The position numbers and the translations under genes were made by a program. This document shows positions 1-64,000 of a DNA stretch of 64,000 nucleotides, one piece after another (position 1 is the stretch's first letter; the number at the start of each line of letters is the position of its first letter). Below the pieces are notes generated by a model. The model did not search any database. It saw only the letters and a list, made by a program, of their open reading frames with translations, and had not been told where the DNA came from. Source of the DNA: a virus; IMG/VR virus record IMGVR_UViG_3300031566_005149, positions 1-64,000 of that record; one strand, given 5' to 3'.

Positions 1-1
1 T

Positions 2-427
2 GATTTCAGTGATTTCAATGATCTGGATCCCGATGATTTCATCGAGACTGAGACTGCCGATGATGACTGGACCGAAGTTACTCCTGAGCCTGATGCAAAT
101 GGAATGGCTGATGGTATGGGAAATCCAACTGGTACCAAAAGCAAGTTGATTGACACAGAGATCACTCATATGCTGTTTAGTGGTATTATATCGAACGGTC
201 CCAACGTTTCGAACGTCACCGTTACCGTCTCTGCCGGTAGCATGACCAATAACTATCCTGTTGTTGGTAAGAGCATTTACGAAGTGGAAAAAATGTTGGG
301 GCAGGTTCTCAACGTTAATCCTTACGCTCGTATCGTTCTTGTCAATGGTGATGAGGTTACCAATGATTATATCATCAAGGAAAATGATGTAATCGAATTC
401 GTTAACGAGGCTTATGATAAAGGCTAA
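2..427 (+). CDS. Ubiquitin-like beta-grasp protein (5' partial)
   Basis: The frame is open from base 2, so the true start lies before the window. The visible part starts with an acidic, Asp/Glu-rich, probably disordered stretch, followed by about 75 residues with a MoaD/ThiS/ubiquitin-like pattern: strand (NVTVTVSAGS), strand, helix (SIYEVEKMLGQVL), strand (ARIVLVNGDEV) and strand (ENDVIEFVNEAY), ending in DKG. A C-terminal glycine is what an E1-type enzyme adenylates, and a ThiF/E1-like gene and an E2-like gene follow directly. From the PRTRC-type and other bacterial Ubl operons I infer a protein modifier. It could instead be a sulfur carrier, but no molybdopterin or thiamine genes are nearby. 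Confidence 0.75.
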   Translation, partial: DFSDFNDLDPDDFIETETADDDWTEVTPEPDANGMADGMGNPTGTKSKLIDTEITHMLFSGIISNGPNVSNVTVTVSAGSMTNNYPVVGKSIYEVEKMLGQVLNVNPYARIVLVNGDEVTNDYIIKENDVIEFVNEAYDKG

Positions 428-452
428 AGATTAGCGAGTGTTGTCAATTACC

Positions 453-474
453 GTGGGGGATTCACGTCCCCCAC
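453..474 (+). terminator. GC-rich hairpin between Ubl and E1 genes
   Basis: GTGGGGGA and TCCCCCAC form a perfect 8-bp stem with a 6-nt loop, 26 bases after the Ubl stop codon. No U-run follows, so it is not a classical intrinsic terminator. It may stabilise the Ubl message 3' end or lower read-through, giving more modifier than E1/E2. Confidence 0.4.
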
Positions 475-504
475 ATCAACTCACCTCTAAAGAAAGGAGA
501 ATTC

Positions 505-510
505 ATGTAA
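505..510 (+). promoter_or_regulatory. Start-stop (ATG TAA) before the E1 start
   Basis: The AAAGGAG Shine-Dalgarno at about 494-500 is ideally spaced (5 nt) from an ATG at 505 that is followed at once by TAA. The E1-like ATG at 511 comes directly after the stop. Ribosomes could initiate on the minimal ORF and then restart, which would lower E1 output. The arrangement is seen directly; a regulatory role is inference. Confidence 0.35.
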
Positions 511-1323
511 ATGAGAAACACAATTGGTCTTGTTGGGGTTGGTTCTCTTGGTGGCTTTCTTGCAAATCAAATTCAAAGCCACGTTGATACCATGTACGTG
601 ATAGACCCAGATAGTGTAGAAGAGAAAAATTTAAGAAACTCAATCTACCATAAATTAGATATAAATAAACCAAAAGTTTATGCACTGAAAAGTAAAATTA
701 CAAAATGCGATCTCGTTCCAGTAAAAGCGAGATTCGAAGACATTGACCTCCCCTCTGTTAACAATTTCATAGATTGTAGAGATATTGTTAATAGAAATAT
801 AAGAACGGATGTGAAATTTTTAATTGTAGGTAGAAATTTGAGAGTGGACTGTGAAGAACCATCTATGACAACTGATGAACCTGGAAATTACCTCATTGAA
901 TTAAGTAAACAAGAAGTGTCCAAAGCGGCACATCTGGCTTCAAAAGTTTTGTTATCAGAAAGAATAAAAGAATTACAGGATGATAAATCATCAATCAATC
1001 TTCCCATATCTACAAAATCTGTTGACAGTGAAATGAAATTCCATATCAAACAGAAAACCAAACCATTATTACAAAGAGATATCAGTAGTCATATTTTCAA
1101 TGAAATCAAAGATATAAGCGACCCAAGAGGATTCGTTCGAACAAGATTATGTAAACTGGATGATCAAAAGGGAATATTAACTTTTGAACCATCATTAATG
1201 CAATACCCAGCAGTTATAACAGCTTTAAATGATGTTGTTTTAAGAGATAATGGAACATATTTTATCGATAAGAAAAATAGATTCATTGAAATCTGTTACC
1301 CAACCTTGGATGGTGGGGCGTAA
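511..1323 (+). CDS. ThiF/E1-like ubiquitin-activating family protein
   Basis: The protein has 270 residues. The N-terminus carries a Rossmann nucleotide-binding loop GVGSLGG (residues 9-15), then an acidic strand end (IDPD, 31-34), and the E1/ThiF/MoeB signature with N40, R42 and downstream lysines (K53, K55), which in the family bind ATP and activate the Ubl C-terminus. NFIDCRD fits the later conserved Asp region. There are no paired CxxC zinc motifs as in MoeB/ThiF. The last 150 residues are unfamiliar. It follows a Ubl gene, and its TAA overlaps the ATG of an E2-like gene by one base, implying translational coupling. Predicted role: adenylation and transfer of the Ubl. Confidence 0.8.
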   Translation: MRNTIGLVGVGSLGGFLANQIQSHVDTMYVIDPDSVEEKNLRNSIYHKLDINKPKVYALKSKITKCDLVPVKARFEDIDLPSVNNFIDCRDIVNRNIRTDVKFLIVGRNLRVDCEEPSMTTDEPGNYLIELSKQEVSKAAHLASKVLLSERIKELQDDKSSINLPISTKSVDSEMKFHIKQKTKPLLQRDISSHIFNEIKDISDPRGFVRTRLCKLDDQKGILTFEPSLMQYPAVITALNDVVLRDNGTYFIDKKNRFIEICYPTLDGGA

Positions 1324-1736
1324 TGCCAAATAAATTAGATGGCATTGATATAATATCCGAAGAAGGGTGGGTAAAGTTTGATCGATCTTGGGTAGTTAGA
1401 TCTACCCGTAAAATAAAATATAAATTCAAATGTTCGCTTAAACCAATATTCTTACTTTCAAAAGGAAATTTATATCCTGTTAAATTGAATGATGAATATT
1501 TGATAACTAATTTCCAAATAATTTCTAGCATTGAAGGTACTCTTGAAATGTTATATCTTGGAAATGACCAACGGCATCCACATAAAGATCCTAGAAATAG
1601 CTGTCTATGTTTAGGAAAATTTGAGGGGAAGCCAATAAGTAAAGGACTTATAGCACTACTGATATGTTGTATTTTGAGGTATAATCAGGATGATTGTTTC
1701 AGCGTTCCAGATTCTTGTTGTGTATTAGAAAAATAA
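1323..1736 (+). CDS. E2-like ubiquitin-conjugating (UBC-fold) protein
   Basis: The protein has 137 residues. The key feature is HPH (residues 85-87) followed seven residues later by CLCLG (94-98). The HPH...CLG pattern marks prokaryotic E2/UBC-like proteins found beside E1 and Ubl genes, where the cysteine (here C94 or C96) takes the modifier as a thioester. The upstream part is strand-rich (YKFKCSLKPIF, LYPVKLNDEYLI), and a hydrophobic helix (GLIALLICCILRY) follows the active site, as expected for the UBC fold. The ATG overlaps the E1 stop, and the beta' gene starts 13 nt downstream. No JAB-type peptidase is visible in the window. Assignment rests on motif plus context. Confidence 0.72.
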   Translation: MPNKLDGIDIISEEGWVKFDRSWVVRSTRKIKYKFKCSLKPIFLLSKGNLYPVKLNDEYLITNFQIISSIEGTLEMLYLGNDQRHPHKDPRNSCLCLGKFEGKPISKGLIALLICCILRYNQDDCFSVPDSCCVLEK

Positions 1737-1749
1737 TGGAGGTCAATTA

Positions 1750-4413
1750 ATGCCAAACATTTTAAATTATAATAAATTTTGTGAAGAACTTGCACCAATT
1801 AGTTCAGTTAAAGTATTTAAAAAGAGATTTTTCCATGCTAAAGGTCTCTTCTCAGAACAGATTTTTGGGCCACTTAAAAACTATACGTGTCAATGCGGAA
1901 CGTATTATGGAATATCCAAATCTGGTGGTGAGTGCGAAGCCTGTGGAGTTGATATTGTTAACAGTAATGAACGGAGAAAACGATTTGCAAAAATTGTCCT
2001 GCCAATTCCAGTAGTTAACCCACTAATGTATGATCTAATCGCATCTTTAGGAGGAAAGAAGATTAAAGCTCCTCTGGACGATTTGATGAAAAATGAGAAG
2101 AGTATCCTATATGTAATAGGTGATGAAACGTTTGTTGTTCATGATGATGAAAAAATTCCCAGAACAGCAACGAAGTATGAGAGGGCAGAAGCGATTTACA
2201 TTCTTGTGAAAAACTTCAGTGAAATGATGTACGAAGATTTGCAAGATGATAATTGGAGGAAGATAGTTGAAAATATAGATAATTTTCTAATTCGTGAAAT
2301 CATTGTTCTCCCACCAGATTTACGACCATCAACTCAAAGTGGATCAAAACAATTGATGGATAAAATCAATCGATATTACATACAAATTCTTACAAAAAAG
2401 GAAGTGATGCAAGCTGCACATTTAGATGTTATGCGGGATAAGAGCATCTACTACACCTTTTTCCGAAACTTACAAAAAGACGTAAAAGAATTACACGAAA
2501 AGATATTAGAAAAACTTGCTAAAAAAGAAGGATTAATAAGAGGGAATATTCTTGGGAAAAGAATTGATTTCTCTGGTCGAGCAGTTATCGTACCTGAACC
2601 ATCCTTATCTTTAGATGAATGTGTTCTTCCATATAAAATGATATTGGAAATTTACAAGTTGCAGATAGCAAAGAGAATAATAGGATTAGGTAGATTTAAG
2701 AAACTCCCAACTGCATTGAATTACATCAATAAGTGTATTAAGTATAATCATTTAAGCTTATTGACTGTATGTGAGGAAATCATAAAAGATAAAGTTTGTA
2801 TACTCAACCGACAACCCTCACTTCATCGTTTGGGTATGTTAGGTTTTAACATAAAGGTTTCTAAAGATTCAGTTATAAAGATCCACCCATTGATTTGTCA
2901 TCCGTTTAACGCAGACTTTGATGGTGATCAGATGGCTATGTATATTCCACTATCAGAAGAAGCCATACAAGAAGTTAAAGATAAAATGTTCGTAACCAAA
3001 AATTTGATTAGTCCTGCCAATGAGGAATTAACAACACTACCAAGCCAGGATATTGTGCTTGGAGTATATTTTCTGACAGCTGGAAGATTCGATACCGATA
3101 CATTCAATGGGGTAAAAGCATTTAATGATATCTTACCAGATGGCTTTGAAGAAGTGAAAGGTACTATAAATTCAAAAAGACTTCTACATATCTTAGATAT
3201 AGTACGAGAAAAACATCCAGACAAATTAGTAGAACTGCTTGATAATATTAAGAAAATGGGATTTTATTATTCCACACTTTCCGGTTGTACGTTGTCGTTG
3301 GACGACTTTTTAATACCAGAAGCCGATGAAGTTAAACGTCATATTTATGAGACAGATGATATATATGAATCACTGAGAAGATCTAGTTCAGAAGACGTTA
3401 TACAATTTCTAAGAGATAATTTTAATTATGCATATCTAATCGAATCTGGTGCTCGTGGTACCTGGGATCAAGCACGACAGTTATGTTTGTCTCGTGGATA
3501 TATATCAAACTTTAAAGGTGAGATTCATAAGAGACCGATTGTTAATAATTTGACTGATGGGTTGACAGAAGAGGAATTCTTCGACTCCACATATGGATGT
3601 CGTAAGGGATTGTTAGATACAGCCTTGAACACCGGAACCTCTGGATATTTATCAAGAAAATTAATATTTACATGTGCTAACCTACAACTCTCAAACGATA
3701 TTGATGATTGTGGAACTAATGATTTACTCGAAATTGAGGTGACAAGTGCTAAAAAAGCATCATGTCTTGTAAATCGTTATATGAAACATGATGATGGATT
3801 ACATGTCATCACAAGAGATAATTATAATGAAATTGTAGGTAAAACTGTAAAAGTAAGAAGTCCAATATATTGCAGTAACCCACGGGTATGTAAAACCTGT
3901 TATGGGGATTCCCACAAAACCCTGAACAGCACATATATTGGTATCATTGCAGCACAAACACTTGGTGAAAAATCAACACAGCTTGTTTTACGAACATTTC
4001 ATACGTCTGGCGCAGCTATAATTAAAGACGGTGCAGATAAGAAAGATATGAAACAAGAAGATATTATTGGTGATTTGGCAACGGTATCGGCAATGTTACA
4101 TAAATTTAAAGATAGAGAATGCACGGATTTGGTGCATGATTTATTTGAAGTCTATGATAGAAATGTTTATCATGTTCATTATGAATGTGTTGTAGCTCAA
4201 TTGATGTGGGTTGGAATGCAAAAGTGGAGATTGCACTCAGAAAGAAATAAATACCAACCAAAATTCCACAGTATCCAATCTGTTCCAGATCAAGAAAGTT
4301 GGATGTTGGCAATGTCTTTCTCCAATCCTAGAAAGAGTATATTGAATGGAATTATTAATTCTGGAAATTATTCTGGAGTTATGGATAAAATATTAAGAGG
4401 AGTCAAAGTTTAA
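1750..4413 (+). CDS. Phage DNA-directed RNA polymerase beta'-like subunit
   Basis: The protein has 887 residues and is a compact single-chain RpoC homologue (bacterial beta' is about 1200-1400). In order: N-terminal GLFSEQIFGP and zinc ribbon (C47, C49, C62, C65); RQPSLHRLGM; catalytic Mg-binding NADFDGDQM (D389, D391, D393); SGARGTWDQARQL; TSGYLSRKL; second zinc site (C654 in DDCGT, then C708, C714, C717); and near the C-terminus GIIAAQTLGE and LRTFHTSGA, matching the trigger-loop region. All catalytic landmarks are intact. SD TGGAGG precedes the ATG. It lies between the E2-like gene and beta. Unlike phiKZ/AR9 subunits it is not split. No alpha, omega or sigma gene is visible. Confidence 0.95.
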   Translation: MPNILNYNKFCEELAPISSVKVFKKRFFHAKGLFSEQIFGPLKNYTCQCGTYYGISKSGGECEACGVDIVNSNERRKRFAKIVLPIPVVNPLMYDLIASLGGKKIKAPLDDLMKNEKSILYVIGDETFVVHDDEKIPRTATKYERAEAIYILVKNFSEMMYEDLQDDNWRKIVENIDNFLIREIIVLPPDLRPSTQSGSKQLMDKINRYYIQILTKKEVMQAAHLDVMRDKSIYYTFFRNLQKDVKELHEKILEKLAKKEGLIRGNILGKRIDFSGRAVIVPEPSLSLDECVLPYKMILEIYKLQIAKRIIGLGRFKKLPTALNYINKCIKYNHLSLLTVCEEIIKDKVCILNRQPSLHRLGMLGFNIKVSKDSVIKIHPLICHPFNADFDGDQMAMYIPLSEEAIQEVKDKMFVTKNLISPANEELTTLPSQDIVLGVYFLTAGRFDTDTFNGVKAFNDILPDGFEEVKGTINSKRLLHILDIVREKHPDKLVELLDNIKKMGFYYSTLSGCTLSLDDFLIPEADEVKRHIYETDDIYESLRRSSSEDVIQFLRDNFNYAYLIESGARGTWDQARQLCLSRGYISNFKGEIHKRPIVNNLTDGLTEEEFFDSTYGCRKGLLDTALNTGTSGYLSRKLIFTCANLQLSNDIDDCGTNDLLEIEVTSAKKASCLVNRYMKHDDGLHVITRDNYNEIVGKTVKVRSPIYCSNPRVCKTCYGDSHKTLNSTYIGIIAAQTLGEKSTQLVLRTFHTSGAAIIKDGADKKDMKQEDIIGDLATVSAMLHKFKDRECTDLVHDLFEVYDRNVYHVHYECVVAQLMWVGMQKWRLHSERNKYQPKFHSIQSVPDQESWMLAMSFSNPRKSILNGIINSGNYSGVMDKILRGVKV

Positions 4414-4434
4414 TTTTATCGAGGAGGAAATAAT

Positions 4435-7400
4435 TTGAAAATAGTAAACCCAGCTTATAAGATTAAGGATGAAGACAACAACATCTTTACGTTGAGAAAA
4501 AAAGATCATGGAAGAATGTTACCTGTAATACAGGAAATAGTCCAGCCTGTCAGAGAAATAGGGTTTTCGATTGATAAAGTTGAAATCAAAGGCTCTAGAA
4601 ATATAAAAGGAGAGCTCTCGAAGACTTTATACTCCATTCTTCAAATGAAGTTTTCGAAGGGCTCATCTGTAATCGAACTAAAACTTTATGTGCCAAAACT
4701 TATAGATAATAACTACCTGTATATTAATGGAAGAAAGAAAGTTCCACTATTCCAACTATTCGACGTTCCCATCGTAATGCGGGGGGAAACGTTAAAAATG
4801 CGAACCAATGTTGGGACGATATTGGTATATCCAACCAAGGACTGTCCACATGTCATTTGTGGTTATTTGGGAAAGAAGGTTTCACTGGCTTTAATTATAT
4901 TGGCCTTCTATAGTATTGAAGATCTTCCTGAAATGATAAAAACTGATTTAGAAACCATTAATACACAAAATGTTCCAGGGGATAATGTATACGATAAATT
5001 ATTATTTGATCTTAAAACATATATTGAAGGATCAGTTGGTTTTACACAAGACGATTTCATCCAAGAATTAGGACGATGTTACACGAAATATAATACAATT
5101 CCAAAAGGAAACGATATTATTTATTCTCTCGATCTTATCCCAAAAATCGATATCTTTACAAGAGAATTCTTAGAAACAGGATCTGTATTAGAAGATATTA
5201 TGGTGGCTTTAAAGAGGGGTGAAGTGGATGACACACGATTGCAAAATAAAAGGATTCGATGTTTTGAATATGTGATCTATAGCAATGTGTGTAAAATAAT
5301 TTTTGATATGTGCTTGAGTAATCGAGAAACGAAAAAACCAAAGTTCAATACAAACACCAAGCAGTTAATCACAGCAAGCAATGTTTCAGACATTGTACAA
5401 TTTGACTTCAGTATAAATCCAATTGATAAATTGACAAAATTGAGTAGAATAAGCTTGCTTGGTCCAGGTGGTTTTAAAAGAGAAAACATACCTCGCCACT
5501 TACGAGATATCTATCCATCAATGTTCGGTAGGATGTGTCCTGTTGATACGCCAGATAGGGAAAATTGCGGTGTTCTACAAAATCTGATACCTAACGTCCC
5601 ATTGGATGCTAACATGCGATTTACGGACGATGTGTGCGAAAAACAGCCTATTTCTATACCTGTTGCTTTCACCCCATTCTGTGAACACGACGACCAAACT
5701 AGATTACAGATGGCTTCGGCTCAAATGCGTCAGGCCATTTTGCTCAAGAAATTTGATAAGCCATTAATCCAATCTGGCTCCGAACATCTTTATACTAAAT
5801 ATTCAGATTTCATTAAGATAGCTCCAAAGAACGGTGAGGTATTATACGCCAACGATAAACATATGGTTGTATTATATGATGATGAGAGCGGAGACATATT
5901 CGATATCTCCAACAGAAGAATATATGTTCAGAACGTCGATATAATGTCTGTATATTTCAAAGTGGGTGAAAAGTTTAAAGCTGGAGATATTCTAGCGGAA
6001 AGCAATTATTGCCAGGATGGGGATATCGTTTTTGGTAAAAATCTTCTAACTGGAATCATGATTCACTACGGATATAATTATGAGGATGGGATTGTTATTT
6101 CAGATAAGCTATTCAATGATGGTTCATTAACATCAGTTCATTCTATTGATCTATCTTTCACATTGAAACCTGATCGAGTTCTTATGGATCGCCTTGGTCG
6201 TCATAATGCATACGAACCATTACCTACTCCAAATACAATGTTAGAACCTGGAGATATATATGCAAAAATGCAGAAACTAACAATTGAAGATCCGTTTGCT
6301 GGTTTTTATGAGCCAACGATTTTGGAAACTCCAAACAGGGTTCTAATCACTGATGTAAATATATATGCAAATGAATGGAATGAGGAAATGCCAATATTTA
6401 GAGAGTGGCTTGAATCGTTTCTAGATAAACAGAAAATTGAGCAGGACAAGCTTAAAAAGATTGTAGAGGACAGATTACCACCGGAAGTTTCCAGTGAATT
6501 TGTAAAGGATTATCTACAGTTTGACGATATCGGTAAATATAAAATTAAGAAAGAAAAGATTGATGGAATTCGAATAGAGTTACACGGCCTCCAAATGAAA
6601 CCCATAAGAGTTGGGGATAAAATTGGAAACCGTCATGGTAATAAAGGTGTTGTATCAACCATTATGCCAGAAAATAAAATGCCCCAATTGGATGATGGTC
6701 GACATATAGATATTTGCCTGAATCCTTTAGGTATTATATCTAGAATGAATATAGGCCAGTTATTTGAATTGCATTTGGGGATGGCTGTCAATAATCTAAA
6801 AAATAACGCTTTGAAGATGTTGGAAGAAGAAGTTCCAATGAACGATATTCGAAACTACTTTATCAATTTTATCCGTATTATCGATAAAACAGAAGCTGGA
6901 TGGTATCTTGAACAATTTATAGAACAGCTTCCAGAAACGATAGATAAAGATTTCATCGAAGGATTTTCTGTTATTCAACCACCGTTTGAAAGCGTTAAAG
7001 TTGAGGATTTAAAATCAGCTCTAAAATATACAGAGACACAATTTAAATATAGAGTCTTTGACCCACCTTCAGGACAAGTTGTATCGGGAGAGATTGCTGT
7101 TGGGTTTATGTACTTTTTCAGAATGACACATATAGCTGATGATAAGATGGCAGCTAGAGGTATTGGCTCATACGCAAAACGAACCATGCAGCCTCTTGGT
7201 GGAAGAAGGAATAAAGGTGGACAGAGATGTGGGGAAATGGAAACGGCATGTTTCATCGGTCACGATGCAATGAAAAATCTACACGAAATGCTGACATTAA
7301 AATCAGACTGTTTTGAAACCAAAAATAATTATATAAAAGGTCTGATCGATCCAAAGAATATAATTCAAACTGAAATAGTCGATCCAATACCTGAATCAGT

Positions 7401-7455
7401 TCGTTTATTGAATTCGTATTTGACAGTCTTGGGTGTGGATCATCGGGGGAACTAA
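4435..7455 (+). CDS. Phage DNA-directed RNA polymerase beta-like subunit
   Basis: The protein has 1006 residues, starting at TTG after a strong GAGGAGG. Conserved RpoB landmarks: FGRMCPVDTPDRENCGVLQNL-type rifampicin/fork region (roughly residues 360-385), GDKIGNRHGNKGVVS (active-site lysine-rich loop, about 727-741), GIISRMNIGQLFELHLG, and C-terminal GGRRNKGGQRCGEME plus HEMLTLKSD (clamp/switch region). The protein is complete in one chain and shorter than bacterial beta (about 1150-1340), lacking lineage inserts. It should pair with the upstream beta' to form the catalytic core of a phage-specific RNA polymerase. Its TAA overlaps the folE2-like ATG by one base. Confidence 0.95.
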   Translation: MKIVNPAYKIKDEDNNIFTLRKKDHGRMLPVIQEIVQPVREIGFSIDKVEIKGSRNIKGELSKTLYSILQMKFSKGSSVIELKLYVPKLIDNNYLYINGRKKVPLFQLFDVPIVMRGETLKMRTNVGTILVYPTKDCPHVICGYLGKKVSLALIILAFYSIEDLPEMIKTDLETINTQNVPGDNVYDKLLFDLKTYIEGSVGFTQDDFIQELGRCYTKYNTIPKGNDIIYSLDLIPKIDIFTREFLETGSVLEDIMVALKRGEVDDTRLQNKRIRCFEYVIYSNVCKIIFDMCLSNRETKKPKFNTNTKQLITASNVSDIVQFDFSINPIDKLTKLSRISLLGPGGFKRENIPRHLRDIYPSMFGRMCPVDTPDRENCGVLQNLIPNVPLDANMRFTDDVCEKQPISIPVAFTPFCEHDDQTRLQMASAQMRQAILLKKFDKPLIQSGSEHLYTKYSDFIKIAPKNGEVLYANDKHMVVLYDDESGDIFDISNRRIYVQNVDIMSVYFKVGEKFKAGDILAESNYCQDGDIVFGKNLLTGIMIHYGYNYEDGIVISDKLFNDGSLTSVHSIDLSFTLKPDRVLMDRLGRHNAYEPLPTPNTMLEPGDIYAKMQKLTIEDPFAGFYEPTILETPNRVLITDVNIYANEWNEEMPIFREWLESFLDKQKIEQDKLKKIVEDRLPPEVSSEFVKDYLQFDDIGKYKIKKEKIDGIRIELHGLQMKPIRVGDKIGNRHGNKGVVSTIMPENKMPQLDDGRHIDICLNPLGIISRMNIGQLFELHLGMAVNNLKNNALKMLEEEVPMNDIRNYFINFIRIIDKTEAGWYLEQFIEQLPETIDKDFIEGFSVIQPPFESVKVEDLKSALKYTETQFKYRVFDPPSGQVVSGEIAVGFMYFFRMTHIADDKMAARGIGSYAKRTMQPLGGRRNKGGQRCGEMETACFIGHDAMKNLHEMLTLKSDCFETKNNYIKGLIDPKNIIQTEIVDPIPESVRLLNSYLTVLGVDHRGN

Positions 7456-8285
7456 TGGATATATTACCAGACGTTCAAAAAACAAAACCAGAAATTCCGA
7501 TCTTAATTTCAAGAGTGGGAGTTCAAAATGTGGAGCTCCCATTCCTGTTAAATTTAAGGAATGGGGGTGTTGTATCCGTTCTTGCAATGACAACCATGAT
7601 TTGTGAATTGGACGAAAACGAAAGGGGAATCTCAATGTCCAGATTTATTAGGACATTGAGACCACATTTAAATTATGCTTTAAGACGAATATCAATAGAA
7701 GAAATATTAAAAGACCTTAGCACACAACTCGAATCACAAAAAGTATCTATAAAATTCGAATTTAAAATTCCTGTTGTTGTTAAATCTCCAATAACAAACA
7801 ATGAATTCCCACAGTATTATAAGTGTAGTTTTAGAAGTGATTATTCTCACGGATATTTTCAATTTTATGAAAACGTTAGAGTTCAATATTCTGCATACTG
7901 CCCTTGTTCGGCTGAACTCTGTGCGTCTCAAAGTATAGGATACCCACATAACCAGAGAGCGTTTGCAGATGTTCTAGTGCAAACAAATCGAAAACGATTT
8001 ATATGGTTAGAAGATCTTATAGATTTAGTGGATGAAGCGGTTGTAACGAAACCATATCCAATAATTCAAAGGCCCGATGAAGCGTGGATTGCTATAGAAG
8101 CAGAGAAGCACCCACAATTTGTTGAGGACTCTATAAGAAGTATATCAATCAAGTTGGATAGACTTAGAGGAGTTGTTGATTGGTACGTGAAATGCACACA
8201 CGAAGAATCCATACATACGTCAGATGCCATTGCTATCAATTGGAAAGGCGTTCCAGGTGGATTCAGTGAAATTACATATATTTAG
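7455..8285 (+). CDS. folE2: GTP cyclohydrolase IB (FolE2 family)
   Basis: The protein has 276 residues, close to the usual 260-300. Family marks: N-terminal LPDVQ, RVGVQNVELP, GISMSRFI, the metal/catalytic segment CPCS (C149-C151) followed by PHNQRAF, and C-terminal EESIHTSDAIA. The enzyme opens GTP to 7,8-dihydroneopterin triphosphate, the first step of folate and of 7-deazaguanine synthesis. Phage copies usually feed preQ0-type DNA modification, but no queC, queD, queE or TGT gene is in the window. Its ATG overlaps the beta stop, so it is co-translated with the polymerase operon. Confidence 0.9.
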   Translation: MDILPDVQKTKPEIPILISRVGVQNVELPFLLNLRNGGVVSVLAMTTMICELDENERGISMSRFIRTLRPHLNYALRRISIEEILKDLSTQLESQKVSIKFEFKIPVVVKSPITNNEFPQYYKCSFRSDYSHGYFQFYENVRVQYSAYCPCSAELCASQSIGYPHNQRAFADVLVQTNRKRFIWLEDLIDLVDEAVVTKPYPIIQRPDEAWIAIEAEKHPQFVEDSIRSISIKLDRLRGVVDWYVKCTHEESIHTSDAIAINWKGVPGGFSEITYI

Positions 8286-8299
8286 GAGGAACATTACAT

Positions 8300-9100
8300 A
8301 TGGAAAAACCAGATGATTTTCGTCGTATTTATGATAGGTTTATCCCCGAAGGAGCTGATGATATAAGTAAACTAGATTTAATTAATAAACAACAACAAAT
8401 ACCAGAAGCGGCTGAATGTGTATCAGATGATTTAGAAGAGAAGTTAATATTAGAAAAAACAGACCACAGTTTTAATATAATAACTTTTGCAAGCTGGTTT
8501 TCCAAATATTCTGATAGGGTGAGTTCCGTCAGACCGGTTCAGATAATGATAAACGGAGTAGACCCAAATGAATCTATCGTCGTTACTGTCCCAAATGACT
8601 CTGGAAAACGTTATAAAGATTATGATAAAAGGCACCTCCAAATAATAGAGAATGCTAATATAATTCCAGTTATTGATGCTGAACCCATTGACATGTTTCT
8701 CTACAACAATGGTTATCAAATCTTGTATTCCATCGGGGATAATACATATTTGAAGGGTTATCGTATCAGGAAATCATTTATCGTAAATATTTGTAAAGAT
8801 GTATTAGATTTTATGATACCTATAGGTCAGTTTATTATAAAGAGGGGGAGAGTAACATGCCGATTTAAAAGTTATGATTTGCACGATATTATTGAGAGAA
8901 GAATTTTGGATGATATGCTTGATAGGGAAAAACTACATATACTATATCACCAAAGCAAAAAATTCGAATTTTCAAATTTTCATGAACTTCTCAAATGTTT
9001 AACAACAAGACAGGGTGGAATTAAAGATGTTCAACATCAGTTGGAGATCGATTACGCTATTCAAAAATTATGTTTGGATGGGGTAGAATATGAAACTTAA
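8300..9100 (+). CDS. Hypothetical protein of RNAP operon
   Basis: The protein has 266 residues, with SD AGGAGG before the ATG. I do not recognise a family. It has a charged N-terminus, alternating strand/helix patterns, no cysteine pairs, no signal peptide and no membrane segment. The C-terminal third (DLHDIIERRILDDML, FSNFHELLKCLTTRQGG) looks helical and basic. Its 3' end overlaps the next gene by 11 nt, so the two are probably made together. Place in the operon (polymerase, FolE2, this) suggests an intracellular rather than virion role, which is inference. Confidence 0.7.
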   Translation: MEKPDDFRRIYDRFIPEGADDISKLDLINKQQQIPEAAECVSDDLEEKLILEKTDHSFNIITFASWFSKYSDRVSSVRPVQIMINGVDPNESIVVTVPNDSGKRYKDYDKRHLQIIENANIIPVIDAEPIDMFLYNNGYQILYSIGDNTYLKGYRIRKSFIVNICKDVLDFMIPIGQFIIKRGRVTCRFKSYDLHDIIERRILDDMLDREKLHILYHQSKKFEFSNFHELLKCLTTRQGGIKDVQHQLEIDYAIQKLCLDGVEYET

Positions 9101-9827
9101 TACTGATCGATTGATTATTCGAGATGTGTTTTCTTATGATATAGAAGCCTGTCATTATAATCTATTGTCTAAATTTGGATATAATATGTCGAATATAGAT
9201 CGACACAATAAATTGAAAAGAAATATTCAAATAGGCAAAATAATGAGAGATGATGAAACAACCAAATCTAGATTAAGGGAAACCACTAAACAAATCATCG
9301 ATGATTATATTGAATTTAATGAATTGCTGGAAGAAGATATTATAATCAGACAGTACGATGGTTTAATAACCAAAAAACGATTATTGGAGACTAATAAAAG
9401 TATTCTACCAATTGCCATGCAAAATCGTTACGATATTGTTTTAATTTCAATAGATAGGAATAAATATATAGCATTTGACAATCTTAAAAAGAAAGTAAAG
9501 ATCAAAGGAGTTCCAAACCTCTACAAAGGAATTGAAACGTATTATAAAAGATTGATTAGAATTGTAGATATAGAAAATAAAACCAGGGTCTTAGACAATC
9601 TCCAGAAATTAAAATCGGATTTTTCAAATGAAAAGGATATAAATATATTTGCAATCCCAACTGATAATGAAGAAGAAGTTGAAATAATTTTTAAATCGTT
9701 CGGACAAATTAAAATAAAAAGAAACACTCTATATTATATGATTGATGATGAAATTGATAAGAATTTCTATTACGATTTTTATCTACATTCATTTATTCAA
9801 TCAATTGTATTGGAAACTCTTTCGTAG
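9090..9827 (+). CDS. Hypothetical protein with polymerase-palm-like motif order
   Basis: The protein has 245 residues. No firm family. Three spaced segments resemble, in order, the motifs of family A DNA polymerases: FSYDIEACHYNLL (compare motif A, D..Q.E.R), KLKRNIQIGKIM (compare motif B, K...N.G..YG), and DIIIRQYDGLIT (compare motif C, L.VHDE). The histidine and glutamate of motif C are absent, so catalysis is doubtful. It is much smaller than any standard polymerase and has no exonuclease domain. The similarity may be only apparent. The gene overlaps its upstream neighbour and lies 8 nt before the next one. Confidence 0.65.
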   Translation: MKLNTDRLIIRDVFSYDIEACHYNLLSKFGYNMSNIDRHNKLKRNIQIGKIMRDDETTKSRLRETTKQIIDDYIEFNELLEEDIIIRQYDGLITKKRLLETNKSILPIAMQNRYDIVLISIDRNKYIAFDNLKKKVKIKGVPNLYKGIETYYKRLIRIVDIENKTRVLDNLQKLKSDFSNEKDINIFAIPTDNEEEVEIIFKSFGQIKIKRNTLYYMIDDEIDKNFYYDFYLHSFIQSIVLETLS

Positions 9828-9835
9828 GAGGAAAT

Positions 9836-10819
9836 ATGTTGCAATCACAATTTGAGGAGAAAGCAGCGGAAATGGGGCTCGATTGCACCCATGCTAATCA
9901 CGGGCTCTATTCTTATACTGATCGTTTTGGTCAGGTTGTTTATAGAACGTTGGTTACGCAATCCGCTCCTACACACGATCTTAGCTGTAGTTTAGAAAAC
10001 TTAGCTGAATTGGACGAGGTAGATGATATCTTTCAACATGAAACGGATGAATTCACAGCCCCACACATCGCCATATTTACAAAGCTACCAGATCAACATC
10101 ATTTCAGATACTGTCGATGTATAAGTCATGTATATAGATTTCAGGGTCATGATGTTGTAACTGAAAAAGTAAAAGAAAGTTTAATGAGTTTATCAGAAAA
10201 TGTTGAGGGTGATATATTATATGAGGAAACAATGCACCTATCATCAGATATGTGTATATTAAGAAATTATATAACAATTATGAACAGATCACATCCCCAT
10301 GAATCTGGAAACGTGCACCCAACTTTAGTAGTTGGGAATAGCTACGATGGCTCTAGAGCTGCAACAGTTTCATTTGGTTTAAGCATTCGGGGGGAAGGCC
10401 TCCGAAGAATGGTGGGATTCAACTTGGGTACAATGAGAATGGTTCATTCACAGTATTCATCAACCACACTAAGATATGGGATTGGAAATTATATCCAGGC
10501 ATTCGAAAATAATATTGTTGAATTAATTGACATCAATATGGCCATCGAACTCAATGAAGATAATATCTATGCAGTGTTGGAAGGTATAGATAAGCTCACA
10601 GAAAAGAAAAGAAATGCACTACAAGAATTTCTTGATGAGGTTAGAAATAATGGAACTTTAACAAATTGGCAATTCTTTTTAGCCATAGCTAGATATTCCT
10701 GCTTGCAATCGAATCTTAACCTTAAGAAGTTACTTGAGAATATTGCTGAGAGTGTAATCATACTTCCACAACAGATGAGTGATATGTTAGAAACTCAACA
10801 ACGCGAACCAACTCAGTAG
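9836..10819 (+). CDS. DUF932-like phage protein
   Basis: The protein has 327 residues. The central segment TLVVGNSYDGSRAATVSFGL and a following Arg/Gly-rich strand (GFNLGTMRMVHSQYSS) resemble the core of DUF932 proteins common in phages and plasmids (NSHDGS-type motif), whose role is unknown. The C-terminus is helical (KLTEKKRNALQEFLDEVR). SD AGGAGG stands before the ATG. It is the last gene of the polymerase operon, followed by a strong terminator. The family link rests on motif memory only. Confidence 0.6.
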   Translation: MLQSQFEEKAAEMGLDCTHANHGLYSYTDRFGQVVYRTLVTQSAPTHDLSCSLENLAELDEVDDIFQHETDEFTAPHIAIFTKLPDQHHFRYCRCISHVYRFQGHDVVTEKVKESLMSLSENVEGDILYEETMHLSSDMCILRNYITIMNRSHPHESGNVHPTLVVGNSYDGSRAATVSFGLSIRGEGLRRMVGFNLGTMRMVHSQYSSTTLRYGIGNYIQAFENNIVELIDINMAIELNEDNIYAVLEGIDKLTEKKRNALQEFLDEVRNNGTLTNWQFFLAIARYSCLQSNLNLKKLLENIAESVIILPQQMSDMLETQQREPTQ

Positions 10820-10822
10820 GAT

Positions 10823-10868
10823 GAAGATAGATGGGGGGTGGTAGCCCACCCTCAATCTTCTTTTTTTT
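10823..10868 (+). terminator. Intrinsic terminator ending the RNAP operon
   Basis: GAAGAT at 10823 and ATCTTC at 10855 flank an inner GGGGTGG/CCACCC stem, with a TAGC loop and a run of eight T directly after. It lies between the DUF932-like gene and the next promoter-like motif at 10871, separating two plus-strand transcription units. Confidence 0.9.
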
Positions 10869-10870
10869 GG

Positions 10871-10885
10871 GAACAAAATATAAAT
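10871..10885 (+). promoter_or_regulatory. Class B promoter-like motif (hub gene)
   Basis: GAACAAAATATAAAT lies just after the terminator and 23 nt before the ATG at 10909. The 15-mer is identical to the copy at 48643-48657 on the other strand. A GAGGAG Shine-Dalgarno starts 4 nt after the motif, so transcription probably begins at or inside TAAAT rather than 7 nt further on. Confidence 0.7.
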
Positions 10886-10908
10886 AATATGAGGAGTGCG
10901 ATAATAAT

Positions 10909-12201
10909 ATGGCTGGAACAGAAAACAAATCAACCTATTGGAGTCCATCTAGGAATTATGAGCTATCCTGTAAGGTTGGAAAATTCGATTTAACCAATGA
11001 TCTTATACAGATGAACATGTTATCCTCAGTTGAATTACCATATAGAACATATGTTTTGGATTTCTTTCTTGATCCAGATGATATGATCTTAGAAAGAATT
11101 TACGGACAGGAACCAATTCAATTAAAGATAAAAGTATATGGTACATCTGAAAATATACCACATGAATTAATTGAAGCGAATCTAATGGCACTTGGGTCTA
11201 AATATGATTTATTGATGAAAGACACCAACCCACAACTTCCAGATAAAATCAGATCATCAATTCGTATTAGGTGTGTTCCACTCGAAGCCTATAAGACCAT
11301 GACAGCTTTTGTGAATGGTGTTTATCTTAACTCCACCCTCAGAGAAATCGTTACAGATTTGGTTTCACAAACTGGTGCTCAACTTTTGATGGATGGTATA
11401 AATGAAAATACTGAAAAAATCGATCAAATTATTGTTCCACCATCACCACTCTTTAAAGCTTTAAAATATTTAAATAGAACCTTTGGTTTTTTTAATGGAT
11501 TAGCATCAATAACATCATCGTCAATTAAAATTCATAGAAGATCGAATAGTGCTATATTATCCGAGATTCCAACAAATGTTTATATAAAAAATCTATCGAC
11601 AAGTCATAGATTTGCTAACACAATTATAACACAATTATCCACAAATGCTAAACAAGAAGATTTATTATATAAATTTGATGGAAAAAACTACTACACATAT
11701 AATCCAATTGCAACGGAATATACTGGGAATACGGCATTTTCTCAATACGGTACAACTATGAAACATGTTGTTAAACCCAGAGACCGACTTTTTAAAACAA
11801 TATCTATCGACACAGCGACATTTGCAGAGAGATATGGAATAACAACCGGTGAAATAAAAAGAAAAAATGAAATGTTTTTCAGTAAAAATAGTCAGGAAAA
11901 AAGAATATCATTTTTCAAAGATCATACTGGTTATGATGACTCAGAAACTTTTATTCGCGCTAATCATACAAAACATTTTGCACACATGTCCATTCTCAAA
12001 ATCGAACTTGAGAAATGGCTACTATTAAAGAATCTAATTGATGTAGGAAATGGAGTTATCTTTAGATCAAATATAATTGATATCAGAGATTTAACTGGAA
12101 ACTATGTTATGAAATATTCTCTGGTTCATTTTATTCGAGCATCAAGGGATTGGGAGTGTGGAGTCTCACTTCATCTTATAAGGACAAATAGAATTAAGTA
12201 G
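10909..12201 (+). CDS. Putative baseplate hub / tail protein (gp27-like position)
   Basis: The protein has 430 residues. It begins with a beta-rich domain (residues 15-90, with strands such as TYVLDFFLDP and QPIQLKIKVYG) and has further mixed domains, like the phage late-control D/gp27 hub fold. Length is similar to T4 gp27 (391). There is no signal peptide and no enzyme motif. It opens the structural operon hub-terminase-tape measure-tube cap, fitting a baseplate hub protein. The assignment is from fold feel and gene order; another tail protein is possible. Confidence 0.5.
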   Translation: MAGTENKSTYWSPSRNYELSCKVGKFDLTNDLIQMNMLSSVELPYRTYVLDFFLDPDDMILERIYGQEPIQLKIKVYGTSENIPHELIEANLMALGSKYDLLMKDTNPQLPDKIRSSIRIRCVPLEAYKTMTAFVNGVYLNSTLREIVTDLVSQTGAQLLMDGINENTEKIDQIIVPPSPLFKALKYLNRTFGFFNGLASITSSSIKIHRRSNSAILSEIPTNVYIKNLSTSHRFANTIITQLSTNAKQEDLLYKFDGKNYYTYNPIATEYTGNTAFSQYGTTMKHVVKPRDRLFKTISIDTATFAERYGITTGEIKRKNEMFFSKNSQEKRISFFKDHTGYDDSETFIRANHTKHFAHMSILKIELEKWLLLKNLIDVGNGVIFRSNIIDIRDLTGNYVMKYSLVHFIRASRDWECGVSLHLIRTNRIK

Positions 12202-12218
12202 AACAAATTTATATAAAG
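12201..12218 (+). promoter_or_regulatory. Variant class B motif before terminase
   Basis: GAACAAATTTATATAAAG starts on the last base of the upstream gene's stop codon and lies 20 nt before the terminase ATG. It keeps GAACAAA and a TATAAA element, but with a longer spacing than the other copies. Confidence 0.45.
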
Positions 12219-12238
12219 TTCAGGAGATATATATATAT

Positions 12239-13996
12239 ATGGATATGCTTGTAGATAAAAAAACATTTGACATTAAGAAACGTGATACGTTGATCAATAA
12301 GAAAATAGAGGATGAACGACCAAACCATCTCAAGTATTCTGCGAAAAAACATGTAATGGAATATTTAAAATGTAAAAAAAGTTTTGAATATTTTGTTCAA
12401 CGTTATATTCTTCTTGAGCTTCCTGGTGAAGACCGTCTAATGACACCGTATAATAAACAGCTTGAATTAATTGATCTCATCGAACGAAAAAGACATGCTT
12501 TGATTTTGAAGAGTCGGCAGACAGGCTTTTCAACAATAGTTCAGGCTTACACAGCATGGTTAGTTAATTTCCATGATAATGTTGTCGTCGGTATCATTTC
12601 AAAAGATGGAGCAGAAGCAACAGACTTTGCAAGATTTATCAGAGGAATGGTTGAAAAATTGCCTAACTTTTTAAAGCCACCGAAAGGAGCGTTAGGCAGA
12701 GGCTTTTCAAAAAAGACTGAGCGTTCATTTATTTTGACGAATGGAAGCAAAGTATATGTAGCAACCGTAAATCCAAATGCACCAAATAAAACTCTTCGTG
12801 GTAAGGCCATTACATTTCTGATTGTTGATGAGGCCGCTTTTATCAATCATCTGGATGACGCTTGGACTAGTATCGTTCCCGCTCTTTCAACGAACCAAAT
12901 GTTGGCAAAGAAAAATGGCGTTCCTTATGGAACCGTTATAGTCTCAACTCCTAATAAAACAGTGGGTCCAGGACAATGGTTCTTCAAGAGATATATGAGA
13001 TCAATTTCTGGTGAGGGTATGTTCATACCATTTGTTGTCCACTGGAAAATGATTGATGAACTGGCCAATGATCCAGATTGGTATAAAACACAATGTGAGT
13101 TTTTCGATAATGATAAGAAAAAGATAGCACAGGAACTTGAATTAAAATTCTTGCCAGCTGAGGGTGCATTCTTTGAATCTGAAACTCTCGAAGCAGTTCA
13201 AGAGAGCGTTCAGAAACCACTTGAGAAACTGAAACTATTTAATGGGGAAGCTTGGTGTTTCCAAAAACCACTTCCAGGTGTTCATTATATAATGGGAGTA
13301 GATACAGCACCAGAACATGGTGAGGATAAATCGGCAATAACCATATGGGAATATGAAACCATGGATCAGGTTTGGGAGTATAGAGGAAAACTCAAAGTAA
13401 TGGAATTCATCGAAGTTGTGAAAGCTGCGGCTTCACTATATGATGGAACCATTGTTATAGAATCCAACTCTTACGGAAACCAAGTAATCGAGCACGTTAA
13501 CAATAGCAACTATTCAACAAGGATGTATAAGGAAAAAAGGGGTGTGGACACACAGGTTCCAGGTTTATCAACCACAGCGAAATCGAGACCACTTATGATA
13601 GATGCTCTATATTCATATGTGACACAATTTCCAGAAACAGTTAAATCAGAAAGGCTTGCATTGGAGTTGACATCACTGGTTAGCAAAACAAATGGAAGGA
13701 TAGAAGCTGATAGCGGTTGTCATGACGATCTTGCATTCTCAGCTGCTCTCTGCTACTACGTTAGAAAATATGATCCACCACTATTAATTGGAACTGGTTC
13801 TACGGAAATGATGCAAGATCTATTGGATGTGTTGGATATGAATACGGGTGGAAGTTCAATGTCATCTAATAGGCAGACTGGAGCAAATCTACAGGATTAC
13901 AATGCAATTATTTTAAAGCAATTAAAAGGACAGATTGGATCGGGTGAAAATTCAGAAGTATATTATAATTTACTTGATATATTGGATCGAGGATAA
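12239..13996 (+). CDS. Terminase large subunit (gp17-type packaging ATPase-nuclease)
   Basis: The protein has 585 residues (T4 gp17 has 610). ATPase half: Walker A KSRQTGFST (91-99), Walker B FLIVDEAAF (D197, E198) and coupling motif IVSTP. Nuclease half: GVDTAPEHGEDKSAI (first acidic metal ligand), IVIESNSYGN, and GCHDDLAFSAAL (final Asp pair). It cuts concatemeric DNA and pumps it into proheads. SD AGGAG lies upstream, and another in-frame ATG is 6 nt downstream. The next gene starts 1 nt after its stop. No small terminase or portal gene is visible. Confidence 0.95.
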   Translation: MDMLVDKKTFDIKKRDTLINKKIEDERPNHLKYSAKKHVMEYLKCKKSFEYFVQRYILLELPGEDRLMTPYNKQLELIDLIERKRHALILKSRQTGFSTIVQAYTAWLVNFHDNVVVGIISKDGAEATDFARFIRGMVEKLPNFLKPPKGALGRGFSKKTERSFILTNGSKVYVATVNPNAPNKTLRGKAITFLIVDEAAFINHLDDAWTSIVPALSTNQMLAKKNGVPYGTVIVSTPNKTVGPGQWFFKRYMRSISGEGMFIPFVVHWKMIDELANDPDWYKTQCEFFDNDKKKIAQELELKFLPAEGAFFESETLEAVQESVQKPLEKLKLFNGEAWCFQKPLPGVHYIMGVDTAPEHGEDKSAITIWEYETMDQVWEYRGKLKVMEFIEVVKAAASLYDGTIVIESNSYGNQVIEHVNNSNYSTRMYKEKRGVDTQVPGLSTTAKSRPLMIDALYSYVTQFPETVKSERLALELTSLVSKTNGRIEADSGCHDDLAFSAALCYYVRKYDPPLLIGTGSTEMMQDLLDVLDMNTGGSSMSSNRQTGANLQDYNAIILKQLKGQIGSGENSEVYYNLLDILDRG

Positions 13997-13997
13997 A

Positions 13998-14879
13998 ATG
14001 GAAGAAAATATAACTTTACAAGAATTGTGGGCGTTACCCATTAATATGGAGCCGCTTGATTATGATTTTTTTGGATATAAATTATATTCATCAGATAAAT
14101 TAAAGTTAAAGTTTTTCGAAGCGGTTCTAACCACACCATGGGGTAAATACCACGCAAAAAATATACAACGATTGGTCAAACAAAATAAGATTGTGCCTGT
14201 CATAATGAACAAAAATATCGGTGGTTTTCTCATAAAGAAATTTCTAACCAAAGACTGGACCAAGAACGTACAAGGATTATTCAATCCTACTTTAAACAAA
14301 GTGATTGTTTTTATTGATAATAACTCATCATGGCTTGGACTTTCGTCAAACAAAGAATTGGTTAAAACCACATTACATGAATGTATGCATTTATCAGCTT
14401 CGGATAATATGAAGGGTTTCTTTAAGATTATGGAACTAACATTTAAGAAATATTATGGTGGATATTTTTCAGATATATTTGAATGTCAAAATATTAAAGT
14501 GAATAAAATTCTGAAAGCTTTATATGATATGGAAGGTAAGTACTCTCAGAGTCTTCATAATGCTTATATGAAAAATTTACAGGATGCAACCCGATCAAAA
14601 TCAAATTTAGATGAAGATGAATATAACAATATTTTTTCAGATGTATTTATGATTTCAAAAGCGTTTCCAACAAATCCGAATCTTTTAATGAGATATTATT
14701 CTAGATTCTATCATATATTCGGTCCATTAAATACTGCTTATATGAAAACATTTGGGGAAAGAAATAGTTACACTTCCCCCTCACAAGAAATCTGGGCATT
14801 ATCAGAAGTTGCTTCTGTTATGGTTGAGTTATCACCAGTCGATCAAAGAGTAAGTAAGGTTTTATCAAATATAAAATAG
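13998..14879 (+). CDS. Putative zinc metallopeptidase-like protein (HECMH)
   Basis: The protein has 293 residues from the ATG right after the terminase stop; an in-frame upstream extension would run back inside the terminase gene and is less likely. It contains LHECMHLSA (H127-H131), matching HExxH of zinc metallopeptidases, preceded by a hydrophobic strand (NKVIVFIDNNSS). A possible third ligand is the Glu in PSQEIWALSEVAS near the C-terminus. It has no signal peptide. Between terminase and tape measure, a head or tail maturation protease is conceivable, but T4-type prohead proteases are serine enzymes. Function is inferred from the motif only. Confidence 0.65.
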   Translation: MEENITLQELWALPINMEPLDYDFFGYKLYSSDKLKLKFFEAVLTTPWGKYHAKNIQRLVKQNKIVPVIMNKNIGGFLIKKFLTKDWTKNVQGLFNPTLNKVIVFIDNNSSWLGLSSNKELVKTTLHECMHLSASDNMKGFFKIMELTFKKYYGGYFSDIFECQNIKVNKILKALYDMEGKYSQSLHNAYMKNLQDATRSKSNLDEDEYNNIFSDVFMISKAFPTNPNLLMRYYSRFYHIFGPLNTAYMKTFGERNSYTSPSQEIWALSEVASVMVELSPVDQRVSKVLSNIK

Positions 14880-14890
14880 AGGAATAAAAA

Positions 14891-17800
14891 ATGCCAAATA
14901 TGATAACACCACCACTTAAGCGTAAAAATTCAGGAAAGGATAAAGGGAGTCTCACACAGAAAGCTGATAGTCAACAAGTCCGAATATCCCAAGTTAGTAA
15001 CGTAAGTAAAGCCGTTACAGCAATGGGAAAAAAGACTAGTCAGCAAATGAAAGAAACTGAGAGACGTATAGCTGCTGGTGGTGATGTCGAAGCTGTTTCC
15101 AGTTCTATGAATTCAGTTTTGGGAAGTCTCAAAAAAACCATAGATTCTCTGGAAAAGGGTGTTAGCGCCGCGACATTCGGAACGGCTAAAGCAGCTCGAG
15201 ATGCCATCAAACAATACGGCGATGCGATATCAGAAGATTTTAAAGTTAATCGTCAAAATATGGTCGCCTCATCATTGGCATCAGCAACACCAATATTTGG
15301 TTATTTTGCCTCTAAATTTATGTCGACTGGTATATTTAAGCAAACTACTGATAAGATGAAAGATAGCATTTCTAATATGTTTAAAAGAAAATCGAAAGGT
15401 GGATCAATGCCTGATGATTTTGGTGGTGATGATGGCCCTCAAGAAATGTTGACACCATCTCAAGCGGCAACTAAAGCACGAGAAGCAAGAGCCGCTAGCA
15501 AAGAAGACACCATTGATGCTTTGAAGATTACCAATAGAGATGCATATGATAAATATGGTAAAACTACAGAAGAGAAAACACTACTAGCATTATCCGCAAT
15601 CCAGGGTGCTGTAGGTGCTCAGTTTAGTAAATTTAGCGTATGGTATGGTAAATTTTTAATGGAGCATCCATATTACAGAAGTGCCAGGACCACATTCAAA
15701 GCCATATCTGCATCCATAGGTGGTGCGTGGAAAGCCATGTATTTCTTCTGGAGACCTCGTGGTGGTTATAAGAAACATCTATCAAGATCAAAAAATCCAT
15801 TTACAGCAATCAATCAAAACTTGGGTGCTATATTTGTTCAGACCATGCCTCGATTAGATGCCATAATGATTTATACAAAAGCAACTGCTATGGCAATAAG
15901 AGATTTATCTTCACACATAACCGGTAAAAGATATCCAATGATGGACCCATCTAAGTTAGGAGGTTCCTGGAGTCTTGCTGGTGGTACCATGTCAGCTTTA
16001 AGATGGCTTGGCAAAAAAGCGACTCAAGGTGCCAAAAGCTTCAGTAAATCATTATTCATAGAAGGATCTGATGCAAGTCAAATAGCCGAAGGTGCGATAG
16101 GTGGTGCTCAATCTATGCTTGGTTTCCTTGATGACTATTTTACTGCACCAGGAAAATTAAAGGATATGATCCAAGGCGCTATGCCTGGAGCGAAAGAAAA
16201 TAAAAGACTGTTTGGAGGTCTCACAGGGACTGGTGGTGAGGATGAGGGTGGGGGCCAAGGAAAACCAGCCTGTATTGGTGTTTATATTTGTGGAGCGGAA
16301 AAAAGACGAAAAGTAGAAGAGGCAAAAAAGAAGAAAGATACGAAACAAATTGCGGTGCAAACCAAAAAAGAAAAAAAGAAGAAAGATAAATATGATAAAA
16401 TAATGATTGGACATACAGCTAAGTCAGCAAAATATTTGCAAAAACATGATAAAAGAGAAAAGAGACGAAGTATATGGAAATTCTTTGGTGCAATTGGTTC
16501 TGGGGTAATGAGCTTATTAAGTGGTGTTTTGAGTTTCTTATCCAATCCTTATGTTCTTTTAGCCGGTGCTCTTGCAACAGTTGGAACTATGATAGTAAAA
16601 TGGTTCCACGCGAACATTACTCCAAAACTCCAGGGCTGGGTAGATAAGCAATTGAATAGGGCTCGTGAAATAGGCGAAGAATCGAATGTAACGGGTGCAG
16701 ATATAGGAGCGAGGAGAAAAGGGGATGTAGGAGCAACAAGCAAATTGGCAATGCAATCGGGTATGAAAAAAGGATTCAATCAGGGTGACTTACCGAAATT
16801 TATGCAGCAATATTCTGCGGCTTTTATAGGTGGAAGATATGAATATATGGCAGAGAATATACTTTTATATGGGGATTACACCGCTGACGAAATAGCCGAT
16901 CTCCGAATACAACATTTTAAGAAATTTGGTACACAATTTCAATTAAAACAGGAGGGGTGGAGACCTGATAATTGGAATGCTGAGGATGTTCGTAAAACTG
17001 GTAGAGCGATTGAAGCAATGTTTCTCTCATGGTTAACAAGTAAGAAAAGAATTGGTGATGAGGATGCAGATTCTAGAGTAGAGAGAATAAAACAACTTAG
17101 AAAAAAATATGGTAAAGATAAATCTGTTAGAGACTTAGATATTTTAGATAAAGCTGAAAAACATAAAGAGTTCACTGAAAAACAGAAAGCAGAAGAAAAA
17201 GCAAAAGGGTTTAGTATAACTGATGCTCACAAATGGGCTTCAAAAAATGGTGGGAAACCATCTGAATATTTAGGAAAGACACTTGATCAGGCCAAGGAAA
17301 TAGCCAAAAAATATGGATCGTCTTTTGTAGCCGAGGTGAAAGCCACTGCAACAATAACAGCCGAAAAAGCTCAAGAATTATCAGAGAAATATGGTGGACC
17401 CGCAGCCAAATATATGAACAAGACCCTGAAACAAGCTATTGAATATGGAAAAACAGTAAAAGATAAGGCAGTTACAACAGCTGGTGTTGTCGCAACAATA
17501 ACAGCCGAAAAAGCTCAAGAATTATCAGAGAAATATGGTGGACCCGCAGCCAAATATATGAACAGGACACTGAAACAAGCTATTGAATATGGACAATCAT
17601 TTAAAGATAGTATGCTAACCAAAGAAAAAGTAGGAGAATTAAGGGATAAGGCAGTAACAACAGCTGGTGATGCCAAAGAAGTGGCAACATCATTATGGGT
17701 ATCACTCAAAAATTGGCTTTCTGGAGGAGATGAAGATCTCAAGCTAATTGGACCGAAACGTCCTGGGGGAGATGATCTCAGGCTAATTGGACCGAAACGT

Positions 17801-18127
17801 CATGGTAGTTCTGGATATGCTAAAGAAATACTTGAAAATATATCCCCAGAAAGAAAATCGTGGATTAGAAGAAATGCAGATAGACTTTTTGCAACCGGTG
17901 TCTACACAGCAGAAGAGCTCAAGAAATTGGGTGCAACTTTAAGTGAGAAGGTTGGAGAGGCTGGTGAGAAGGTTGGAAATGCAGTTAATTCATCAGCTGC
18001 ATATACGTCCACCACCATATCCAATGCCGTTAGTAATGTAAGTAATGGTGGTGGTGGTGGTAATAATAATCCATTTATTTCAGATCAAGCAATGACAGAT
18101 GTTATGTTCGGTCATGCAATGTTTTAA
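14891..18127 (+). CDS. Putative tail tape-measure protein
   Basis: The protein has 1078 residues, the largest in the window. It is Lys/Ala-rich with long helical stretches, a Lys/Glu-rich coiled region (about 475-515), one strong hydrophobic segment with flanking glycines (about 535-570, FLSNPYVLLAGALATVGTMI), Ala-rich duplicated helices around 820-900 and a Gly/Asn-rich tail. This is the usual make-up of tape-measure proteins, which set tail length and are injected. It is longer than T4 gp29 (590), suggesting a longer tail if length scales. The neighbours (terminase upstream, tube-cap-like downstream) agree. A C-terminal hydrolase is not evident. Confidence 0.65.
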   Translation: MPNMITPPLKRKNSGKDKGSLTQKADSQQVRISQVSNVSKAVTAMGKKTSQQMKETERRIAAGGDVEAVSSSMNSVLGSLKKTIDSLEKGVSAATFGTAKAARDAIKQYGDAISEDFKVNRQNMVASSLASATPIFGYFASKFMSTGIFKQTTDKMKDSISNMFKRKSKGGSMPDDFGGDDGPQEMLTPSQAATKAREARAASKEDTIDALKITNRDAYDKYGKTTEEKTLLALSAIQGAVGAQFSKFSVWYGKFLMEHPYYRSARTTFKAISASIGGAWKAMYFFWRPRGGYKKHLSRSKNPFTAINQNLGAIFVQTMPRLDAIMIYTKATAMAIRDLSSHITGKRYPMMDPSKLGGSWSLAGGTMSALRWLGKKATQGAKSFSKSLFIEGSDASQIAEGAIGGAQSMLGFLDDYFTAPGKLKDMIQGAMPGAKENKRLFGGLTGTGGEDEGGGQGKPACIGVYICGAEKRRKVEEAKKKKDTKQIAVQTKKEKKKKDKYDKIMIGHTAKSAKYLQKHDKREKRRSIWKFFGAIGSGVMSLLSGVLSFLSNPYVLLAGALATVGTMIVKWFHANITPKLQGWVDKQLNRAREIGEESNVTGADIGARRKGDVGATSKLAMQSGMKKGFNQGDLPKFMQQYSAAFIGGRYEYMAENILLYGDYTADEIADLRIQHFKKFGTQFQLKQEGWRPDNWNAEDVRKTGRAIEAMFLSWLTSKKRIGDEDADSRVERIKQLRKKYGKDKSVRDLDILDKAEKHKEFTEKQKAEEKAKGFSITDAHKWASKNGGKPSEYLGKTLDQAKEIAKKYGSSFVAEVKATATITAEKAQELSEKYGGPAAKYMNKTLKQAIEYGKTVKDKAVTTAGVVATITAEKAQELSEKYGGPAAKYMNRTLKQAIEYGQSFKDSMLTKEKVGELRDKAVTTAGDAKEVATSLWVSLKNWLSGGDEDLKLIGPKRPGGDDLRLIGPKRHGSSGYAKEILENISPERKSWIRRNADRLFATGVYTAEELKKLGATLSEKVGEAGEKVGNAVNSSAAYTSTTISNAVSNVSNGGGGGNNNPFISDQAMTDVMFGHAMF
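17348..17593 (+). repeat. 102-bp direct repeat inside the tape-measure gene
   Basis: Copies at 17348-17449 and 17492-17593 differ at only two bases and encode ATITAEKAQELSEKYGGPAA plus about 14 more shared residues. The spacing is 144 bp. GATAAGGCAGT.ACAACAGC also recurs (17462 and 17645). It is an in-frame recent duplication of a helical unit. Confidence 0.9.
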
Positions 18128-18139
18128 GGAGGAGTAAAA

Positions 18140-19525
18140 ATGGGAACAGGAGGAAAAGGAACAGATCCACGAAGAGCATATAGAAGTGCATACTTCGATG
18201 AAGAAATTAATTTTATCATAGGTTATCCACCGCAAGGGGCTACCGATAAAGATTATGGAACAAGGATAGATACCGTAATAAAAAATTCAATGCCATTAGT
18301 GCATATACAACCTGGAATACCAAACTTTACATTGGGTCTTGATTTAATGAGAAGAGAACCAGCATTTCGAAACTCTTCCTTCGAAGATCAGTATGCAAGC
18401 CCTCAATTAGATCGTTTGGATTCGAGAAGTGATTATGTTACACTTTTGAGAAAACTCGGATTTTCCTTAAAACAACCGAAGCCGAACGTTACTGGTTTTT
18501 TATCATGTGCTTATTTAGCCGATTCATTTCCAACAGATACTTTTACAAATGAATATGGAGAAAACTTCCTTCAGAAAATGACCAATGTTGGTGGTGAGGG
18601 TCTGCATGGAATAACCCAGATGCTGGGTGGTCGATCTCTAACTGACACCATAGACCAAATGGCAAAAGGAGGAGGAGTCGTTGGAACGGGAGCCAAAGCT
18701 GTTAAAGGTGGTCTTGATATGTTAGGAAGTATGGCACAAGAATATGGAGGCCCGACTCTCAACCGGATTGTTAATAATGCTAATGTTTTAGCAGCCGGTG
18801 GAAGAATCGATTTTCCAATGCTATGGAAAAATAGTACCTACACACCATCATACACAATGACAATACGATTATACAACCCAAACCCGAATAGCGAAAGAGC
18901 AACAGCCAAATATATAATTGGTCCTATAGCCGCTCTTCTATTATTAGGATTACCACAATCAGTTGGTGAGGGAGCATATTCGTGGCCATTTATTCACCAA
19001 TTCTGGTCTCCAGGAATATATAATCTTGATCCTGGGTATATAGCAAGTGTAACTGTTGTAAAGGGTGGTGATCAACAGCAAATTTCTTGGAAGCAAAGAA
19101 TGGGTGTTGTAGATGTTAGGATTGATTTTGGTAGTGTATTTAATAGTATTTTATCAGCATCTTCAGCATCTCGACAAAGACCAACACTTAAAGGTTATTT
19201 AAATGCTATGGCTGATGAAAAATTTGGTGTGGTGGGGATAACGGATTTTAGTAAAGTTAATAATGAAACGGATCAAAGCCCAGCTACTATACAAAAAACT
19301 AAAAATATTGGTGCTAATGCTGGTGGTTTAACAAATTCACAGATAAAAGATTATCAACAAAACTTATCAGCTAGACGCGGCACATTGGCGACAACACAAT
19401 CTAAAACACAGTTAGATTTAACAGAGGTGGGTGAAACTATTAAAGCAAGAGTTTCTAAGGATATTAAAGAAATTGCTGATAATCTTATCGGCTTGATTCC
19501 TACTGGAGTGAAAATTAGTTTTTAA
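18140..19525 (+). CDS. Putative baseplate tail-tube cap (gp48/gp54-like)
   Basis: The protein has 461 residues. The core segment, roughly 215-345, reads IDFPMLWKNSTYTPSYTMTI, then LYNPNP, a hydrophobic IIGPIAALLLLGLPQ, a YSWPF motif and a SVTVVKGGD strand. This resembles the T4 gp48/gp54 tube-initiator family (gp48 364 aa, gp54 320 aa). These proteins sit on the baseplate and start tube polymerisation. SD AAGGAGG precedes the ATG. Its 3' end overlaps by 4 nt the 3' end of a minus-strand gene, so the two transcription units converge here without a terminator. Confidence 0.6.
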   Translation: MGTGGKGTDPRRAYRSAYFDEEINFIIGYPPQGATDKDYGTRIDTVIKNSMPLVHIQPGIPNFTLGLDLMRREPAFRNSSFEDQYASPQLDRLDSRSDYVTLLRKLGFSLKQPKPNVTGFLSCAYLADSFPTDTFTNEYGENFLQKMTNVGGEGLHGITQMLGGRSLTDTIDQMAKGGGVVGTGAKAVKGGLDMLGSMAQEYGGPTLNRIVNNANVLAAGGRIDFPMLWKNSTYTPSYTMTIRLYNPNPNSERATAKYIIGPIAALLLLGLPQSVGEGAYSWPFIHQFWSPGIYNLDPGYIASVTVVKGGDQQQISWKQRMGVVDVRIDFGSVFNSILSASSASRQRPTLKGYLNAMADEKFGVVGITDFSKVNNETDQSPATIQKTKNIGANAGGLTNSQIKDYQQNLSARRGTLATTQSKTQLDLTEVGETIKARVSKDIKEIADNLIGLIPTGVKISF

Positions 19526-20646
19526 CAGAATAGATTTCTAAAACTTATTGTAATGTATAAAGCCACAAATAACTCAAGGGAAATTTTGTCTCTTTGAGAA
19601 GTTTTACCAGAAGTAGAATATATCGATTCAAACATAGAATTCGTGAATACTACAATCAAATTCCTAAATAAAAATGAATCTTTATAATTCCTAACCATCA
19701 TAAACTTTTTAACTATCTTAAAGAAGTTAGGTCCACATAAGCTTGAGGTATCAAGTATTTCTTTTAAAAAACTGGTTAAAATAATTTTTACATTGTCTTG
19801 CGACGACTTGTTATGAATTATAGTTATGATACCTTCGGCTAAATTATTTTTTACACGACTGATCGTCTTGGCTTCTTCTATTGCTTTTCTATCATAGTTT
19901 TTATAAACATACATACTTTTCAAAAATCTTTCTATCGCTGCTGTCTTTCCGGTGTCAGCAGTTGTTGTTTGAAACATATTTTTATCATCGTCTGATGGAG
20001 CTTCTTTCTCTGATCCTATTGATTTCCCATCAACAATATTTCTATGGTACGCGTTCATAAAAGATCTCGTACTTTGATTAACTCGATCTTTACCATCGTG
20101 CATAAAGCGAATCATCAATTCAGGATTCCACTCACTATTTTTTATTTTGGTATAAAATTTTTTATGAATATGTTTAGTCAAAAATACCAAAGCGCTAGCA
20201 ATTGTTTTATGTTTAAGAAATAGATGGACCTTTACAACATTCTCCATTGTGTATCGAAAAACATCTGGATTGCAAAAATTTGGAAGGAATTTGTGATAAC
20301 TACCTCCATAAGCTTTTATCATAAAATAAATTAATATGTCTTCTGCCATTTTTTCTTTATTGGCTTTTGCAAATCGATAATATAGATAACCTAAAATAAA
20401 TGTAAATGGAACTCTATAAGTTGAACCTTTACCTTTTGTTCCTGCTTCATTAGCATTTTGTTTTGCTGCATTGCGTACAAATTTTTCATCTACACCAAGT
20501 TCTCTGTAGAGCTTAAATTGAAATAGTTTGGTGTGAATTTCAGCACATGGCTCACTCAAAGCATTAAGATGTACACCAACCTCTTTTGCTATTAATCTAT
20601 ACACTCTCTGTGGATTAAATTTTATTTTTTTATCTAATATCTCCAT
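19522..20646 (-). CDS. Hypothetical protein downstream of gp6-like gene
   Basis: The protein has 374 residues, mostly helical, rich in Lys and aromatics, with no cysteine clusters, signal or membrane segment. I do not recognise the family. Its ATG overlaps the stop of the gp6-like wedge gene (TAATG), which suggests coupled expression and possibly a baseplate or tail-assembly role. A low-complexity acidic stretch (SEKEAPSDDDK) divides an N-terminal from a C-terminal helical half. It ends convergently on the tube-cap gene. Confidence 0.65.
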   Translation of the reverse strand: MEILDKKIKFNPQRVYRLIAKEVGVHLNALSEPCAEIHTKLFQFKLYRELGVDEKFVRNAAKQNANEAGTKGKGSTYRVPFTFILGYLYYRFAKANKEKMAEDILIYFMIKAYGGSYHKFLPNFCNPDVFRYTMENVVKVHLFLKHKTIASALVFLTKHIHKKFYTKIKNSEWNPELMIRFMHDGKDRVNQSTRSFMNAYHRNIVDGKSIGSEKEAPSDDDKNMFQTTTADTGKTAAIERFLKSMYVYKNYDRKAIEEAKTISRVKNNLAEGIITIIHNKSSQDNVKIILTSFLKEILDTSSLCGPNFFKIVKKFMMVRNYKDSFLFRNLIVVFTNSMFESIYSTSGKTSQRDKISLELFVALYITISFRNLFC

Positions 20647-23111
20647 TATGAGAACACCCTTATGATCATATTATCTTCATCAAAATATACATACTCAGGC
20701 CCATAACGAAGTAGAGTTTCTTGAGTGAAATCATTTATATCAAAGTTAAAGAATATACTTGACTGAGGCTGTCTCAAAACAACATGATCAACACCTTCAA
20801 GCCCTTGAACGACATCTATAATTTCCGAGCGATATATATTTTTGTTAATACCGAACCTACTTGTAAATTCTGTTGATATCGCTGTTACCACGGAATCTCT
20901 TAGATTACCATTTGTTGCTGAATAAGTGGATGATTTAAAAACATCTATTTCAAGAATTAATGGTATATCATAACTTGGATCGACCCAACCAAAAACTGAG
21001 AAAATATATTTACGATTCTTATTCGTAACGAAAACCATATTGTCTGATTTTGGTGTTATAAATGTGAATGTGAGTGCTGTTGCATCAGCTAATACAGCAA
21101 TGTTATTATCTTGACCGGCAAATGAACCCTTACCATTCAGAACAATATATCTATCACCGCTACTACCAGATATAGGCGGGACAGATAGAATATCTATGAC
21201 AGGGAGGATACTAACATCGTTTAACTGCATGTTCTCCAGTTCACCAGTTGTATTGGCTAACTTGAAATTAACAAAGTCGGTTAACATTTTATAATCTTTG
21301 AATGTTACTTCAGTGATCAATTTTTGCATAACGGTAGTTTCAAATGAAACTTGATCTATTGAATCGTAGTAGTCTTTTTCTACCACAGGAATATCATACA
21401 CAATATATCCAGTTGAATCTGACACGACATTTGATGTTGAAAAATCAGATAGATCTTTTCTAAATGTAAATGTTGTTTGATACTGACCGATTAAACCGTC
21501 ACTTGGGTGACTGATTGTAAAATAATAGGTATTTTCATTAGAAGGCAAAACGGTATAATCTGGAAAAGAGAAAGTGAATTGGCTTGCTGTAGCATCATTG
21601 ATCATATCATAATCTTGACCAGTTTCCAATATTTCTATTTCGCATGATGTTGTTTCAGAATCAGTTTCACTAGATGTATATGATAGTGTAAATTCAGCGC
21701 CAGAACCAACTTGTTTTACATCTAATTTTGTAGCTGTGATGTTGTATGGATCTCCGTAGCTGGTGACAAGAACTGGAATCTGTTCAATTTCAGTTGCAAT
21801 ATAAAAATATGTTGCGATGGTATTTAGAACTTCAATTTGCATATCAAAAATAGTGAGATAATTGACACCATTATGGGATATGACTGTGTGTTTGGGAACG
21901 TATGTGTTTGTGAAAGTATGATATAGATTTCTTGATGGAACAATTTCACTATTAAAATTCAATGTGGTAAATAATGATATTTCATTAACTTTTATATCCG
22001 ATCTTTTGAGAACTGGGAGAGAGTTCTGATTTAAAGGTGAATCATCAATAATAACATTAGCATTAATATAATCATTTTCAGAAACCAAACGTTCCAGAGC
22101 TGTCAAGTTTGTTATTGCATTTCTTCTAATTTCATCTAAAGATTCTTCGTCATCACCACCTATAGCCGCTTCAGTATTTGTTATTGAGTAATTAACAATT
22201 TGAGTTAATCCAGCTACTGTTGTGCTGTAAATTCTTTGTCCTTGTGTAACCGTTCCAATAACAACATTTCCATTCTCACCATCTGTAATTTGAGTTGTTA
22301 CTCTAACTTTTGAACCTCCAGGTGGTTGATAACCAATCAGTCCATTTCCAAATTGAAGTGTAAAACCATCATCCGTTCTCCTGACAACATAGCCTTTTGT
22401 TGTGGCTTCCATCAAAAACAAACTTGCAATTTCTGTGTATTCAGTATATCCAGCTTGTTCAAGTTCCTGCACTTCAACAACAACATCACTAATTTTTCCA
22501 TCTATAAGTACGTCCAAGGTAATAAATTGATATACCTGTAAGTCCTCATTAATTTGAAATTCTTGTTCGTCTTCTTTATATTGACTAAACGGCAATACAA
22601 AATAAGCAACTTGTTCAGATATTGTTACAGGCATATTAAAGACTTTTGTGCCTTCAGTTAAAACCGCTGTTACGGAAGCGTTGTTTGTGACGGTGACTTC
22701 TGTTGACCAATACGAACTAAAAATAATATCATCAGTTCCTTTAACTTCAAATCCTTCTGGAATTGAAAAGGTAGCAACATTATCTTCAAAAGTTAAAGGA
22801 ACAGCAAATAAAACATTTAGAGAAGATGATGTAGCTGTTTCTGCACTATAACCTAGATATGCAGCTAAATTATATATAGAAGATGGAAGTTGAGCTTTTG
22901 TGAGAAAAAATTCTTTATACGTTGAAATTTGATAAAATAAAACATTGGATGTGATAGTAGATAGAATTTCCACCATGAATGATAAAAAAGATGATTTTGT
23001 CAGATCAACATTCTCAAGTTCCAAATAGGTTTGAAGGAACGTTATAATCTGAGATCTTATTTGATCCCTACTTTTATATACTGCTTCAGATGTTGTTGTC
23101 GTTGTCGCCAT
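20646..23111 (-). CDS. Baseplate wedge protein, gp6-like (baseplate J family)
   Basis: The protein has 821 residues (T4 gp6 has 660). The N-terminal helical part includes TSSFLSFMVEIL- and QISTYKEFFLTKAQLP-like segments and AAYLGYSA, typical of gp6/baseplate-J proteins, which form the wedge ring and iris around the hub. The middle is beta-rich (repeated TFTF/VTSYG strands), and LDEIRRNAITNLTALERLVSENDY is the classical baseplate-J core signature. It is followed upstream by gp53- and gp25-like genes, the conserved wedge order. Confidence 0.85.
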   Translation of the reverse strand: MATTTTTSEAVYKSRDQIRSQIITFLQTYLELENVDLTKSSFLSFMVEILSTITSNVLFYQISTYKEFFLTKAQLPSSIYNLAAYLGYSAETATSSSLNVLFAVPLTFEDNVATFSIPEGFEVKGTDDIIFSSYWSTEVTVTNNASVTAVLTEGTKVFNMPVTISEQVAYFVLPFSQYKEDEQEFQINEDLQVYQFITLDVLIDGKISDVVVEVQELEQAGYTEYTEIASLFLMEATTKGYVVRRTDDGFTLQFGNGLIGYQPPGGSKVRVTTQITDGENGNVVIGTVTQGQRIYSTTVAGLTQIVNYSITNTEAAIGGDDEESLDEIRRNAITNLTALERLVSENDYINANVIIDDSPLNQNSLPVLKRSDIKVNEISLFTTLNFNSEIVPSRNLYHTFTNTYVPKHTVISHNGVNYLTIFDMQIEVLNTIATYFYIATEIEQIPVLVTSYGDPYNITATKLDVKQVGSGAEFTLSYTSSETDSETTSCEIEILETGQDYDMINDATASQFTFSFPDYTVLPSNENTYYFTISHPSDGLIGQYQTTFTFRKDLSDFSTSNVVSDSTGYIVYDIPVVEKDYYDSIDQVSFETTVMQKLITEVTFKDYKMLTDFVNFKLANTTGELENMQLNDVSILPVIDILSVPPISGSSGDRYIVLNGKGSFAGQDNNIAVLADATALTFTFITPKSDNMVFVTNKNRKYIFSVFGWVDPSYDIPLILEIDVFKSSTYSATNGNLRDSVVTAISTEFTSRFGINKNIYRSEIIDVVQGLEGVDHVVLRQPQSSIFFNFDINDFTQETLLRYGPEYVYFDEDNMIIRVFS

Positions 23112-23129
23112 ATCTAATCTCCAATCTCC

Positions 23130-23780
23130 TTAGACAAAATAGAAACCACTATTTTTATCATAGAATGTGTTTTTTAATCTTTCTCTTATAATTTCATTCT
23201 TAAGTAAAAGCCTTGTCAAAAATGTTGAATTAGGAATGGTGTGAATATTTTTATCATAATCAAAGAAAACATATGTATCTTGAACTTGTTCTTCAAGTTG
23301 GGTTTCAGTAACACTCTGTTCAACCTTTACTCTAACCCTCCAAAAAGTAAAATCAGTATTAACCGATTTCTCAACACCAGAAACATTATAAACTGGATAG
23401 ACATCATTAGTTGGCCTTAGAAAATTTTGCTCAAATTTGATTTTGTCATTTGGCAATGGTGTAATGCCATAAGAACTCGGTATTACAAATGATGTTTCAC
23501 CTTCTTTTACATAACCAATATCCTGAGCATCAAAAGATGTAGTAATTTCTTCTGAATAATAAATTGGGAGCAACAATATTTTATTCCATCTAACTCCACT
23601 GAATTCACCAACTCGATCATATGACCCAGCAAAAACATTTTCATCTTCCCAAATTGTTTCAGGGCCATCTATATGATAATAAGTTGATAAAAAGGAAACA
23701 ACATTCTCAGCATACTTATCATACACCATACGTTGATATTCGTTGATGTATGTATATATGTTACTAAATTTTTGTGCCAT
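23130..23780 (-). CDS. Baseplate wedge protein, gp53-like
   Basis: The protein has 216 residues (T4 gp53 has 196). It shows the gp53 pattern: N-terminal FSNIYTYINEYQRMVYDKY, then a beta-rich body with LLPIYYSEEITTSFD, ending DKNSGFYFV. Its ATG overlaps the gp25-like stop, and the gp6-like gene follows 18 nt downstream. gp53 joins the wedges into the hexagonal baseplate. Assignment combines composition, length and gene order. Confidence 0.65.
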   Translation of the reverse strand: MAQKFSNIYTYINEYQRMVYDKYAENVVSFLSTYYHIDGPETIWEDENVFAGSYDRVGEFSGVRWNKILLLPIYYSEEITTSFDAQDIGYVKEGETSFVIPSSYGITPLPNDKIKFEQNFLRPTNDVYPVYNVSGVEKSVNTDFTFWRVRVKVEQSVTETQLEEQVQDTYVFFDYDKNIHTIPNSTFLTRLLLKNEIIRERLKNTFYDKNSGFYFV

Positions 23781-24214
23781 TATATTTGTTGTTCCTCTAT
23801 TGGTACTGTTGAATCATCAAATTTAATAGAAATTTCACCACGCTCACCTTTGAAACCACACTCAAGATTAACATTAAAACCTTTTTTATCTGGCAATAGT
23901 GTTATAAATATATTCAATATTTCAGCTCTAGCATCATAGTTTTCAATTCTAGTTTGAACTTCTGTTTTAATAGCTTCCACTGTTCCATCATCAGCTGGCT
24001 CAAAAATGAGTTTATATAAATTACTACCAAAATTGGGATCATAGATATATGACCCCAACGGTGTTAGTAAAATATTATTCCAGGAGTTTAATATGACATC
24101 TATATTTCGTATTCTTTTAAAATCCCCAATAGAAGAAATTCTCGGAATGAAATCGTGAGGCTGTACATCCGTTCCTACTGCCGATTTAATAAAACGTTCT
24201 AAAAGATTAGCCAT
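23780..24214 (-). CDS. Baseplate wedge protein gp25 / GpW-gp25 family
   Basis: The protein has 144 residues (T4 gp25 has 132). Typical gp25 features: IRNIDVILNSWNNILLTPLG, YDPNFGSNLYKLIFEPAD, helix EAIKTEVQTRIENYDAR, and strands INIFITLLPD and FNVNLEC. gp25 is central to wedge-sheath contact and is conserved across contractile systems. It has an 8-nt overlap with the preceding 77-aa ORF. Confidence 0.85.
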   Translation of the reverse strand: MANLLERFIKSAVGTDVQPHDFIPRISSIGDFKRIRNIDVILNSWNNILLTPLGSYIYDPNFGSNLYKLIFEPADDGTVEAIKTEVQTRIENYDARAEILNIFITLLPDKKGFNVNLECGFKGERGEISIKFDDSTVPIEEQQI

Positions 24215-24440
24215 TTTTCAACTCCTTGATCAATTTTTCTTTATCCTCTTCTAGCTTGTTTTTCCATTTGAGCATATTCTTTAATTTAAGAACAGGCATA
24301 TTCATAACACTATCATATGGTTGCTTTAATAATTCAATTGCAGCGAAAACTTCATCTTCCCAATTCTTTTTGAAGGATTCAATATCATTTTCACTATTCG
24401 AGTGTGTGTACCATACGAAAAAAGTTATCGACCAAATCAA
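24207..24440 (-). CDS. Small ORF overlapping gp26-like gene (restart or frameshift product)
   Basis: The protein has 77 residues if started at TTG 24440, which has a strong GAGGAGG 9 nt upstream (itself encoding Glu residues of the upstream gene). The body is acidic then helical (NWEDEVFAAIELLKQPYDSV and KWKNKLEEDKEKLIKEL). It lies in the +1 frame relative to the upstream gene, and the 47-nt overlap contains a T6 run where a tRNA-Phe could re-pair after a +1 slip. So it may be an independent protein or a C-terminal extension, as in many tail-assembly chaperones. Confidence 0.6.
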   Translation of the reverse strand: MIWSITFFVWYTHSNSENDIESFKKNWEDEVFAAIELLKQPYDSVMNMPVLKLKNMLKWKNKLEEDKEKLIKELKNG

Positions 24441-25182
24441 GGTCTAGTTCCTCCTCTTCACCACACATAGGACAAGTCACTCTCATCTTCAACTCAATCC
24501 CGTAGCTGCCCAATTTATCTTTATACTCTTTGAATATTGCCCTCTTATCGTTTGGGGGTAATGCTCTGTAAGCATCCACAATATCTTCTCGTGTTGAATA
24601 AACTACTGAATCCTGGCCTTTAACATTTTCCGTAAAATTCTCAATGATTAAAGTTTCAGTCATAAGATCAAGTACTTTAGAATTATTACCAGCCAGCTTC
24701 ATTGCTTCTTGTTCATCTTTTAAAGTCGGCTGTCTAATGGATACACTAACACTATCCATAACAGGTAGCTGTATCTGAAACTTGGCGTCTAGAATATTTT
24801 GATCTTCTGGATATGAATTCATTGAAAATGTTGATGATGCTTTTATCGTGATCGCATGAGTTTTTCCACATGAGCCACACGATACATCATAATTACGAAC
24901 TTCTTCATAAGTGATATGATACAATCCATATAATAATGCATCCCTATCCTTCAATGTCAGCTTCGTCAAAAAGTCTTCAAAAGATTTAACATCATTTGGT
25001 GGGACTGTAACACAATCAAAAATACAACGATTTAAATGATCTGTCACAACAGAAGGAGAAAGAAGACTTCCTTTGAGCCTCTCTTCCTCCTGAACTGACA
25101 TTGATTTAAGTCTAAAAGACTTGTTGGTATGTGGCGTTATGACCTCATACTCTGGAAATTTCTGTTGAAATCCTGTAAACAT
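24394..25182 (-). CDS. Baseplate hub assembly protein, gp26/gp51-like, with zinc ribbon
   Basis: The protein has 262 residues. It resembles the T4 gp26/gp51 baseplate family: N-terminal tail-assembly part (KSFRLKSMSVQEEERLKGSL), LYGLYHITYEEVRNYDVSCGSCG, SVSIRQPTLKDE, and a C-terminal CPMCGEEEELDLD. The two CxxC pairs (CGSCG and CPMCG) form a likely zinc ribbon. The partner gene in the next frame and the adjacent tail-tube gene fit an assembly chaperone rather than a final virion part. SD AAGGAG precedes the ATG. Confidence 0.7.
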   Translation of the reverse strand: MFTGFQQKFPEYEVITPHTNKSFRLKSMSVQEEERLKGSLLSPSVVTDHLNRCIFDCVTVPPNDVKSFEDFLTKLTLKDRDALLYGLYHITYEEVRNYDVSCGSCGKTHAITIKASSTFSMNSYPEDQNILDAKFQIQLPVMDSVSVSIRQPTLKDEQEAMKLAGNNSKVLDLMTETLIIENFTENVKGQDSVVYSTREDIVDAYRALPPNDKRAIFKEYKDKLGSYGIELKMRVTCPMCGEEEELDLDLVDNFFRMVHTLE

Positions 25183-25232
25183 GGTTATGTCTCCTTTCCG
25201 TTCTCTATTTATTAATTATTCTAAATACGATT

Positions 25233-25952
25233 TTAGGTTCCAGCACTAATGCGGTTACCATAATTTTCAATACTTGCTTTAGCAGCATAAACACTATCAG
25301 ATAATGATTGACATTTTGTTTTAACCCAGTTTTCATGCCAAATATAATCTACATTGAATTCAACTTCAATGTCTAGACGCCCGACAGTTTCTACATCACT
25401 GGTAAAAAGATCTTGTGGATCTTTAGTTGGAAAAACACCATCATAAGCAGCATAATATTCAACCTGTTTTCCATCTGGAGCTGTGGTCCAATAATACATA
25501 ATAGCAGCATATGTTGATTTGGTATATCCAGATAACGAATCTGTATCTTGTAGATTAGACACACCGGTTCTGTAGTCTCGAATCATTTTTACCCAACCAT
25601 GCATAATGTTAGTTGTTGGTGTTCCATTGAATTCTAAAAACTTAACTGACACAGAGTTTCCATAGTCAATGTTTCCAGGGACTGCCCATTTGATACCACC
25701 CAACCCAGTGTATTCAATTTTGTTGAGTGTTCCACCTGGAGGTGTTACTGAAAGACAGGCACCAGCCATATAATTTCCTAGGTCTAATATGTTGTCAAAA
25801 CCAGTGTATGATTTCAAACCAACTGGAAGTGCAGCCATGTAAATGAAATGATAACCTGTTAGATATGGATCGGCCACACCAGTAAGTGTACCACCAAAGT
25901 TTCTGGATAACCTATTGCCTGGGACCTTTGCGAACGAATTTTTTAAAGCCAT
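25233..25952 (-). CDS. Tail tube protein, gp19-like
   Basis: The protein has 239 residues (T4 gp19 has 163). It is beta-rich, with the tube-protein pattern: N-terminal ADPYLTGYHFIYMAALP, then ACLSVTPPGG, IEYTGLGGIKWAVPGNIDYG, strand SVSVKFLEF, MHGWVKMIRDYRTGV, and a late strand VGRLDIEVEF. It polymerises as stacked hexamers around the tape measure. SD GGAGG lies before the ATG. The protein is longer than T4's and may carry a surface extension. Confidence 0.8.
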   Translation of the reverse strand: MALKNSFAKVPGNRLSRNFGGTLTGVADPYLTGYHFIYMAALPVGLKSYTGFDNILDLGNYMAGACLSVTPPGGTLNKIEYTGLGGIKWAVPGNIDYGNSVSVKFLEFNGTPTTNIMHGWVKMIRDYRTGVSNLQDTDSLSGYTKSTYAAIMYYWTTAPDGKQVEYYAAYDGVFPTKDPQDLFTSDVETVGRLDIEVEFNVDYIWHENWVKTKCQSLSDSVYAAKASIENYGNRISAGT

Positions 25953-25972
25953 CTTGATGTCCTCCGTTTTAT

Positions 25973-26521
25973 TTATAAACTCTTCTCCCGTTTTTTAATC
26001 TGAGAAATTACATCACCCCAATCACCATTTTTTATAAGAACAACTTTATCATCAATATAAAAATCGGCAATAATTTTTTCTCCTGTTATACGATCAAAAT
26101 ATATTCCATAGTTGATCAAATAATTTTTTATATTTTGAATCTCGTCTTCGAGATCGTATGCAAATGTATCAGCATTTTCCTGACTAGCTCTAGTTGTGAA
26201 AATGACAATTTCATACCCTTTACTCTTCAAATATTCTATAGATTTTTTAGCAGCTGGAAATGGATCATCATCCAACTTACCATCATTCCAACCAGACTTA
26301 GCTGAATATATAGTCTTATCAAAATCTATCATAACTCTACCGAATTTTCCACCCCTTTCTTCAAGAGGTTTTGGATTTTCGTCGTTTTCGTCATCATCTC
26401 TATTTCTCATGATTGGAGGAGTTGGGGAATCAATAGCAAAACCACCTACAGCTTCATCAGCTATAGTTTTCAATTCATCAAAAAATTCAGATAATTGTTT
26501 TGCTAGATCCTGTATATTCAT
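25973..26521 (-). CDS. HAD-superfamily hydrolase
   Basis: The protein has 182 residues. Residues 60-180 hold the HAD motifs: VMIDFDKTIYS (motif I; usual DxD is D-F-D), IVIFTTRA (motif II, T), a lysine region, and ADFYIDDK (motif IV, DD). The first 55 residues are helical and acidic with a PTPPI linker. It may dephosphorylate nucleotides or nucleic-acid ends; the substrate is not readable. It lies oddly inside the tail operon, and a class B motif lies directly upstream. Confidence 0.8.
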   Translation of the reverse strand: MNIQDLAKQLSEFFDELKTIADEAVGGFAIDSPTPPIMRNRDDDENDENPKPLEERGGKFGRVMIDFDKTIYSAKSGWNDGKLDDDPFPAAKKSIEYLKSKGYEIVIFTTRASQENADTFAYDLEDEIQNIKNYLINYGIYFDRITGEKIIADFYIDDKVVLIKNGDWGDVISQIKKREKSL

Positions 26522-26546
26522 GTATGAATCTCCATTGAGTCTATAT

Positions 26547-26561
26547 CTTTTAATTTTGTTC
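26547..26561 (-). promoter_or_regulatory. Class B promoter-like motif (HAD/tail-tube operon)
   Basis: On the minus strand it reads GAACAAAATTAAAAG, preceded by GGTA, ending 25 nt before the HAD gene start. It faces the class A motif at 26586 in the same divergent intergenic region. GAACAAAA is intact; the downstream TAAAT is degenerate. Confidence 0.6.
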
Positions 26562-26585
26562 TACCTTTTTACCGAAGTCTCATAT

Positions 26586-26605
26586 CTATATATATTAATA
26601 AGTGA
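26586..26605 (+). promoter_or_regulatory. Class A promoter-like motif
   Basis: CTATATATATTAATAAGTGA, one of four near-identical copies (also 30653, 55714, 63209), all on the plus strand before plus-strand small genes. The first gene here starts 46 nt further on. Confidence 0.75.
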
Positions 26606-26651
26606 GCAGACGTATTGACTGCTTAATTTTTTATTAGGAGGTGAAGTCAAT

Positions 26652-26945
26652 TTGAAATTTGTCTTACCCAACAATTCGAAAAATAGTTTGATAAAAGCAG
26701 CAAACCTCGTTAAAGAAGGTTTTGCGAAATGGGAAAAAATGACAAAAACAAAACGAAATATTATATCGGGTGTTTCGTTTGTTATGACAGGTCTTTTTCT
26801 TCCAAAAGCTATGCTCATGCTCGTCGTTTCATCGGTTTATGCTGGTAGACATATGTACCTGAATGGTGAAGTTGAAAGAGCAGCAGAGGAAATCGTTATA
26901 AAAACAGACTGCTCCTGTTCAGAGCCCGAAGTCGGACATCTGTAA
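26652..26945 (+). CDS. Small membrane protein
   Basis: The protein has 97 residues and a TTG start after AGGAGG. A basic N-terminal half (KAANLVKEGFAKWEKMTKTKR) precedes a hydrophobic stretch (NIISGVSFVMTGLFLPKAMLML and VVSSVYAG) that would cross the membrane once or twice. It ends with Cys-rich DCSCSEPE. It is the only gene between a class A motif and a bidirectional terminator, so it is a monocistronic, probably early unit inserted between two minus-strand late genes. No family recognised. Confidence 0.75.
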   Translation: MKFVLPNNSKNSLIKAANLVKEGFAKWEKMTKTKRNIISGVSFVMTGLFLPKAMLMLVVSSVYAGRHMYLNGEVERAAEEIVIKTDCSCSEPEVGHL

Positions 26946-26956
26946 TCACTGTGTTA

Positions 26957-26981
26957 CTGGGGTCACGGTTAGTGACCCCAG
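26957..26981. terminator. Bidirectional hairpin terminator
   Basis: CTGGGGTCAC and GTGACCCCAG form a perfect 10-bp stem with a GGTTA loop. It lies between the convergent ends of the small membrane gene and the tail sheath gene. A weak T-run (TATTTTT) follows on the plus side. Confidence 0.8.
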
Positions 26982-26995
26982 CTATATACCTATTT

Positions 26996-28951
26996 TTACT
27001 TGATGAAGAAGTTAAGTTCAATTCTTTCAACAACTCTGGTTGGTGTCAATGTAACATTAACATGAAAAATCTTAGTTTTTCTTTCGTAGTCAGTAGCACT
27101 GACTTCAACCTCATAATTGTCCAGACCTCTTCTATTTTTGATGACTTCCAAGAAGTTGGTAACTTCACTGGCTACCTGACCCCAAGTTATCTCATCATTT
27201 TGCTCGAATATAAAGAAACGACAGAACTGTTCTAATGCTCTCTTACAGAACAGAACCAATCTAACGATGTTAAGATCTTGCAAAGCACTTGGTTTTGCCT
27301 GTGATGTTAGCTGACCCCAAACAACATATCCCTGAGCAAACTTAACAATTGGATTCAGTTGTTTTAGATACATCTGATCTCTCTGACCCAAACGTGGATT
27401 ATAACGCAAATCCTTGATGGTATCAATTGATGCTCTATTAAAACCAGCAGCAGCAAACCAGATTTCTGCAACATTATCATTTCTTGGAATCAAATAAGAC
27501 ATATGATAAATTGGTGAGAACCAAATATCAGAACCAGTAAATGGATCAGAAACTTTATTATAAGGTTCATACATTGCAATATAAAAATTGTTGAATGTAT
27601 TGGTGTTGTTTCTGGTCGATAAAGCAATATTTACTGTTGAGTTATCACCATTGTCGATGATTCCGACACAATCTTTTCTTGTCTGACATAGTGTACTAAT
27701 TGCACTCTTTACATCAGCTGGATAACCAGCATCATAGACCAGTGAGAAATAAATCAACTCTGGATCAAGTATGTTATCATCTATGATTCCAGTATAGGCT
27801 TGTTCTAATAGAGTCTCAGCTTCGGCTGTATCAACAGCTCCAGTTCCAGTTCTCAATGAACCTTCAGAACCTTGTCTTAATGGAACAGGAATTGAAGATG
27901 TAAAAAGATCAGCAACACTGACATTAGATTTACGAATTTTATAAGTGATTTTTTCTTCTGCGGTTGTTACGAGAGTTCCGGTATCACCAAGCCATCCTGG
28001 GGATGCACCTGACAAAGCTCTAGTTGGGTAAACTGTGATAGTTTCGTTATCAACACCACTGGAAGCACCCAACCAACCCCACACGGAATTCCCTCTTGCG
28101 TCTTTGGCAATTACGACATAAGTTGCATTTCCTATTGCAGGAGTTTTTTGCCAATCTGAGAAATCTTGTTTGTCATCTGTGATTGTCATACTAACTAGAT
28201 CAACATCGACATTACCAATTTCATTATCATAATTCTTGGCAATAAGCTTATATCCATCTGTATATTCTCCGCTTGACAGTTCCATTTCTGCTCTCAGGAT
28301 AGTGGAATAAGTTTCAAGAACAGAAACAATAAATATTGAATCTCCACCATTATCAACTGCATTTGGGTCAAAGGACACTGCAAACGATTCTATGATAACA
28401 TCGTCACCGTCTGTTTGTCGTTCATAGATATCCATTGTATACATACTATCGAGAGTTGGATTAGCTGCTTCGGTGATTCTAACCCCTATTCCATTGTAGT
28501 AATCACCTCTTCCGATTGGATATAGGAATGCCAAAGGTTGGGTGTCAACAACAGTAGCCAAGTTTGTTTGAAGCTCTCCTAAAGTATTCAAACTGGCAAC
28601 ATAGGTAATAGAGAGTGATGCAGTCGCGTCTCCACTGGCCAGTTGGGTGTCAATTCTCATATTTGAAAACGTTGCATCATCTGGAAGAACTCTCATCCAA
28701 TACAAAGATCCAGATTCTCCTAAATGATTATAAGCAATGTATGGTCCTTGACCAAAGTTCTTGCCATAATCATTGATGTTTGGTTCGCCCCATTCGGAAA
28801 CAAACTCCGCACGAGACCCAACGAAAATGATTTCGTTGTCTCGACCTTTCCTCGTAAATCCATTGATCAGACCAATTGATGATGGTACGACCTGGACAAA
28901 GGTTGAAAGATCAATTATTTTGGTGTACACCCCAGGTGAAATATTTGCCAT
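26996..28951 (-). CDS. Tail sheath protein, gp18-like
   Basis: The protein has 651 residues (T4 gp18 has 659). The start MANISPGVYTK follows GGAGG; an upstream in-frame ATG is less well placed. Typical sheath N-terminus (ISPGVYTKIIDLS, then GLINGFTRKG, a YWMRVLPDDA strand) and conserved C-terminal domain: SPIYHMSYLIPRND, WFAAAGFNRA, VVWGQLTSQAKP, then LNIVRLVLFCKRALE and a final VVERIELNF strand. It forms the contractile sheath. Its Shine-Dalgarno lies inside the 3' end of the upstream homing endonuclease gene. Confidence 0.95.
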   Translation of the reverse strand: MANISPGVYTKIIDLSTFVQVVPSSIGLINGFTRKGRDNEIIFVGSRAEFVSEWGEPNINDYGKNFGQGPYIAYNHLGESGSLYWMRVLPDDATFSNMRIDTQLASGDATASLSITYVASLNTLGELQTNLATVVDTQPLAFLYPIGRGDYYNGIGVRITEAANPTLDSMYTMDIYERQTDGDDVIIESFAVSFDPNAVDNGGDSIFIVSVLETYSTILRAEMELSSGEYTDGYKLIAKNYDNEIGNVDVDLVSMTITDDKQDFSDWQKTPAIGNATYVVIAKDARGNSVWGWLGASSGVDNETITVYPTRALSGASPGWLGDTGTLVTTAEEKITYKIRKSNVSVADLFTSSIPVPLRQGSEGSLRTGTGAVDTAEAETLLEQAYTGIIDDNILDPELIYFSLVYDAGYPADVKSAISTLCQTRKDCVGIIDNGDNSTVNIALSTRNNTNTFNNFYIAMYEPYNKVSDPFTGSDIWFSPIYHMSYLIPRNDNVAEIWFAAAGFNRASIDTIKDLRYNPRLGQRDQMYLKQLNPIVKFAQGYVVWGQLTSQAKPSALQDLNIVRLVLFCKRALEQFCRFFIFEQNDEITWGQVASEVTNFLEVIKNRRGLDNYEVEVSATDYERKTKIFHVNVTLTPTRVVERIELNFFIK

Positions 28952-28952
28952 T

Positions 28953-29864
28953 TTAATATCCTCCGCTATCAAGTAATAGATTTTTTTGTTTTAAATTTAA
29001 TTTTTTCTTCACTCTAAATATAATCTTCCTTGATAACTGATTGCCTCTAAGCAATTCGGCATTTAATAATCTTAAGTATTTTTTCCACAAAATTCTATTA
29101 TAGTTTGTTTTTGTGTGGCAAGAAACGCATAAATATATTACATTTCTTCGCCTATTATCTTTTTTTATATAATTTATATGGTGCAGATTCTTTTTATATC
29201 TACCCTTCAATTTACTTAAACAAATTCCACATAAGTAGGTTTGTTCTTTTAAAATTTGTTGTCTAAAACCAACATCAAAAAATTTAGCATCATATTCTGT
29301 GTGATAATTTTTTGGTTTTATTTCTTTTCGTTGCTTATTTTTAATTATTTCAGCTTTTTCTTTTCCATACATTTCCTCATAAGTTTTTCCAAGTTTATGA
29401 GTGCGATATTTCTTCATATTTTCAGATGTATGTTTTCTTCCAAAAAATGGATTGTTTTCACCAACATATCTTTTAGAAAATATGTTTGATAAATTCGCTT
29501 TTAATTTTTCAGACTTTTCTAGACCATGTATTTCTTCATATGTTTTTCCTTTATTAGGACCTTTCCCACACCTTCTAGTCCAATGATTATTTCCTTCTGT
29601 TAATTTTCTTCTACGATCCAGAATATCTTTATCGTTTGAAACACATTTGGTTGAACAAAATTCATGATACCCTATAGAAATATTTTTATATCGTGTCTTC
29701 TCTCCACAATAACATATTCCTTCATCATCCTTTTTTAAATATGTATCATAATATTCTTTGCTTGTTATTTTATGTGCCTGTGAAAAATGTCTTTGTAAAG
29801 ATAATAAAATATTGAAATTTCTTTTGCATATTTCACATGTTTTGCCCTTTCTGCTATTCACCAT
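28953..29864 (-). CDS. HNH homing endonuclease
   Basis: The protein has 303 residues. N-terminal C2H2-like finger (CEICKRNFNILLSLQRHFSQAH) and a CxC...C..C cluster, two NUMOD-like DNA-binding repeats (GKTYEEIHGLEKSE and GKTYEEMYGKEKAE, with GENNPFFGRKH between them), then an HNH nuclease: CGICLSKL, LHHINYIKKD, NVIYLCVSCHTK. It is free-standing and directly upstream of the sheath gene, ending 1 nt before the sheath ATG and supplying that gene's ribosome site. It is likely a selfish insertion. It is very AT-rich and Lys-rich compared with its neighbours. Confidence 0.9.
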   Translation of the reverse strand: MVNSRKGKTCEICKRNFNILLSLQRHFSQAHKITSKEYYDTYLKKDDEGICYCGEKTRYKNISIGYHEFCSTKCVSNDKDILDRRRKLTEGNNHWTRRCGKGPNKGKTYEEIHGLEKSEKLKANLSNIFSKRYVGENNPFFGRKHTSENMKKYRTHKLGKTYEEMYGKEKAEIIKNKQRKEIKPKNYHTEYDAKFFDVGFRQQILKEQTYLCGICLSKLKGRYKKNLHHINYIKKDNRRRNVIYLCVSCHTKTNYNRILWKKYLRLLNAELLRGNQLSRKIIFRVKKKLNLKQKNLLLDSGGY

Positions 29865-29876
29865 TATAATCCTATT

Positions 29877-30569
29877 TTATACGTAAATATACCAAATAAA
29901 AATGATCCGACGATCTACTGTTTTTATTAGGGTTGGAAACGTGACTCGGGCGAACAAACTAAACTGTCCATTATATCCTGGATTGCGTGACTCTGCTGTA
30001 TAAAGCCCCGCTTCACTTATCTGTTTTCCATTGCATAATGCTGTACCCATAGTCGTTGTAATTTTTCCTATTAACCATTTATCTTCATTATTAAAATCTC
30101 TTTCGAACTCGACGTTATCAAAGGGATATTTATAATATCCGGTGTTGGGGTAGATTCCACCGGCTACATGATAGTCAGCAGCTGATGAGTCAGTCGCACT
30201 TATCATGACCAGAGAACTAAGCTCAATATCAGTTAGTGTTGGTGGTATTGGAACCAATGGATCAGCGACCCGAACTCCACCAGCACCAAATCCCATCCAA
30301 TATAAAAATTCATCTTTTGTTGGTGTTGCACTTGAGTTCTCAACATCGAATATTCTTTGAACGACATACTCTCTGGCAAGATAAACGATTAAATTACTTT
30401 TATTTAAAAGTTTCTTCTGTCCACTATCATCAACCTCCCAAATCTCAACCCATCCTTTGGGTCTTCGTTCAGAACTTTGACCGGCAAAAACTGCATCACC
30501 TAAGCAATGATCTCCATATCTCTCTTCTGCTATGACTTCGATATCCTTAAGTTTTGATTTATTTGTCAT
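29877..30569 (-). CDS. Putative tail structural protein
   Basis: The protein has 230 residues, beta-rich, without signal or membrane segments. KGWVEIWEVDDSG, LYWMGFGAGG and SLFARVTFPTLIKTVDRRIIFIWYIYV give the look of a virion protein of the collar/baseplate type; similar C-termini are common in phage structural proteins annotated only as such. A class B motif lies 42 nt upstream of its start. The original order was probably this gene followed by the sheath, before the endonuclease entered. Confidence 0.5.
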   Translation of the reverse strand: MTNKSKLKDIEVIAEERYGDHCLGDAVFAGQSSERRPKGWVEIWEVDDSGQKKLLNKSNLIVYLAREYVVQRIFDVENSSATPTKDEFLYWMGFGAGGVRVADPLVPIPPTLTDIELSSLVMISATDSSAADYHVAGGIYPNTGYYKYPFDNVEFERDFNNEDKWLIGKITTTMGTALCNGKQISEAGLYTAESRNPGYNGQFSLFARVTFPTLIKTVDRRIIFIWYIYV

Positions 30570-30611
30570 GATTTTATATATCCCTTACAAAAATTTTCTA
30601 TTTCTAAATCC

Positions 30612-30626
30612 ATTTACTTTTTGTTC
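30612..30626 (-). promoter_or_regulatory. Class B promoter-like motif (sheath operon)
   Basis: On the minus strand it reads GAACAAAAAGTAAAT with preceding CTA, 42 nt before the structural gene at 30569. It is identical over 15 bases to the copy at 37710. It is divergent with the class A motif at 30653. Confidence 0.7.
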
Positions 30627-30652
30627 TAGTTTTTTTAAGAATAGCGTTTTAG

Positions 30653-30672
30653 CTATATATATTAATAAGTGA
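30653..30672 (+). promoter_or_regulatory. Class A promoter-like motif
   Basis: CTATATATATTAATAAGTGA, identical over 20 bases to the copies at 26586 and 63209, 21 nt before the first of two tiny plus-strand genes. Confidence 0.75.
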
Positions 30673-30693
30673 TATAAACAAAGGAGGATTATA

Positions 30694-30771
30694 ATGATTA
30701 AGGTAGCAATAATCGTAATCGCAGTATTGGCCCTCGGAGCTTTGAAAAGAGCAATCATGAAACATTATTAA
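30694..30771 (+). CDS. 25-aa membrane peptide
   Basis: ATG preceded by AAAGGAGG. It encodes a short hydrophobic peptide, MIKVAIIVIAVLALGALKRA plus five residues, essentially one transmembrane helix with a basic tail. It is too short for usual gene callers, but promoter motif, Shine-Dalgarno and a second small gene in tandem support it. Function unknown. Confidence 0.55.
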   Translation: MIKVAIIVIAVLALGALKRAIMKHY

Positions 30772-30789
30772 AAATAGGAGGTTAAAGGT

Positions 30790-30900
30790 ATGATGGCATC
30801 CGCAATTATAATTGCAACATTGATCGTGGAAACGGTCATATACGTAATGGGGGTTAAGTGTGGAATATTTACTCCCAAACACAAGCGAGTTAATAGATGA
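30790..30900 (+). CDS. 36-aa membrane peptide
   Basis: ATG after TAGGAGG, 18 nt after the previous tiny gene. Hydrophobic N-terminus (MMASAIIIATLIVETVIYVM) followed by a basic tail (TPKHKRVNR). The same plan occurs in the 46-aa product at 63261 (VYPKHRK). Single-span early membrane peptide, function unknown. Confidence 0.55.
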   Translation: MMASAIIIATLIVETVIYVMGVKCGIFTPKHKRVNR

Positions 30901-30949
30901 GATGAGGAGGAGAGGGTGATGCAGCTGATCACCCTCCCCATCTTTTTTT
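30901..30949. terminator. Bidirectional terminator
   Basis: The arms AGGGTGAT and ATCACCCT (with outer GATG/CATC) enclose GCAGCTG and are followed by seven T. It ends the two tiny plus-strand genes and also lies just beyond the minus-strand phosphatase stop at 30953. Confidence 0.85.
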
Positions 30950-30952
30950 GTC

Positions 30953-32197
30953 TTATATATTCTTTAGACGCATGTGAGGAACCTTCTCGAAGGATTTGAC
31001 ATGATAAGCTTCAAGGTCTTCTTCAATCTGATATCCCGTAATTCCAGTTACATCTTGAAGGTCGACTTTCATTCCGTTTATTCCATCCTTTCGGACAATA
31101 TAAACATTTTGGGAGGCTCTTGTTGATAGTTGTAAGCCGTGATCGGAATAGTCATTCCCACCACACAAACTTCCAGAACGAGCGTGAAGGTCAGTTATTT
31201 GAGCTGCATGATAATGACCCCAAATAACATAGTCTATTTTCTCCCCGATATGATCTGTCCATTTAGTTTTTATTTTTTGAATTTGAGTTGATACGTTACC
31301 ATTTTTAATAGTGTGACCGTGAATGACTAAGATATTTTTATTAAGAACTCGAACAACATGCTCCTGAATAGGTTTATTCAAGAATACAATTCCTTTTGAC
31401 TTTCTAAACATCAAACGAAGCATTTCAAATATCATTGTATCATAATTATCGGATACCATCATATCACTATGACCCATCTCTTTACTAACACGACTTTCAT
31501 TACCACTTACATAAGTCACTTCAAGATTAAACGATCTATTCATATCCATCAAAAACTGCTCCAGTAAAATACTAGAAAGAGCTGTTGCTCTGGCACGATT
31601 GGTGGCCATATTCATAAGTTCATCTAATCGTCTATCAGAATTGATAAGATCACCCGTTAATGCAATCATAACCTTTTTAATATTATATGCACCGAAAATT
31701 CGTTTGGCTTCCAATGCAAACTTTTTCAGTCGTTGTGATCCAATTCTAAAATCGAATTGATTATGTCGTAAATTGATAAGTTCATTAAAATGAGCATCAC
31801 TGATTTGCATGATTCCTTGAGCATTAGGATTGTATGATTTGTGGATGGTGGGTTGGTATAATCCTCTTCCGTCGATGGCGGTTGTAAGTTCTGTTACATA
31901 ATCTCCTATTGCGGAAGCATATCTAAACTCACTTCTAACCTTTCTTTCAACTCTTTGTTGATCTCTTAATCTTTGATTTCGCATCTCTAAAGAAAGGGCT
32001 TGTCGCGTCATACTATCAGTTGTTACAACATCCAACAAATGTCCATATACACTTACCGTCTGACGAACATAACGAGTACTACAACCTAAATCTCTAGATA
32101 TTGATATATGGGTGACACCTTGAGCTTTGAGTTCGAGAATTTCTATTTGTAAATCGGAAAGCTGAACATTTTCTGGGGGTGTGAAATAATTCTGCAT
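30953..32197 (-). CDS. HTH plus calcineurin-like metallophosphoesterase
   Basis: The protein has 414 residues. The N-terminal 60 (LSDLQIEILELKAQGVTHISI, SRDLGCSTRYVRQTV) form a sigma-70-region-4/LuxR-like helix-turn-helix. From about 130 it shows metallophosphoesterase motifs: SDAHF, TGDLINSDRR, SGNES, IHGH and WGHYHA, supplying the two-metal site. It probably acts on nucleic-acid phosphodiesters or monoesters, tethered to DNA by the HTH. Such HTH-phosphatase fusions occur in phages, with unclear roles. Three GAAC-type repeats lie upstream of the start. Confidence 0.85.
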   Translation of the reverse strand: MQNYFTPPENVQLSDLQIEILELKAQGVTHISISRDLGCSTRYVRQTVSVYGHLLDVVTTDSMTRQALSLEMRNQRLRDQQRVERKVRSEFRYASAIGDYVTELTTAIDGRGLYQPTIHKSYNPNAQGIMQISDAHFNELINLRHNQFDFRIGSQRLKKFALEAKRIFGAYNIKKVMIALTGDLINSDRRLDELMNMATNRARATALSSILLEQFLMDMNRSFNLEVTYVSGNESRVSKEMGHSDMMVSDNYDTMIFEMLRLMFRKSKGIVFLNKPIQEHVVRVLNKNILVIHGHTIKNGNVSTQIQKIKTKWTDHIGEKIDYVIWGHYHAAQITDLHARSGSLCGGNDYSDHGLQLSTRASQNVYIVRKDGINGMKVDLQDVTGITGYQIEEDLEAYHVKSFEKVPHMRLKNI

Positions 32198-32222
32198 AGT
32201 TTATCTCCTATTAGATCTTTGA

Positions 32223-32237
32223 ATTTATAGTATGTTC
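32223..32237 (-). promoter_or_regulatory. Class B motif with tandem GAAC repeats
   Basis: On the minus strand GAACATACTATAAAT, 25 nt before the phosphatase ATG. Two further GAACTAT-type copies stand upstream at about 32249-32270, giving three GAAC elements in 45 bases, perhaps repeated binding sites. Confidence 0.6.
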
Positions 32238-32268
32238 TCGTTTTTAAAAATAGTTCTCGATAGTTCTA

Positions 32269-32481
32269 CTATAAAAGTTTATTAATCAAATAAGGGCATC
32301 TTTGCCATTTAACAAAACTATCTCCCAAATTAAGTATATCAAATTCTAATTTTTCACAACATTTACCACATCTATTACAAGGAATTTCACAAGATGGAAA
32401 TAATAAAAGATTTATTACTTTTGGGAATTCTTTACATATTTCAGGTCTTTTATCATAGATTGAACATTTATATATTATCAT
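32269..32481 (-). CDS. YkgJ-like Cys-cluster protein with permuted motif order
   Basis: The protein has 70 residues, starting 1 nt after the upstream stop. It contains both halves of the YkgJ/UPF0153 metal-cluster signature, but in swapped order: first CSIYDKRPEICKEFP, then CNRCGKCC and a C-terminal WQRCPYL. In the usual family CxxCxxCC comes first and C.IY..RP..C last. All expected cysteines are present. Function of the family is unclear (iron or zinc cluster). Confidence 0.65.
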   Translation of the reverse strand: MIIYKCSIYDKRPEICKEFPKVINLLLFPSCEIPCNRCGKCCEKLEFDILNLGDSFVKWQRCPYLINKLL

Positions 32482-32482
32482 G

Positions 32483-34501
32483 CTAAATTGAGCTTGAGCT
32501 TGAGCTCGTTGATGAAGAACTTACCGAACTCGAACTCAATGAGCTTGAACTGAATGAGAAACTCAATGAGCTTGAACTCGTTGACGAACTCGATGAGCTT
32601 GAACTGGTTGATGAACTCGATGAGCTTGAACTGGAAGAAGTAGAACTGGATGAACTACTTGAGCTGACCGATGAACTAGAACTCGAAGAACTGGATGAAC
32701 CGGTCACATCCTCAATTATAATGACACATAAATCCTGACCGGCCACACAATCGAATGTTCCACCATAATCATAATCAGCCATACCACCAGTTTGAATGTG
32801 AACATAATTCACATTCGTATTCGAAGTTTCATCTGTGAATGGTGTTATATCACCACTAACTTCGATATTATCAATTATGATTCCAGCATTGGTTGCATCA
32901 TATGGAATACACATAAGACCGTCTGTAATTTCATCTTCTATTTGAAATTGCATTTCCACCGGAATATCAGATACAATTCCAAGATCAAAATATGATCCAC
33001 AATCATATGTGTCTCTCTGATAGTAAATATTTGTAGAAGTAGAATCAGAATCAATACATATCGTTTGGACATCAGTACTATCTATATTCAGAGCACAGCA
33101 AGGTATCCCATCAGCGGTTGCATAATCATACACCTTATGTTCAATTTCAATTGTTCCTAAAACATCTTCTAAAACAAGACTATTAAAAAGTCTGTTTCTA
33201 AATTGAAGTGCTTCAAAGAGAATGAATCTTGCTCGATACGGTTTAAAGAAATTAACAACAGGTTTCAGATCTTTAAAGAATGCAGATAGACCATCAACCA
33301 TATAGGCAAAGTTTATAAAACCAAACCCAATATTATTTCTAACCCATATTGATAAATCATTGATTAGAGAACTTAAAACATCTATTGGGAAATCAGTCGT
33401 TAAAAGATCATCTATATCTGTTTTTAAAGTTGGGTCCAATACAGATAATATATTTTTTGCGTCTGTTAGATTTTGTAAAAAGTTTGATGGTTGAATTCTA
33501 GTGTATTGATCGTAGTAAGCGTCCAATCTAATAAGAATTCCTTCTCTCGTTTTCGGTTGGCTGGTTAAAGATTCATAATCCGATTTAATTTGTACGAAGT
33601 TTGTGTCTGTTCCGTCATAACATAAAAATAAATCTCCATCAACTCCTGTTGGGAAATAGGTATTGAACACATATAATACACCAAGATATAAACCCAAGAG
33701 AGAAGATATTCCAGCGGTTGTTCGTATTTCCGCGTTCTGTGGTAATGTCCCCCCTCCGGAATATACCTCATATTGATCTTGAATTCGTCTGCTTAATATT
33801 GCAGATTCTGGACCCTCAGTATCGATTACAGGTCTAATACCAATATAAGGAGCCTTCGAGGGGAGATTGATTTTTTCTATATTATGAAGTGCTAAGATTT
33901 GTGCTTCCGTATATAACCAATGTGGGTCTGAATCAGTAAACTCTGGATATTCAACATTTAAAACTCCAGGATTAACAGTTGTTCCAGCAATGGCATTACC
34001 ACGAAATATTAAAGAAGTGTTACTTTCCAATCTCAGAAAAAATTCAAATATGTCAACTTCAGCTAATCCATAATACTGAAGAACATCGACTAATGCTTGA
34101 GGAGTTCCTTTAACTTTATAAAGGTTAACAAGATCAAGCATGAGAGCAACTTTAGTTGATAGTGGGTTTTCATCATAGTCTCGAAGAGTTACAGAATAAT
34201 TATATCCAAAACTTCTAAATAATTCATCGAGATCCGAATTGCTCATTGAATATGGATCTGAGAGTGTGGATGTTGTTTTAACAACGGTTTTATGAGCAGA
34301 ATATAAATCAACGAGAAATTTTCTAAGTCTTTTATAATCAGCTGTGTTATAAGATAACTGATCGATAACATTACCAAAATATATATCTGAACGAGCGTCC
34401 TGATCTTTGGCTTCGGCATTTAAGGTGTCGGTGAGGCTACTTGGATTTGCGCCGTTTGCCGATCTTAAAATATCCCAGAATATATCTATATTAAAAGACA
34501 A
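32483..34501 (-). CDS. Tail/baseplate protein with C-terminal poly-serine tail
   Basis: The protein has 672 residues. Residues 1-550 look like a phage baseplate/tail protein: helical N-terminus (DYKRLRKFLVDLYSAHKT), then LVNLYKVKGTPQALVDVLQYYG, a motif seen in tail-protein-I-like baseplate parts, and LFEALQFRNRLFNSLVLED. The last 80 residues are almost only Ser with Thr, Val, Leu spacers. The long Ser tract is a flexible, potentially O-modified extension. An ATG-proximal AGGAGG is present. Confidence 0.7.
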   Translation of the reverse strand: MSFNIDIFWDILRSANGANPSSLTDTLNAEAKDQDARSDIYFGNVIDQLSYNTADYKRLRKFLVDLYSAHKTVVKTTSTLSDPYSMSNSDLDELFRSFGYNYSVTLRDYDENPLSTKVALMLDLVNLYKVKGTPQALVDVLQYYGLAEVDIFEFFLRLESNTSLIFRGNAIAGTTVNPGVLNVEYPEFTDSDPHWLYTEAQILALHNIEKINLPSKAPYIGIRPVIDTEGPESAILSRRIQDQYEVYSGGGTLPQNAEIRTTAGISSLLGLYLGVLYVFNTYFPTGVDGDLFLCYDGTDTNFVQIKSDYESLTSQPKTREGILIRLDAYYDQYTRIQPSNFLQNLTDAKNILSVLDPTLKTDIDDLLTTDFPIDVLSSLINDLSIWVRNNIGFGFINFAYMVDGLSAFFKDLKPVVNFFKPYRARFILFEALQFRNRLFNSLVLEDVLGTIEIEHKVYDYATADGIPCCALNIDSTDVQTICIDSDSTSTNIYYQRDTYDCGSYFDLGIVSDIPVEMQFQIEDEITDGLMCIPYDATNAGIIIDNIEVSGDITPFTDETSNTNVNYVHIQTGGMADYDYGGTFDCVAGQDLCVIIIEDVTGSSSSSSSSSSVSSSSSSSSTSSSSSSSSSSTSSSSSSSSTSSSSLSFSFSSSSLSSSSVSSSSTSSSSSSI

Positions 34502-34517
34502 ATTTTATTCCTCCTAT

Positions 34518-35189
34518 TTATATACAGCCACCTACATTACGAACATATTGATTGGATGTGGTTTTAAAGTATTCATCTATAAGTACCAACTCGAACATAT
34601 TTTCCAATACTAACACGGTTCCAGATACCACAGTTATATTGTTATATCTTGAAACATCTCCATAAATTTTTAATTTTAAATACAGGTAAATTAATTGAGA
34701 TAGATTTGTCGATAGACTATTATAATTAACTGTTAAGATTCCAGATGTGGAATCAAACACTGCAACAGAAGCCGTTGAATCTATAATCGTTACTCCCGTT
34801 GAATCCTGACGATAAGCAAGCAATGAATCGAGCAATGTTAAATCACCTTGATCCAATAGAAATATGTTATCACCGGCATCGTTCAATTGCAGATAGTTTG
34901 CTGCGGCTCCAAATACCATCATACGCGATCTAACTAAGGACGGCCAATTGGCGTTAGACATACCACCACTATATTTATATTTATAAAAATTTTCAGAATA
35001 ATTTTCATTGAATAGCAATTCCACAACTGATCCTGTTGACAACCAGATTGTATCGATATCAACTGGCGCAGGAACCACAAACTTATTAAGGGATGAATTT
35101 ATAACAAATTCATAGAACCAATGCTGTAGCTCTGGAACAAGTTTTACAGAGACTACCTCATGAAGTGCTGCTCCAATGCATTCTGACAA
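34518..35189 (-). CDS. Hypothetical virion-associated protein
   Basis: The protein has 223 residues with strand-rich middle (DSTASVAVFDSTSGILTVNYNS) and C-terminal strands (ITVVSGTVLVLENMFELVLID). There is no enzyme motif, signal or membrane segment. It is flanked by the poly-Ser tail protein (16 nt) and an HD hydrolase. It probably belongs to the tail or baseplate, judged by place and composition only. Confidence 0.55.
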   Translation of the reverse strand: MSECIGAALHEVVSVKLVPELQHWFYEFVINSSLNKFVVPAPVDIDTIWLSTGSVVELLFNENYSENFYKYKYSGGMSNANWPSLVRSRMMVFGAAANYLQLNDAGDNIFLLDQGDLTLLDSLLAYRQDSTGVTIIDSTASVAVFDSTSGILTVNYNSLSTNLSQLIYLYLKLKIYGDVSRYNNITVVSGTVLVLENMFELVLIDEYFKTTSNQYVRNVGGCI

Positions 35190-35199
35190 TTATTTATCC

Positions 35200-35766
35200 T
35201 CACTCTTCATTGATATCAGTTTTTAGACAGTTACCTGTACTAAGCATGTCTAATGTATGAATGAATAAAACGTATGGTGGAAATTGATTAAAATCAATGC
35301 TATTTTTATTTGGATTATCTGAACTCCACATTCCACTGTGAAATCTGATCATGAGCTCTAAAGTTTTTACTTGCTCATCGCTAAATATTTCTTTCAGTGT
35401 TGATTCGTTTTCAGCTATAACATCACCCATTATCCTGTCGTGATTGGTGGCGGTGTGTTTCATTGTGCCATTCCGTCCATACTTAAAAGCGTCATGCCAA
35501 ACAATAGCCAATAACACAATATCACATTCTGATGTCTTCTTATTTACTCCAAACATTCTAAGAATTTTATATGTTCCGTAAAGCATTTCATAGACATGCT
35601 CTGCACAGGATGGGACTCTTCCATTTTCTTTCTTATGATACTTTCCCGTTGAAGATGTTGGTAGCTCCCAAATATTCGGAAACAATCCATTCAATTGTTT
35701 CCACAGAGCGTAAGCCCTGTTCGTTAAACCTTTTTCCAATAAATCATTAATTGCTTTTGTATACAC
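35200..35766 (-). CDS. HD-domain phosphohydrolase
   Basis: The protein has 188 residues and a GTG start after GGAAAGGA. HD signature in order: CAEHVYEM (first His), VWHDAFKYG (HD), HTATNHDR, RFHSGMW (His), and HTLDMLSTG (final Asp). This is a metal-dependent phosphohydrolase, possibly acting on nucleotides or signalling nucleotides such as (p)ppGpp or cyclic dinucleotides; the substrate cannot be told. Its place beside virion genes is unusual. It has its own class B motif. Confidence 0.8.
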   Translation of the reverse strand: MYTKAINDLLEKGLTNRAYALWKQLNGLFPNIWELPTSSTGKYHKKENGRVPSCAEHVYEMLYGTYKILRMFGVNKKTSECDIVLLAIVWHDAFKYGRNGTMKHTATNHDRIMGDVIAENESTLKEIFSDEQVKTLELMIRFHSGMWSSDNPNKNSIDFNQFPPYVLFIHTLDMLSTGNCLKTDINEE

Positions 35767-35784
35767 AATTCTCGTTTCCTTTCC

Positions 35785-35799
35785 ATTTATTATTTGTTC
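35785..35799 (-). promoter_or_regulatory. Class B promoter-like motif (HD gene)
   Basis: On the minus strand GAACAAATAATAAAT, 18 nt before the GTG start of the HD gene and between it and the holin gene. The SD GGAAAGGA lies about 5 nt after the motif. Confidence 0.65.
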
Positions 35800-35803
35800 T
35801 CTA

Positions 35804-36451
35804 TTAAATTTTTATTTCGTCATCAATTTTCGTAACGTTTCCACCATTTAATTGTGTAAGAAATTTATTCATTGACCTATCGGCAAACCAAAAAGTTACA
35901 GAAGATATGGTAAGATAAGTCACGACACCAGTAATCTCAGTGAATATACCAACGGCTTGAACGCTTGTTAGTGAAATACCATTTTGTTGCATTATACGCC
36001 ATGCCAACATAGTTATCCAGGTTGTAACACCACATAAATATACGGTCAAAGCTGGTCTTAACATTCCTCGAACAAAATCACTCAACCCAAATAATGTTGC
36101 TATTAAAGACGCCAGTGGAAGTGTAATAATCTTCCATCTTCCTGTGACAGAAAATAATTTTTCAATCCATTTGTTATTGAACAAGGCCTTATTTCCTTCC
36201 TTTTGTCCCTGTATAAAAGCCTGAGCATCGGTTAATTCTATTTCCCCCTCCACCGTTGCACGAGTGATGGCTATGGAAGCTTTGGATTCCTGTATCATTG
36301 CGGCTGTCTCTGCTTCCACCATCTTTAACTCATGTTCATTACCAGCTTTCTTAATGTCCAATTCTAGTTTTTGAGCTTTATATTTGAAAATTCCACCAAC
36401 AACATTTCCAATAATTCCAGTGGCCATTCCAAGTATAGTTTCTAAAATCAT
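35804..36451 (-). CDS. Holin, 3TM (GTA-holin type)
   Basis: The protein has 215 residues. It has an N-terminal hydrophobic helix, an Ala/Glu-rich coiled part (about 25-85), then three membrane segments: WKIITLPLASLIATLFGL, LRPALTVYLCGVTTWITML and ITGVVTYLTISSVTFWF, ending in WFADRSMNKF. RPALTVYL and WFADRS resemble the three-span holins of gene-transfer agents and related phages. Predicted role: membrane permeabilisation at lysis. The gene upstream is a DUF5675-like protein, so a lysis cassette is likely. Confidence 0.75.
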   Translation of the reverse strand: MILETILGMATGIIGNVVGGIFKYKAQKLELDIKKAGNEHELKMVEAETAAMIQESKASIAITRATVEGEIELTDAQAFIQGQKEGNKALFNNKWIEKLFSVTGRWKIITLPLASLIATLFGLSDFVRGMLRPALTVYLCGVTTWITMLAWRIMQQNGISLTSVQAVGIFTEITGVVTYLTISSVTFWFADRSMNKFLTQLNGGNVTKIDDEIKI

Positions 36452-36484
36452 GAATTTATCCTCCTCTTACCATATCTTTAATTA

Positions 36485-36910
36485 TTAGCTCGGTCCTCCG
36501 ATAACATTCAACGAAAATTCTTGGCCAGCCATGTGATTCATAAACGCTCTTATCGTAATTCGCGAATTAAGAATGGCTTTCTGTTCACCAAGCCAACCAA
36601 ATTTAGCACCCAAAAGCAAACAACCCTCTACTGACGTTTTCAACCCTTTATCTTTTCGGCCAGCATAATTTCCACTGTGTATTAAGATGTAAGATCGACC
36701 TGGAACTTTCGTTACCCAATATGTATTTTTAAACCTTGGAGAATATCGAAGCTTACAAATATAATTTCCCGATGGAATACATGAGATACTTCGTTGATTA
36801 TCTCTCCACGGTAGTTCGAGAGTCTTACAGTTAAAACCAGATTCGGTTATTAATGCTCCCTCTGTTCCGTGATCACTGGTTCTAAATCTTAATAGATAAA
36901 CATTTTTCAT
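36485..36910 (-). CDS. DUF5675-like protein (lysis-region)
   Basis: The protein has 141 residues. Recognisable pattern: CIPSGNYICKL, VTKVPGRSYILIHSGN, GCLLLGAKFG. These match DUF5675, a phage family next to holins or endolysins and suspected to act on peptidoglycan. No classical endolysin is visible in this cassette; the transglycosylase at 56.6 kb may supply that role. The ATG overlaps the stop of a tiny basic ORF (ATGA). Confidence 0.75.
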   Translation of the reverse strand: MKNVYLLRFRTSDHGTEGALITESGFNCKTLELPWRDNQRSISCIPSGNYICKLRYSPRFKNTYWVTKVPGRSYILIHSGNYAGRKDKGLKTSVEGCLLLGAKFGWLGEQKAILNSRITIRAFMNHMAGQEFSLNVIGGPS

Positions 36911-37002
36911 TTTTTCACCTTCTTTTTTAATAGAAGTTTCTGCTGTTTTAATTTTAATTTTTGTAACTTCGCCCGTTTATTTTTATTGCAGCCACAAGCC
37001 AT
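36907..37002 (-). CDS. 31-aa basic protein, overlapping both neighbours
   Basis: The ATG overlaps the TAA of the upstream gene, and the TGA overlaps the ATG of the DUF5675-like gene, so translation is coupled on both sides. The product starts MACGCNKNKRAKLQK and ends in a Lys/Leu helix. The GGCGGTAAAAAATA before it is not a strong Shine-Dalgarno, which also suggests coupling. A similar short basic ORF is common beside phage head or lysis genes, but its role is unknown. Confidence 0.5.
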   Translation of the reverse strand: MACGCNKNKRAKLQKLKLKQQKLLLKKKVKK

Positions 37003-37685
37003 TATTTTTTACCGCCTGTCTTGAATTGTCTCATAACCTTTACAACAGATTTCAATAATTCAAATTTATTATCCGAATCTTTACAGATTTCATCTGCTTT
37101 TTCTAAGATTATATTCTGAACACTATCACTTGATGTTCCGGCATTTTTCATATAACTTCGAATACCTTCTTCATCAATCTTTTTTAACCTTTCCAGGTAT
37201 TCACTTTTAGTGTCCTCAGTTATAATAATTGAAGATTCTGTTTGAATTTTTTTCTTTCTTTTTGGTTCTGGAAGTGTGACTTCTTCTTCTGGATCATCTA
37301 CAATAATCTCAGCCTGTTCATCAACTTCCACATCTTCTGTTTTAATAGTTCTTACTTTGGGTTTTTTAATGGAAACTTTTGCTTTTACAGACACGGGTTC
37401 AACCATTTTTAATTTACCTTCCCATGGAACAAAGTAATTATGGTCAGTAAATACTTCTAACTTAGCTTCTATGCTACCACCTTTAATGTCATGTATAACA
37501 TTGCGTAAGTGTGGTAAAGAAACTTTCACTTGTTGATTTTTTATAGTCACGGGAAAACCATACTCTATTCCACCAAATATAATTCTAAATTTGCCATTTA
37601 GAGTATTACGATCCAAACCCTGGACATCCAAATCAAATGTTATCAATTTTCCCTTATGGATATCTATCTGTATAGTTGAACTCAT
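37002..37685 (-). CDS. Hypothetical two-part protein with acidic linker
   Basis: The protein has 227 residues. The N-terminal 90 are beta-rich (IQIDIHKGKLITFDLDVQGL, GKFRIIFGGIEYGFPVTI), followed by a charged linker (EVDEQAEIIVDDPEEEVTLPEPKRKKK) and a helical C-terminus (SEYLERLKKIDEEGIRSYM). This plan resembles head scaffold or virion core proteins, but I do not recognise a family. Class B motif 24 nt upstream. Confidence 0.6.
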   Translation of the reverse strand: MSSTIQIDIHKGKLITFDLDVQGLDRNTLNGKFRIIFGGIEYGFPVTIKNQQVKVSLPHLRNVIHDIKGGSIEAKLEVFTDHNYFVPWEGKLKMVEPVSVKAKVSIKKPKVRTIKTEDVEVDEQAEIIVDDPEEEVTLPEPKRKKKIQTESSIIITEDTKSEYLERLKKIDEEGIRSYMKNAGTSSDSVQNIILEKADEICKDSDNKFELLKSVVKVMRQFKTGGKK

Positions 37686-37709
37686 TTGTTTTTATCCTCG
37701 CATAAGACT

Positions 37710-37724
37710 ATTTACTTTTTGTTC
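37710..37724 (-). promoter_or_regulatory. Class B promoter-like motif
   Basis: On the minus strand GAACAAAAAGTAAAT, preceded by GTA, 24 nt before the ATG at 37685. A GAGGA Shine-Dalgarno stands between motif and start. Confidence 0.7.
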
Positions 37725-37748
37725 TACATTTTATAGATTTTGTTTAAT

Positions 37749-38774
37749 CTAAAAATATGGATCATCTAACTCCTCAGAAGACATATTAACAGTTTTGATT
37801 TCTATCTCACATTCATCACAATCCTCTGATGTTACTCCGGTTACTGTAATTTCTCCAGGTGGGTCAGCATACTTTTCAGCCATTGCTGGACCGGAAGGAC
37901 CACCACCACCACCTTGATTACATATAGGACATTCATCAACAATATACGTTTTAGTTATAGAATCCTCAGTCAATCCAGAATCGCGTACAATCAATTTAAT
38001 CGTGAAAGTATCTAAGAATGGAAATGCATAATAAAAATCTATTTCTCCAACATCTTCCAATACTGCCAGGAGATTTCCAATACTATCTCTAACTTCCCAT
38101 CTACTGTATATAATAGGTGGAAATGTTGTTGATGATGTATTTATGTATTTATAATTGAATAGTAAAGAATCACAATCTGGTAATTTCTCTCTTTCGAAAT
38201 CAGCTTGAATTTCTGTTGTGCTTGATGAACTCGAACTGGTCGAAGAGCTGGATGAACTGGAGCTAGACGAGATCGAACTACTTGATAAACTAGAACTCGA
38301 ACTACTTGATAAACTAGAACTCGAACTGATCGAAGAACTGCTGGATGAACTTGAGCTGCTGCTACTGCTGGACAAACTCGATGAGCTACTTGAGCTCGAT
38401 GAACTCGAACTCGAACTCGTTGATGATGAGCTGGAGCTGGAGCTGGAACTTGTTGATGATGAACTGGAACTGGAACTCGTTGATGAAGAACTTACCGAAC
38501 TGGAACTTGATGAACTTGAGCTGGAGCTTGACAGGCTTGATGAACTAGATGAGCTCGAAGAACTTACTGAACTGGAGCTTGATGAACTTGAGCTGGAGCT
38601 TGACAGGCTTGATGAACTAGATGAGCTCGAAGAACTTACTGAACTGGAGCTTGACGACGAAGACCCCTCGACCCAATTAACAATTAAGTCACCCGCTCTA
38701 TATGGAGTAGCACATTCATCACATGAATCTACTTGTGAAAAATATGGTACTCCAAATGGATTAGCTCCAAACAT
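37749..38774 (-). CDS. Virion protein with central poly-serine tract
   Basis: The protein has 341 residues. N-terminus MFGANPFGVPYFSQVDSCDE (seen in phage tail proteins), then about 150 residues of Ser with single Val, Leu, Thr, Ile breaks (residues 37-185), then a PKD/Ig-like beta domain (YSRWEVRDSIGNLLAVLED, FTIKLIVRDSG) and a Cys-containing tail (CPICNQGGGGG). The Ser tract would be an extended stalk linking the anchored end to the exposed domain. The DNA is a tandem repeat, so length variation between strains is expected. Confidence 0.7.
   Translation of the reverse strand: MFGANPFGVPYFSQVDSCDECATPYRAGDLIVNWVEGSSSSSSSSVSSSSSSSSSSLSSSSSSSSSSSSVSSSSSSSSSSLSSSSSSSSSSSSVSSSSTSSSSSSSSTSSSSSSSSSSTSSSSSSSSSSSSSSLSSSSSSSSSSSSSSISSSSSLSSSSSSSLSSSSISSSSSSSSSSTSSSSSSTTEIQADFEREKLPDCDSLLFNYKYINTSSTTFPPIIYSRWEVRDSIGNLLAVLEDVGEIDFYYAFPFLDTFTIKLIVRDSGLTEDSITKTYIVDECPICNQGGGGGPSGPAMAEKYADPPGEITVTGVTSEDCDECEIEIKTVNMSSEELDDPYF
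38497..38652. repeat. 72-bp tandem repeat encoding poly-Ser
   Basis: Two 72-bp units (38497-38568 and 38569-38640) nearly identical, with the start of a third (from 38641). It lies within the Ser tract of the minus-strand gene. The wider region 38218-38652 is built of related 6-18 bp units (GAACT, GAGCT, GATGAACT). Confidence 0.9.
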
Positions 38775-38786
38775 TTAATTTCCTCA

Positions 38787-40172
38787 TTATTCATAAACAA
38801 TTAGTACGTTACAAGCTGCGACACTTATTGTAAGTGTTAATCCTATATTGAATGCAAGATTTCTAAAATCTAAATCTATCGGTTCAGTTTTAGCTGGAAG
38901 TGGTCCACTTGACCATTTAATTTCTCCAGAATTTGTCACATTATCATATAAAGTTACTACACTAGTAGATACCATACTAGATATGATCATACCGTGTAAA
39001 ATACCAGGACCATACTTTAATACATTTCCAACAGTTACTCCCACTTGATATTTACTTCTTGGTTGAGTTAATAATGGACCTAATCTAGAAATGCTCATAA
39101 CTCTACAATATAAAACATGATTAGTATCAAGACCGCTAGAGTTAACATTATCCATTCCAACATACATAGTCATTGTATTTGACCAAGTAGTTGTTAAGGC
39201 GCTGACCGTATGAAGTATTTCATCTCCAATAACAAACCAAACTTTAGAATTGGTCCAATATATTTCATATGTTTTTGCATTTGTGTCTACCTCTATAGTT
39301 GATCCCAATTGACCATTAAAATTACCGTTGGTTACTTTAGTTTCACTACCACCCTTAATTGTTGAAATTTCAAACGTAGTTCCTTCTAATGAAAAGAATG
39401 CTCCATCGGTAATAGTTGGCATTGTTGCACCCCAACCGATTCCCCAACGTCTTCTATTATTAGCAACTCCTAAATCTCCAAGTTGTATTACTGCTCTGAA
39501 TCTCATTGAGTTACCAGCGGAATATCTTGCAGCAGCAGAACTGGCCGCAATTGTGGAACCATTAGGAGTTGTATTAGTTGCAAGAGTTATTTGAGCGCCA
39601 CCCTGACTTGTAGTTCCTCCATTTGCATTAGTCACCACCACAAAATTTGAATCTACTGTTGATCCTGTAAAGTTAGTCCCAACTAACTTTGTAATAGCTG
39701 CTGTTCTTATTTCCCCTATTGGAGTATTTTCTGCATGAAATCCATAATTATCATTAATATGGGCTTCTATTTTTAATCTTCCATCTTCAGTTAAACTTCT
39801 AGGAACCGCTTCAACCATTGGGCATAGAGCTAATTGAAGTCTGAAAAATGTAGTCGCTGAAGATCCTAAGTTAACCACTCTTAATCTAACATATGAATTA
39901 ACAGCTTGTACTGTCCAACCATCCCCACCCAAGGAATACAAATAATCAAACTCATCCATTATATCCCAATTAATACCATCCGGTGACTGATCTACAGTAA
40001 TATGACAATTCTGATCCGTCTTTATAGAAACCTGCAAACCAACGACTCCAAGTGTCGAAGTTGATATTCCTGTAAATGTATCGCCAGTGGAATCAGCAGC
40101 TTCCAAATTAACATCAGAACTATTATTTGGATCGGCTACTACATCTTGTTTTATATGTTTAAAATAACTCAT
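38787..40172 (-). CDS. Tail fibre / virion surface protein
   Basis: The protein has 461 residues, rich in Thr, Ser, Asn, Gly, beta-strand throughout. The first part (VGLQVSIKTDQNCHITVDQS and SYVRLRVVNLGSSATTFFRLQL) resembles phage discoidin-like surface domains. The middle (SAGNSMRFRAVIQLGDLG) looks like a lectin-type sandwich, and the end like a beta-barrel tip. No enzymatic motif. Probable receptor-contact or decoration protein; exact role not readable. Confidence 0.6.
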   Translation of the reverse strand: MSYFKHIKQDVVADPNNSSDVNLEAADSTGDTFTGISTSTLGVVGLQVSIKTDQNCHITVDQSPDGINWDIMDEFDYLYSLGGDGWTVQAVNSYVRLRVVNLGSSATTFFRLQLALCPMVEAVPRSLTEDGRLKIEAHINDNYGFHAENTPIGEIRTAAITKLVGTNFTGSTVDSNFVVVTNANGGTTSQGGAQITLATNTTPNGSTIAASSAAARYSAGNSMRFRAVIQLGDLGVANNRRRWGIGWGATMPTITDGAFFSLEGTTFEISTIKGGSETKVTNGNFNGQLGSTIEVDTNAKTYEIYWTNSKVWFVIGDEILHTVSALTTTWSNTMTMYVGMDNVNSSGLDTNHVLYCRVMSISRLGPLLTQPRSKYQVGVTVGNVLKYGPGILHGMIISSMVSTSVVTLYDNVTNSGEIKWSSGPLPAKTEPIDLDFRNLAFNIGLTLTISVAACNVLIVYE

Positions 40173-40182
40173 TTCATCCCCC

Positions 40183-40755
40183 TTAAATTATAATCCATAA
40201 ACCAGCATAATAATCACAAATTTGAAGGTTTTCATATTGATTAATCGCTTGATTTAATTCTCCGTCTATTGTGTTTGTTGCATAACCTTCAACAGTTATC
40301 ACGCCAGAGTTTATATTTTTTATATTTATTATTCTTCCGGAGCCAGTAGCTTCGAGAAGATTTATAGTAAAATCACTAGCTGAATCACATACAATTACAT
40401 CATCATTACCCTCAACTGTATATGTACCTGTTTTTATTACAGAATTTAAAAATCTAAATGTTCTAGACGCATAAGCTGTAATTGTGGCAGAAAATCTATC
40501 ACCAACTATAATGGTTCTTGCAGATGTTCCTTCTTGTTGCCTTGTGATTGTAAATATGTCTCCGGTGCTATCTATAACAGTTACGATCTCAGCATTCGTT
40601 GATAATGGCATTTCACTAACTGGCCACACAACAGCATTGAACGGAGTTGGTGGAAATAATGTTCCATCTCCAGACGTTATTTCTATTTGTGTCCCTGTTG
40701 TGGATGGTAATGGTGCTACCACAACTCTTGAATAAGCGAAATTTTTGTATTCCAT
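40183..40755 (-). CDS. Small tail fibre-like protein
   Basis: The protein has 190 residues. It has a pattern frequent in phage fibre proteins: LFPPTPFNAVVWP, AEIVTVIDSTGDIFTITR, QQEGTSARTI, GDRFSATITAYA. A second beta-helix-like half follows (IINIKNINSGVITVEG). Likely a virion appendage. Start ATG after AGGAG. Confidence 0.6.
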   Translation of the reverse strand: MEYKNFAYSRVVVAPLPSTTGTQIEITSGDGTLFPPTPFNAVVWPVSEMPLSTNAEIVTVIDSTGDIFTITRQQEGTSARTIIVGDRFSATITAYASRTFRFLNSVIKTGTYTVEGNDDVIVCDSASDFTINLLEATGSGRIINIKNINSGVITVEGYATNTIDGELNQAINQYENLQICDYYAGLWIII

Positions 40756-40768
40756 TTAATTACTCTCC

Positions 40769-41386
40769 TTATGATTTAATAATTCTAAACTGAATATATC
40801 TGTCATTTGTATTGTGTGCTACTATATAATCGTCCCATGCTGGTAATATATCGTCTTGATTGAACGGTATTTGTGAGTGTCTTAGTTGTATTGTTGCATA
40901 GCATTGCCCATCCTCATATACATCTTCTCTCATTGTAATTATTCTTGGAAATATCGAACCGAGATTATAAACAGCACTCCGACCCTCTTCACCACATTCC
41001 AATTGTAATTGACCCCAGTCTTGATCACCGATAATGGTTGGGATAAATGCAGTTCCATCACTCCAAGTTTGCCAAGAAACTGGATCTTCATCTACAGGAT
41101 TTTGCTCGCCGAATGCCCAAGCTCCAGCCGAAGCTGTACTTGAAGAACTTGAGCTGGTTGAGGAACTCGAACTCGAAGAACTAGTGGAACTTGACGAGCT
41201 ACTACTCGATGAACTTAGGCTCGATGAACTGATTGAAGATGAACTGGAACTGATTGAAGATGAACTGGAACTGATTGAAGATGAACTGGAACTGATTGAA
41301 GATGAACTGGGCTCCCACTCCAATGGTTCTGAGGCGACCCACTCACCATCTTCAAATACCCATTGCATATCAGTTATTTGTGCCAT
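40769..41386 (-). CDS. Virion protein with poly-serine tract
   Basis: The protein has 205 residues. Short N-terminus (MQWVFEDGEWVASEPLEWEP), a Ser-rich tract with Ile, Leu, Thr every seventh or so residue (27-92), and a globular C-terminal domain (AWAFGEQNPVDEDPVSWQTW, IPTIIGDQDWGQLQLE) that looks beta-rich. It has the same anchor-stalk-head plan as the protein at 37749. Confidence 0.65.
   Translation of the reverse strand: MAQITDMQWVFEDGEWVASEPLEWEPSSSSISSSSSSISSSSSSISSSSSSISSSSLSSSSSSSSSSTSSSSSSSSTSSSSSSTASAGAWAFGEQNPVDEDPVSWQTWSDGTAFIPTIIGDQDWGQLQLECGEEGRSAVYNLGSIFPRIITMREDVYEDGQCYATIQLRHSQIPFNQDDILPAWDDYIVAHNTNDRYIQFRIIKS
41224..41310. repeat. 21-bp tandem repeat, four units
   Basis: Unit GAACTGATTGAAGATGAACTG repeats about four times in phase, encoding Ser-rich heptads with one Ile on the minus strand. 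Confidence 0.9.
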
Positions 41387-41457
41387 ATATAGTTCATCCT
41401 CCTTATGATCAACGCCTGTTACACTTGTTTATATAATTGCATTATATGTCAAGTTTT

Positions 41458-42174
41458 CTATACCTCATACGTTATTGTGAAAAAGATATTACCAGCATCG
41501 TCAGTGACACCAGAGACAAGTATGAGAGGTGATCCACCACTTGCAATATTAACCAGAGCGGCAGACTGAGCACCATTTGGTATGATTGCAGTAACGCTTC
41601 CCGTAAATGCAACATTAGCAACCAAAACTCCTCCAAAGTAACTGACATTCGTCGCGGTCTGCGTTGCAAATGGGAGTCCCTGAATATAAAAGCTGTTGTT
41701 CGCGGTTAGACCCGTTGTGTTGATTGTTAGCAGCCTACACGTCACGGTTACCTGTCGACCAACTTTAGTATACGTCCCTAATGCTGTAGCTGCGCTACCC
41801 GTATTTCCACCAGTCGCTGCATCTGCCGGCACCGGAGTCCACGTTCCCTCTTTATAGTCGTCAAGGGTATTAACAGCTATTAAACCACCTTCGCCGTCAG
41901 TAGTTGTATGATCATGAACTGGAAGTGAATGAGTTCCATCCTTTCCAACTATTCCATACCAAACTTCAGTTAGATTAACAGTTAAGGTATCGCTACCTGC
42001 ATCCAAAATTACTGTTGTATTTGGAGCTCCATATGACGATGATGCGATTGTGCCATATTGTAATCCATCTACACCACAGTCAGTTTTAACTCTTCTACCT
42101 GCATGAAAATCCAATGTTAAATCTGTTACTACAGTGAATGAGGTACCACTTACATATGTTGCTGCTAATCCCAT
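41458..42174 (-). CDS. Tail fibre-like protein
   Basis: The protein has 238 residues with high Gly/Thr/Ser content. SLPVHDHTTTDGEGG and DYKEGTWTPV followed by GTYTKVGRQVTVTCRL are hallmarks of phage tail-fibre C-terminal domains. Lowest AT content in the area, consistent with recent exchange of a host-range gene. No chaperone is visible next to it. Confidence 0.75.
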   Translation of the reverse strand: MGLAATYVSGTSFTVVTDLTLDFHAGRRVKTDCGVDGLQYGTIASSSYGAPNTTVILDAGSDTLTVNLTEVWYGIVGKDGTHSLPVHDHTTTDGEGGLIAVNTLDDYKEGTWTPVPADAATGGNTGSAATALGTYTKVGRQVTVTCRLLTINTTGLTANNSFYIQGLPFATQTATNVSYFGGVLVANVAFTGSVTAIIPNGAQSAALVNIASGGSPLILVSGVTDDAGNIFFTITYEV

Positions 42175-42205
42175 TTTACTTCCTCCTTATATATAATACT
42201 ACAAA

Positions 42206-42595
42206 TTATTTATATTCCATCTGACTCAGCTGTTGTAGTCTTTGAGTAATAAATACCACTTCATCAGTCAGTTTCTTAAGTTTTTCAGAAAGCTTACCCC
42301 TACATTTTGGTGGTTTGTTTGTTTTAGAACAATCCGCTGATTTTCTTTTTATTTCACCCAGCTGTCTTTGCTTTGCATCCAACTTAGCCTTCAACATACA
42401 AACACCCTTCTCTCTCGGAGGTAAATCTTTACATTTCCTTGCAGCTTTATTGAAATATTCTTTATACAACCTGAAAGCCATATTTGTAATACTGAAAGCG
42501 GCTGAAAAAGCACTGATGGTTAAAATTGTTGGGTCTATCTCTTGAAGACTGTCTTCTTGAAGTTCATCCAGATATTTTTGTACTTTATCACTCAT
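42206..42595 (-). CDS. Small helical virion-associated protein
   Basis: The protein has 129 residues. N-terminal acidic helix, a mildly hydrophobic segment (TILTISAFSAAFSITNMAF), then a basic coiled region with four Cys (KCKDLPPREKGVC; DCSKTNKPPKC), and a C-terminal coiled coil. It may be a fibre attachment or membrane-proximal protein. No family recognised. Class B motif 40 nt upstream. Confidence 0.6.
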   Translation of the reverse strand: MSDKVQKYLDELQEDSLQEIDPTILTISAFSAAFSITNMAFRLYKEYFNKAARKCKDLPPREKGVCMLKAKLDAKQRQLGEIKRKSADCSKTNKPPKCRGKLSEKLKKLTDEVVFITQRLQQLSQMEYK

Positions 42596-42635
42596 TGTAA
42601 TTACCTCGAATATTTATTTAATGCAGTGGGTACGT

Positions 42636-42650
42636 GTTTACATTTTGTTC
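42636..42650 (-). promoter_or_regulatory. Class B promoter-like motif
   Basis: On the minus strand GAACAAAATGTAAAC, preceded by CTA, before the helical protein at 42595. Confidence 0.65.
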
Positions 42651-42673
42651 TAGGTTTTTACTAAGATGATGAA

Positions 42674-43636
42674 TTATAAAATTCTTTTTTGGGCTTTAAC
42701 AGCATTCTGATTCCATAGCTGCTCTAAGAATTTTTTATTTCCAGTATCATCATATTCTTTTATTTTATTGTATACGTGAGCTGGACAAAATCTCTTATCG
42801 AGGTATTTGTGGTGGGGAGGGAGTTTTTGATATCTTAAAGCTTTATTATAAATGCCATGAATGTGACGAAAGCCAATTAATTTATCCCAAGTGCCAACAC
42901 CAGGAACAGATACTTGTGTGTCAGCAGGATTCTCTTTTGGTTTAACAACCTTTAACCCCAATTCTTCTGATGCAATGTGAAGTCTGGATTCTGGATTTCC
43001 CAATCGTTGGTGGGTCTTCTCATACGTTTCAAATGGAACAAAGTGTTTTACATAATGTTCTGCAAGAGCTCTCATCGCGTCAGACTTGCCAATAAACCCA
43101 GTTGTATTTAATAAAGGTCTCCCATTATTATCTTCCCAACCGATTGCTGCGATATCAGCATCTCCAAGAATATCAAATAGTTTATCGAAGTTTTCTGGTT
43201 TATCTAAGACGCAATCACCATTAGCACAATAGATATATGGATGAGAACCAACATCATTAATTCCAGATCTTATTAACCATCCATAACCATATGTCACACC
43301 ACCCCAATCATTCCATTTTGTAGTCGAAAACGAATGCAGTTGGTCAAATACATCTCTTGGGGGCATAACATTATCATATGTTTGTGTTGGAATAGTTGGG
43401 TCTAGATAATTAGCGTAGGATAAGTGTACCCAATATCCTGTTTTTATATGAGATTCAACGGAAGATTTTAAAAACATTCTCCCAGATGGATGAGCTGTTA
43501 AAACAATAGCACATTTTTTCTGAGATTTTACTGACCAAGAATCATTTTTCATGTACCCGTTGAGTATATGTTTGGCATAAGATTTTTGTTGTGGTGTTAA
43601 CTTTGGATCGTTAAGAGTCTCTCTTGTTATTCCCAT
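42674..43636 (-). CDS. Glycosyltransferase-like protein (paralogue 1)
   Basis: The protein has 320 residues. Segments CAIVLTAHPSGRMFLKSSVE, HIKTGYWVHLSYAN and IYCANGDCVLDKPENFDKL match a paralogue at 45468 (TAIIVTSHPGHRMFL; TNGDCIWEKPENVDKL). The opening strand plus GDC-type acidic site suggests a GT-A nucleotide-sugar transferase, with GD in place of DxD. No signal peptide. It stands at the 3' end of the glycan-type module. A different nucleotide-binding role cannot be excluded. Confidence 0.6.
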   Translation of the reverse strand: MGITRETLNDPKLTPQQKSYAKHILNGYMKNDSWSVKSQKKCAIVLTAHPSGRMFLKSSVESHIKTGYWVHLSYANYLDPTIPTQTYDNVMPPRDVFDQLHSFSTTKWNDWGGVTYGYGWLIRSGINDVGSHPYIYCANGDCVLDKPENFDKLFDILGDADIAAIGWEDNNGRPLLNTTGFIGKSDAMRALAEHYVKHFVPFETYEKTHQRLGNPESRLHIASEELGLKVVKPKENPADTQVSVPGVGTWDKLIGFRHIHGIYNKALRYQKLPPHHKYLDKRFCPAHVYNKIKEYDDTGNKKFLEQLWNQNAVKAQKRIL

Positions 43637-43637
43637 T

Positions 43638-43982
43638 TTATTTCCCCCATTCCTCTATCTTTCTTGACATTAACTTAAAACCTCCATGGGTTTTCGACCA
43701 TCCTTTTTCGAGGTATTTTTTCTCTAATTTATCATATTCTTTTTTATCTCCATTATATTCATATCGAGATTTAAAAATAGTCTGATATAAATAAATTTGT
43801 CCAAATTTGGGAGCTTGTTCTATAGTATCAATATAAAAATGCTCATCCTCTTCATATTCTATAAAAGTATTTAATTGTGGTGGAATATCTAATTCTATTC
43901 CTTTAATAACACGAAAAAATTCCGTGGAATATCCATTATTATCCTTTTCCCCAACAGCTATAATCATTAAATAATTTCTCAT
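43638..43982 (-). CDS. Hypothetical protein
   Basis: The protein has 114 residues, acidic in the middle (FIEYEEDEHFYIDTIEQ), basic at the C-terminus (KKYLEKGWSKTHGGFKL). No family or motif recognised. Overlaps the DUF4326-like gene by 4 nt (ATGA-type coupling) and abuts the glycosyltransferase-like gene. Confidence 0.65.
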   Translation of the reverse strand: MRNYLMIIAVGEKDNNGYSTEFFRVIKGIELDIPPQLNTFIEYEEDEHFYIDTIEQAPKFGQIYLYQTIFKSRYEYNGDKKEYDKLEKKYLEKGWSKTHGGFKLMSRKIEEWGK

Positions 43983-44242
43983 TTCTCCTCCTCTGCCATT
44001 TCCGCTAAAACGTCACCATGACATGTATCGGGATGGCACCAGCAACCGAGTGTCTGACCCTTGAGTTCACCTAGTTCGCATCTTAGCTGTGGATTCATAA
44101 AAATATATTGTCTAAACTTTTCAACAACTTCCTCTCTCGTACCATCTTTTCCTATCATATATGGATTTCCCCATTTGGATGGTCGACCTATATAAACATC
44201 ATAGGATTCTTCTTTGCAGTGAACGACTTTAGTTTTTTGCAT
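43979..44242 (-). CDS. DUF4326 protein
   Basis: The protein has 87 residues from the ATG at 44242 (GGAG 8 nt upstream); a longer in-frame reading overlaps the upstream gene too far. Pattern VVHCKEESYDVYIGRPSKWGNPY, followed by LKGQTLGCWCHPDTCHGDVLA, is the DUF4326 signature common in phages and mobile elements. Conserved Cys/His (CWC.P..CH) suggest a metal or nucleic-acid link. Function unknown. Confidence 0.85.
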   Translation of the reverse strand: MQKTKVVHCKEESYDVYIGRPSKWGNPYMIGKDGTREEVVEKFRQYIFMNPQLRCELGELKGQTLGCWCHPDTCHGDVLAEMAEEEK

Positions 44243-44525
44243 TAGTAAGGCTCCAGGCAATTGCATCAAAATCGTATTTTCTATTTCCGTTATCATCTTC
44301 AACAACAGCCAACTCTCTGATTTCATCTGATATCATAGGCATTCTCACATTATAAGACACATCACACTTCGGGTGAAAATTCCCATCACCATCAACAAAG
44401 AAACTAACATGTCTAGAACCGCCCATCGAAGACAGCTGATTCCAATATATAAACATCGCGTGGAGTGCTAACGCCTGTGGCTTCGTTACTTCCATTTCAA
44501 CTCTCATTTTTATTTTATCACTCAT
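44229..44525 (-). CDS. Hypothetical phage protein
   Basis: The protein has 98 residues. VEMEVTKPQALALHAMFIYWNQLSSMG and a strand-rich VSFFVDGDGNFHPKCDVSYN suggest a small alpha/beta protein of a kind seen in many phages. It ends inside the DUF4326-like gene (14-nt overlap). No function known. Confidence 0.65.
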   Translation of the reverse strand: MSDKIKMRVEMEVTKPQALALHAMFIYWNQLSSMGGSRHVSFFVDGDGNFHPKCDVSYNVRMPMISDEIRELAVVEDDNGNRKYDFDAIAWSLTNAKN

Positions 44526-44538
44526 TGTTTATCCTTTC

Positions 44539-44589
44539 AACTTATACAGCGAATTAACCAATTGCACTGTCTTATTCTCCGTATAAGTT
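44539..44589. repeat. 9-bp inverted repeat between genes
   Basis: AACTTATAC (44539) and GTATAAGTT (44581) are perfect inverted repeats 33 nt apart, between the 3' end of a homing endonuclease gene and the next start. It may mark an insertion site or a weak hairpin. Confidence 0.45.
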
Positions 44590-44591
44590 AA

Positions 44592-45464
44592 TCATTTTCC
44601 ATTTTTACATTTCATATCCTGATACCCACATTCTTTTTTTCTATGAACTCCTCTATGGCATTTCTTACAGTAAGTAATACATTTATCAATATCAGCACTC
44701 TCAAGTGGTTCCCATCTAATTCCTTCAATATGATGACAGTGCAAAGATTTTATAAAACCACACTTCCGGCAAGTCCAGTTATCTCTTTCAAAAACCAGAT
44801 GCCTAAGTTGTGGTTGAACTTCTCTTGATAAGTATTTTGTCTTATTTTCTTCGGCTGAATATTTTTGTTTTCTATATATTGAGCATTCCTTTTTACATTC
44901 ATTACTACAATATAATCTATACTCTCCACCGACTGTTCCATTTAAAGCATATATTCTGCATTGAATTTCACTTCTTTTTGGTGTATACCACCTACCACAA
45001 TATGTGCATGTAACATCTAAAATTTTAGAATTCTCTTTATTTCTTTTCACCTTTTCAGCATATTTTATTTGACTTGCATAGGTATTATATAATGGTATAT
45101 TCTTTTGATAATAACCACCAGACCAATTAGGATGTTTTTTTCCTTTCATTTTTCCTTTTCGATTTCTTCTTATTAATCTTTTGGTTTCTTCCGACCGAAT
45201 GAGACCATGGCTCGGACTGTTTTCTCCTCTAAAACGCCCAATTAAAGATTTACTAATTTTTTCTTTCGTTTTATCTGAAGGATTTCTACTTGTTAAATAA
45301 CACGATTTGCTACAAAAATTGCTAATTTTATGAAAGTACGTTAAATATGGATTTCCACATTTATCACATTTATCTATATAAACATAAGCATGTTTGTTTT
45401 CAAACCATCTATTTGTTTTTAAGTCATATTTTAATTTATTTAAATTATCCCAACATATTTTCAT
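44592..45464 (-). CDS. HNH homing endonuclease
   Basis: The protein has 290 residues. Cys clusters at the N-terminus (CDKCGNPYLTYFHKISNFCSKSC), NUMOD3-like GENSPSHGLIRSEETKRLI, a middle Cys pair (CTYCGRWYT), and a C-terminal HNH: CRKCGFIKSLHCHHIEGI and CITYCKKCHRGVH. It is inserted in the glycan-type module, close to a second endonuclease. Very Lys-rich, typical for free-standing homing enzymes. Confidence 0.9.
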   Translation of the reverse strand: MKICWDNLNKLKYDLKTNRWFENKHAYVYIDKCDKCGNPYLTYFHKISNFCSKSCYLTSRNPSDKTKEKISKSLIGRFRGENSPSHGLIRSEETKRLIRRNRKGKMKGKKHPNWSGGYYQKNIPLYNTYASQIKYAEKVKRNKENSKILDVTCTYCGRWYTPKRSEIQCRIYALNGTVGGEYRLYCSNECKKECSIYRKQKYSAEENKTKYLSREVQPQLRHLVFERDNWTCRKCGFIKSLHCHHIEGIRWEPLESADIDKCITYCKKCHRGVHRKKECGYQDMKCKNGK

Positions 45465-45467
45465 AAA

Positions 45468-46535
45468 CTATTTATCATATCCTTTTTCTTTTATAAATGT
45501 TTTCCATTTAGTTTCATATTCCTCATCTTTAATTATATAGCTATCATATTTCCATTTTTTAAAAAAACCAGTACGTTCACTATATGGACCAAATTCTTTT
45601 CTTTTAGAATTATCATATATCGGTTTGTTGCCGTAATATTCTAAATTTGAATACCGTCTGTTGAAAAAACTGTCCTCCCCAGTATCATAATACATATACA
45701 AATAACGATAATCACCTGTCAAATAAAATTTATATAAAGTATCTTTTTCATGTTTGCTAAAATATTCTCCATCGTTCCTCATGTCAAAAAAATTTTTTGA
45801 TAAAGGATTCAAATGTTGTTGACATATTACCTTCATTTCGCCACCAAGATTTCTGAATCCAACCAACTCCTTCCAAGTGCTCGGTTGATTGTAACTTGCA
45901 TAATGATCAATCTTTCCAGCATATTTATGACCCTTCGGAAATAAGGGTTGCATTCTCGGGACAATGTTTTTAATGTTTCTCTCTTTTACAAAGTCCCTCA
46001 ATAAAACTTCGGGGCTGTAACTTTCAGGGATATTATTCTCTAACATGGCTATGACATAATCAACGAACATATGAAATACCCAACATTTCATTATCATAGC
46101 GGCTGTATGTAATGTGCTATCTGCCGTAACACACATCATATCTCCATCATTGCGTTTAACCACATCTTTAAGTTTATCAACATTCTCTGGCTTCTCCCAA
46201 ATGCAGTCACCGTTCGTAATTATAACAGCCTCAATATTGTTCAGGGGCCTGATGAGTCCACCCGCGAGGACCACATCATACAACCACCCTATTCGCTTCT
46301 CAGCACCGTATGTGATAGGTTTTGTTACTATTGAATGTGGTATATTCATTATATTATCATGTGGCCAGGATTTATGTGAATCATATGATAGTATCACGTA
46401 CTTTCCAGTTTTCATATAATTGTTTAATGTTGCCTCTAAGAACATGCGATGTCCAGGATGGCTAGTGACTATAATTGCTGTATCTGTTCTTAGGATAAAA
46501 TCATTTTGTTTGTATTGTTTAGATGTTGCTACCAT
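45468..46535 (-). CDS. Glycosyltransferase-like protein (paralogue 2)
   Basis: The protein has 355 residues. It shares with the protein at 42674 the opening TAIIVTSHPGHRMFLEATLN, MKTGKYVILSYD, AVIITNGDCIWEKPENVDKL, then WKELVGFRNLGG (compare WDKLIGFRHIHG). This implies a shared GT-A-like fold and perhaps different sugar acceptors. It lies between two endonuclease genes, suggesting that the two paralogues were once adjacent and were split by mobile insertions. Confidence 0.6.
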   Translation of the reverse strand: MVATSKQYKQNDFILRTDTAIIVTSHPGHRMFLEATLNNYMKTGKYVILSYDSHKSWPHDNIMNIPHSIVTKPITYGAEKRIGWLYDVVLAGGLIRPLNNIEAVIITNGDCIWEKPENVDKLKDVVKRNDGDMMCVTADSTLHTAAMIMKCWVFHMFVDYVIAMLENNIPESYSPEVLLRDFVKERNIKNIVPRMQPLFPKGHKYAGKIDHYASYNQPSTWKELVGFRNLGGEMKVICQQHLNPLSKNFFDMRNDGEYFSKHEKDTLYKFYLTGDYRYLYMYYDTGEDSFFNRRYSNLEYYGNKPIYDNSKRKEFGPYSERTGFFKKWKYDSYIIKDEEYETKWKTFIKEKGYDK

Positions 46536-47186
46536 TTAAATATCCTTCCACGTTCTACCATTTTTAATATTATAAATATGACCCACTGTTATATTATATA
46601 TTTTTGAAATTTCTTTGGGTTTTAGATTATTTTCATTCAATAAATTTTTTATTTTTCTGACTGAAATTACATTTAGACTTCTACCATTTTTTTGTTGTCT
46701 CTTATTATTTGATTGTTCTTTCTTTGTTGCCCATCTACAGTTCCATGGACCATAAGAACCATTATTATCTGGATATCTATCTATACTCATTCCATCTGGA
46801 CATTCACCCATATCTTTCAAAAAATTTTGAAATGAACTTCTCCACCTTCTACAGACAAAGATTCCTCTTCCTCCATAATATAAATAATCATTTCTTTTTG
46901 GGTTATGACACCTGCGAATCATACCTGACCACACATTATAAAGAGGATGTCGGGTTTTTCTACGAGACATACCATGTTTTGTTGACCTTTTTATTAATTT
47001 CTCATTTCTTAAACACCCACACGATTTTGTTTTATTGAATGTTAAGTCGCATGATCTAACTTGGTATAGATTCCCACAATCACATTTACACAACCACACC
47101 ACAAGTCCATTCAATCTTTTTCCAGTCTCTTTTATAACACCTAATCTACCAAACCGTTTACCCGATAATTCTATTTTTGCTCCCAT
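46536..47186 (-). CDS. AP2/HNH-type homing endonuclease-like protein
   Basis: The protein has 216 residues. Zinc-type CKCDCGNLYQ and KSCGCL, then HPLYNVWSGMIRRCHNPK, YYGGRGIFVCRRW, SIDRYPDNNGSYGPWNCRWA and TKKEQSNNKR, a pattern of phage and mobile DNA-binding/nuclease proteins. The C-terminal 50 residues form a helix-turn-helix (KEISKIYNITVGHIYNIKNGR). It overlaps the downstream end of the methyltransferase gene by 16 nt. Probably a selfish element. Confidence 0.8.
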   Translation of the reverse strand: MGAKIELSGKRFGRLGVIKETGKRLNGLVVWLCKCDCGNLYQVRSCDLTFNKTKSCGCLRNEKLIKRSTKHGMSRRKTRHPLYNVWSGMIRRCHNPKRNDYLYYGGRGIFVCRRWRSSFQNFLKDMGECPDGMSIDRYPDNNGSYGPWNCRWATKKEQSNNKRQQKNGRSLNVISVRKIKNLLNENNLKPKEISKIYNITVGHIYNIKNGRTWKDI

Positions 47187-47779
47187 TTTCTAAAAACTCT
47201 CCTTTTTATAATTGTCAAACCAACGTTAAAAGCCGAAAATGGAAATGTTAAAACATCGAATCTAGAGTCATTTTCAAGATCAATCCTTAATTTGTATACC
47301 TGTCCGCATTTATGATTGACAGACCATGACTCATCTGGTGGTAGAGAATCATGAAGTACAATCATCCCATCTTTAACCAAAAGTTCATTCATACTCCAAA
47401 AATCTCGCTTTACTATATCATACTCATGCGACCCATCGATAAATCCAAAAGCAATATTAGATTTTACTATTTTACTTTTAAAAAAATCATCTGATGTCCC
47501 TCTATATATAACAGAATTTTCACAGAAATATCCACTGGTATTTTTCATGTTTTCTATTAATGATTTAGAATAGTCGCAATGATAAATTTTTCTGTCATGC
47601 TTCATAGCCAACTCAGAAAGAAAAATGGATGTTTCACAAATTCCTATCTCTAATATATCTCCCTTAACATAATTCAAAACATAATCAGATAGGACTCCTA
47701 ACAATCCCCACCTATCCCAACCAAATGAACCTGCTACGACTTGTTTATATAAATTCTTTAATGCTGGATGTTCACCCAT
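47171..47779 (-). CDS. Class I SAM-dependent methyltransferase
   Basis: The protein has 202 residues. SAM-binding start GDILEIGICETSIFL (motif I), acidic KIYHCDYS (motif II), and NIAFGFIDGSHEYDIVKRDF, followed by GMIVLHDSL, as in Methyltransf_24/O-methyltransferases acting on sugars. Place beside a sulfotransferase suggests a sugar or small-molecule acceptor; a DNA base target is unlikely. Its ATG overlaps the stop of the sulfotransferase gene. Confidence 0.8.
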   Translation of the reverse strand: MGEHPALKNLYKQVVAGSFGWDRWGLLGVLSDYVLNYVKGDILEIGICETSIFLSELAMKHDRKIYHCDYSKSLIENMKNTSGYFCENSVIYRGTSDDFFKSKIVKSNIAFGFIDGSHEYDIVKRDFWSMNELLVKDGMIVLHDSLPPDESWSVNHKCGQVYKLRIDLENDSRFDVLTFPFSAFNVGLTIIKRRVFRKWEQK

Positions 47780-48459
47780 TATTTCCTCCCAAAATGTACT
47801 TTATTTAAATCTCTCATTTCTTGAACTAATTTATTTCCTTCTAAGTGACATGTTTGCAAACCTAACGTTCTTATAGACTTAAATAAAGGTTTTGCATCAT
47901 ATAAATAATCTGGAAACATCTGAATCTCAAATGGTATTTTAAGTTTTAACATCATAGTTATACAATCTGCAAAATCTTCTTTATATGGAGTAACACTTTT
48001 TGATCCTCTCTTCGGGTCATCATATTGCTTGGGGAGACGAGCTCTGGACTGTCTAACATCTTCAAAGTCTCTATGTAGTATAATGTATCTAAAATCTTTT
48101 CTAACTCTCCACCAAGCTTTTATTATTTCTGGATGCCACATGAATCTAGGGTCTTTAATAAAATGAATTGGACCCTGTTTTGGATCGTTGTTGAAATTTT
48201 CCATGGCTTGTTTATATGTGTATCCATAACCACCTTTACCCCAATAATCACCCAAACACATTTTATTAACATCTATCCGTCCAGTTTGATTCATTTGTTG
48301 GTTAAGATCATGATTTAAACTATGAACAGTTGATAGTTCATACCCAGCATCTACCGCTTCATGCCAGTTTATATTTTTGCCAGTTTTATAATTCATGGCC
48401 ATTAAAACTTTAGCAAGAAAAGAAGTGCCACACCTACCAAGGCCGGTTATAACAAGCAT
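47779..48459 (-). CDS. Sulfotransferase family protein
   Basis: The protein has 226 residues from the ATG at 48459, with GGGAG 7 nt upstream; an upstream in-frame TTG is less likely. P-loop-like PAPS-binding motif TGLGRCGTSFLAK (5-17), then HFIKDPRFMWHPEII and IILHRDFEDVRQSRAR, matching the 3'-phosphate-binding region of sulfotransferases. It would move sulfate from PAPS to an acceptor, here probably a glycan. It starts 1 nt after a small upstream gene. Confidence 0.75.
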   Translation of the reverse strand: MLVITGLGRCGTSFLAKVLMAMNYKTGKNINWHEAVDAGYELSTVHSLNHDLNQQMNQTGRIDVNKMCLGDYWGKGGYGYTYKQAMENFNNDPKQGPIHFIKDPRFMWHPEIIKAWWRVRKDFRYIILHRDFEDVRQSRARLPKQYDDPKRGSKSVTPYKEDFADCITMMLKLKIPFEIQMFPDYLYDAKPLFKSIRTLGLQTCHLEGNKLVQEMRDLNKVHFGRK

Positions 48460-48460
48460 A

Positions 48461-48631
48461 TTATTCTCCCATAAATTCAACTGTGTGTTTTTTCATGTGT
48501 CGTTTGATGATTCTATCATAAGGTTTTAAAATTTCTTTAATTTTTTCTTCGATTGTTTCCATAACTTTTTTCTTGAACTGCACTTTTACCCATACAGTTT
48601 TTCTATTTGCCTTTACAACATCTCCTATCAT
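48461..48631 (-). CDS. 56-aa basic protein
   Basis: Begins ATG (48631) after GAGG; starts MIGDVVKANRKTVWVKVQFK, then helix METIEEKIKEILKPYDRII and a basic end. TAA is 1 nt before the sulfotransferase ATG. A perfect class B motif is 11 nt upstream. It is a real but unrecognised small gene. Confidence 0.65.
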   Translation of the reverse strand: MIGDVVKANRKTVWVKVQFKKKVMETIEEKIKEILKPYDRIIKRHMKKHTVEFMGE

Positions 48632-48642
48632 TGTTTATCCTC

Positions 48643-48657
48643 ATTTATATTTTGTTC
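48643..48657 (-). promoter_or_regulatory. Class B promoter-like motif (sulfotransferase unit)
   Basis: On the minus strand GAACAAAATATAAAT, identical over 15 bases to the plus-strand copy at 10871. Only 11 nt separate it from the ATG, and GAGG follows directly, so a canonical -10 reading would leave no leader. This favours a start site inside the motif. Two ORFs of 12-13 codons lie in the 48658-48765 gap and are not called. Confidence 0.75.
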
Positions 48658-48765
48658 TAAGTTATTTTATTAATCTATCCACCAACTATATGAGTTGGAT
48701 TACCTGCGTTTTTCATTACATCTAAATTTTGCTTTCATTATTTAATTCCTTTCTTGTTATTTGTG

Positions 48766-49863
48766 TCACCAACCCTTTTTAATGCAATCGATAATGTATT
48801 CTCTATCTTCCTTTGTCACCCAAAATCCCACAGGAATACAAATATATTTATCATATATACTATCTAAATTTGGAAGATTCTTTTGAAACTTCTTTGTGTA
48901 TGTATAATTATCAAGTCTTTCGTGGACCCTACTTGTTGCAATGCCACATTGCCCCATATAATTTGCAAAGGAGGTTCTATCTTCAACCAAAATTGTATAT
49001 AACCAACTAGAAGAAACTCTATCTGTTAATATTTGCGGAGTTTCTATACCATCAACGTTTTTTAGTTCTTTATCATAGTATTGGGCGTTCGACTGAGCAA
49101 TTTTAACATTTTCTTCTGCTAATTTTATATTACCCATACCTATAACTGCATTTACATCATTAAGATGGAATTTATATCCAGCTTCTTCAATATCATTGAC
49201 ACATCTCATATCTTTAAGATTATTTTCACGACTAATACCAAACCATCTCAAAAGTTTTCCTCTTTTGTAAGCATCTATTTCTCTTGTAAATAAAATTCCA
49301 CCGTCTACAGTTGTTAGAAACTTAATAGCCTGTGTGCTTATCATACAATAATCTGAGTATTGACAATCACCGATTATTGAATCCTTATACATAGAGCCGA
49401 AGGTGTGGGCCGCATCTTCTATTAATACTAAATTATTATCTTTGGCTATTTTGGAGATTGGTTCTAGATCCACAGGATAACCACCCCAATGAACAACAAC
49501 AATTGCCTTAGTATCTTCCCGAATCGATTCTTCTATAGACTGCGGAATCATATTAATATCATTTCCAGTGTCTGACCAAATAATATCAGCGCCGCATGTA
49601 ATAACTGGAGTTATTGACGCCGAGCAGCTCAAGGAAGGGCATATAACAGATGTCCCAGGACCAACGCCAGCTATATGTAAAGCTAAAGTTAACCCATGTG
49701 TACCAGAAGATAGAGACATTACATTTTTATTGTTAAATTTTTTAGATAAAACTTTTTCATATTCTTCTACTTTTTCGCCCTGCCCAATCCAACCACTGAA
49801 TAATACTTTTAATAAATCATTTTGAACAGTTGGAGACATGGCAACTTTAAACAGTGGTATCAT
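48766..49863 (-). CDS. DegT/DnrJ/EryC1-type sugar aminotransferase
   Basis: The protein has 365 residues, the family's usual size. PLP-enzyme marks: SLSSGTHGLTLALH, VICPSLSCSAS, LIEDAAHTFGS (D150 binds the pyridine N), STQAIKFLTTVDGGI with Schiff-base K181, and GYKFHLNDVNAVIG. It makes amino sugars from NDP-4- or 3-keto sugars for glycans or antibiotics. A phage copy beside glycosyltransferases suggests amino-sugar supply. No dehydratase or epimerase is visible, so the substrate may come from the host. Confidence 0.9.
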   Translation of the reverse strand: MIPLFKVAMSPTVQNDLLKVLFSGWIGQGEKVEEYEKVLSKKFNNKNVMSLSSGTHGLTLALHIAGVGPGTSVICPSLSCSASITPVITCGADIIWSDTGNDINMIPQSIEESIREDTKAIVVVHWGGYPVDLEPISKIAKDNNLVLIEDAAHTFGSMYKDSIIGDCQYSDYCMISTQAIKFLTTVDGGILFTREIDAYKRGKLLRWFGISRENNLKDMRCVNDIEEAGYKFHLNDVNAVIGMGNIKLAEENVKIAQSNAQYYDKELKNVDGIETPQILTDRVSSSWLYTILVEDRTSFANYMGQCGIATSRVHERLDNYTYTKKFQKNLPNLDSIYDKYICIPVGFWVTKEDREYIIDCIKKGW

Positions 49864-50221
49864 TATCTAAATCCTCCTTCTCTTTCCACTTTCCATTTTC
49901 TTTAACCTCTATCTTTAAATTTTTCTCGTCCATCATTTTTTCGACTTTTTCCTCTATCTTTACACCCTCAATTATTTCCTGTGCTTTTCGATTAACCCAT
50001 ATTCTAAACTTTGTACTATTAGATAATCTCTGCATGGCTATCTTTTTATTTATATGTTGATGTCTGTGTTCACGACTTTCGCCTCTCGCTCCAGATTCTC
50101 TATGAATTATTCGAACTCCCGAATCAGTTTTATTCTGATGTTGTCCACCCTTACCACCAGACCTGAAAGTCTGAACCTCGAAGTCTTTCTTGGTTAGTGT
50201 GAATAATTTTTTCTTTACCAT
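49847..50221 (-). CDS. GGQ-domain peptidyl-tRNA hydrolase / ribosome rescue protein (ArfB-RF type)
   Basis: The protein has 124 residues. FRSGGKGGQHQNKTDSGVRI, with GGQ at 25-27, is the class I release factor catalytic loop, as in ArfB (YaeJ) and RF-like phage proteins, followed by SREHRHQHINKKIAMQRL (conserved basic region) and a Lys/Glu-rich tail. It lacks stop-codon recognition domains, so it probably hydrolyses peptidyl-tRNA on stalled ribosomes. It overlaps the aminotransferase gene. Confidence 0.8.
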   Translation of the reverse strand: MVKKKLFTLTKKDFEVQTFRSGGKGGQHQNKTDSGVRIIHRESGARGESREHRHQHINKKIAMQRLSNSTKFRIWVNRKAQEIIEGVKIEEKVEKMMDEKNLKIEVKENGKWKEKEDLDNDTTV

Positions 50222-50865
50222 TTTACTCTCCTCAAGTATCCCTTTGGATTAAAAGACATTAAGTGACGTTCACAATTCCAGTCAACCTCAAAATCATCAT
50301 TTTCTTTCAGAAAGAATTCGACAGCTGCATACGCACCCTCATCTTCATGTTCCCATTCAACTGGGTGTCCAGGTTTTCCCGCATGAGTGTCTTCAACGAT
50401 CATATAATAGTCCTTACCAACAAATGCTTCATAAATCCCCATCTCTTGAAGCACATGATTACGGCTATGCCATGAATCTAAAATAACTATATTTTTCTTT
50501 GTCTTATTTCCAACAATCTTTTTAATAGCTTCAATCGTTAATGGATTGGTACTACTTCCATGTATAAAATCAATTCTATCTGACCATTCGTATTGAGCTA
50601 TTTCATCCTCGTCATATCTCTGCTCAATATCACATGTCACAACCCTACCCTGACCCATAAGCTCACATATGGATGCATAGAATAAAGCAGAGCCGCCTTT
50701 CGCTGTTCCCATTTCCAGAATATAGTCTGGTTTTAACTTAAATATAAGCTCTTGAATCACCATCATATCTGGAGGCCATTTGTAACATGGAACTCCAAGC
50801 CAGGAATTATCTTCCCAAATTCTAGCTCTCTCATATAGCTTATGGTATTCATCAATAAAATCCAT
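50215..50865 (-). CDS. CmcI-like methyltransferase
   Basis: The protein has 216 residues. YILEMGTAKGGSALFYASI (SAM-binding), RVVTCDIEQRYDEDE, IDFIHGSS, NIVILDSWHSRNHVLQEM and YMIVEDTHAGKPG resemble CmcI/cephalosporin-hydroxylase-type methyltransferases, many of which O-methylate sugars such as rhamnose. 'DTHAGKPG' plus 'EHEDEGAYAAVEFF' is typical. It overlaps the GGQ gene by 7 nt and follows another methyltransferase. Confidence 0.8.
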   Translation of the reverse strand: MDFIDEYHKLYERARIWEDNSWLGVPCYKWPPDMMVIQELIFKLKPDYILEMGTAKGGSALFYASICELMGQGRVVTCDIEQRYDEDEIAQYEWSDRIDFIHGSSTNPLTIEAIKKIVGNKTKKNIVILDSWHSRNHVLQEMGIYEAFVGKDYYMIVEDTHAGKPGHPVEWEHEDEGAYAAVEFFLKENDDFEVDWNCERHLMSFNPKGYLRRVKW

Positions 50866-50866
50866 G

Positions 50867-51478
50867 TTATCTCCTTGTTAAAACAGTAATTGATGGCCAA
50901 TCTTTTATGACCTTTACATCCCATTTTTTCCTTGCTGCTATAATTGGTAGCACTGAACGAATTGGCTTCTTGTTATATTTCTTCATCCACTCAACCTCAT
51001 CCCTTTCTGCACCCCCACCTTCTAATACAATTCGTCCACCTTTAGAGATTTTGTTTCCCCAAAGTTCGACAGTCTTTAGAAACGTATTTCCGTCATTTGC
51101 TATATCCATGTGGAGTAAATCTATCTCACCCTCAGCGTATTGACTATGAACCTCAAATGCATCACCTTGTAATATTGTTACATACTCATCCACCTCGTTG
51201 GCTCTAAGCATATTGTAAACATCGACAGCACTTCCATGATTATATTCAAATTTCTCAAACAGATCATATGCAATAACATGTCCATTAAAATATTCTGCTT
51301 TTGAATTTAATTTGGTTGCTTTAGCGAAGTGGTATAAAGAATATCCATCCAATACACCACATTCAACAATCAGACTTGGTTTGTATCCAAGAGTCATGAT
51401 CTCAAATGTTCGTCCGATATTATTTTTCTTGTATGACGATCTCATTGAGTCCAGTGGTTTATACTCCAATAGATTCAT
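50867..51478 (-). CDS. SAM-dependent methyltransferase-like protein
   Basis: The protein has 203 residues. LIVECGVLDGYSLYHFA (motif I, E-x-G-x-x-G), HVIAYDLFEKFEY (motif II, acidic), VTILQGDAFEV, and LLHMDIANDGNTFL followed by GGRIVLEGGG. Third methyltransferase in 4 kb, so several methyl groups may be added to one glycan. 4-nt overlap with the next upstream gene. Confidence 0.7.
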   Translation of the reverse strand: MNLLEYKPLDSMRSSYKKNNIGRTFEIMTLGYKPSLIVECGVLDGYSLYHFAKATKLNSKAEYFNGHVIAYDLFEKFEYNHGSAVDVYNMLRANEVDEYVTILQGDAFEVHSQYAEGEIDLLHMDIANDGNTFLKTVELWGNKISKGGRIVLEGGGAERDEVEWMKKYNKKPIRSVLPIIAARKKWDVKVIKDWPSITVLTRR

Positions 51479-51741
51479 TTAGCACCCCGCTCACACATTG
51501 TTTTATAGGAATCTTCTATATGTTTACATGAGTCAGCAGCCATAATCAACTCGTGTGCCAAAATTCTCGCCTCAGATTGTGTGAGATCGAAAGAACCTTT
51601 ACTAACATATCCATGCACCCATTGTCCTCTAGGTGGTGGATCATTCTTTGGGTCCTCATGACATATAAATGGCAATCCATCCAATGTTATAAGAACGTCA
51701 GGCCCATCACCCCAAGTACAAGTGGCTTTAATTTCTTCCAT
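51475..51741 (-). CDS. Hypothetical phage protein
   Basis: The protein has 88 residues. WGDGPDVLITLDGLPFICHED, GSFDLTQSEARILAHELIMAADSC and a C-terminal CxxH-like CKHIEDSYKTMC. Known only as a phage hypothetical; the N-terminus looks beta, the C-terminus helical. SD AAGGAG 7 nt before the ATG inside the upstream small gene. Confidence 0.65.
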   Translation of the reverse strand: MEEIKATCTWGDGPDVLITLDGLPFICHEDPKNDPPPRGQWVHGYVSKGSFDLTQSEARILAHELIMAADSCKHIEDSYKTMCERGAK

Positions 51742-51853
51742 TCATTTTCTCCTTTGTTCTCCAGTAAAGTAATAGAAATATCAAAATAAATTGAGATGCT
51801 TCCATTAAGAATTCAATAATATTTTCTAAATTTAAAGAAATCCAATATGACAT
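51728..51853 (-). CDS. 41-aa membrane peptide
   Basis: ATG (51853) overlaps the TAA of the large glycosyltransferase gene, and the ORF ends 14 nt inside the next gene. The product has one transmembrane helix (QFILIFLLLYW) and a basic end (RTKEKMNGRN). GGAG lies 8 nt upstream. Coupled expression makes it plausible; function unknown. Confidence 0.5.
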   Translation of the reverse strand: MSYWISLNLENIIEFLMEASQFILIFLLLYWRTKEKMNGRN

Positions 51854-54726
51854 TAGGCGTCTCCTTTAATCAAATCAACCCAACGATCTTTAACAAAAAA
51901 TTCTTGGGCTCTATCACGAGCCGCTCTACCCTTATCTCTTAATATATCTGGATTATCGGTTATCTCTTGAATGATTGGATATAAATCGTCGATCTTATTA
52001 ATAAGCCAACCTGTCTTTGGAGTTATTCGATCATTTGGACCACCTGTTCTGGAATCACATATAGATGCTAGACCACATGCATGTGCTTCTATTACAGTTC
52101 GAGGACCTTGATCAGTAAATCCAACTGGTGGAAGATACATAAATAGATTTCCCTGACTCATGTATATTGGGACAGGTGGTTGATTCTTTCCATGACGATG
52201 AATACGTACATCATCAATTGATAAGAAACTTGGAGCTGGCATGAAAAAGAATTCAGTCTTATCATTAATACCCCAAATAGTAGCAATCATTGTTTCTATA
52301 TCTTTTCGATGTTTTGCATCACCTTGAGAATTCAAACACGTAATTCTAAGATTATCACCATAGTTCGGTTTAACCTTAAAGAACTCAGTCAAATCAGTTG
52401 GTGGTGGTTGAACAAAACACTTATCCTTTGCATCTGGATAGATACGCAAAAACTCATTCATTAACATTGAGGATAGGAATCCGTATGCATCCCAACCCTT
52501 TGTCCATTCAGTTTTACCAGATGAACCAATTCGATAGTTCAACATAAGTGTTTTTCGTTTTGCTTTAAGTAAAGGCATAAATTCGGTATACATATCCTTG
52601 TTATAGTTGAATATTGTATCTGATGCATAGAACATCGCTAGATCACATTCACCTTCCCAAGTACCCCACTTCTTCACAAGAACTTCACCGATACGATCTA
52701 CACTGCTTTGATACTCTCCGCAAATCACACCACTTGGATATAGTTCGATATTATAACCTCTGTTCTTCATCATGTTCATTATTTCACAGGTACTTCTTTC
52801 CGATCCACCCCAACCGCGCGTAGTTGTCAGCATTCTAAAGGTTGGTTTATTTGGATCGGCAACTGGTTTGGGGTTCAGCTTTTCATCCAATTCTTTACGA
52901 ACCCATAAATGACATCTGTGACCACCTTTTCCTGGGCCTTCGAATCCAGCTTCCAGATATTTGGCTTGCCATTTTCGCTCAGGTGCTCTTCCAGCATCAT
53001 GAACAATAACAACATCAGCTAATTCAGCTGCTGCCTTGATTGACCACTCACGATTCTCTCCACCAGAAGGACCATCAACGAAAGCAAAATCAAAACGCTT
53101 TGGTAGAACTGATGGTGGTACAAATTCCTTCGTTGGGTCCCAACTGTAGAATGTATGTTTCTTCTCGTCGGCTAAGTCCTTGACTTTCTTGATCCATCCT
53201 GGCTGTGTTTCAAAGGTATGAACTTCTTCAACAACTGACCCCATAAGAAGCGTTGAAAGTCCAGCACCAAACTCAAGAATGGTTTTGACTTTATATTTTT
53301 CGAGCAACGCTTTAATATGAATCCAATCTTTATCTGTTATAGATGCACCATCCCATTGATAACCATATTTCTTTAGAAGGTCTTCATCAACTGGTTTCAC
53401 TGTTGGAGCAACAAAAATCCTCTTCTCTTTCGTAACGTTCTTAAAGTATGTATTAGGAACTTTCTTTCCCATCTGTAAACGACCACCTTTATAGTATGAC
53501 ATCACACCTTCAACAATAGTTTCAGGTTCTATAATATCAACACACATTGGAACTTGTTGACCAATCGCATTTGTTTTATCAGAGTGATTCGTACAACCCT
53601 TCATACTTGTCTTCCAACATGCTTTATGAGCAGAACAGGGCAAACAACCATTTGTATGAATATATTGGTGTCCGTAATATTGAGTGAACCAAGCTGGCTC
53701 CCGTGCTCCAGCCAAAACCAAGCAAGGGTTCCCAAATGCGGCACTCAAATGCATATGCATAGAAACCAAACCAATACTTCCCTGAGAATGTAAAAATATA
53801 TTGAATAGATCACGAAGGCCAGTATTTCGATCTTCAGTCTTGCCAACATAATTTATAACACCATCGAGAACTGGATAAGGATGTCCTTTAACTCCAACCT
53901 GAACAACCTTGATTCCTTGTTTCTGCATACCATCAATAACTTCTTGCCAACGGTGATATTGTTTTGCTGGCCATCCAGGTTCTCCACCATAAATGAAAAC
54001 CCAATAAGGTCCATCAATAAGAGGCTTTCTATTATACTCATCTTGCGTCATCCAAATATCTGGTGTTATCGGCCCCTGTGGGAATGTGACACCAAGTTTA
54101 TTTTGAACATCCATGCGATACCCATTGGCAAAGTGATGATCCCAATAGTTTGATTTATTCGTGGCATATCCAGGACCTATTTTAAGAATATGTTCTGGAT
54201 CAATAAATTGATGATCGATATTTGGGTTATTATCCCATAGATGTCGAGCTGTCGAAATAACACCCACACGCACGTAGGGATATGCCGCTTTAAAATCTCT
54301 AACCATTGCTGTGAAACACAAAATATCTCCAATGGCCTGACGATTATGAAAGACAACTTCTTTCGGAGGTTCATTTCCAGCAACCATTGGTGCAATTGTT
54401 TCCGAGGAAAGCTTTGGCATTTCGACATGACTCGCTAAATCCTCAAGCATTTTAGTTTGTTGTTTTGGGTCATCCTCTAAGATATGATGAATCTTTCCAG
54501 AAGTTGTTATTAACGATGCTGTAAAGGATTCAAGTTTTTCATTTTTTAAATCATCGGGTAGAGTCGTGGCTTCTATCTGAAATGCTTGAGCCACGGTTGG
54601 TCGGGGTGCTTGCACGATCTCTTTTTTGAAGTGAGATCGATTGTCTATCAGTTGTATTGGTTTGTCGACTTTTGGTGGGGTTGGTCCATTGAAAACATCT
54701 TTAAGTTCGTTCTTTTTCTTTACCAT
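51853..54726 (-). CDS. Trimodular GT9 - methyltransferase-like - GT4 fusion
   Basis: The protein has 957 residues from the ATG at 54726 (AAAGGA 8 nt upstream). N-terminal 100 residues: Pro-rich, disordered. About 120-420: GT9 (heptosyltransferase-like) with RQAIGDILCFTAMVRDFK, WVFIYGGEPGWPAKQ, IGLVSMHMHLSAAFGNPCLVL. About 455-630: class I SAM-type fold (TILEFGAGLSTLLMG, RFDFAFVDGP, DVVIVHDAG). About 640-957: GT4, with RGWGGSERSTCEI, LRITCLNSQGD, and GPRTVIEAHACGLASICDSRTGG. It has three catalytic units in one chain, consistent with stepwise glycan building. Confidence 0.85.
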   Translation of the reverse strand: MVKKKNELKDVFNGPTPPKVDKPIQLIDNRSHFKKEIVQAPRPTVAQAFQIEATTLPDDLKNEKLESFTASLITTSGKIHHILEDDPKQQTKMLEDLASHVEMPKLSSETIAPMVAGNEPPKEVVFHNRQAIGDILCFTAMVRDFKAAYPYVRVGVISTARHLWDNNPNIDHQFIDPEHILKIGPGYATNKSNYWDHHFANGYRMDVQNKLGVTFPQGPITPDIWMTQDEYNRKPLIDGPYWVFIYGGEPGWPAKQYHRWQEVIDGMQKQGIKVVQVGVKGHPYPVLDGVINYVGKTEDRNTGLRDLFNIFLHSQGSIGLVSMHMHLSAAFGNPCLVLAGAREPAWFTQYYGHQYIHTNGCLPCSAHKACWKTSMKGCTNHSDKTNAIGQQVPMCVDIIEPETIVEGVMSYYKGGRLQMGKKVPNTYFKNVTKEKRIFVAPTVKPVDEDLLKKYGYQWDGASITDKDWIHIKALLEKYKVKTILEFGAGLSTLLMGSVVEEVHTFETQPGWIKKVKDLADEKKHTFYSWDPTKEFVPPSVLPKRFDFAFVDGPSGGENREWSIKAAAELADVVIVHDAGRAPERKWQAKYLEAGFEGPGKGGHRCHLWVRKELDEKLNPKPVADPNKPTFRMLTTTRGWGGSERSTCEIMNMMKNRGYNIELYPSGVICGEYQSSVDRIGEVLVKKWGTWEGECDLAMFYASDTIFNYNKDMYTEFMPLLKAKRKTLMLNYRIGSSGKTEWTKGWDAYGFLSSMLMNEFLRIYPDAKDKCFVQPPPTDLTEFFKVKPNYGDNLRITCLNSQGDAKHRKDIETMIATIWGINDKTEFFFMPAPSFLSIDDVRIHRHGKNQPPVPIYMSQGNLFMYLPPVGFTDQGPRTVIEAHACGLASICDSRTGGPNDRITPKTGWLINKIDDLYPIIQEITDNPDILRDKGRAARDRAQEFFVKDRWVDLIKGDA

Positions 54727-54753
54727 CAATTCGTTCCTTTCACGTATTATAAT

Positions 54754-54768
54754 ATTTGATTTTTGTTC
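54754..54768 (-). promoter_or_regulatory. Class B promoter-like motif (trimodular enzyme)
   Basis: On the minus strand GAACAAAAATCAAAT, preceded by GA. A second GAGAACA is 19 nt further upstream (about 54783-54789), an arrangement like that at 32223. Confidence 0.65.
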
Positions 54769-54792
54769 TCTTTTTTCAGAAGTGTTCTCGGT

Positions 54793-55293
54793 TTAAAACT
54801 CTGGATCACACGTTCTTATAAGGTTGAAACTCTTTGGAATACTTTTTACATATTCCTTTAAATTCTTAATCATAATCCTATCACTGTCTATAATTGTCTT
54901 GAACTGGTGTCTGATTTCATCCTCTGTTACATCCCCCACAGTTACGCTCATAGGTATGCCAAAACTAAAGGTCCAATTAGTTGTGTGATTAATTGCAGTG
55001 TTTATCCATTTAACTTTAAACACATTTCCAGATACATCTATAATATCATTACAAAATTCATGGTAATCATTTTTGATTGTTGATAACATTGTACTATGAA
55101 CTGTTTTGATTTTATCATGCGATTCCAATGGGATAAAATCTAACCAACACCTATTAATTAATTCCTTGTGAGTTTTAAAACCCAATTTTGTATACAGGGA
55201 TATATTAACGAAACGTATTGTCATTGCAAAATCTAATACGATAACATATGCATTAGTAAAGTTTAAAATTTCAAAAATTTCTTCAGCTTTCAT
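54793..55293 (-). CDS. PAS-domain protein
   Basis: The protein has 166 residues. Residues 7-125 follow the PAS fold: AYVIVLDFAMTIRFVNISLYTKLGFKT, LINRCWLDFIPLE, HEFCNDIIDVSGNVFKVKW, with a C-terminal helix. No kinase, cyclase or HTH partner is attached. It could bind a small molecule or sense redox. The gene is 5 nt downstream of a TM/coiled-coil protein gene, possibly its partner. Confidence 0.75.
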   Translation of the reverse strand: MKAEEIFEILNFTNAYVIVLDFAMTIRFVNISLYTKLGFKTHKELINRCWLDFIPLESHDKIKTVHSTMLSTIKNDYHEFCNDIIDVSGNVFKVKWINTAINHTTNWTFSFGIPMSVTVGDVTEDEIRHQFKTIIDSDRIMIKNLKEYVKSIPKSFNLIRTCDPEF

Positions 55294-55298
55294 TTTTC

Positions 55299-55685
55299 TT
55301 ACACCCCCAATTTTAATGCGATAGCTTCTAATAATGAGTATTTATCGATCAATTGATAAATAACCCAAAATAATGATATAACCATACTACCTATAGCAAC
55401 ATAAAGAAGATTAACACGATTTATTATTTTCCCACTTGATTTAATATTTTCTTTTTCATGACCCTCCAATTTATCTCTGATCTTCTCAATGATAACTTCA
55501 ACAACAATAATCTTATCTTTAATGTTAACTTCCATTAGAACACTGTCGTCCTTACACTGCCGTAAGATATCTAATATAACAGATAGTTGCTGAGATATAA
55601 GAGTGTTCATCTCAACGCTATTTTTATAACTCTCCAACAGAAGAAATAAATCTTCTTTGTGCAGGCTTTCCTTTTCTTCAGTCAT
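55299..55685 (-). CDS. Coiled-coil protein with C-terminal membrane anchor
   Basis: The protein has 128 residues. Acidic helical N-terminus (about 1-75), basic IKDKIIVVEVIIEKIRDKLEG, then LLYVAIGSMVISLFWVIYQLI as a single membrane helix near the C-terminus. A spanin/holin-like or signalling role is possible; none can be assigned. Its class B motif is 56 nt upstream of the start. Confidence 0.7.
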   Translation of the reverse strand: MTEEKESLHKEDLFLLLESYKNSVEMNTLISQQLSVILDILRQCKDDSVLMEVNIKDKIIVVEVIIEKIRDKLEGHEKENIKSSGKIINRVNLLYVAIGSMVISLFWVIYQLIDKYSLLEAIALKLGV

Positions 55686-55713
55686 ATTGTAACCTCAACT
55701 TTTAATTTTTTAT

Positions 55714-55733
55714 CTATATATATTAATAAATGA
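55714..55733 (+). promoter_or_regulatory. Class A promoter-like motif
   Basis: CTATATATATTAATAAATGA (one base different from the other three copies). It starts the plus-strand small-gene cluster 55.8-62.7 kb. The class B motif on the other strand is 8 nt away. Confidence 0.75.
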
Positions 55734-55741
55734 TAAGAAGC

Positions 55742-55756
55742 GTTTAATGTTTGTTC
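55742..55756 (-). promoter_or_regulatory. Class B promoter-like motif (PAS unit)
   Basis: On the minus strand GAACAAACATTAAAC, 56 nt upstream of the coiled-coil gene. Minus-strand transcripts from it would cross the class A motif, suggesting mutual interference. Confidence 0.55.
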
Positions 55757-55784
55757 TCAGTTTCTAATAAAAAGGGAGGTATAA

Positions 55785-55967
55785 ATGTTTAAATTCTACA
55801 ACAAAATAGGTAATCAATGGATCGAAATATCAGAGCTCGAGCTCCATGCAAAATTGTACAATTATGTAACGCAAACAACTCCCATTATCCGAAGACTTCT
55901 CAAAGAGAAAGAGGTCACGATGGGAACCGAAACATTCAAAATTATAGTGAGGAGGGAAGCCATTTGA
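55785..55967 (+). CDS. Hypothetical small protein
   Basis: The protein has 60 residues. ATG after AAGGGAGG; first gene of the plus-strand cluster. Sequence MFKFYNKIGNQWIEISELEL, then helix and KIIVRREAI. The TGA overlaps the TTG start of the next gene (TTGA). Unknown function. Confidence 0.7.
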   Translation: MFKFYNKIGNQWIEISELELHAKLYNYVTQTTPIIRRLLKEKEVTMGTETFKIIVRREAI

Positions 55968-56539
55968 TTAGATACATTGTGTACAGTAAGCTGCAACAGA
56001 AGATATCTTCCTTCTGTTGCAGCAGGGTGATATTTTCTGGACTCCAAATAAAGGTAAAGCATCCAACATTATTTTTTGATAGCGATTTTCTCTCTGAACT
56101 CAAACGATATAACAGAAGTACAGATGAAAATGCTAAAACGTCTATCATTCGGGGAGTCTGTGGTAAATGTGATGGCTATGGAATCTTTGATTGGGTTACA
56201 AGAATAACAACCGATGATGGAGCCACAGAAAAGGCAATATCTCATGTTGATACCACTAGGCCCGTGGTCGTAAAGAATGAAAACCCAATTAAAACAGTTT
56301 ATATAAATGATCAAACTGATCGAATAAAATTTTATTACATTAGTGATTTTATGACAGATGATCTAACATATCGATGTGATCAATGTCTTGGTATTGGATT
56401 GGATGTAGATATTTCCAAAATTGTAGAATTACATACGGATCAAATATCAGATATTATATCAAAACCAAAACCAAAACCAAAACCGATAATTAGAACCAAA
56501 GGATATTTAAGAAAACTCTTGGATTACATATTTAATTGA
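55964..56539 (+). CDS. Cys-rich (DnaJ-type zinc) hypothetical protein
   Basis: The protein has 191 residues from TTG 55964, which has GGAGGG upstream and overlaps the previous TGA; a longer in-frame reading would run through the preceding gene and is unlikely. Two CxxCxGxG-like knuckles (CGKCDGYGIFDW and CDQCLGIGLDV) resemble the DnaJ zinc repeats. The end is KPKPKPKPI plus a basic helix. Function unknown; zinc-dependent RNA or protein binding is possible. Confidence 0.65.
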   Translation: MIRYIVYSKLQQKISSFCCSRVIFSGLQIKVKHPTLFFDSDFLSELKRYNRSTDENAKTSIIRGVCGKCDGYGIFDWVTRITTDDGATEKAISHVDTTRPVVVKNENPIKTVYINDQTDRIKFYYISDFMTDDLTYRCDQCLGIGLDVDISKIVELHTDQISDIISKPKPKPKPIIRTKGYLRKLLDYIFN

Positions 56540-56562
56540 TAGGCAAATGTAAAGGAGAAAAT

Positions 56563-57210
56563 ATGAAACTATATCAGAAATTCTTGTATACCGCTTTGTT
56601 AGTATTCTCTGTGTTATTTTACGCCGACTTTAAAGAAATGGAAACTCAATCATATGAATATACAATAGTCGAATTGAATTCGGATATTTCGATATTAAAC
56701 AACAGTCTCATCGTTCAAAAAAAAGAGAACAAAAAACTGCTTGAAAGGATTGAAGAAGTTAGTTTAGAGGATGAAGTTGAAACAGAAAACATGATCTATG
56801 ATTATATCACGGCAAATTATCGTAGAACACCACCAACTGTTGCCAGAGAGATTGCTGTTCGTATCATTGAGATATCCAAAGAGAAAAATGTAGCCGCGCC
56901 CCTGATCCTAGGAATCACCGAGGTTGAATCTAACTTCAATCCCTTTGCTGTAAGTAAAGCTGGAGCAAGGGGATTAATGCAAGTCATGCCAGAATGGATT
57001 GACAAACTCCCGACGATCCTGATAGATAAACATGATTTGCATGATATCACCACGGGACTAAAGGCTGGAACTGACGTATTTAACATTCACCTGAAAGAAC
57101 AGAAGGGGGATGTAAATAAGGCATTATACTATTATGTTAATAAGGATCATTCCTACGTTCTCAAGGTTTACACGGCAATGGGAAAATTCTTATCATTCAG
57201 AAGTAAATAG
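56563..57210 (+). CDS. Membrane-anchored lytic transglycosylase (SLT family)
   Basis: The protein has 215 residues from ATG 56563 (AAAGGAG). N-terminal membrane helix (FLYTALLVFSVLFYADF, 6-22), a coiled stretch to about 75, then the SLT domain: LILGITEVESNFNPFAVSKAGARGLMQVMP, with catalytic E122 (ES motif), GLKAGTDVFN, and YYVNKDHSYVLKVYTAMG. It cleaves glycan strands of peptidoglycan. Being in the early cluster rather than next to the holin, it may help DNA entry or remodel the wall, or it may act as an endolysin with a signal-anchor. Confidence 0.85.
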   Translation: MKLYQKFLYTALLVFSVLFYADFKEMETQSYEYTIVELNSDISILNNSLIVQKKENKKLLERIEEVSLEDEVETENMIYDYITANYRRTPPTVAREIAVRIIEISKEKNVAAPLILGITEVESNFNPFAVSKAGARGLMQVMPEWIDKLPTILIDKHDLHDITTGLKAGTDVFNIHLKEQKGDVNKALYYYVNKDHSYVLKVYTAMGKFLSFRSK

Positions 57211-57217
57211 AGATTAA

Positions 57218-57264
57218 AAGTTTTCCTTCAAACTGGCTTAACTCGCTAATTTGAAGGAAAACTT
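57218..57264 (+). terminator. 15-bp perfect hairpin between genes
   Basis: AAGTTTTCCTTCAAA and TTTGAAGGAAAACTT form a 15-bp perfect stem with a 17-nt loop. It is followed by TTGGAGGAAACG and the next ATG, not by a T-run, so it may be an RNA-stability or processing element that also exposes the following Shine-Dalgarno. Confidence 0.5.
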
Positions 57265-57275
57265 TGGAGGAAACG

Positions 57276-57413
57276 ATGGGAAAACCGAAACAAAAAATAA
57301 TTTATAATAAGAAAATATCAGAACAAAAGAGAGCACTTCGAATTCCCACGCCAAAGACGGGGGAGGATTTTAAAGATAAAAAAGCATACACTAGAAAGGA
57401 GAAGCACAAATAA
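57276..57413 (+). CDS. 45-aa basic protein
   Basis: ATG after TTGGAGG. Sequence begins MGKPKQKIIYNKKISEQKR and ends YTRKEKHK: basic, with KKAYTRKEKHK at the end recalling the C-terminal KGSYxRKxKH of ribosome-rescue factor ArfA, though the rest does not match. Possibly RNA-binding. The short length and shared style with other phage small basic proteins support a real gene. Confidence 0.6.
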   Translation: MGKPKQKIIYNKKISEQKRALRIPTPKTGEDFKDKKAYTRKEKHK

Positions 57414-57417
57414 GATT

Positions 57418-57969
57418 ATGGAACTTGAAAAAGCAAAAGCATTGTTATCATTATACCCAGATATATTCTCTTATTTTATAAAAAAATATAAACACCCAGA
57501 ATATCAATTCTCTGTTAGTAATGGTTGGTATCAATTGATATTCGATATATGTTATCATATAAAAGAAGTTCAATATAAATATTATAAAAATGAAATCGAA
57601 GTCACATGTCTCCAGATAAAAGAAAAGTTTGGAGGACTTTCTTTTTATTATACAATGTATGTGAGATCGGAAAGACTTGGAGATAAAATTTCTAAAAAAA
57701 TAAGTGGCTGGTTTCTGAAATTTATGTGCAAACATGGTTTCTCCACATTGTATTGGAAATCTCATAACTGGAGGTGTGATAATCTTTATCAAACGATACC
57801 TGAAAAGATTGAACTAATAATAAAGAAACGCGTTGGGCAGTCGTATAAAATTTGTGAGTTATGTGGAAGTGAAGGAGAAATATGTAACCCGAGTGGCCGC
57901 TGGACACTAACTTTATGTAAAAAACACTTTAACGAAGAAAAGGAGAGAAAAGAATGGAAAGCAACTTAA
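57418..57969 (+). CDS. Hypothetical protein with zinc knuckle
   Basis: The protein has 183 residues. SNGWYQLIFDICYHIKEV, VTCLQIKEKFGGLSFYY and a final CELCGSEGEICNPSGRWTLTLCKKH belong to a widespread uncharacterised phage/bacterial family, usually written GW...QVKEKFGGLRFY...C..CG. The C-terminal Cys4/His is likely a zinc site. Function unknown. Overlaps the next gene by 16 nt. Confidence 0.75.
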   Translation: MELEKAKALLSLYPDIFSYFIKKYKHPEYQFSVSNGWYQLIFDICYHIKEVQYKYYKNEIEVTCLQIKEKFGGLSFYYTMYVRSERLGDKISKKISGWFLKFMCKHGFSTLYWKSHNWRCDNLYQTIPEKIELIIKKRVGQSYKICELCGSEGEICNPSGRWTLTLCKKHFNEEKERKEWKAT

Positions 57970-58262
57970 AAGTAATCTACATGATTAGCGGAATGTTCAT
58001 TATAGGGGAAATTGCCCGAATCCCCAATCACCCAACTGGTGGAATGTCAATTAAAAGAGCCCTGGCACTTATGCCTACAAAAGATGGAATGCAGCTCATG
58101 GAAGCATTTCCATTTACTGATCTTGATGAGGAAATCACATTGGAGCATGGATCATACACCGCAATCACTAAAATCGATGACCACGGTGATCAGATACTAA
58201 AAAAATATGAAAACGGAATCAGACAAGTTCGAGAACAAAAGAGCGGGCTAATACTGCCATAA
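57954..58262 (+). CDS. Hypothetical small protein
   Basis: The protein has 102 residues. Starts within the previous gene (AAGGAG upstream). KVIYMISGMFIIGEI, then a region rich in Met/Pro (GGMSIKRALALMPTKDGM) and C-terminal acidic helix. Predicted alpha/beta soluble protein, no family. The tRNA gene starts 7 nt after its stop. Confidence 0.65.
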   Translation: MESNLKVIYMISGMFIIGEIARIPNHPTGGMSIKRALALMPTKDGMQLMEAFPFTDLDEEITLEHGSYTAITKIDDHGDQILKKYENGIRQVREQKSGLILP

Positions 58263-58269
58263 TGAAATA

Positions 58270-58353
58270 GCCACCGTCCCTCAGCGGTTGAGAGGACCGG
58301 ATTTGTAATCCGGTGGATAATATCCCACGTAGGTTCGAATCCTACCGGTGGCT
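58270..58353 (+). tRNA. tRNA with UGU anticodon (Thr) and long variable arm
   Basis: The 84-nt cloverleaf: acceptor GCCACCG/CGGTGGC, D-stem CCTC/GAGG, anticodon stem CCGGA/TCCGG with loop TTTGTAA (anticodon TGT, reading ACA), a 15-nt variable arm with a GGAT/ATCC stem, and T-arm GTAGG-TTCGAAT-CCTAC; discriminator T, no CCA. A long variable arm is normal in Ser/Leu/Tyr tRNAs, not Thr. The loop differs in one base from a Ser UGA loop. G1-C72, C2-G71 and the anticodon favour Thr identity. Confidence 0.9.
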
Positions 58354-58391
58354 CTATCCTTAATTAAATCAATAAGTTAGGAGAAACAACA

Positions 58392-58940
58392 ATGACGTTC
58401 TGGTTTACCTCAGATCAACACTACGGTCATACAAAAATAATTCAATATTGTGATCGACCATTTTCGTCTGCCGAAGAAATGGACGAGATGATTATTGAAA
58501 AACATAATAAAGTTGTGAAAGATGATGATATAGTTATCAACGCTGGTGATTTTACATTAAGAAAAGGTATAAAAAGCGTGTATATAAAATATATTGATAG
58601 ATTGAATGGGAGACAGATATTCTTAAAAGGTAGCCATGACTATTGGCTAAAAGGAAAAGACAACGTTCAGATATTGGAAAAAAATCTATCAATTCATGGA
58701 AAAAAATATTATGTTGTAGTATGCCACTATAATATGAGGACGTGGGCTAGATCACATTATAATAGCTGGCAACTTCATGGTCATTCTCATGGAAAGTTAA
58801 AGCCTGTTGGAAAACAACATGATATCGGAGTAGATAACAATAACTTCTATCCTGTAGCAGATTATGAAATAGAAAGAATAATGCAATCCAGAGAAGATAA
58901 TTTTAATTTGGTGCTGCGCCCCCCCTTGGTGTGGTGGTAA
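58392..58940 (+). CDS. Calcineurin-like metallophosphoesterase
   Basis: The protein has 182 residues. Motifs in order: FTSDQHYGHTKII, VINAGDFTLRKG, LKGSHDYW, VVCHYNMRTW, and LHGHSHGKL, providing the usual two-metal ligands. It is the second metallophosphatase in this window, without the HTH of the one at 30953. The C-terminal end passes through a C7 run in the DNA, where a frameshift could occur. Substrate unknown. Confidence 0.85.
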   Translation: MTFWFTSDQHYGHTKIIQYCDRPFSSAEEMDEMIIEKHNKVVKDDDIVINAGDFTLRKGIKSVYIKYIDRLNGRQIFLKGSHDYWLKGKDNVQILEKNLSIHGKKYYVVVCHYNMRTWARSHYNSWQLHGHSHGKLKPVGKQHDIGVDNNNFYPVADYEIERIMQSREDNFNLVLRPPLVWW

Positions 58941-59013
58941 CGAAGCCCAATGATGGGACTACGTGCAGCATTCTTGAAGAAATGGGAGTTGTAAAACCCA
59001 GAGCGGAGACGAG

Positions 59014-59520
59014 ATGACGAGAAAAAAGAAGCAACCACAACCACAACCAAAACCAAAAACCATAACCATAGTTGAATATGCGCTTCGACATAAAGAGAGT
59101 GGAAAGCTTTTAACATATAATGTTTCATCCAATGGTGATGCTGAATTTTGTGGAGACACAACTGTGGAATTAGATCATTATCAAGATGACCCAATTTGGT
59201 ATATTGATAAAGCATATAATGCTGAGTACGTTAGACAGTACTCAACAGAATGGTATAATTCTGGTATGAGCTGTCCAAAACACTCATACGATTCAAAAGA
59301 ATTGGAAGTGGTAAAAGTAACCAAAATTATTTCAGCTGAACGAGTGGATATAAGAATTCCTACTGTAATGGAATTCTTCGCAATTCAATATGCAAAAGAA
59401 GAGCCAGCTTATAATGCTTACTTACAAAACTTATATAAAACTCAAGAGATGAAGTATAGCTTTCATGAACTTTCATATCTAATTTCTAAGGGAGAATGGA
59501 AACCAGAGGAGGGTGGATAA
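59014..59520 (+). CDS. Hypothetical protein
   Basis: The protein has 168 residues. N-terminus KKKQPQPQPKPKTITIVEYA with a QP/KP-repeat, followed by an alpha/beta body containing single Cys residues and IPTVMEFFAIQYAKEE. Unknown family. A moderate SD (CGGAG) lies before the ATG, and a 73-nt spacer without a gene lies upstream. The stop overlaps the next start (TAATG). Confidence 0.65.
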   Translation: MTRKKKQPQPQPKPKTITIVEYALRHKESGKLLTYNVSSNGDAEFCGDTTVELDHYQDDPIWYIDKAYNAEYVRQYSTEWYNSGMSCPKHSYDSKELEVVKVTKIISAERVDIRIPTVMEFFAIQYAKEEPAYNAYLQNLYKTQEMKYSFHELSYLISKGEWKPEEGG

Positions 59521-59981
59521 TGTTACCGACATTAAAAATACCAGAAGGATATAAATACTGTAATCAATGTAAAGTCGTATCACCATTTGTAGGTGTTGTT
59601 GGGTATAGGTGGGGGGGTTGGTGTCGGCAGCATCATGAAGATACTATGATGTGCGTGTTGTGCGGAATAGCCCAGGATAAAGAGGATATTTATTTATGTC
59701 CGACATGTGGTTGGGAGCATGTTCCAGATCGAGATCTTCTGCCAATGACTGTAATGGCGCAAGTTCATGATGAGGGATGTCCAGGATATGAAACACCGGA
59801 GGAAAATGTGTGGTTCCACCGCAACTGTGACTGTCCAGAAGTTCTTATTTATCCACTTGGTGATTGTAGGATAATAAATTATAGTGAACGTAAAGAATGG
59901 GAGTATACTGTGATATGCCCCATATGCTTTACTCGATTTCAAGTAGATGACACAATTAGGAGATATGATGGAAATAATTGA
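59520..59981 (+). CDS. Multi-zinc-ribbon protein
   Basis: The protein has 153 residues from ATG 59520 (GAGGAGGG upstream); a longer form with an upstream ATG is unlikely. Cys pairs: CNQC, CVLCG, CPTCG, CDC, CPIC, with intervening His and Cys giving two or three possible zinc ribbons. It may bind nucleic acid or protein. Overlaps the next gene. Confidence 0.65.
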   Translation: MLPTLKIPEGYKYCNQCKVVSPFVGVVGYRWGGWCRQHHEDTMMCVLCGIAQDKEDIYLCPTCGWEHVPDRDLLPMTVMAQVHDEGCPGYETPEENVWFHRNCDCPEVLIYPLGDCRIINYSERKEWEYTVICPICFTRFQVDDTIRRYDGNN

Positions 59982-60129
59982 TCTAGAATTGGAAGAGAAT
60001 TTTGACAGGTCTAAAGATCCATGTGCTTCATGTCGAGATAAGATAAATAAGACATGTAAAGAAACATGCGAGAGAGCTTCAATGTGGTGGAAAACTCTTG
60101 CGAGGAAATTTAAGGAGAATAGTTTATGA
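59968..60129 (+). CDS. Small Cys-rich protein
   Basis: The protein has 53 residues from the second of two tandem ATGs (59968), with TAGGAG upstream. Acidic N-terminus and PCASCRDKINKTCKETCERA, a four-Cys zinc-like knuckle, then a basic helix. TGA overlaps the next ATG (ATGA). Unknown function. Confidence 0.6.
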   Translation: MEIIDLELEENFDRSKDPCASCRDKINKTCKETCERASMWWKTLARKFKENSL

Positions 60130-60170
60130 GCAACGTAGTCAAATCCAAGTGGAATGGAGACGGTGAATGA
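60126..60170 (+). CDS. 14-aa mini-ORF, coupled to neighbours
   Basis: ATG overlaps the previous TGA and TGA overlaps the following ATG; product MSNVVKSKWNGDGE. GGAG is 9 nt before the start. It may be a leader that hands ribosomes on to the next gene rather than a functional peptide. Confidence 0.35.
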   Translation: MSNVVKSKWNGDGE

Positions 60171-60421
60171 AACATTGGACAGATAATATCAATAAAAAAG
60201 AATGTGATCATAAAGGTTCGATTGATCAACAAAAACGTGGAGTGTCTGTTATAAGTGATTTTTCTTATTACGAACTCGGCGCTTCCGTAGACAAAACAAT
60301 TCACTTATTTTGCCACGATTGCCGAAGTCATTACTGGAAAGACCGTATTTGGCCGAAACAAGAATGGGATGAATACATTAACAGCGAGGAGGATCGACAC
60401 TATGAGGAAAATAATTCTTAA
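60167..60421 (+). CDS. Hypothetical protein with CxxC
   Basis: The protein has 84 residues. ECDHKGSIDQQKRGVS and LFCHDCRSHYWKDRIWP suggest a zinc site of C-H..C-x2-C type; WPKQEWDEY follows. Seen as small phage proteins of unknown role. Contains the GAGGAGG of the next gene. Confidence 0.65.
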   Translation: MKHWTDNINKKECDHKGSIDQQKRGVSVISDFSYYELGASVDKTIHLFCHDCRSHYWKDRIWPKQEWDEYINSEEDRHYEENNS

Positions 60422-60611
60422 AGTAAGAGATTTGGAATTTGAAGATACTCAGACGAGCGTTCAAGATGAAATGGAAAACGCCAAGAAAGTTCTTAATACT
60501 AAGGGATATTTTTTCGATGGAATCCTGTTATCAGTGAACACAAAAATTGCTTATGTCTGGAAAGAGATGAAAGCCGCTAAATCTGCAAAACCAGAAAATA
60601 TACCAGCTTAA
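60402..60611 (+). CDS. Hypothetical small protein
   Basis: The protein has 69 residues from ATG 60402 (GAGGAGG). Begins MRKIILKVRDLEFED, then helix and a Lys/Ala tail. No motif recognised. Overlaps the upstream gene by 20 nt. Confidence 0.6.
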   Translation: MRKIILKVRDLEFEDTQTSVQDEMENAKKVLNTKGYFFDGILLSVNTKIAYVWKEMKAAKSAKPENIPA

Positions 60612-60624
60612 AAAAGGAGATCAC

Positions 60625-60843
60625 ATGTCGAAATTTACAACTGATCCAAAACATAAAGGTAGACCCACAGAAAGGATTAAATCAACACTTGATACTATAC
60701 ATGGATTGTGGGCATGCTTCCCTGATCTTAGGTTGGGGCAATTGTTAACGAACGTTCTCCCGCAAGGCGTTGATATATTTTACGTTGAAGAAGAAGATTT
60801 GAAAAGATACATTAATGAATATTACTTTGAACATGTACACTAA
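60625..60843 (+). CDS. Conserved phage small protein
   Basis: The protein has 72 residues. AAAAGGAG before ATG. Pattern RIKSTLDTIHGLWACFPDLRLGQLL and DIFYVEEEDL occurs in many phage genomes as a short uncharacterised protein: W...PDLRLGQL is the signature. Function unknown. Confidence 0.75.
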   Translation: MSKFTTDPKHKGRPTERIKSTLDTIHGLWACFPDLRLGQLLTNVLPQGVDIFYVEEEDLKRYINEYYFEHVH

Positions 60844-60869
60844 ATATGCCAGCTTAATGGATAAGGAAT

Positions 60870-61322
60870 ATGAATAAAGAAAACATTATTAAAAAAATAG
60901 AATGCGACTTCGATGCATTAACTGACAAGTATGAGAATAATGTTTATGTGATATCAGAGAAAGCAATTGATCTGATCGTATCCGAAGCAAGAAAAATACT
61001 TGTCAATGACCCCGATTTATACGAATATATTATGGCAATGGGATCATGTTTTTTCACAACTATAGAAGGTGGAAAATATGATTGGTTATCGATGTCTGAA
61101 GAAGAAGCTGATGAATGGTTTGAGTCACCGGAACATGTCAGCGAATATCACGGAATGATTGACGATGATAATTTCCAAAAAGAATTCTTTGATATGGTTG
61201 ATCACTTCAATGAATTGTTTAATGTTCGTGGGTGTCCTATGCGATTTACAGCCAATAGCCATATAGTTCACGATTGGGGCGACACTATAAAAGATCCAGT
61301 CGTATATGTTGAAAGGAGTTGA
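60870..61322 (+). CDS. Hypothetical acidic protein
   Basis: The protein has 150 residues, strongly acidic (SEEEADEWFESPEH, DDDNFQKEFFDM). Acidic helical proteins of early phage operons often bind host proteins or mimic DNA; no specific evidence here. SD AAGGA. Confidence 0.6.
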   Translation: MNKENIIKKIECDFDALTDKYENNVYVISEKAIDLIVSEARKILVNDPDLYEYIMAMGSCFFTTIEGGKYDWLSMSEEEADEWFESPEHVSEYHGMIDDDNFQKEFFDMVDHFNELFNVRGCPMRFTANSHIVHDWGDTIKDPVVYVERS

Positions 61323-61323
61323 T

Positions 61324-61536
61324 ATGACACTACCAACCATCAAAGAATTAAAGTGTGCATTGTATGCATCGCTCCTCAAACTAGATGCTGATGATCTAAC
61401 TGACAATGAAGTTAAACTTCTGTTTGCTTTAATGAACGACGAACAAGTTATAGAACGTCAAGAAGAAAGGATAAAACAAAGTGAAAAAATTATCTCATAT
61501 CCAGGGGGATCACCCAATCTTAAGAAGAATAGATAA
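61324..61536 (+). CDS. Hypothetical small protein
   Basis: The protein has 70 residues from ATG 61324 (AAAGGAG). Helical: LKCALYASLLKLDADDLTDNEV, LLFALMNDEQVIERQEER. No family. Starts 1 nt after the previous stop. Confidence 0.6.
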   Translation: MTLPTIKELKCALYASLLKLDADDLTDNEVKLLFALMNDEQVIERQEERIKQSEKIISYPGGSPNLKKNR

Positions 61537-61540
61537 ATAT

Positions 61541-61630
61541 ATGTCAGAACAAGAACAGATAGATGAGTTAATCACCGAAATGAAAAGACTTAATTATGAA
61601 AACATCAAAATAGATAAAAAGGAGGTTTAG
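61541..61630 (+). CDS. 29-aa ORF
   Basis: Starts MSEQEQIDELITEMKRLNYE, helical, ending at TAG 3 nt before the next ATG and containing that gene's AGGAGG. Its own Shine-Dalgarno is weak. Small, likely expressed by coupling; may be leader-like. Confidence 0.4.
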   Translation: MSEQEQIDELITEMKRLNYENIKIDKKEV

Positions 61631-61632
61631 CG

Positions 61633-62268
61633 ATGAATCCATTATATGATCTTCATATAGAAGTTGGGACGGATTCTGGTGGCACGGCATACTATGCAAG
61701 AGTATCACTCGGAACAGGGGCATTCGAAATTAAAAGAGTTGAACAAACTACTCATGAATGCTTGATAAATCTTATAGATGAAATGGATACATATGCAGTG
61801 TTCACATCATTGAATAAAAATCCATTACTCACCAAGTACCCAATACCTCCTTCAGCATTGTCTTCACATGATCAAAAACAATATGACCTCCATATTGAGT
61901 GTGGGGGTGTGCCTACGTTTTCAAAAACACAACACTTTTACGCCAGAACTCAATTTCTGGGAACGACAGAATATCACACTGATGCTCCAAGTATTAAACT
62001 TGCCATCAAGGCTCTTATGATTGAATTATATTATACAAATATGGTTGAGCCCCTGTGGAAAACTCCGACCATATCAATTTACCCAATTCCATTTACAGAT
62101 ATAGTAGAAGCATCCATGTCAACCCCAAAAGCTAAAGAGGTCAAACGAAGTCTACCAAGCGAGAACACTAGAGTATCACACCCAGCTTGTCAGGATATAT
62201 GTACATCCTTTGATCACTTTAATACTTCACATTGCGCCAGTATATGCAGTTGGAGGAAAGAGGTATGA
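61633..62268 (+). CDS. Hypothetical protein with internal duplication
   Basis: The protein has 211 residues. Two similar halves: YDLHIEVGTDSGGTAYYARV (5-24) and YDLHIECGGVPTFSKTQHFYAR (about 83-104), each followed by a strand, a helix (TTHECLINLIDEMD / SIKLAIKALMIELYY) and a YPIP turn. Then a Cys/His tail (CQDICTSFDHFNTSHCASIC). A duplicated alpha/beta domain plus zinc-like tail; unknown function. Confidence 0.65.
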   Translation: MNPLYDLHIEVGTDSGGTAYYARVSLGTGAFEIKRVEQTTHECLINLIDEMDTYAVFTSLNKNPLLTKYPIPPSALSSHDQKQYDLHIECGGVPTFSKTQHFYARTQFLGTTEYHTDAPSIKLAIKALMIELYYTNMVEPLWKTPTISIYPIPFTDIVEASMSTPKAKEVKRSLPSENTRVSHPACQDICTSFDHFNTSHCASICSWRKEV

Positions 62269-62468
62269 CAATATACGATAAAAACTATATGGTTGTTTGT
62301 TACATGAGAATTGTCCCTGATAATTTTGAGCTCATGACACGCGACCAAGCACGAGCTGAAAGAGATCATATGCGATACTTACAACCTGAGCATATGTACC
62401 GAGTAGAATCAGTGGATCCAGATGATGAATTATTTCTCGGGGGGGATGAGATAGATGTGGTGCCATGA
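62265..62468 (+). CDS. Hypothetical small protein
   Basis: The protein has 67 residues from ATG 62265 (GGAGG). NYMVVCYMRIVPDNFELM, ARAERDHMRY, acidic end. No family. Overlaps both neighbours by 4 and 14 nt. Confidence 0.6.
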   Translation: MTIYDKNYMVVCYMRIVPDNFELMTRDQARAERDHMRYLQPEHMYRVESVDPDDELFLGGDEIDVVP

Positions 62469-62748
62469 CCCCGATAGAGCTTTCGACGTTCGTTGTAGGA
62501 ATCTTGGTTGCGAAGATTGGTGTAAAGATTACTTTAATTGTCCTATTCAAAGAAAGGATCAAAAAATGTTTATCTCGATTAAGAAAAATTTGGAACTGAT
62601 TAAGGAAATGGATAGTAGTGAGGTGGTTATTCAAATATCAAAAGATAGAAAAAGGTTTCATGTGTTAAAGCATAACGACTTCAAAGATTCTGAATGTGAA
62701 GAATATCATATTTCAGAACTCCATCATATACTTTTGGCTGGAAAGTAG
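62455..62748 (+). CDS. Hypothetical Cys-rich protein
   Basis: The protein has 97 residues. N-terminal CHDP...C...CEDWCKDYFNC cluster, then FISIKKNLELIKEM, SSEVVIQISKDRKRFHVL. If translation starts at the internal ATG 62566 the Cys part is lost. The last gene before a terminator. Confidence 0.6.
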   Translation: MWCHDPDRAFDVRCRNLGCEDWCKDYFNCPIQRKDQKMFISIKKNLELIKEMDSSEVVIQISKDRKRFHVLKHNDFKDSECEEYHISELHHILLAGK

Positions 62749-62753
62749 AGTGT

Positions 62754-62785
62754 TGTCGGGTCGGTGTTCCAACACTGACCCGACA
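62754..62785. terminator. Bidirectional terminator
   Basis: TGTCGGGTC and GACCCGACA form the outer stem around GGTGTT-CC-AACACT. It lies between convergent gene ends (62748 and 62790), with T-rich sequence following on the plus strand. Confidence 0.8.
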
Positions 62786-62789
62786 TGCG

Positions 62790-63002
62790 CTATTTCTTTT
62801 TTCTTTTATGAAGACCTATTGGCCTACCAGTCTTGGGTTGAGATTTAATCCAGTCATCATATGATTGTTCACGATCTTCTTGTCCAGTCGTATCTCCACT
62901 CCTGGCATCAAGTCGTTTTAAACTCGGATCATACTTATCATAATCTCCAGAACCAGATTCCATGATTTTATCTATGATTGCATAAATATTTTTTTCATCC
63001 AT
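62790..63002 (-). CDS. Hypothetical small protein
   Basis: The protein has 70 residues from ATG 63002, with GAGG upstream; a longer reading to 63044 would overlap the tRNA-like element and lacks support. MDEKNIYAIIDKIMESGSG, an acidic and a basic part (GRPIGLHKRKKK). Unknown. Confidence 0.6.
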   Translation of the reverse strand: MDEKNIYAIIDKIMESGSGDYDKYDPSLKRLDARSGDTTGQEDREQSYDDWIKSQPKTGRPIGLHKRKKK

Positions 63003-63026
63003 AATAGTACCTCGTAGAGTTGACTT

Positions 63027-63156
63027 GTTATACGTTTGACCCACAGCGTGGTGCAGTGGTCAGAAACACGAGAGATCTCGGCGGTTCAACTCCGTGCTTT
63101 AATTAGCGGTCTGTGAAGGTGTCTCGGTTCTGGTTCGATTCCAGGCGGCGTATAAC
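63027..63156 (+). ncRNA. tRNA-like or structured RNA element
   Basis: GTTATACG (63027) and CGTATAAC (63149) are perfect inverted ends of a 130-nt stretch without an ORF. Inside are tRNA-type pieces: GTGCAGTGGTCAGA (D-loop-like), CTGGTTCGATTCCAG (good T-arm), GCGGTTCAACTCCG (second T-arm-like), and CGAGA...TCTCG arms 48 nt apart that could be an anticodon stem with an oversized loop. No standard cloverleaf fits. It could be a degenerate tRNA pair, an intron-bearing tRNA or a new ncRNA. Confidence 0.4.
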
Positions 63157-63208
63157 ATTTTATTTATAGTTTGTTATAAAAAATAATTGAATCATTCTAC
63201 CCACGATT

Positions 63209-63228
63209 CTATATATATTAATAAGTGA
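63209..63228 (+). promoter_or_regulatory. Class A promoter-like motif
   Basis: CTATATATATTAATAAGTGA, 32 nt before the small membrane gene at 63261. Confidence 0.75.
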
Positions 63229-63260
63229 AAGAAACATTAACCCATACTTTTGGAGTGAGA

Positions 63261-63401
63261 ATGAAAAATATACTAGTTTTAATAATTAGTTTCATTATTG
63301 TGGTAATACCTGGATTATTTACACTGATGCTAATTTGGGCATTGGTTTACCCAAAGCATCGAAAACTAATCACGGAAAAATTCAAGGGGGGATATGATTA
63401 A
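63261..63401 (+). CDS. 46-aa membrane peptide
   Basis: ATG after TTGGAGTGAG. Start MKNILVLIISFIIVVIPGLF, hydrophobic to residue 29, then basic YPKHRKLITEKFKGGYD. Similar plan to the products at 30790. Class A motif upstream. Single-pass early membrane peptide of unknown function. Confidence 0.6.
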   Translation: MKNILVLIISFIIVVIPGLFTLMLIWALVYPKHRKLITEKFKGGYD

Positions 63402-63409
63402 AAGGATAG

Positions 63410-63901
63410 TTGGTTGGCAAGGAAAAAATAAGAAAAAGGGTTGCAAATTGGGGACCAGCATCAATAATAATTTCATTTGTACTGGGTGCAATTCACTGTG
63501 TTGTGGATGAAATATTATATAAAAAGGAGACTGATATGAAGACAGATAGACATGCATTACATTACTTATTCAACGATCTGATAAAACTCAGCGTCGAATA
63601 TCCAGGTGATCGTGGATGGGGAATTGGTTGTTCATCACTTCTGGAAACAATGATTTTAAGGCAGAAGACTTTTATCGATAAAATCTTAGATGATGATTCC
63701 GGAGATTTTCATGAGTACAGAATAAACGGAGCCGGTCTTAAGATGCATTGGAGGGTTGTCTTCGGAAAATTCCAATGCTACATCAGTGGTGATCAAGTTG
63801 CTCCTTATGCAGACTTCGTGGTTCACGCCAAGGAGCTAATAAGAAAATATGGGTGTAATCATCGTCATATTGCCCCAAATGCAAAGTCGAAGTTACATTA
63901 A
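63410..63901 (+). CDS. Hypothetical protein with possible N-terminal membrane segment
   Basis: The protein has 163 residues if TTG 63410 is used (AAAGGA just before, 8 nt after the previous stop), with a possible membrane segment PASIIISFVLGAIHCVV; 121 residues from ATG 63536, which has a better AAAAAGGAG. The shared body reads HALHYLFNDLIKLSVEYPGDRG, MHWRVVFGKFQCYIS, HAKELIRKYG. Both starts may be used. No family recognised. Confidence 0.6.
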   Translation: MVGKEKIRKRVANWGPASIIISFVLGAIHCVVDEILYKKETDMKTDRHALHYLFNDLIKLSVEYPGDRGWGIGCSSLLETMILRQKTFIDKILDDDSGDFHEYRINGAGLKMHWRVVFGKFQCYISGDQVAPYADFVVHAKELIRKYGCNHRHIAPNAKSKLH

Positions 63902-63960
63902 TCAAAAAGATGGGCGGCTGGATATGTTCGATCTGTCGTCGAGTTATAAATATCTAAAAC

Positions 63961-63995
63961 ATGGATGGGGATTGTTTTGATCCCCATCCATAAAA
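63961..63995 (+). terminator. Intrinsic terminator
   Basis: ATGGATGGGGAT and ATCCCCATCCAT form a perfect 12-bp stem with a 7-nt loop, followed by AAAAATTTT at the end of the window. Confidence 0.85.
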
Positions 63996-64000
63996 ATTTT

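Follow-up and report, generated by a model that had tools for sequence, protein, structure and literature searches.

A predicted ubiquitin-like conjugation and deconjugation cassette adjoining the RNA polymerase genes of tailed phages

In this study we report a gene cassette which, with a probability that we put at about 0.8, encodes a phage system for ubiquitin-like protein (Ubl) conjugation and deconjugation and forms a core part of the genome in a group of tailed phages. The prediction is based on gene content, gene order and recurrence, on conserved catalytic residues, on the predicted folds of E2b and of the Ubl, and on co-divergence with the RNA polymerase (RNAP). In our best reading the system is a relative of PRTRC (Iyer type 6d) to which an E1b-E2b pair has been added. 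Cells, plasmids and anti-virus defences are the settings in which such tagging machines had been known, not the core genome of a virus, and our search of the published literature found no description of this phage system.

Organisation and recurrence of the locus

The window, the whole 64,000-base stretch analysed, takes up bases 1-64000 of a virus record 80,157 bases long, and its first base is the edge of the contig. The upstream genes come from another public contig, which matches it without a difference over the 15,647 bases that the two share: a JAMM (JAB) peptidase, a canonical E1 (E1a) with an invariant cysteine, the complete Ubl gene, and a protein of 1,220 aa whose N-terminal domain is a PRTRC_B-type E2 (E2a). 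The cassette order is E2a-JAB-E1a-Ubl-E1b-E2b-beta'-beta, and the part found in the window is listed in Table 1.

An earlier note on this DNA had described Ubl, E1-like and E2-like genes of a tailed phage adjoining its RNAP genes; the ORFs are confirmed, as are the gaps of 13 nt (E2b to beta') and 21 nt (beta' to beta). The JAB gene it guessed to lie upstream is present on the identical contig, together with another E1, of more canonical type, and a further E2 domain. The three genes had been taken as coupled, which holds for E1b and E2b (TAATG overlap) but not for Ubl and E1b, which are separated by 83 nt that include a hairpin. The first ORF does encode a predicted beta-grasp protein ending in Gly, but it is truncated where the contig begins; the full gene encodes 211 aa. 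The hairpin region (425-513) folds with an RNA z-score of -1.84, and 12 of 200 shuffles folded equally well; ATGTAAATG upstream of E1b is confined to 3 of 52. By eye, a comparable Ubl-E1b hairpin is seen in L013 and L017.

Table 1 Features of the cassette and its RNAP neighbours in the window
Feature	Positions	Strand	Description
Ubl modifier, 3' two thirds	2..427	+	ORF open at 5', 141 aa, ends ..EAYDKG
Hairpin between Ubl and E1b	453..474	+	GTGGGGG..CCCCCAC, without T-run
E1b	511..1323	+	270 aa; ThiF-type adenylating domain (residues ~1-120) and C-terminal domain ending ..GGA
E2b	1323..1736	+	137 aa, HPHKDPRNSCLCLG; predicted UBC-fold E2-like protein; HP(N/H)..C signature (H85, P86, H87, C96)
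RNA polymerase beta'	1750..4413	+	Pfam RNA_pol_Rpb1_2 2.7e-34; co-inherited neighbour
RNA polymerase beta	4435..7455	+	Pfam RNA_pol_Rpb2_6 7.5e-53; neighbour

Scans with alignments of E1a and beta' were the productive route to relatives. Single-protein scans with E1b and E2b for close relatives returned the same phage only, plus L013, and tblastn of E1b against named phages gave zero matches. At least 521 beta' relatives were confirmed. Among the closest beta'-scan loci with at least 5.5 kb upstream, where the five cassette genes were called by HMM, JAB, E1a, Ubl, E1b and E2b are all present in 52 of 65 (49 of 62 after dropping identical beta'), and 13 have an incomplete set, 2 of them having none. 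When loci are told apart by the last 150 aa of E1a, 61 of them keep the order JAB-E1a-Ubl-E1b-E2b-beta' on a single strand, and the arrangement is therefore not due to chance. In the E1a scan, all seven genes are ordered on one strand in 55 of 86 loci, duplicates included. Cassette distances track beta' distances (r 0.55-0.80; 0 of 999 permutations) in a Mantel test of 47 loci from which the GenBank loci, 7 duplicates and L068 had been removed, and dN/dS is 0.03-0.33 where computable, with dS near saturation. The near-RNAP stretches of three named phages with a distant RNAP (L196-L198) are devoid of the cassette, and none adjoins the RNAP in L015. In 9 records without an adjacent set the Ubl profile found nothing, while the E1a profile gave weak partial matches in 6 (E1b of L162 or other ThiF-type genes).

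Predicted components of the cassette

The full Ubl gene (L002:4282-4917) encodes an N-terminal Rho_N-like domain, an acidic linker and a C-terminal beta-grasp domain with the tail ..DKG. Residues 138-211 of the model align with ubiquitin, ISG15 and NEDD8 chains (Z 7.8-7.3, rmsd 2.1-4.0), and the protein thus models as a ubiquitin-like beta-grasp, as had been anticipated; Foldseek gave no match at E ≤ 0.001, the best E being 0.016. K210 and G211 are invariant in all 62 aligned Ubls (of 65 listed; L076, L084 and L092 were left out), and 16 of 58 distinct ORFs end in KGC, one residue beyond the glycine. Calls in L058, L068 and L072 were removed before listing as mis-called or truncated, and L068 and L072 show no KG end. 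An apparent Ubl-E1b fusion in L058 was rejected by eye as a likely frameshift. Among the 62 Ubls, Pfam matches Rho_N in 33, TGS in 13 and ThiS in 9, and Prok_Ub (PF14454) is not among the families matching at E ≤ 0.01; the window fragment yields sub-threshold matches only (ThiS 0.053, SAMP2 0.087). Because the tail is ..KG, the specificity of trypsin predicts a remnant of a single Gly (+57 Da), and the mass-spectrometric search for GG remnants suggested earlier would fail.

In the JAB peptidase, the JAMM residues E84, H134, H136, S144 and D147 are invariant (63/63, out of 70 listed sequences). NCBIfam PRTRC_A is matched by 60 of the 63 at E ≤ 0.01, the window phage's protein scoring 20.1 bits, below the curated cut-off of 101.8. 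The JAB profile also matches Rpn11, AMSH and BilC weakly.

Cys188 of E1a is invariant in the 67 sequences aligned out of 69 listed. At E ≤ 0.001, 66 of 67 match NCBIfam PRTRC_ThiF (best 1.7e-16), but 66 of 67 also match the thiazole ThiF model adenyl_thiF (best 3.4e-17), so that the PRTRC_ThiF match denotes relatedness and not specificity; for the window phage the PRTRC_ThiF score is 30.9 bits, below the curated cut-off of 144.75. The E2a domain aligns with four phage PRTRC-type E2s (hhalign 96.1%, E 3.5e-9), and its N211 and C219 are invariant (61/61). The E2a profile has zero matches in the PDB. Among these four reference E2s, that of the gut phage is over the Prok-E2_D cut-off (3e-11), and those of KLEB27-3 (2.7e-4), D69 (4.4e-4) and Arash (0.024) fall below; the E2a-domain HMM recovers the KLEB27-3 E2 (2e-8) and misses the other three at E ≤ 0.001. 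In group 2, 15 of 22 loci have a match to this HMM ahead of JAB, with E from 9e-4 to 2e-41; the N..C motif, however, is readable in L071 and L072 only and such matches also recur 13-16 kb along the loci, so that an active E2a is not established there. The E2b profile gave a single row, an 18-position fragment, against 22 whole records (group 2 and odd contigs).

E1b matches Pfam ThiF over its cut-off (E 5.4e-8), and its profile matches MoeB (1jw9, 2.2e-14). In the alignment of all 51 listed sequences G9, G11, G14, D32 and K55 are invariant, while C89 is kept in 50 and A270 in 49. E2b keeps H85 and C96 in all 47 aligned sequences (of 48 listed; L073 was left out), P86 in 46 and N at position 87 in 44; the triplet is HPN in 43, HPH in 2, among them the window's own, and HVN and HPL in one each. 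The E2b model (pLDDT 88.7) is nearest to UBC folds: the best 28 rows of VIA-align are all E2 or UEV (Z 7.3-4.7), the next row of another type having a Z of 4.2, and the top row covers 115 residues at an rmsd of 3.7, although in VIA-align a Z below 8 may reflect a common arrangement. Foldseek alone gave no match at E ≤ 0.001, so the assignment of E2b as a UBC-fold E2-like protein, which agrees with the earlier proposal, is based on VIA-align Z values of at most 7.3 and on the HPN..C motif. The sole PDB profile match at E ≤ 1, E2-21 kDa, is aligned at HPN..C (E 0.095). Pfam UQ_con matches 1 of the 47 sequences (E 0.0059) and the other 46 have no match at E ≤ 0.01; the window's E2b matches only BglI, at chance level (0.17).

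The conservation of these residues bears on whether the cassette merely processes precursors, the JAMM enzyme cleaving Ubl-tailed proteins as proposed for lambda I/K and the E1- and E2-like proteins being non-catalytic remnants. Lambdoid pairs of Ubl (TAPI) and JAB (TAPK) are indeed known without E1 or E2, as PMC1779556 reports. Nevertheless, divergent as these proteins are, the nucleotide-site and Cys residues of E1a never vary among 67 sequences, nor does the cysteine of E2a among 61 or that of E2b among 47, and we regard this explanation as highly improbable.

A sulfur carrier role, with a ThiS/MoaD-like Ubl adenylated by the ThiF-like proteins and donating a thiocarboxylate for thio-modification of tRNA, DNA or a cofactor, would fit the adenyl_thiF matches of E1a, the match of E1b to ThiS-adenylyltransferase models (4.7e-10), the ThiS and TGS matches of the Ubls (9/62 and 13/62) and the presence of folE2 next to the RNAP. 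Against it stand two E2-type proteins with a conserved Cys and a JAMM enzyme. Moreover, rhodanese (PF00581) and ATP_bind_3 (PF01171) were each found in 0 of 20 fragmentary records, controls being positive in 13 and 14 of 14 genomes, and a lone Aminotran_5 (PF00266) match in 1 of 22 records reads by eye as a DegT-type sugar aminotransferase. As far as these two sulfur-transfer families go, the fragmentary records give no sign that the homologues lie in sulfur-carrier operons, which the earlier note had named as a finding that would count against its proposal, and we judge a sulfur carrier very unlikely.

The C-terminal domain of E1b could itself serve as a second modifier. Its end is a conserved alanine (..ETGAA/GGA): Ala is the last residue in 60 of 66 distinct E1b-called proteins, and 52 of the 60 have GAA or GGA as their final three. 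In four phages that are more distant the domain appears as a gene of its own, 85-95 aa long, that follows a short E1b and precedes E2b, immediately so in L171, L182 and L184 and with two intervening ORFs in L183; its tails there are TGTA, TDAA, PSSA and VESA. Its strand order was read by eye only, and hhalign against the Ubl profile gave nothing (probability 0.7%), which leaves a Ubl identity unsupported. We consider it rather unlikely that there are two modifier pathways, one a PRTRC-type set (E2a-JAB-E1a-Ubl, with a Gly tail) and the other E1b-E2b using the C-terminal domain of E1b; that the second is the part remaining beside the RNAP in the four distant phages is a similarly doubtful proposal.

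Proposed reactions and link with RNA polymerase

From the gene set we infer the following steps, with their E1-E2 pairing and targets. The JAMM peptidase would trim the Ubl precursor where needed to give a free ..KG end. E1a would adenylate the terminal glycine and then accept the Ubl on Cys188, and E2a (PRTRC_B-type domain, Cys219) and/or E2b (HPN..C, Cys96) would transfer it to lysines of target proteins, from which the JAMM enzyme could also strip it. E1b and E2b would act as an extra activating and conjugating pair. Since the Ubl has an N-terminal Rho_N-like domain, conjugation would add to the target a small, possibly nucleic-acid-binding module.

On synteny alone, the most likely class of target is the phage or host transcription/DNA machinery, which we hold to be possible, and the phage RNAP itself is an unlikely target. 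The flanks are conserved too: folE2, next to the RNAP, is kept in 63 of 77 loci and the next genes in 55, 54, 36 and 18 of 77, while four other upstream genes are kept in 42-50 of 59. Conserved genes thus flank the cassette and the RNAP on both sides, so that the RNAP can be put forward as a target only as a hypothesis. There is about an even chance that the linkage is inherited gene order and that a real conjugation system acts on proteins unrelated to transcription. Besides the syntenic neighbours on either side, this is consistent with an RNAP beta' over the cut-off in only 1 of 17 group-2 records tested, and with Patescibacteria that carry a JAB-E1-Ubl triplet with no RNAP nearby. On the other hand, of 8 incomplete-set loci that were read, 5 keep an E1b-type and an HP(N/H)..C protein beside beta', the JAB-E1a-Ubl set being replaced or not found alongside the pair; in the other 3 (L165, L180 and L181) these proteins are not beside beta'.

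The cassette might also be a counter-defence or inter-phage weapon, a phage-borne relative of the host Ubl defences Bil and CBASS Cap2 whose targets would be defence proteins of the host or the virions of rivals. A likeness between E1b and the E1 half of CBASS E1-E2 proteins (PADLOC E1-E2 model 3.2e-9; Cap2 2.6e-10) fits this, as does a weak match of JAB to BilC (0.086). However, the cassette lies in a syntenic block and diverges with the RNAP, which would not be expected of an accessory weapon, and of the window phage's proteins JAB, E1a, Ubl and E2b draw no PADLOC match. We consider such a weapon improbable, if less so than a sulfur carrier.

If the conjugation system is active, reversible tagging of proteins would serve these phages during their own life cycle, perhaps in the control of transcription. 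A broad phage group carries the cassette almost unvaryingly as a block next to the genes for its own polymerase, with two E1/E2 sets and a predicted de-tagging enzyme. The system is small, expressible and testable, and among its named relatives Bacillus phage KLEB27-3 has a PRTRC-type set.

Comparison with known systems

Bacterial ubiquitin-like conjugation has been studied mainly as host defence, and the P in PRTRC stands for a ParB-related protein. The PRTRC ParB model TIGR03734 is over its cut-off in 0 of 20 fragmentary records and below it in 2; among the controls 8 of 14 are below and 0 over. Our cassette shares with the PRTRC operon (type 6d of Iyer 2006), as set out in PMC1779556, an E2_D-type E2, a PRTRC_A-like JAB, a PRTRC_ThiF-like E1 and a Ubl whose last residue is Gly. 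The JAB of that operon type is described in PMC1779556 as having a conserved Arg and Trp in an N-terminal domain. Unlike it, the present cassette is phage-borne and RNAP-adjacent, contains an added E1b-E2b pair and a Ubl with a Rho_N domain, and its proteins from the window phage score under the curated NCBIfam cut-offs.

The earlier note believed a tailed-phage copy joined to its own RNAP to be undescribed. PRTRC-type cassettes are also present in phages with names in GenBank: Bacillus phage KLEB27-3, Salmonella phage Arash and Vibrio phage D69 are tailed and carry them with the same E2-JAB-E1 order, and the gut phage MT835919 carries one with a different order. In KLEB27-3, Prok_Ub occurs as four units in tandem. 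By tblastn, the same matches were obtained for Vibrio phages D181 and D148. Unlike the present cassette, neither E2b nor a second E1 was called within the stretches fetched for the four, and their cassettes are not RNAP-adjacent, although the Arash and D69 records do have beta'.

PMC11354881 and PMC12355090 present Bil (BilABCD) and CBASS Cap2/Cap3 as host defences. Both resemble our cassette in their E1, E2 and JAB parts, but Cap2, which in type II CBASS lies beside a CD-NTase, is an E2-E1 fusion, whereas E1b and E2b are separate phage-borne ORFs. Lambda tail assembly proteins I (Ubl) and K (JAB) likewise pair a phage Ubl with a JAB, although their cluster, according to PMC1779556, consists of tail genes without E1 or E2. 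Finally, E2b has the HPN..C signature and predicted fold of eukaryotic UBC E2s; sequence identity in the best rows of the structural comparison is 8-16%. If active, sets in which E1, E2, Ubl and JAB are simple separate genes and the E2 is of the HPN type would inform the origin of eukaryotic ubiquitin systems.

Gene order around the RNA polymerase genes

The three adjacent ORFs claimed by the earlier note, namely a ubiquitin-like modifier (Ubl), an E1-like protein (E1b) and an E2-like protein (E2b), are borne out by ORF reading, as are their order, the 13-nt gap to beta' and the 21-nt gap to beta. The first lacks its start, since position 1 of the window is also the end of a virus record 80,157 bases long. 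Among the three, only the middle one passes a Pfam cut-off (ThiF, E 5.4e-8), as do both RNA polymerase (RNAP) subunits, and folE2 is the gene next after them. Terminase (phrog_2, 1.2e-39), tail sheath (phrog_19666, 6.5e-73) and baseplate wedge (phrog_219, 8.4e-29) genes in the same record show that it comes from a contractile-tailed phage. The contig IMGVR_UViG_3300031565_008220, of 43,131 bases, shares 15,647 bases with the window without a single difference and reaches 27,484 bases beyond it upstream; its stretch L002 carries a JAMM peptidase (JAB), a second E1-like protein (E1a) and the whole Ubl gene. A start-stop-start precedes E1b in the window and in the compared loci L013 and L017, in total 3 of 52 E1b loci.

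Coordinates of the cassette genes and of neighbouring or related features (L-numbers are loci fetched for comparison)
Location	Strand	Feature	Remark
Window 2-427	+	Ubl	open at 5' end
Window 501-513		start-stop-start ATGTAAATG	3' of SD-like AAAGGAG, immediately before E1b
Window 511-1323	+	E1b
Window 1246-1323		conserved extreme C-terminus of E1b	ends in Ala; GAA 36, GGA 16 of 66 distinct
Window 1323-1736	+	E2b
Window 1750-4413	+	beta'
Window 4435-7455	+	beta
Window 7455-8285		folE2 (type I GTP cyclohydrolase)	directly 3' of beta
Window 48766-49863	-	DegT-type sugar aminotransferase-like ORF	identity by eye
L002:2200-3510		JAB, 436 aa	JAMM motif HSHCDFGAFHSGTD
L002:3515-4276		E1a, second E1-like protein, 253 aa
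L002:4282-4917		Ubl, whole gene, 211 aa
L113:1218-4880		large ORF 5' of JAB, 1,220 aa	E2a domain N-terminal; partial in L002
L020:10685-10927		~70-aa ORF (..LMPxLDxxISxxVKxHF..)	between E2b and beta'
L005:676-1425		polyubiquitin-like gene	phage KLEB27-3
L007:1283-2074		polyubiquitin-like gene	phage D69
L077-L095, about 13-16 kb		further E2a-domain matches, often paired	second-group phages; several kb 3' of Ubl

A scan of viral contigs with the E1a alignment gave 146 relatives, of which 80 were kept; 79 of these and seven others, duplicates included, formed the 86 loci searched with iterated HMMs, and in 55 of them JAB, E1a, Ubl, E1b, E2b, beta' and beta stand in one order on one strand. Because this sample had been chosen by E1a, we added a scan with a beta' alignment, seeded mostly from the E1a-picked sample, which confirmed at least 521 relatives; of these, the 79 nearest to the window were kept. 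All five HMM-called cassette genes were found in 52 of the 65 beta' loci (closest of at least 521 relatives) with at least 5.5 kb upstream, a count in which what is called E1b in L171, L181 and L183 is a different gene of ThiF type; four loci lack a called E2b only, seven hold other subsets and two none. With identical beta' removed the full set occurs in 49 of 62 loci, and pooling both samples gives the ordered set up to beta' in 61 loci distinct by E1a. The cassette is real and widespread in phages.

Another 22 loci (L071, L072, L075-L091, L093-L095), forming a second group on contigs of up to 527 kb, have E1a and Ubl and, L084 excepted, JAB; the HMMs called neither E1b nor E2b in any of the 22, and beta' exceeded the cut-off in one of 17 records tested. 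ORFs similar to that of about 70 aa in L020 occur in many relatives, and the 13-nt E2b-beta' gap of the window phage is too short for one. Two beta'-type RNAP genes lie within one contig in each of the L074 and L015 records.

Catalytic residues and predicted folds

Identity to the first sequence of each alignment is 14-42% for E2b, 19-71% for Ubl, 19-53% for E1b, 18-51% for JAB and 31-71% for E1a. In E2b, P41, H85 and C96 are kept in 47/47, P86 in 46/47 and N at position 87 in 44/47; the HPN triplet is found in 43/47, with HPH in the window and L013. Ubl keeps K210 and G211 (62/62) and G208 (59/62), and JAB keeps E84, H134, H136, S144 and D147 (63/63), together with a zinc-ribbon-like pair, C284 and C287 (58/63). 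Moreover, G15, G17, G18, D47, R58, K67, D121, N122, R126 and C188 of E1a are present in 67/67, and G9, G11, G14, D32 and K55 of E1b in 51/51 (C89 in 50/51). Since these residues are kept at such identities, we take the pattern to reflect selection for catalysis.

The predicted structure of E2b (47 sequences, pLDDT 88.7) found no match at E<=0.001 by Foldseek alone. Re-ranking of the 1000 best Foldseek chains with VIA-align placed 28 E2/UEV chains on top (UbcH8 Z 7.3, rmsd 3.7, 115 residues; a Z under 8 can mean a common arrangement), followed by a Mediator chain at Z 4.2. The sole profile match in the PDB at E<=1 was E2-21 kDa (E 0.095), aligned exactly at HPN..C. On this clean ranking and the motif we rely for a predicted UBC fold. 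The Ubl model (mean pLDDT 73.4) shows strand-strand-helix-strand-strand over residues 144-204; Foldseek gave at best E 0.016 (yeast SUMO) and nothing at E<=0.001, and the best 50 VIA-align rows are, without exception, chains of ubiquitin or of Ubl domains (Z 7.8-7.3, rmsd 2.1-4.0, 67-74 residues). At its N-terminus the Ubl matches N-terminal domains of Rho (PDB 3l0o, 0.0016 by profile; Pfam Rho_N in 33/62).

Profile searches matched JAB to Rpn11 (0.016), STAM-binding protein (AMSH, 0.044) and BilC (0.086), with 22 of 23 matches at E<=1 belonging to their superfamily, and E1b to MoeB (2.2e-14), Cap2 (2.6e-10) and NEDD8-activating E1 (3.8e-9). E1a matched ThiF-type 9egc (4.9e-11), MoeB (6e-11) and UBA5 (2.7e-10). 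Taken alone, E1a is scored alike by ThiF and PRTRC_ThiF models, as would suit a ThiS/MoaD-like sulfur carrier adenylated by ThiF-like proteins. Against such a carrier, rhodanese and ATP_bind_3 were each found in 0/20 records (controls 13/14 and 14/14), and the one Aminotran_5 match in 22 records is the window ORF read as DegT-type. Since the records are fragments and the sulfur set covered comprised these three families, the carrier is made less probable rather than dismissed.

The large upstream protein carries, by profile comparison, a second E2 domain (E2a). Its N-terminal part aligned with four phage PRTRC-type E2s (gut phage, KLEB27-3, D69 and Arash) by profile-profile comparison (hhalign, probability 96.1%, E 3.5e-9, 193 columns), centred on P[LFM]xN[IV]x6C.G, with N211 and C219 kept in 61/61 aligned proteins. 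Among these references the gut phage E2 alone passes the Prok-E2_D cut-off (3e-11), those of KLEB27-3 (2.7e-4), D69 (4.4e-4) and Arash (0.024) falling below. A sequence HMM of the E2a domain recovered the KLEB27-3 E2 at 2e-8 and missed the other three at E<=0.001; a profile search of the PDB gave no match. In the second group, 15 of 22 loci have a match 5' of JAB, mostly weak, and the further matches 3' of Ubl are possible E2-like paralogues.

Among 58 distinct Ubl ORFs of the beta' sample, 35 end in KG, 16 in KGC and five 1-9 residues beyond KG; two, which may be mis-called or truncated, have no KG within the last 12 residues. One residue past the glycine fits trimming by a JAMM enzyme. Sequence and models together identify the cassette, which adjoins RNAP, as a predicted system for Ubl conjugation and deconjugation that comprises two E1s and two E2s; we infer its mechanism.

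Relation to RNA polymerase

Distance matrices of 47 distinct loci correlate with that of beta' at r 0.56 (JAB), 0.80 (E1a), 0.77 (Ubl), 0.66 (E1b) and 0.55 (E2b), and at 0.91 for beta; 0 of 999 permutations reached each value. Between the window phage and L013/L017, dN/dS is 0.03-0.33 where dS is finite, with dS near saturation. Within 59 beta' loci having at least 8.9 kb upstream, E1b occurs in 56, JAB in 53, E2b in 52, E1a and Ubl in 51 each and the E2a protein in 50. Non-cassette genes are also kept: a 114-aa gene in 49, a 143-aa gene in 43, a radical-SAM-like gene in 42, and the two outermost, mostly beyond the stretch compared, in 12 (SbcC-like) and 7 (SbcD-like). Downstream, 63 of the 77 relatives with enough sequence have folE2, and the genes after it occur in 55, 54, 36 and 18. 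The cassette therefore sits within a wider conserved block, and RNAP is a candidate target only.

Of the 13 loci in which the set is incomplete, eight were read through. Five (L162, L171, L182, L183, L184) keep, close to beta', a Rossmann protein of E1b type along with a protein bearing HP(N/H)..C, and no JAB-E1a-Ubl set was found beside the pair; in the four other than L162, all distant phages, the C-terminal portion of E1b seems to form an ORF of its own, 85-95 aa long, between E1b and E2b. No such pair was found near beta' in L165, L180 and L181. A further E1 of ThiF type lies about 5-8 kb upstream in three loci (L171, L181 and L183), and in L183 a JAB follows it. In three named phages with distant RNAP, the stretch compared around RNAP contained no cassette. 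Arash and D69 have both a PRTRC-type cassette and beta', non-adjacent, and KLEB27-3 has a sub-threshold beta' match only.

Cellular relatives and known systems

A single genome scan found 12 loci with relatives. L099 (binned Thermoplasmatales) and L100 (Woesearchaeota; E2b uncalled) contain the phage block together with RNAP; both are probably viral contigs, either mis-binned or a hint of the host. The other ten come from Patescibacteria, Lentisphaerae and other bacteria; JAB, E1a and Ubl are called in eight (Ubl is uncalled in L106, and JAB in L108, which is a contig of 3.8 kb), and E2b and RNAP in none of the ten. The nearest kin of the phage cassette may therefore be a cellular JAB-E1-Ubl triplet. 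Seven of these contigs (L101-L105, L109, L110; Patescibacteria and other bacterial MAGs) carry the triplet with E2b uncalled, and E2a uncalled by the HMM used. The Ubl of L104 ends in KA.

The available part of PMC1779556 mentions phage Ubl and JAB genes within tail clusters of lambdoid and T1-like type, and host Ubl systems are the subject of PMC11354881 and PMC12355090, as far as their available text goes. The accessible part of a jumbo-phage overview (PMC7824862) never mentions Ubl, ThiF, JAB, UBC or E1-like proteins. No PRTRC paper among the matches listed has a phage in its title, and among the matches listed, the titles and abstract openings of open-licence literature describe no phage Ubl conjugation cassette; a subscription paper or preprint may do so. 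Bacillus phage KLEB27-3 has four tandem Prok_Ub units, and Vibrio phage D69 three repeats ending in TKG, Ubl-like by eye and matching no Pfam family.

We withhold strict PRTRC membership because the window phage proteins fall below the PRTRC curated cut-offs and ParB was not found over its cut-off in the phage records, which are fragments. By sequence, and on the available part of PMC1779556, the best fit is nevertheless the PRTRC / Iyer type 6d cassette of Ubl, JAB, E1-like and E2-like proteins, which the phage cassette appears to work like and to be related to.
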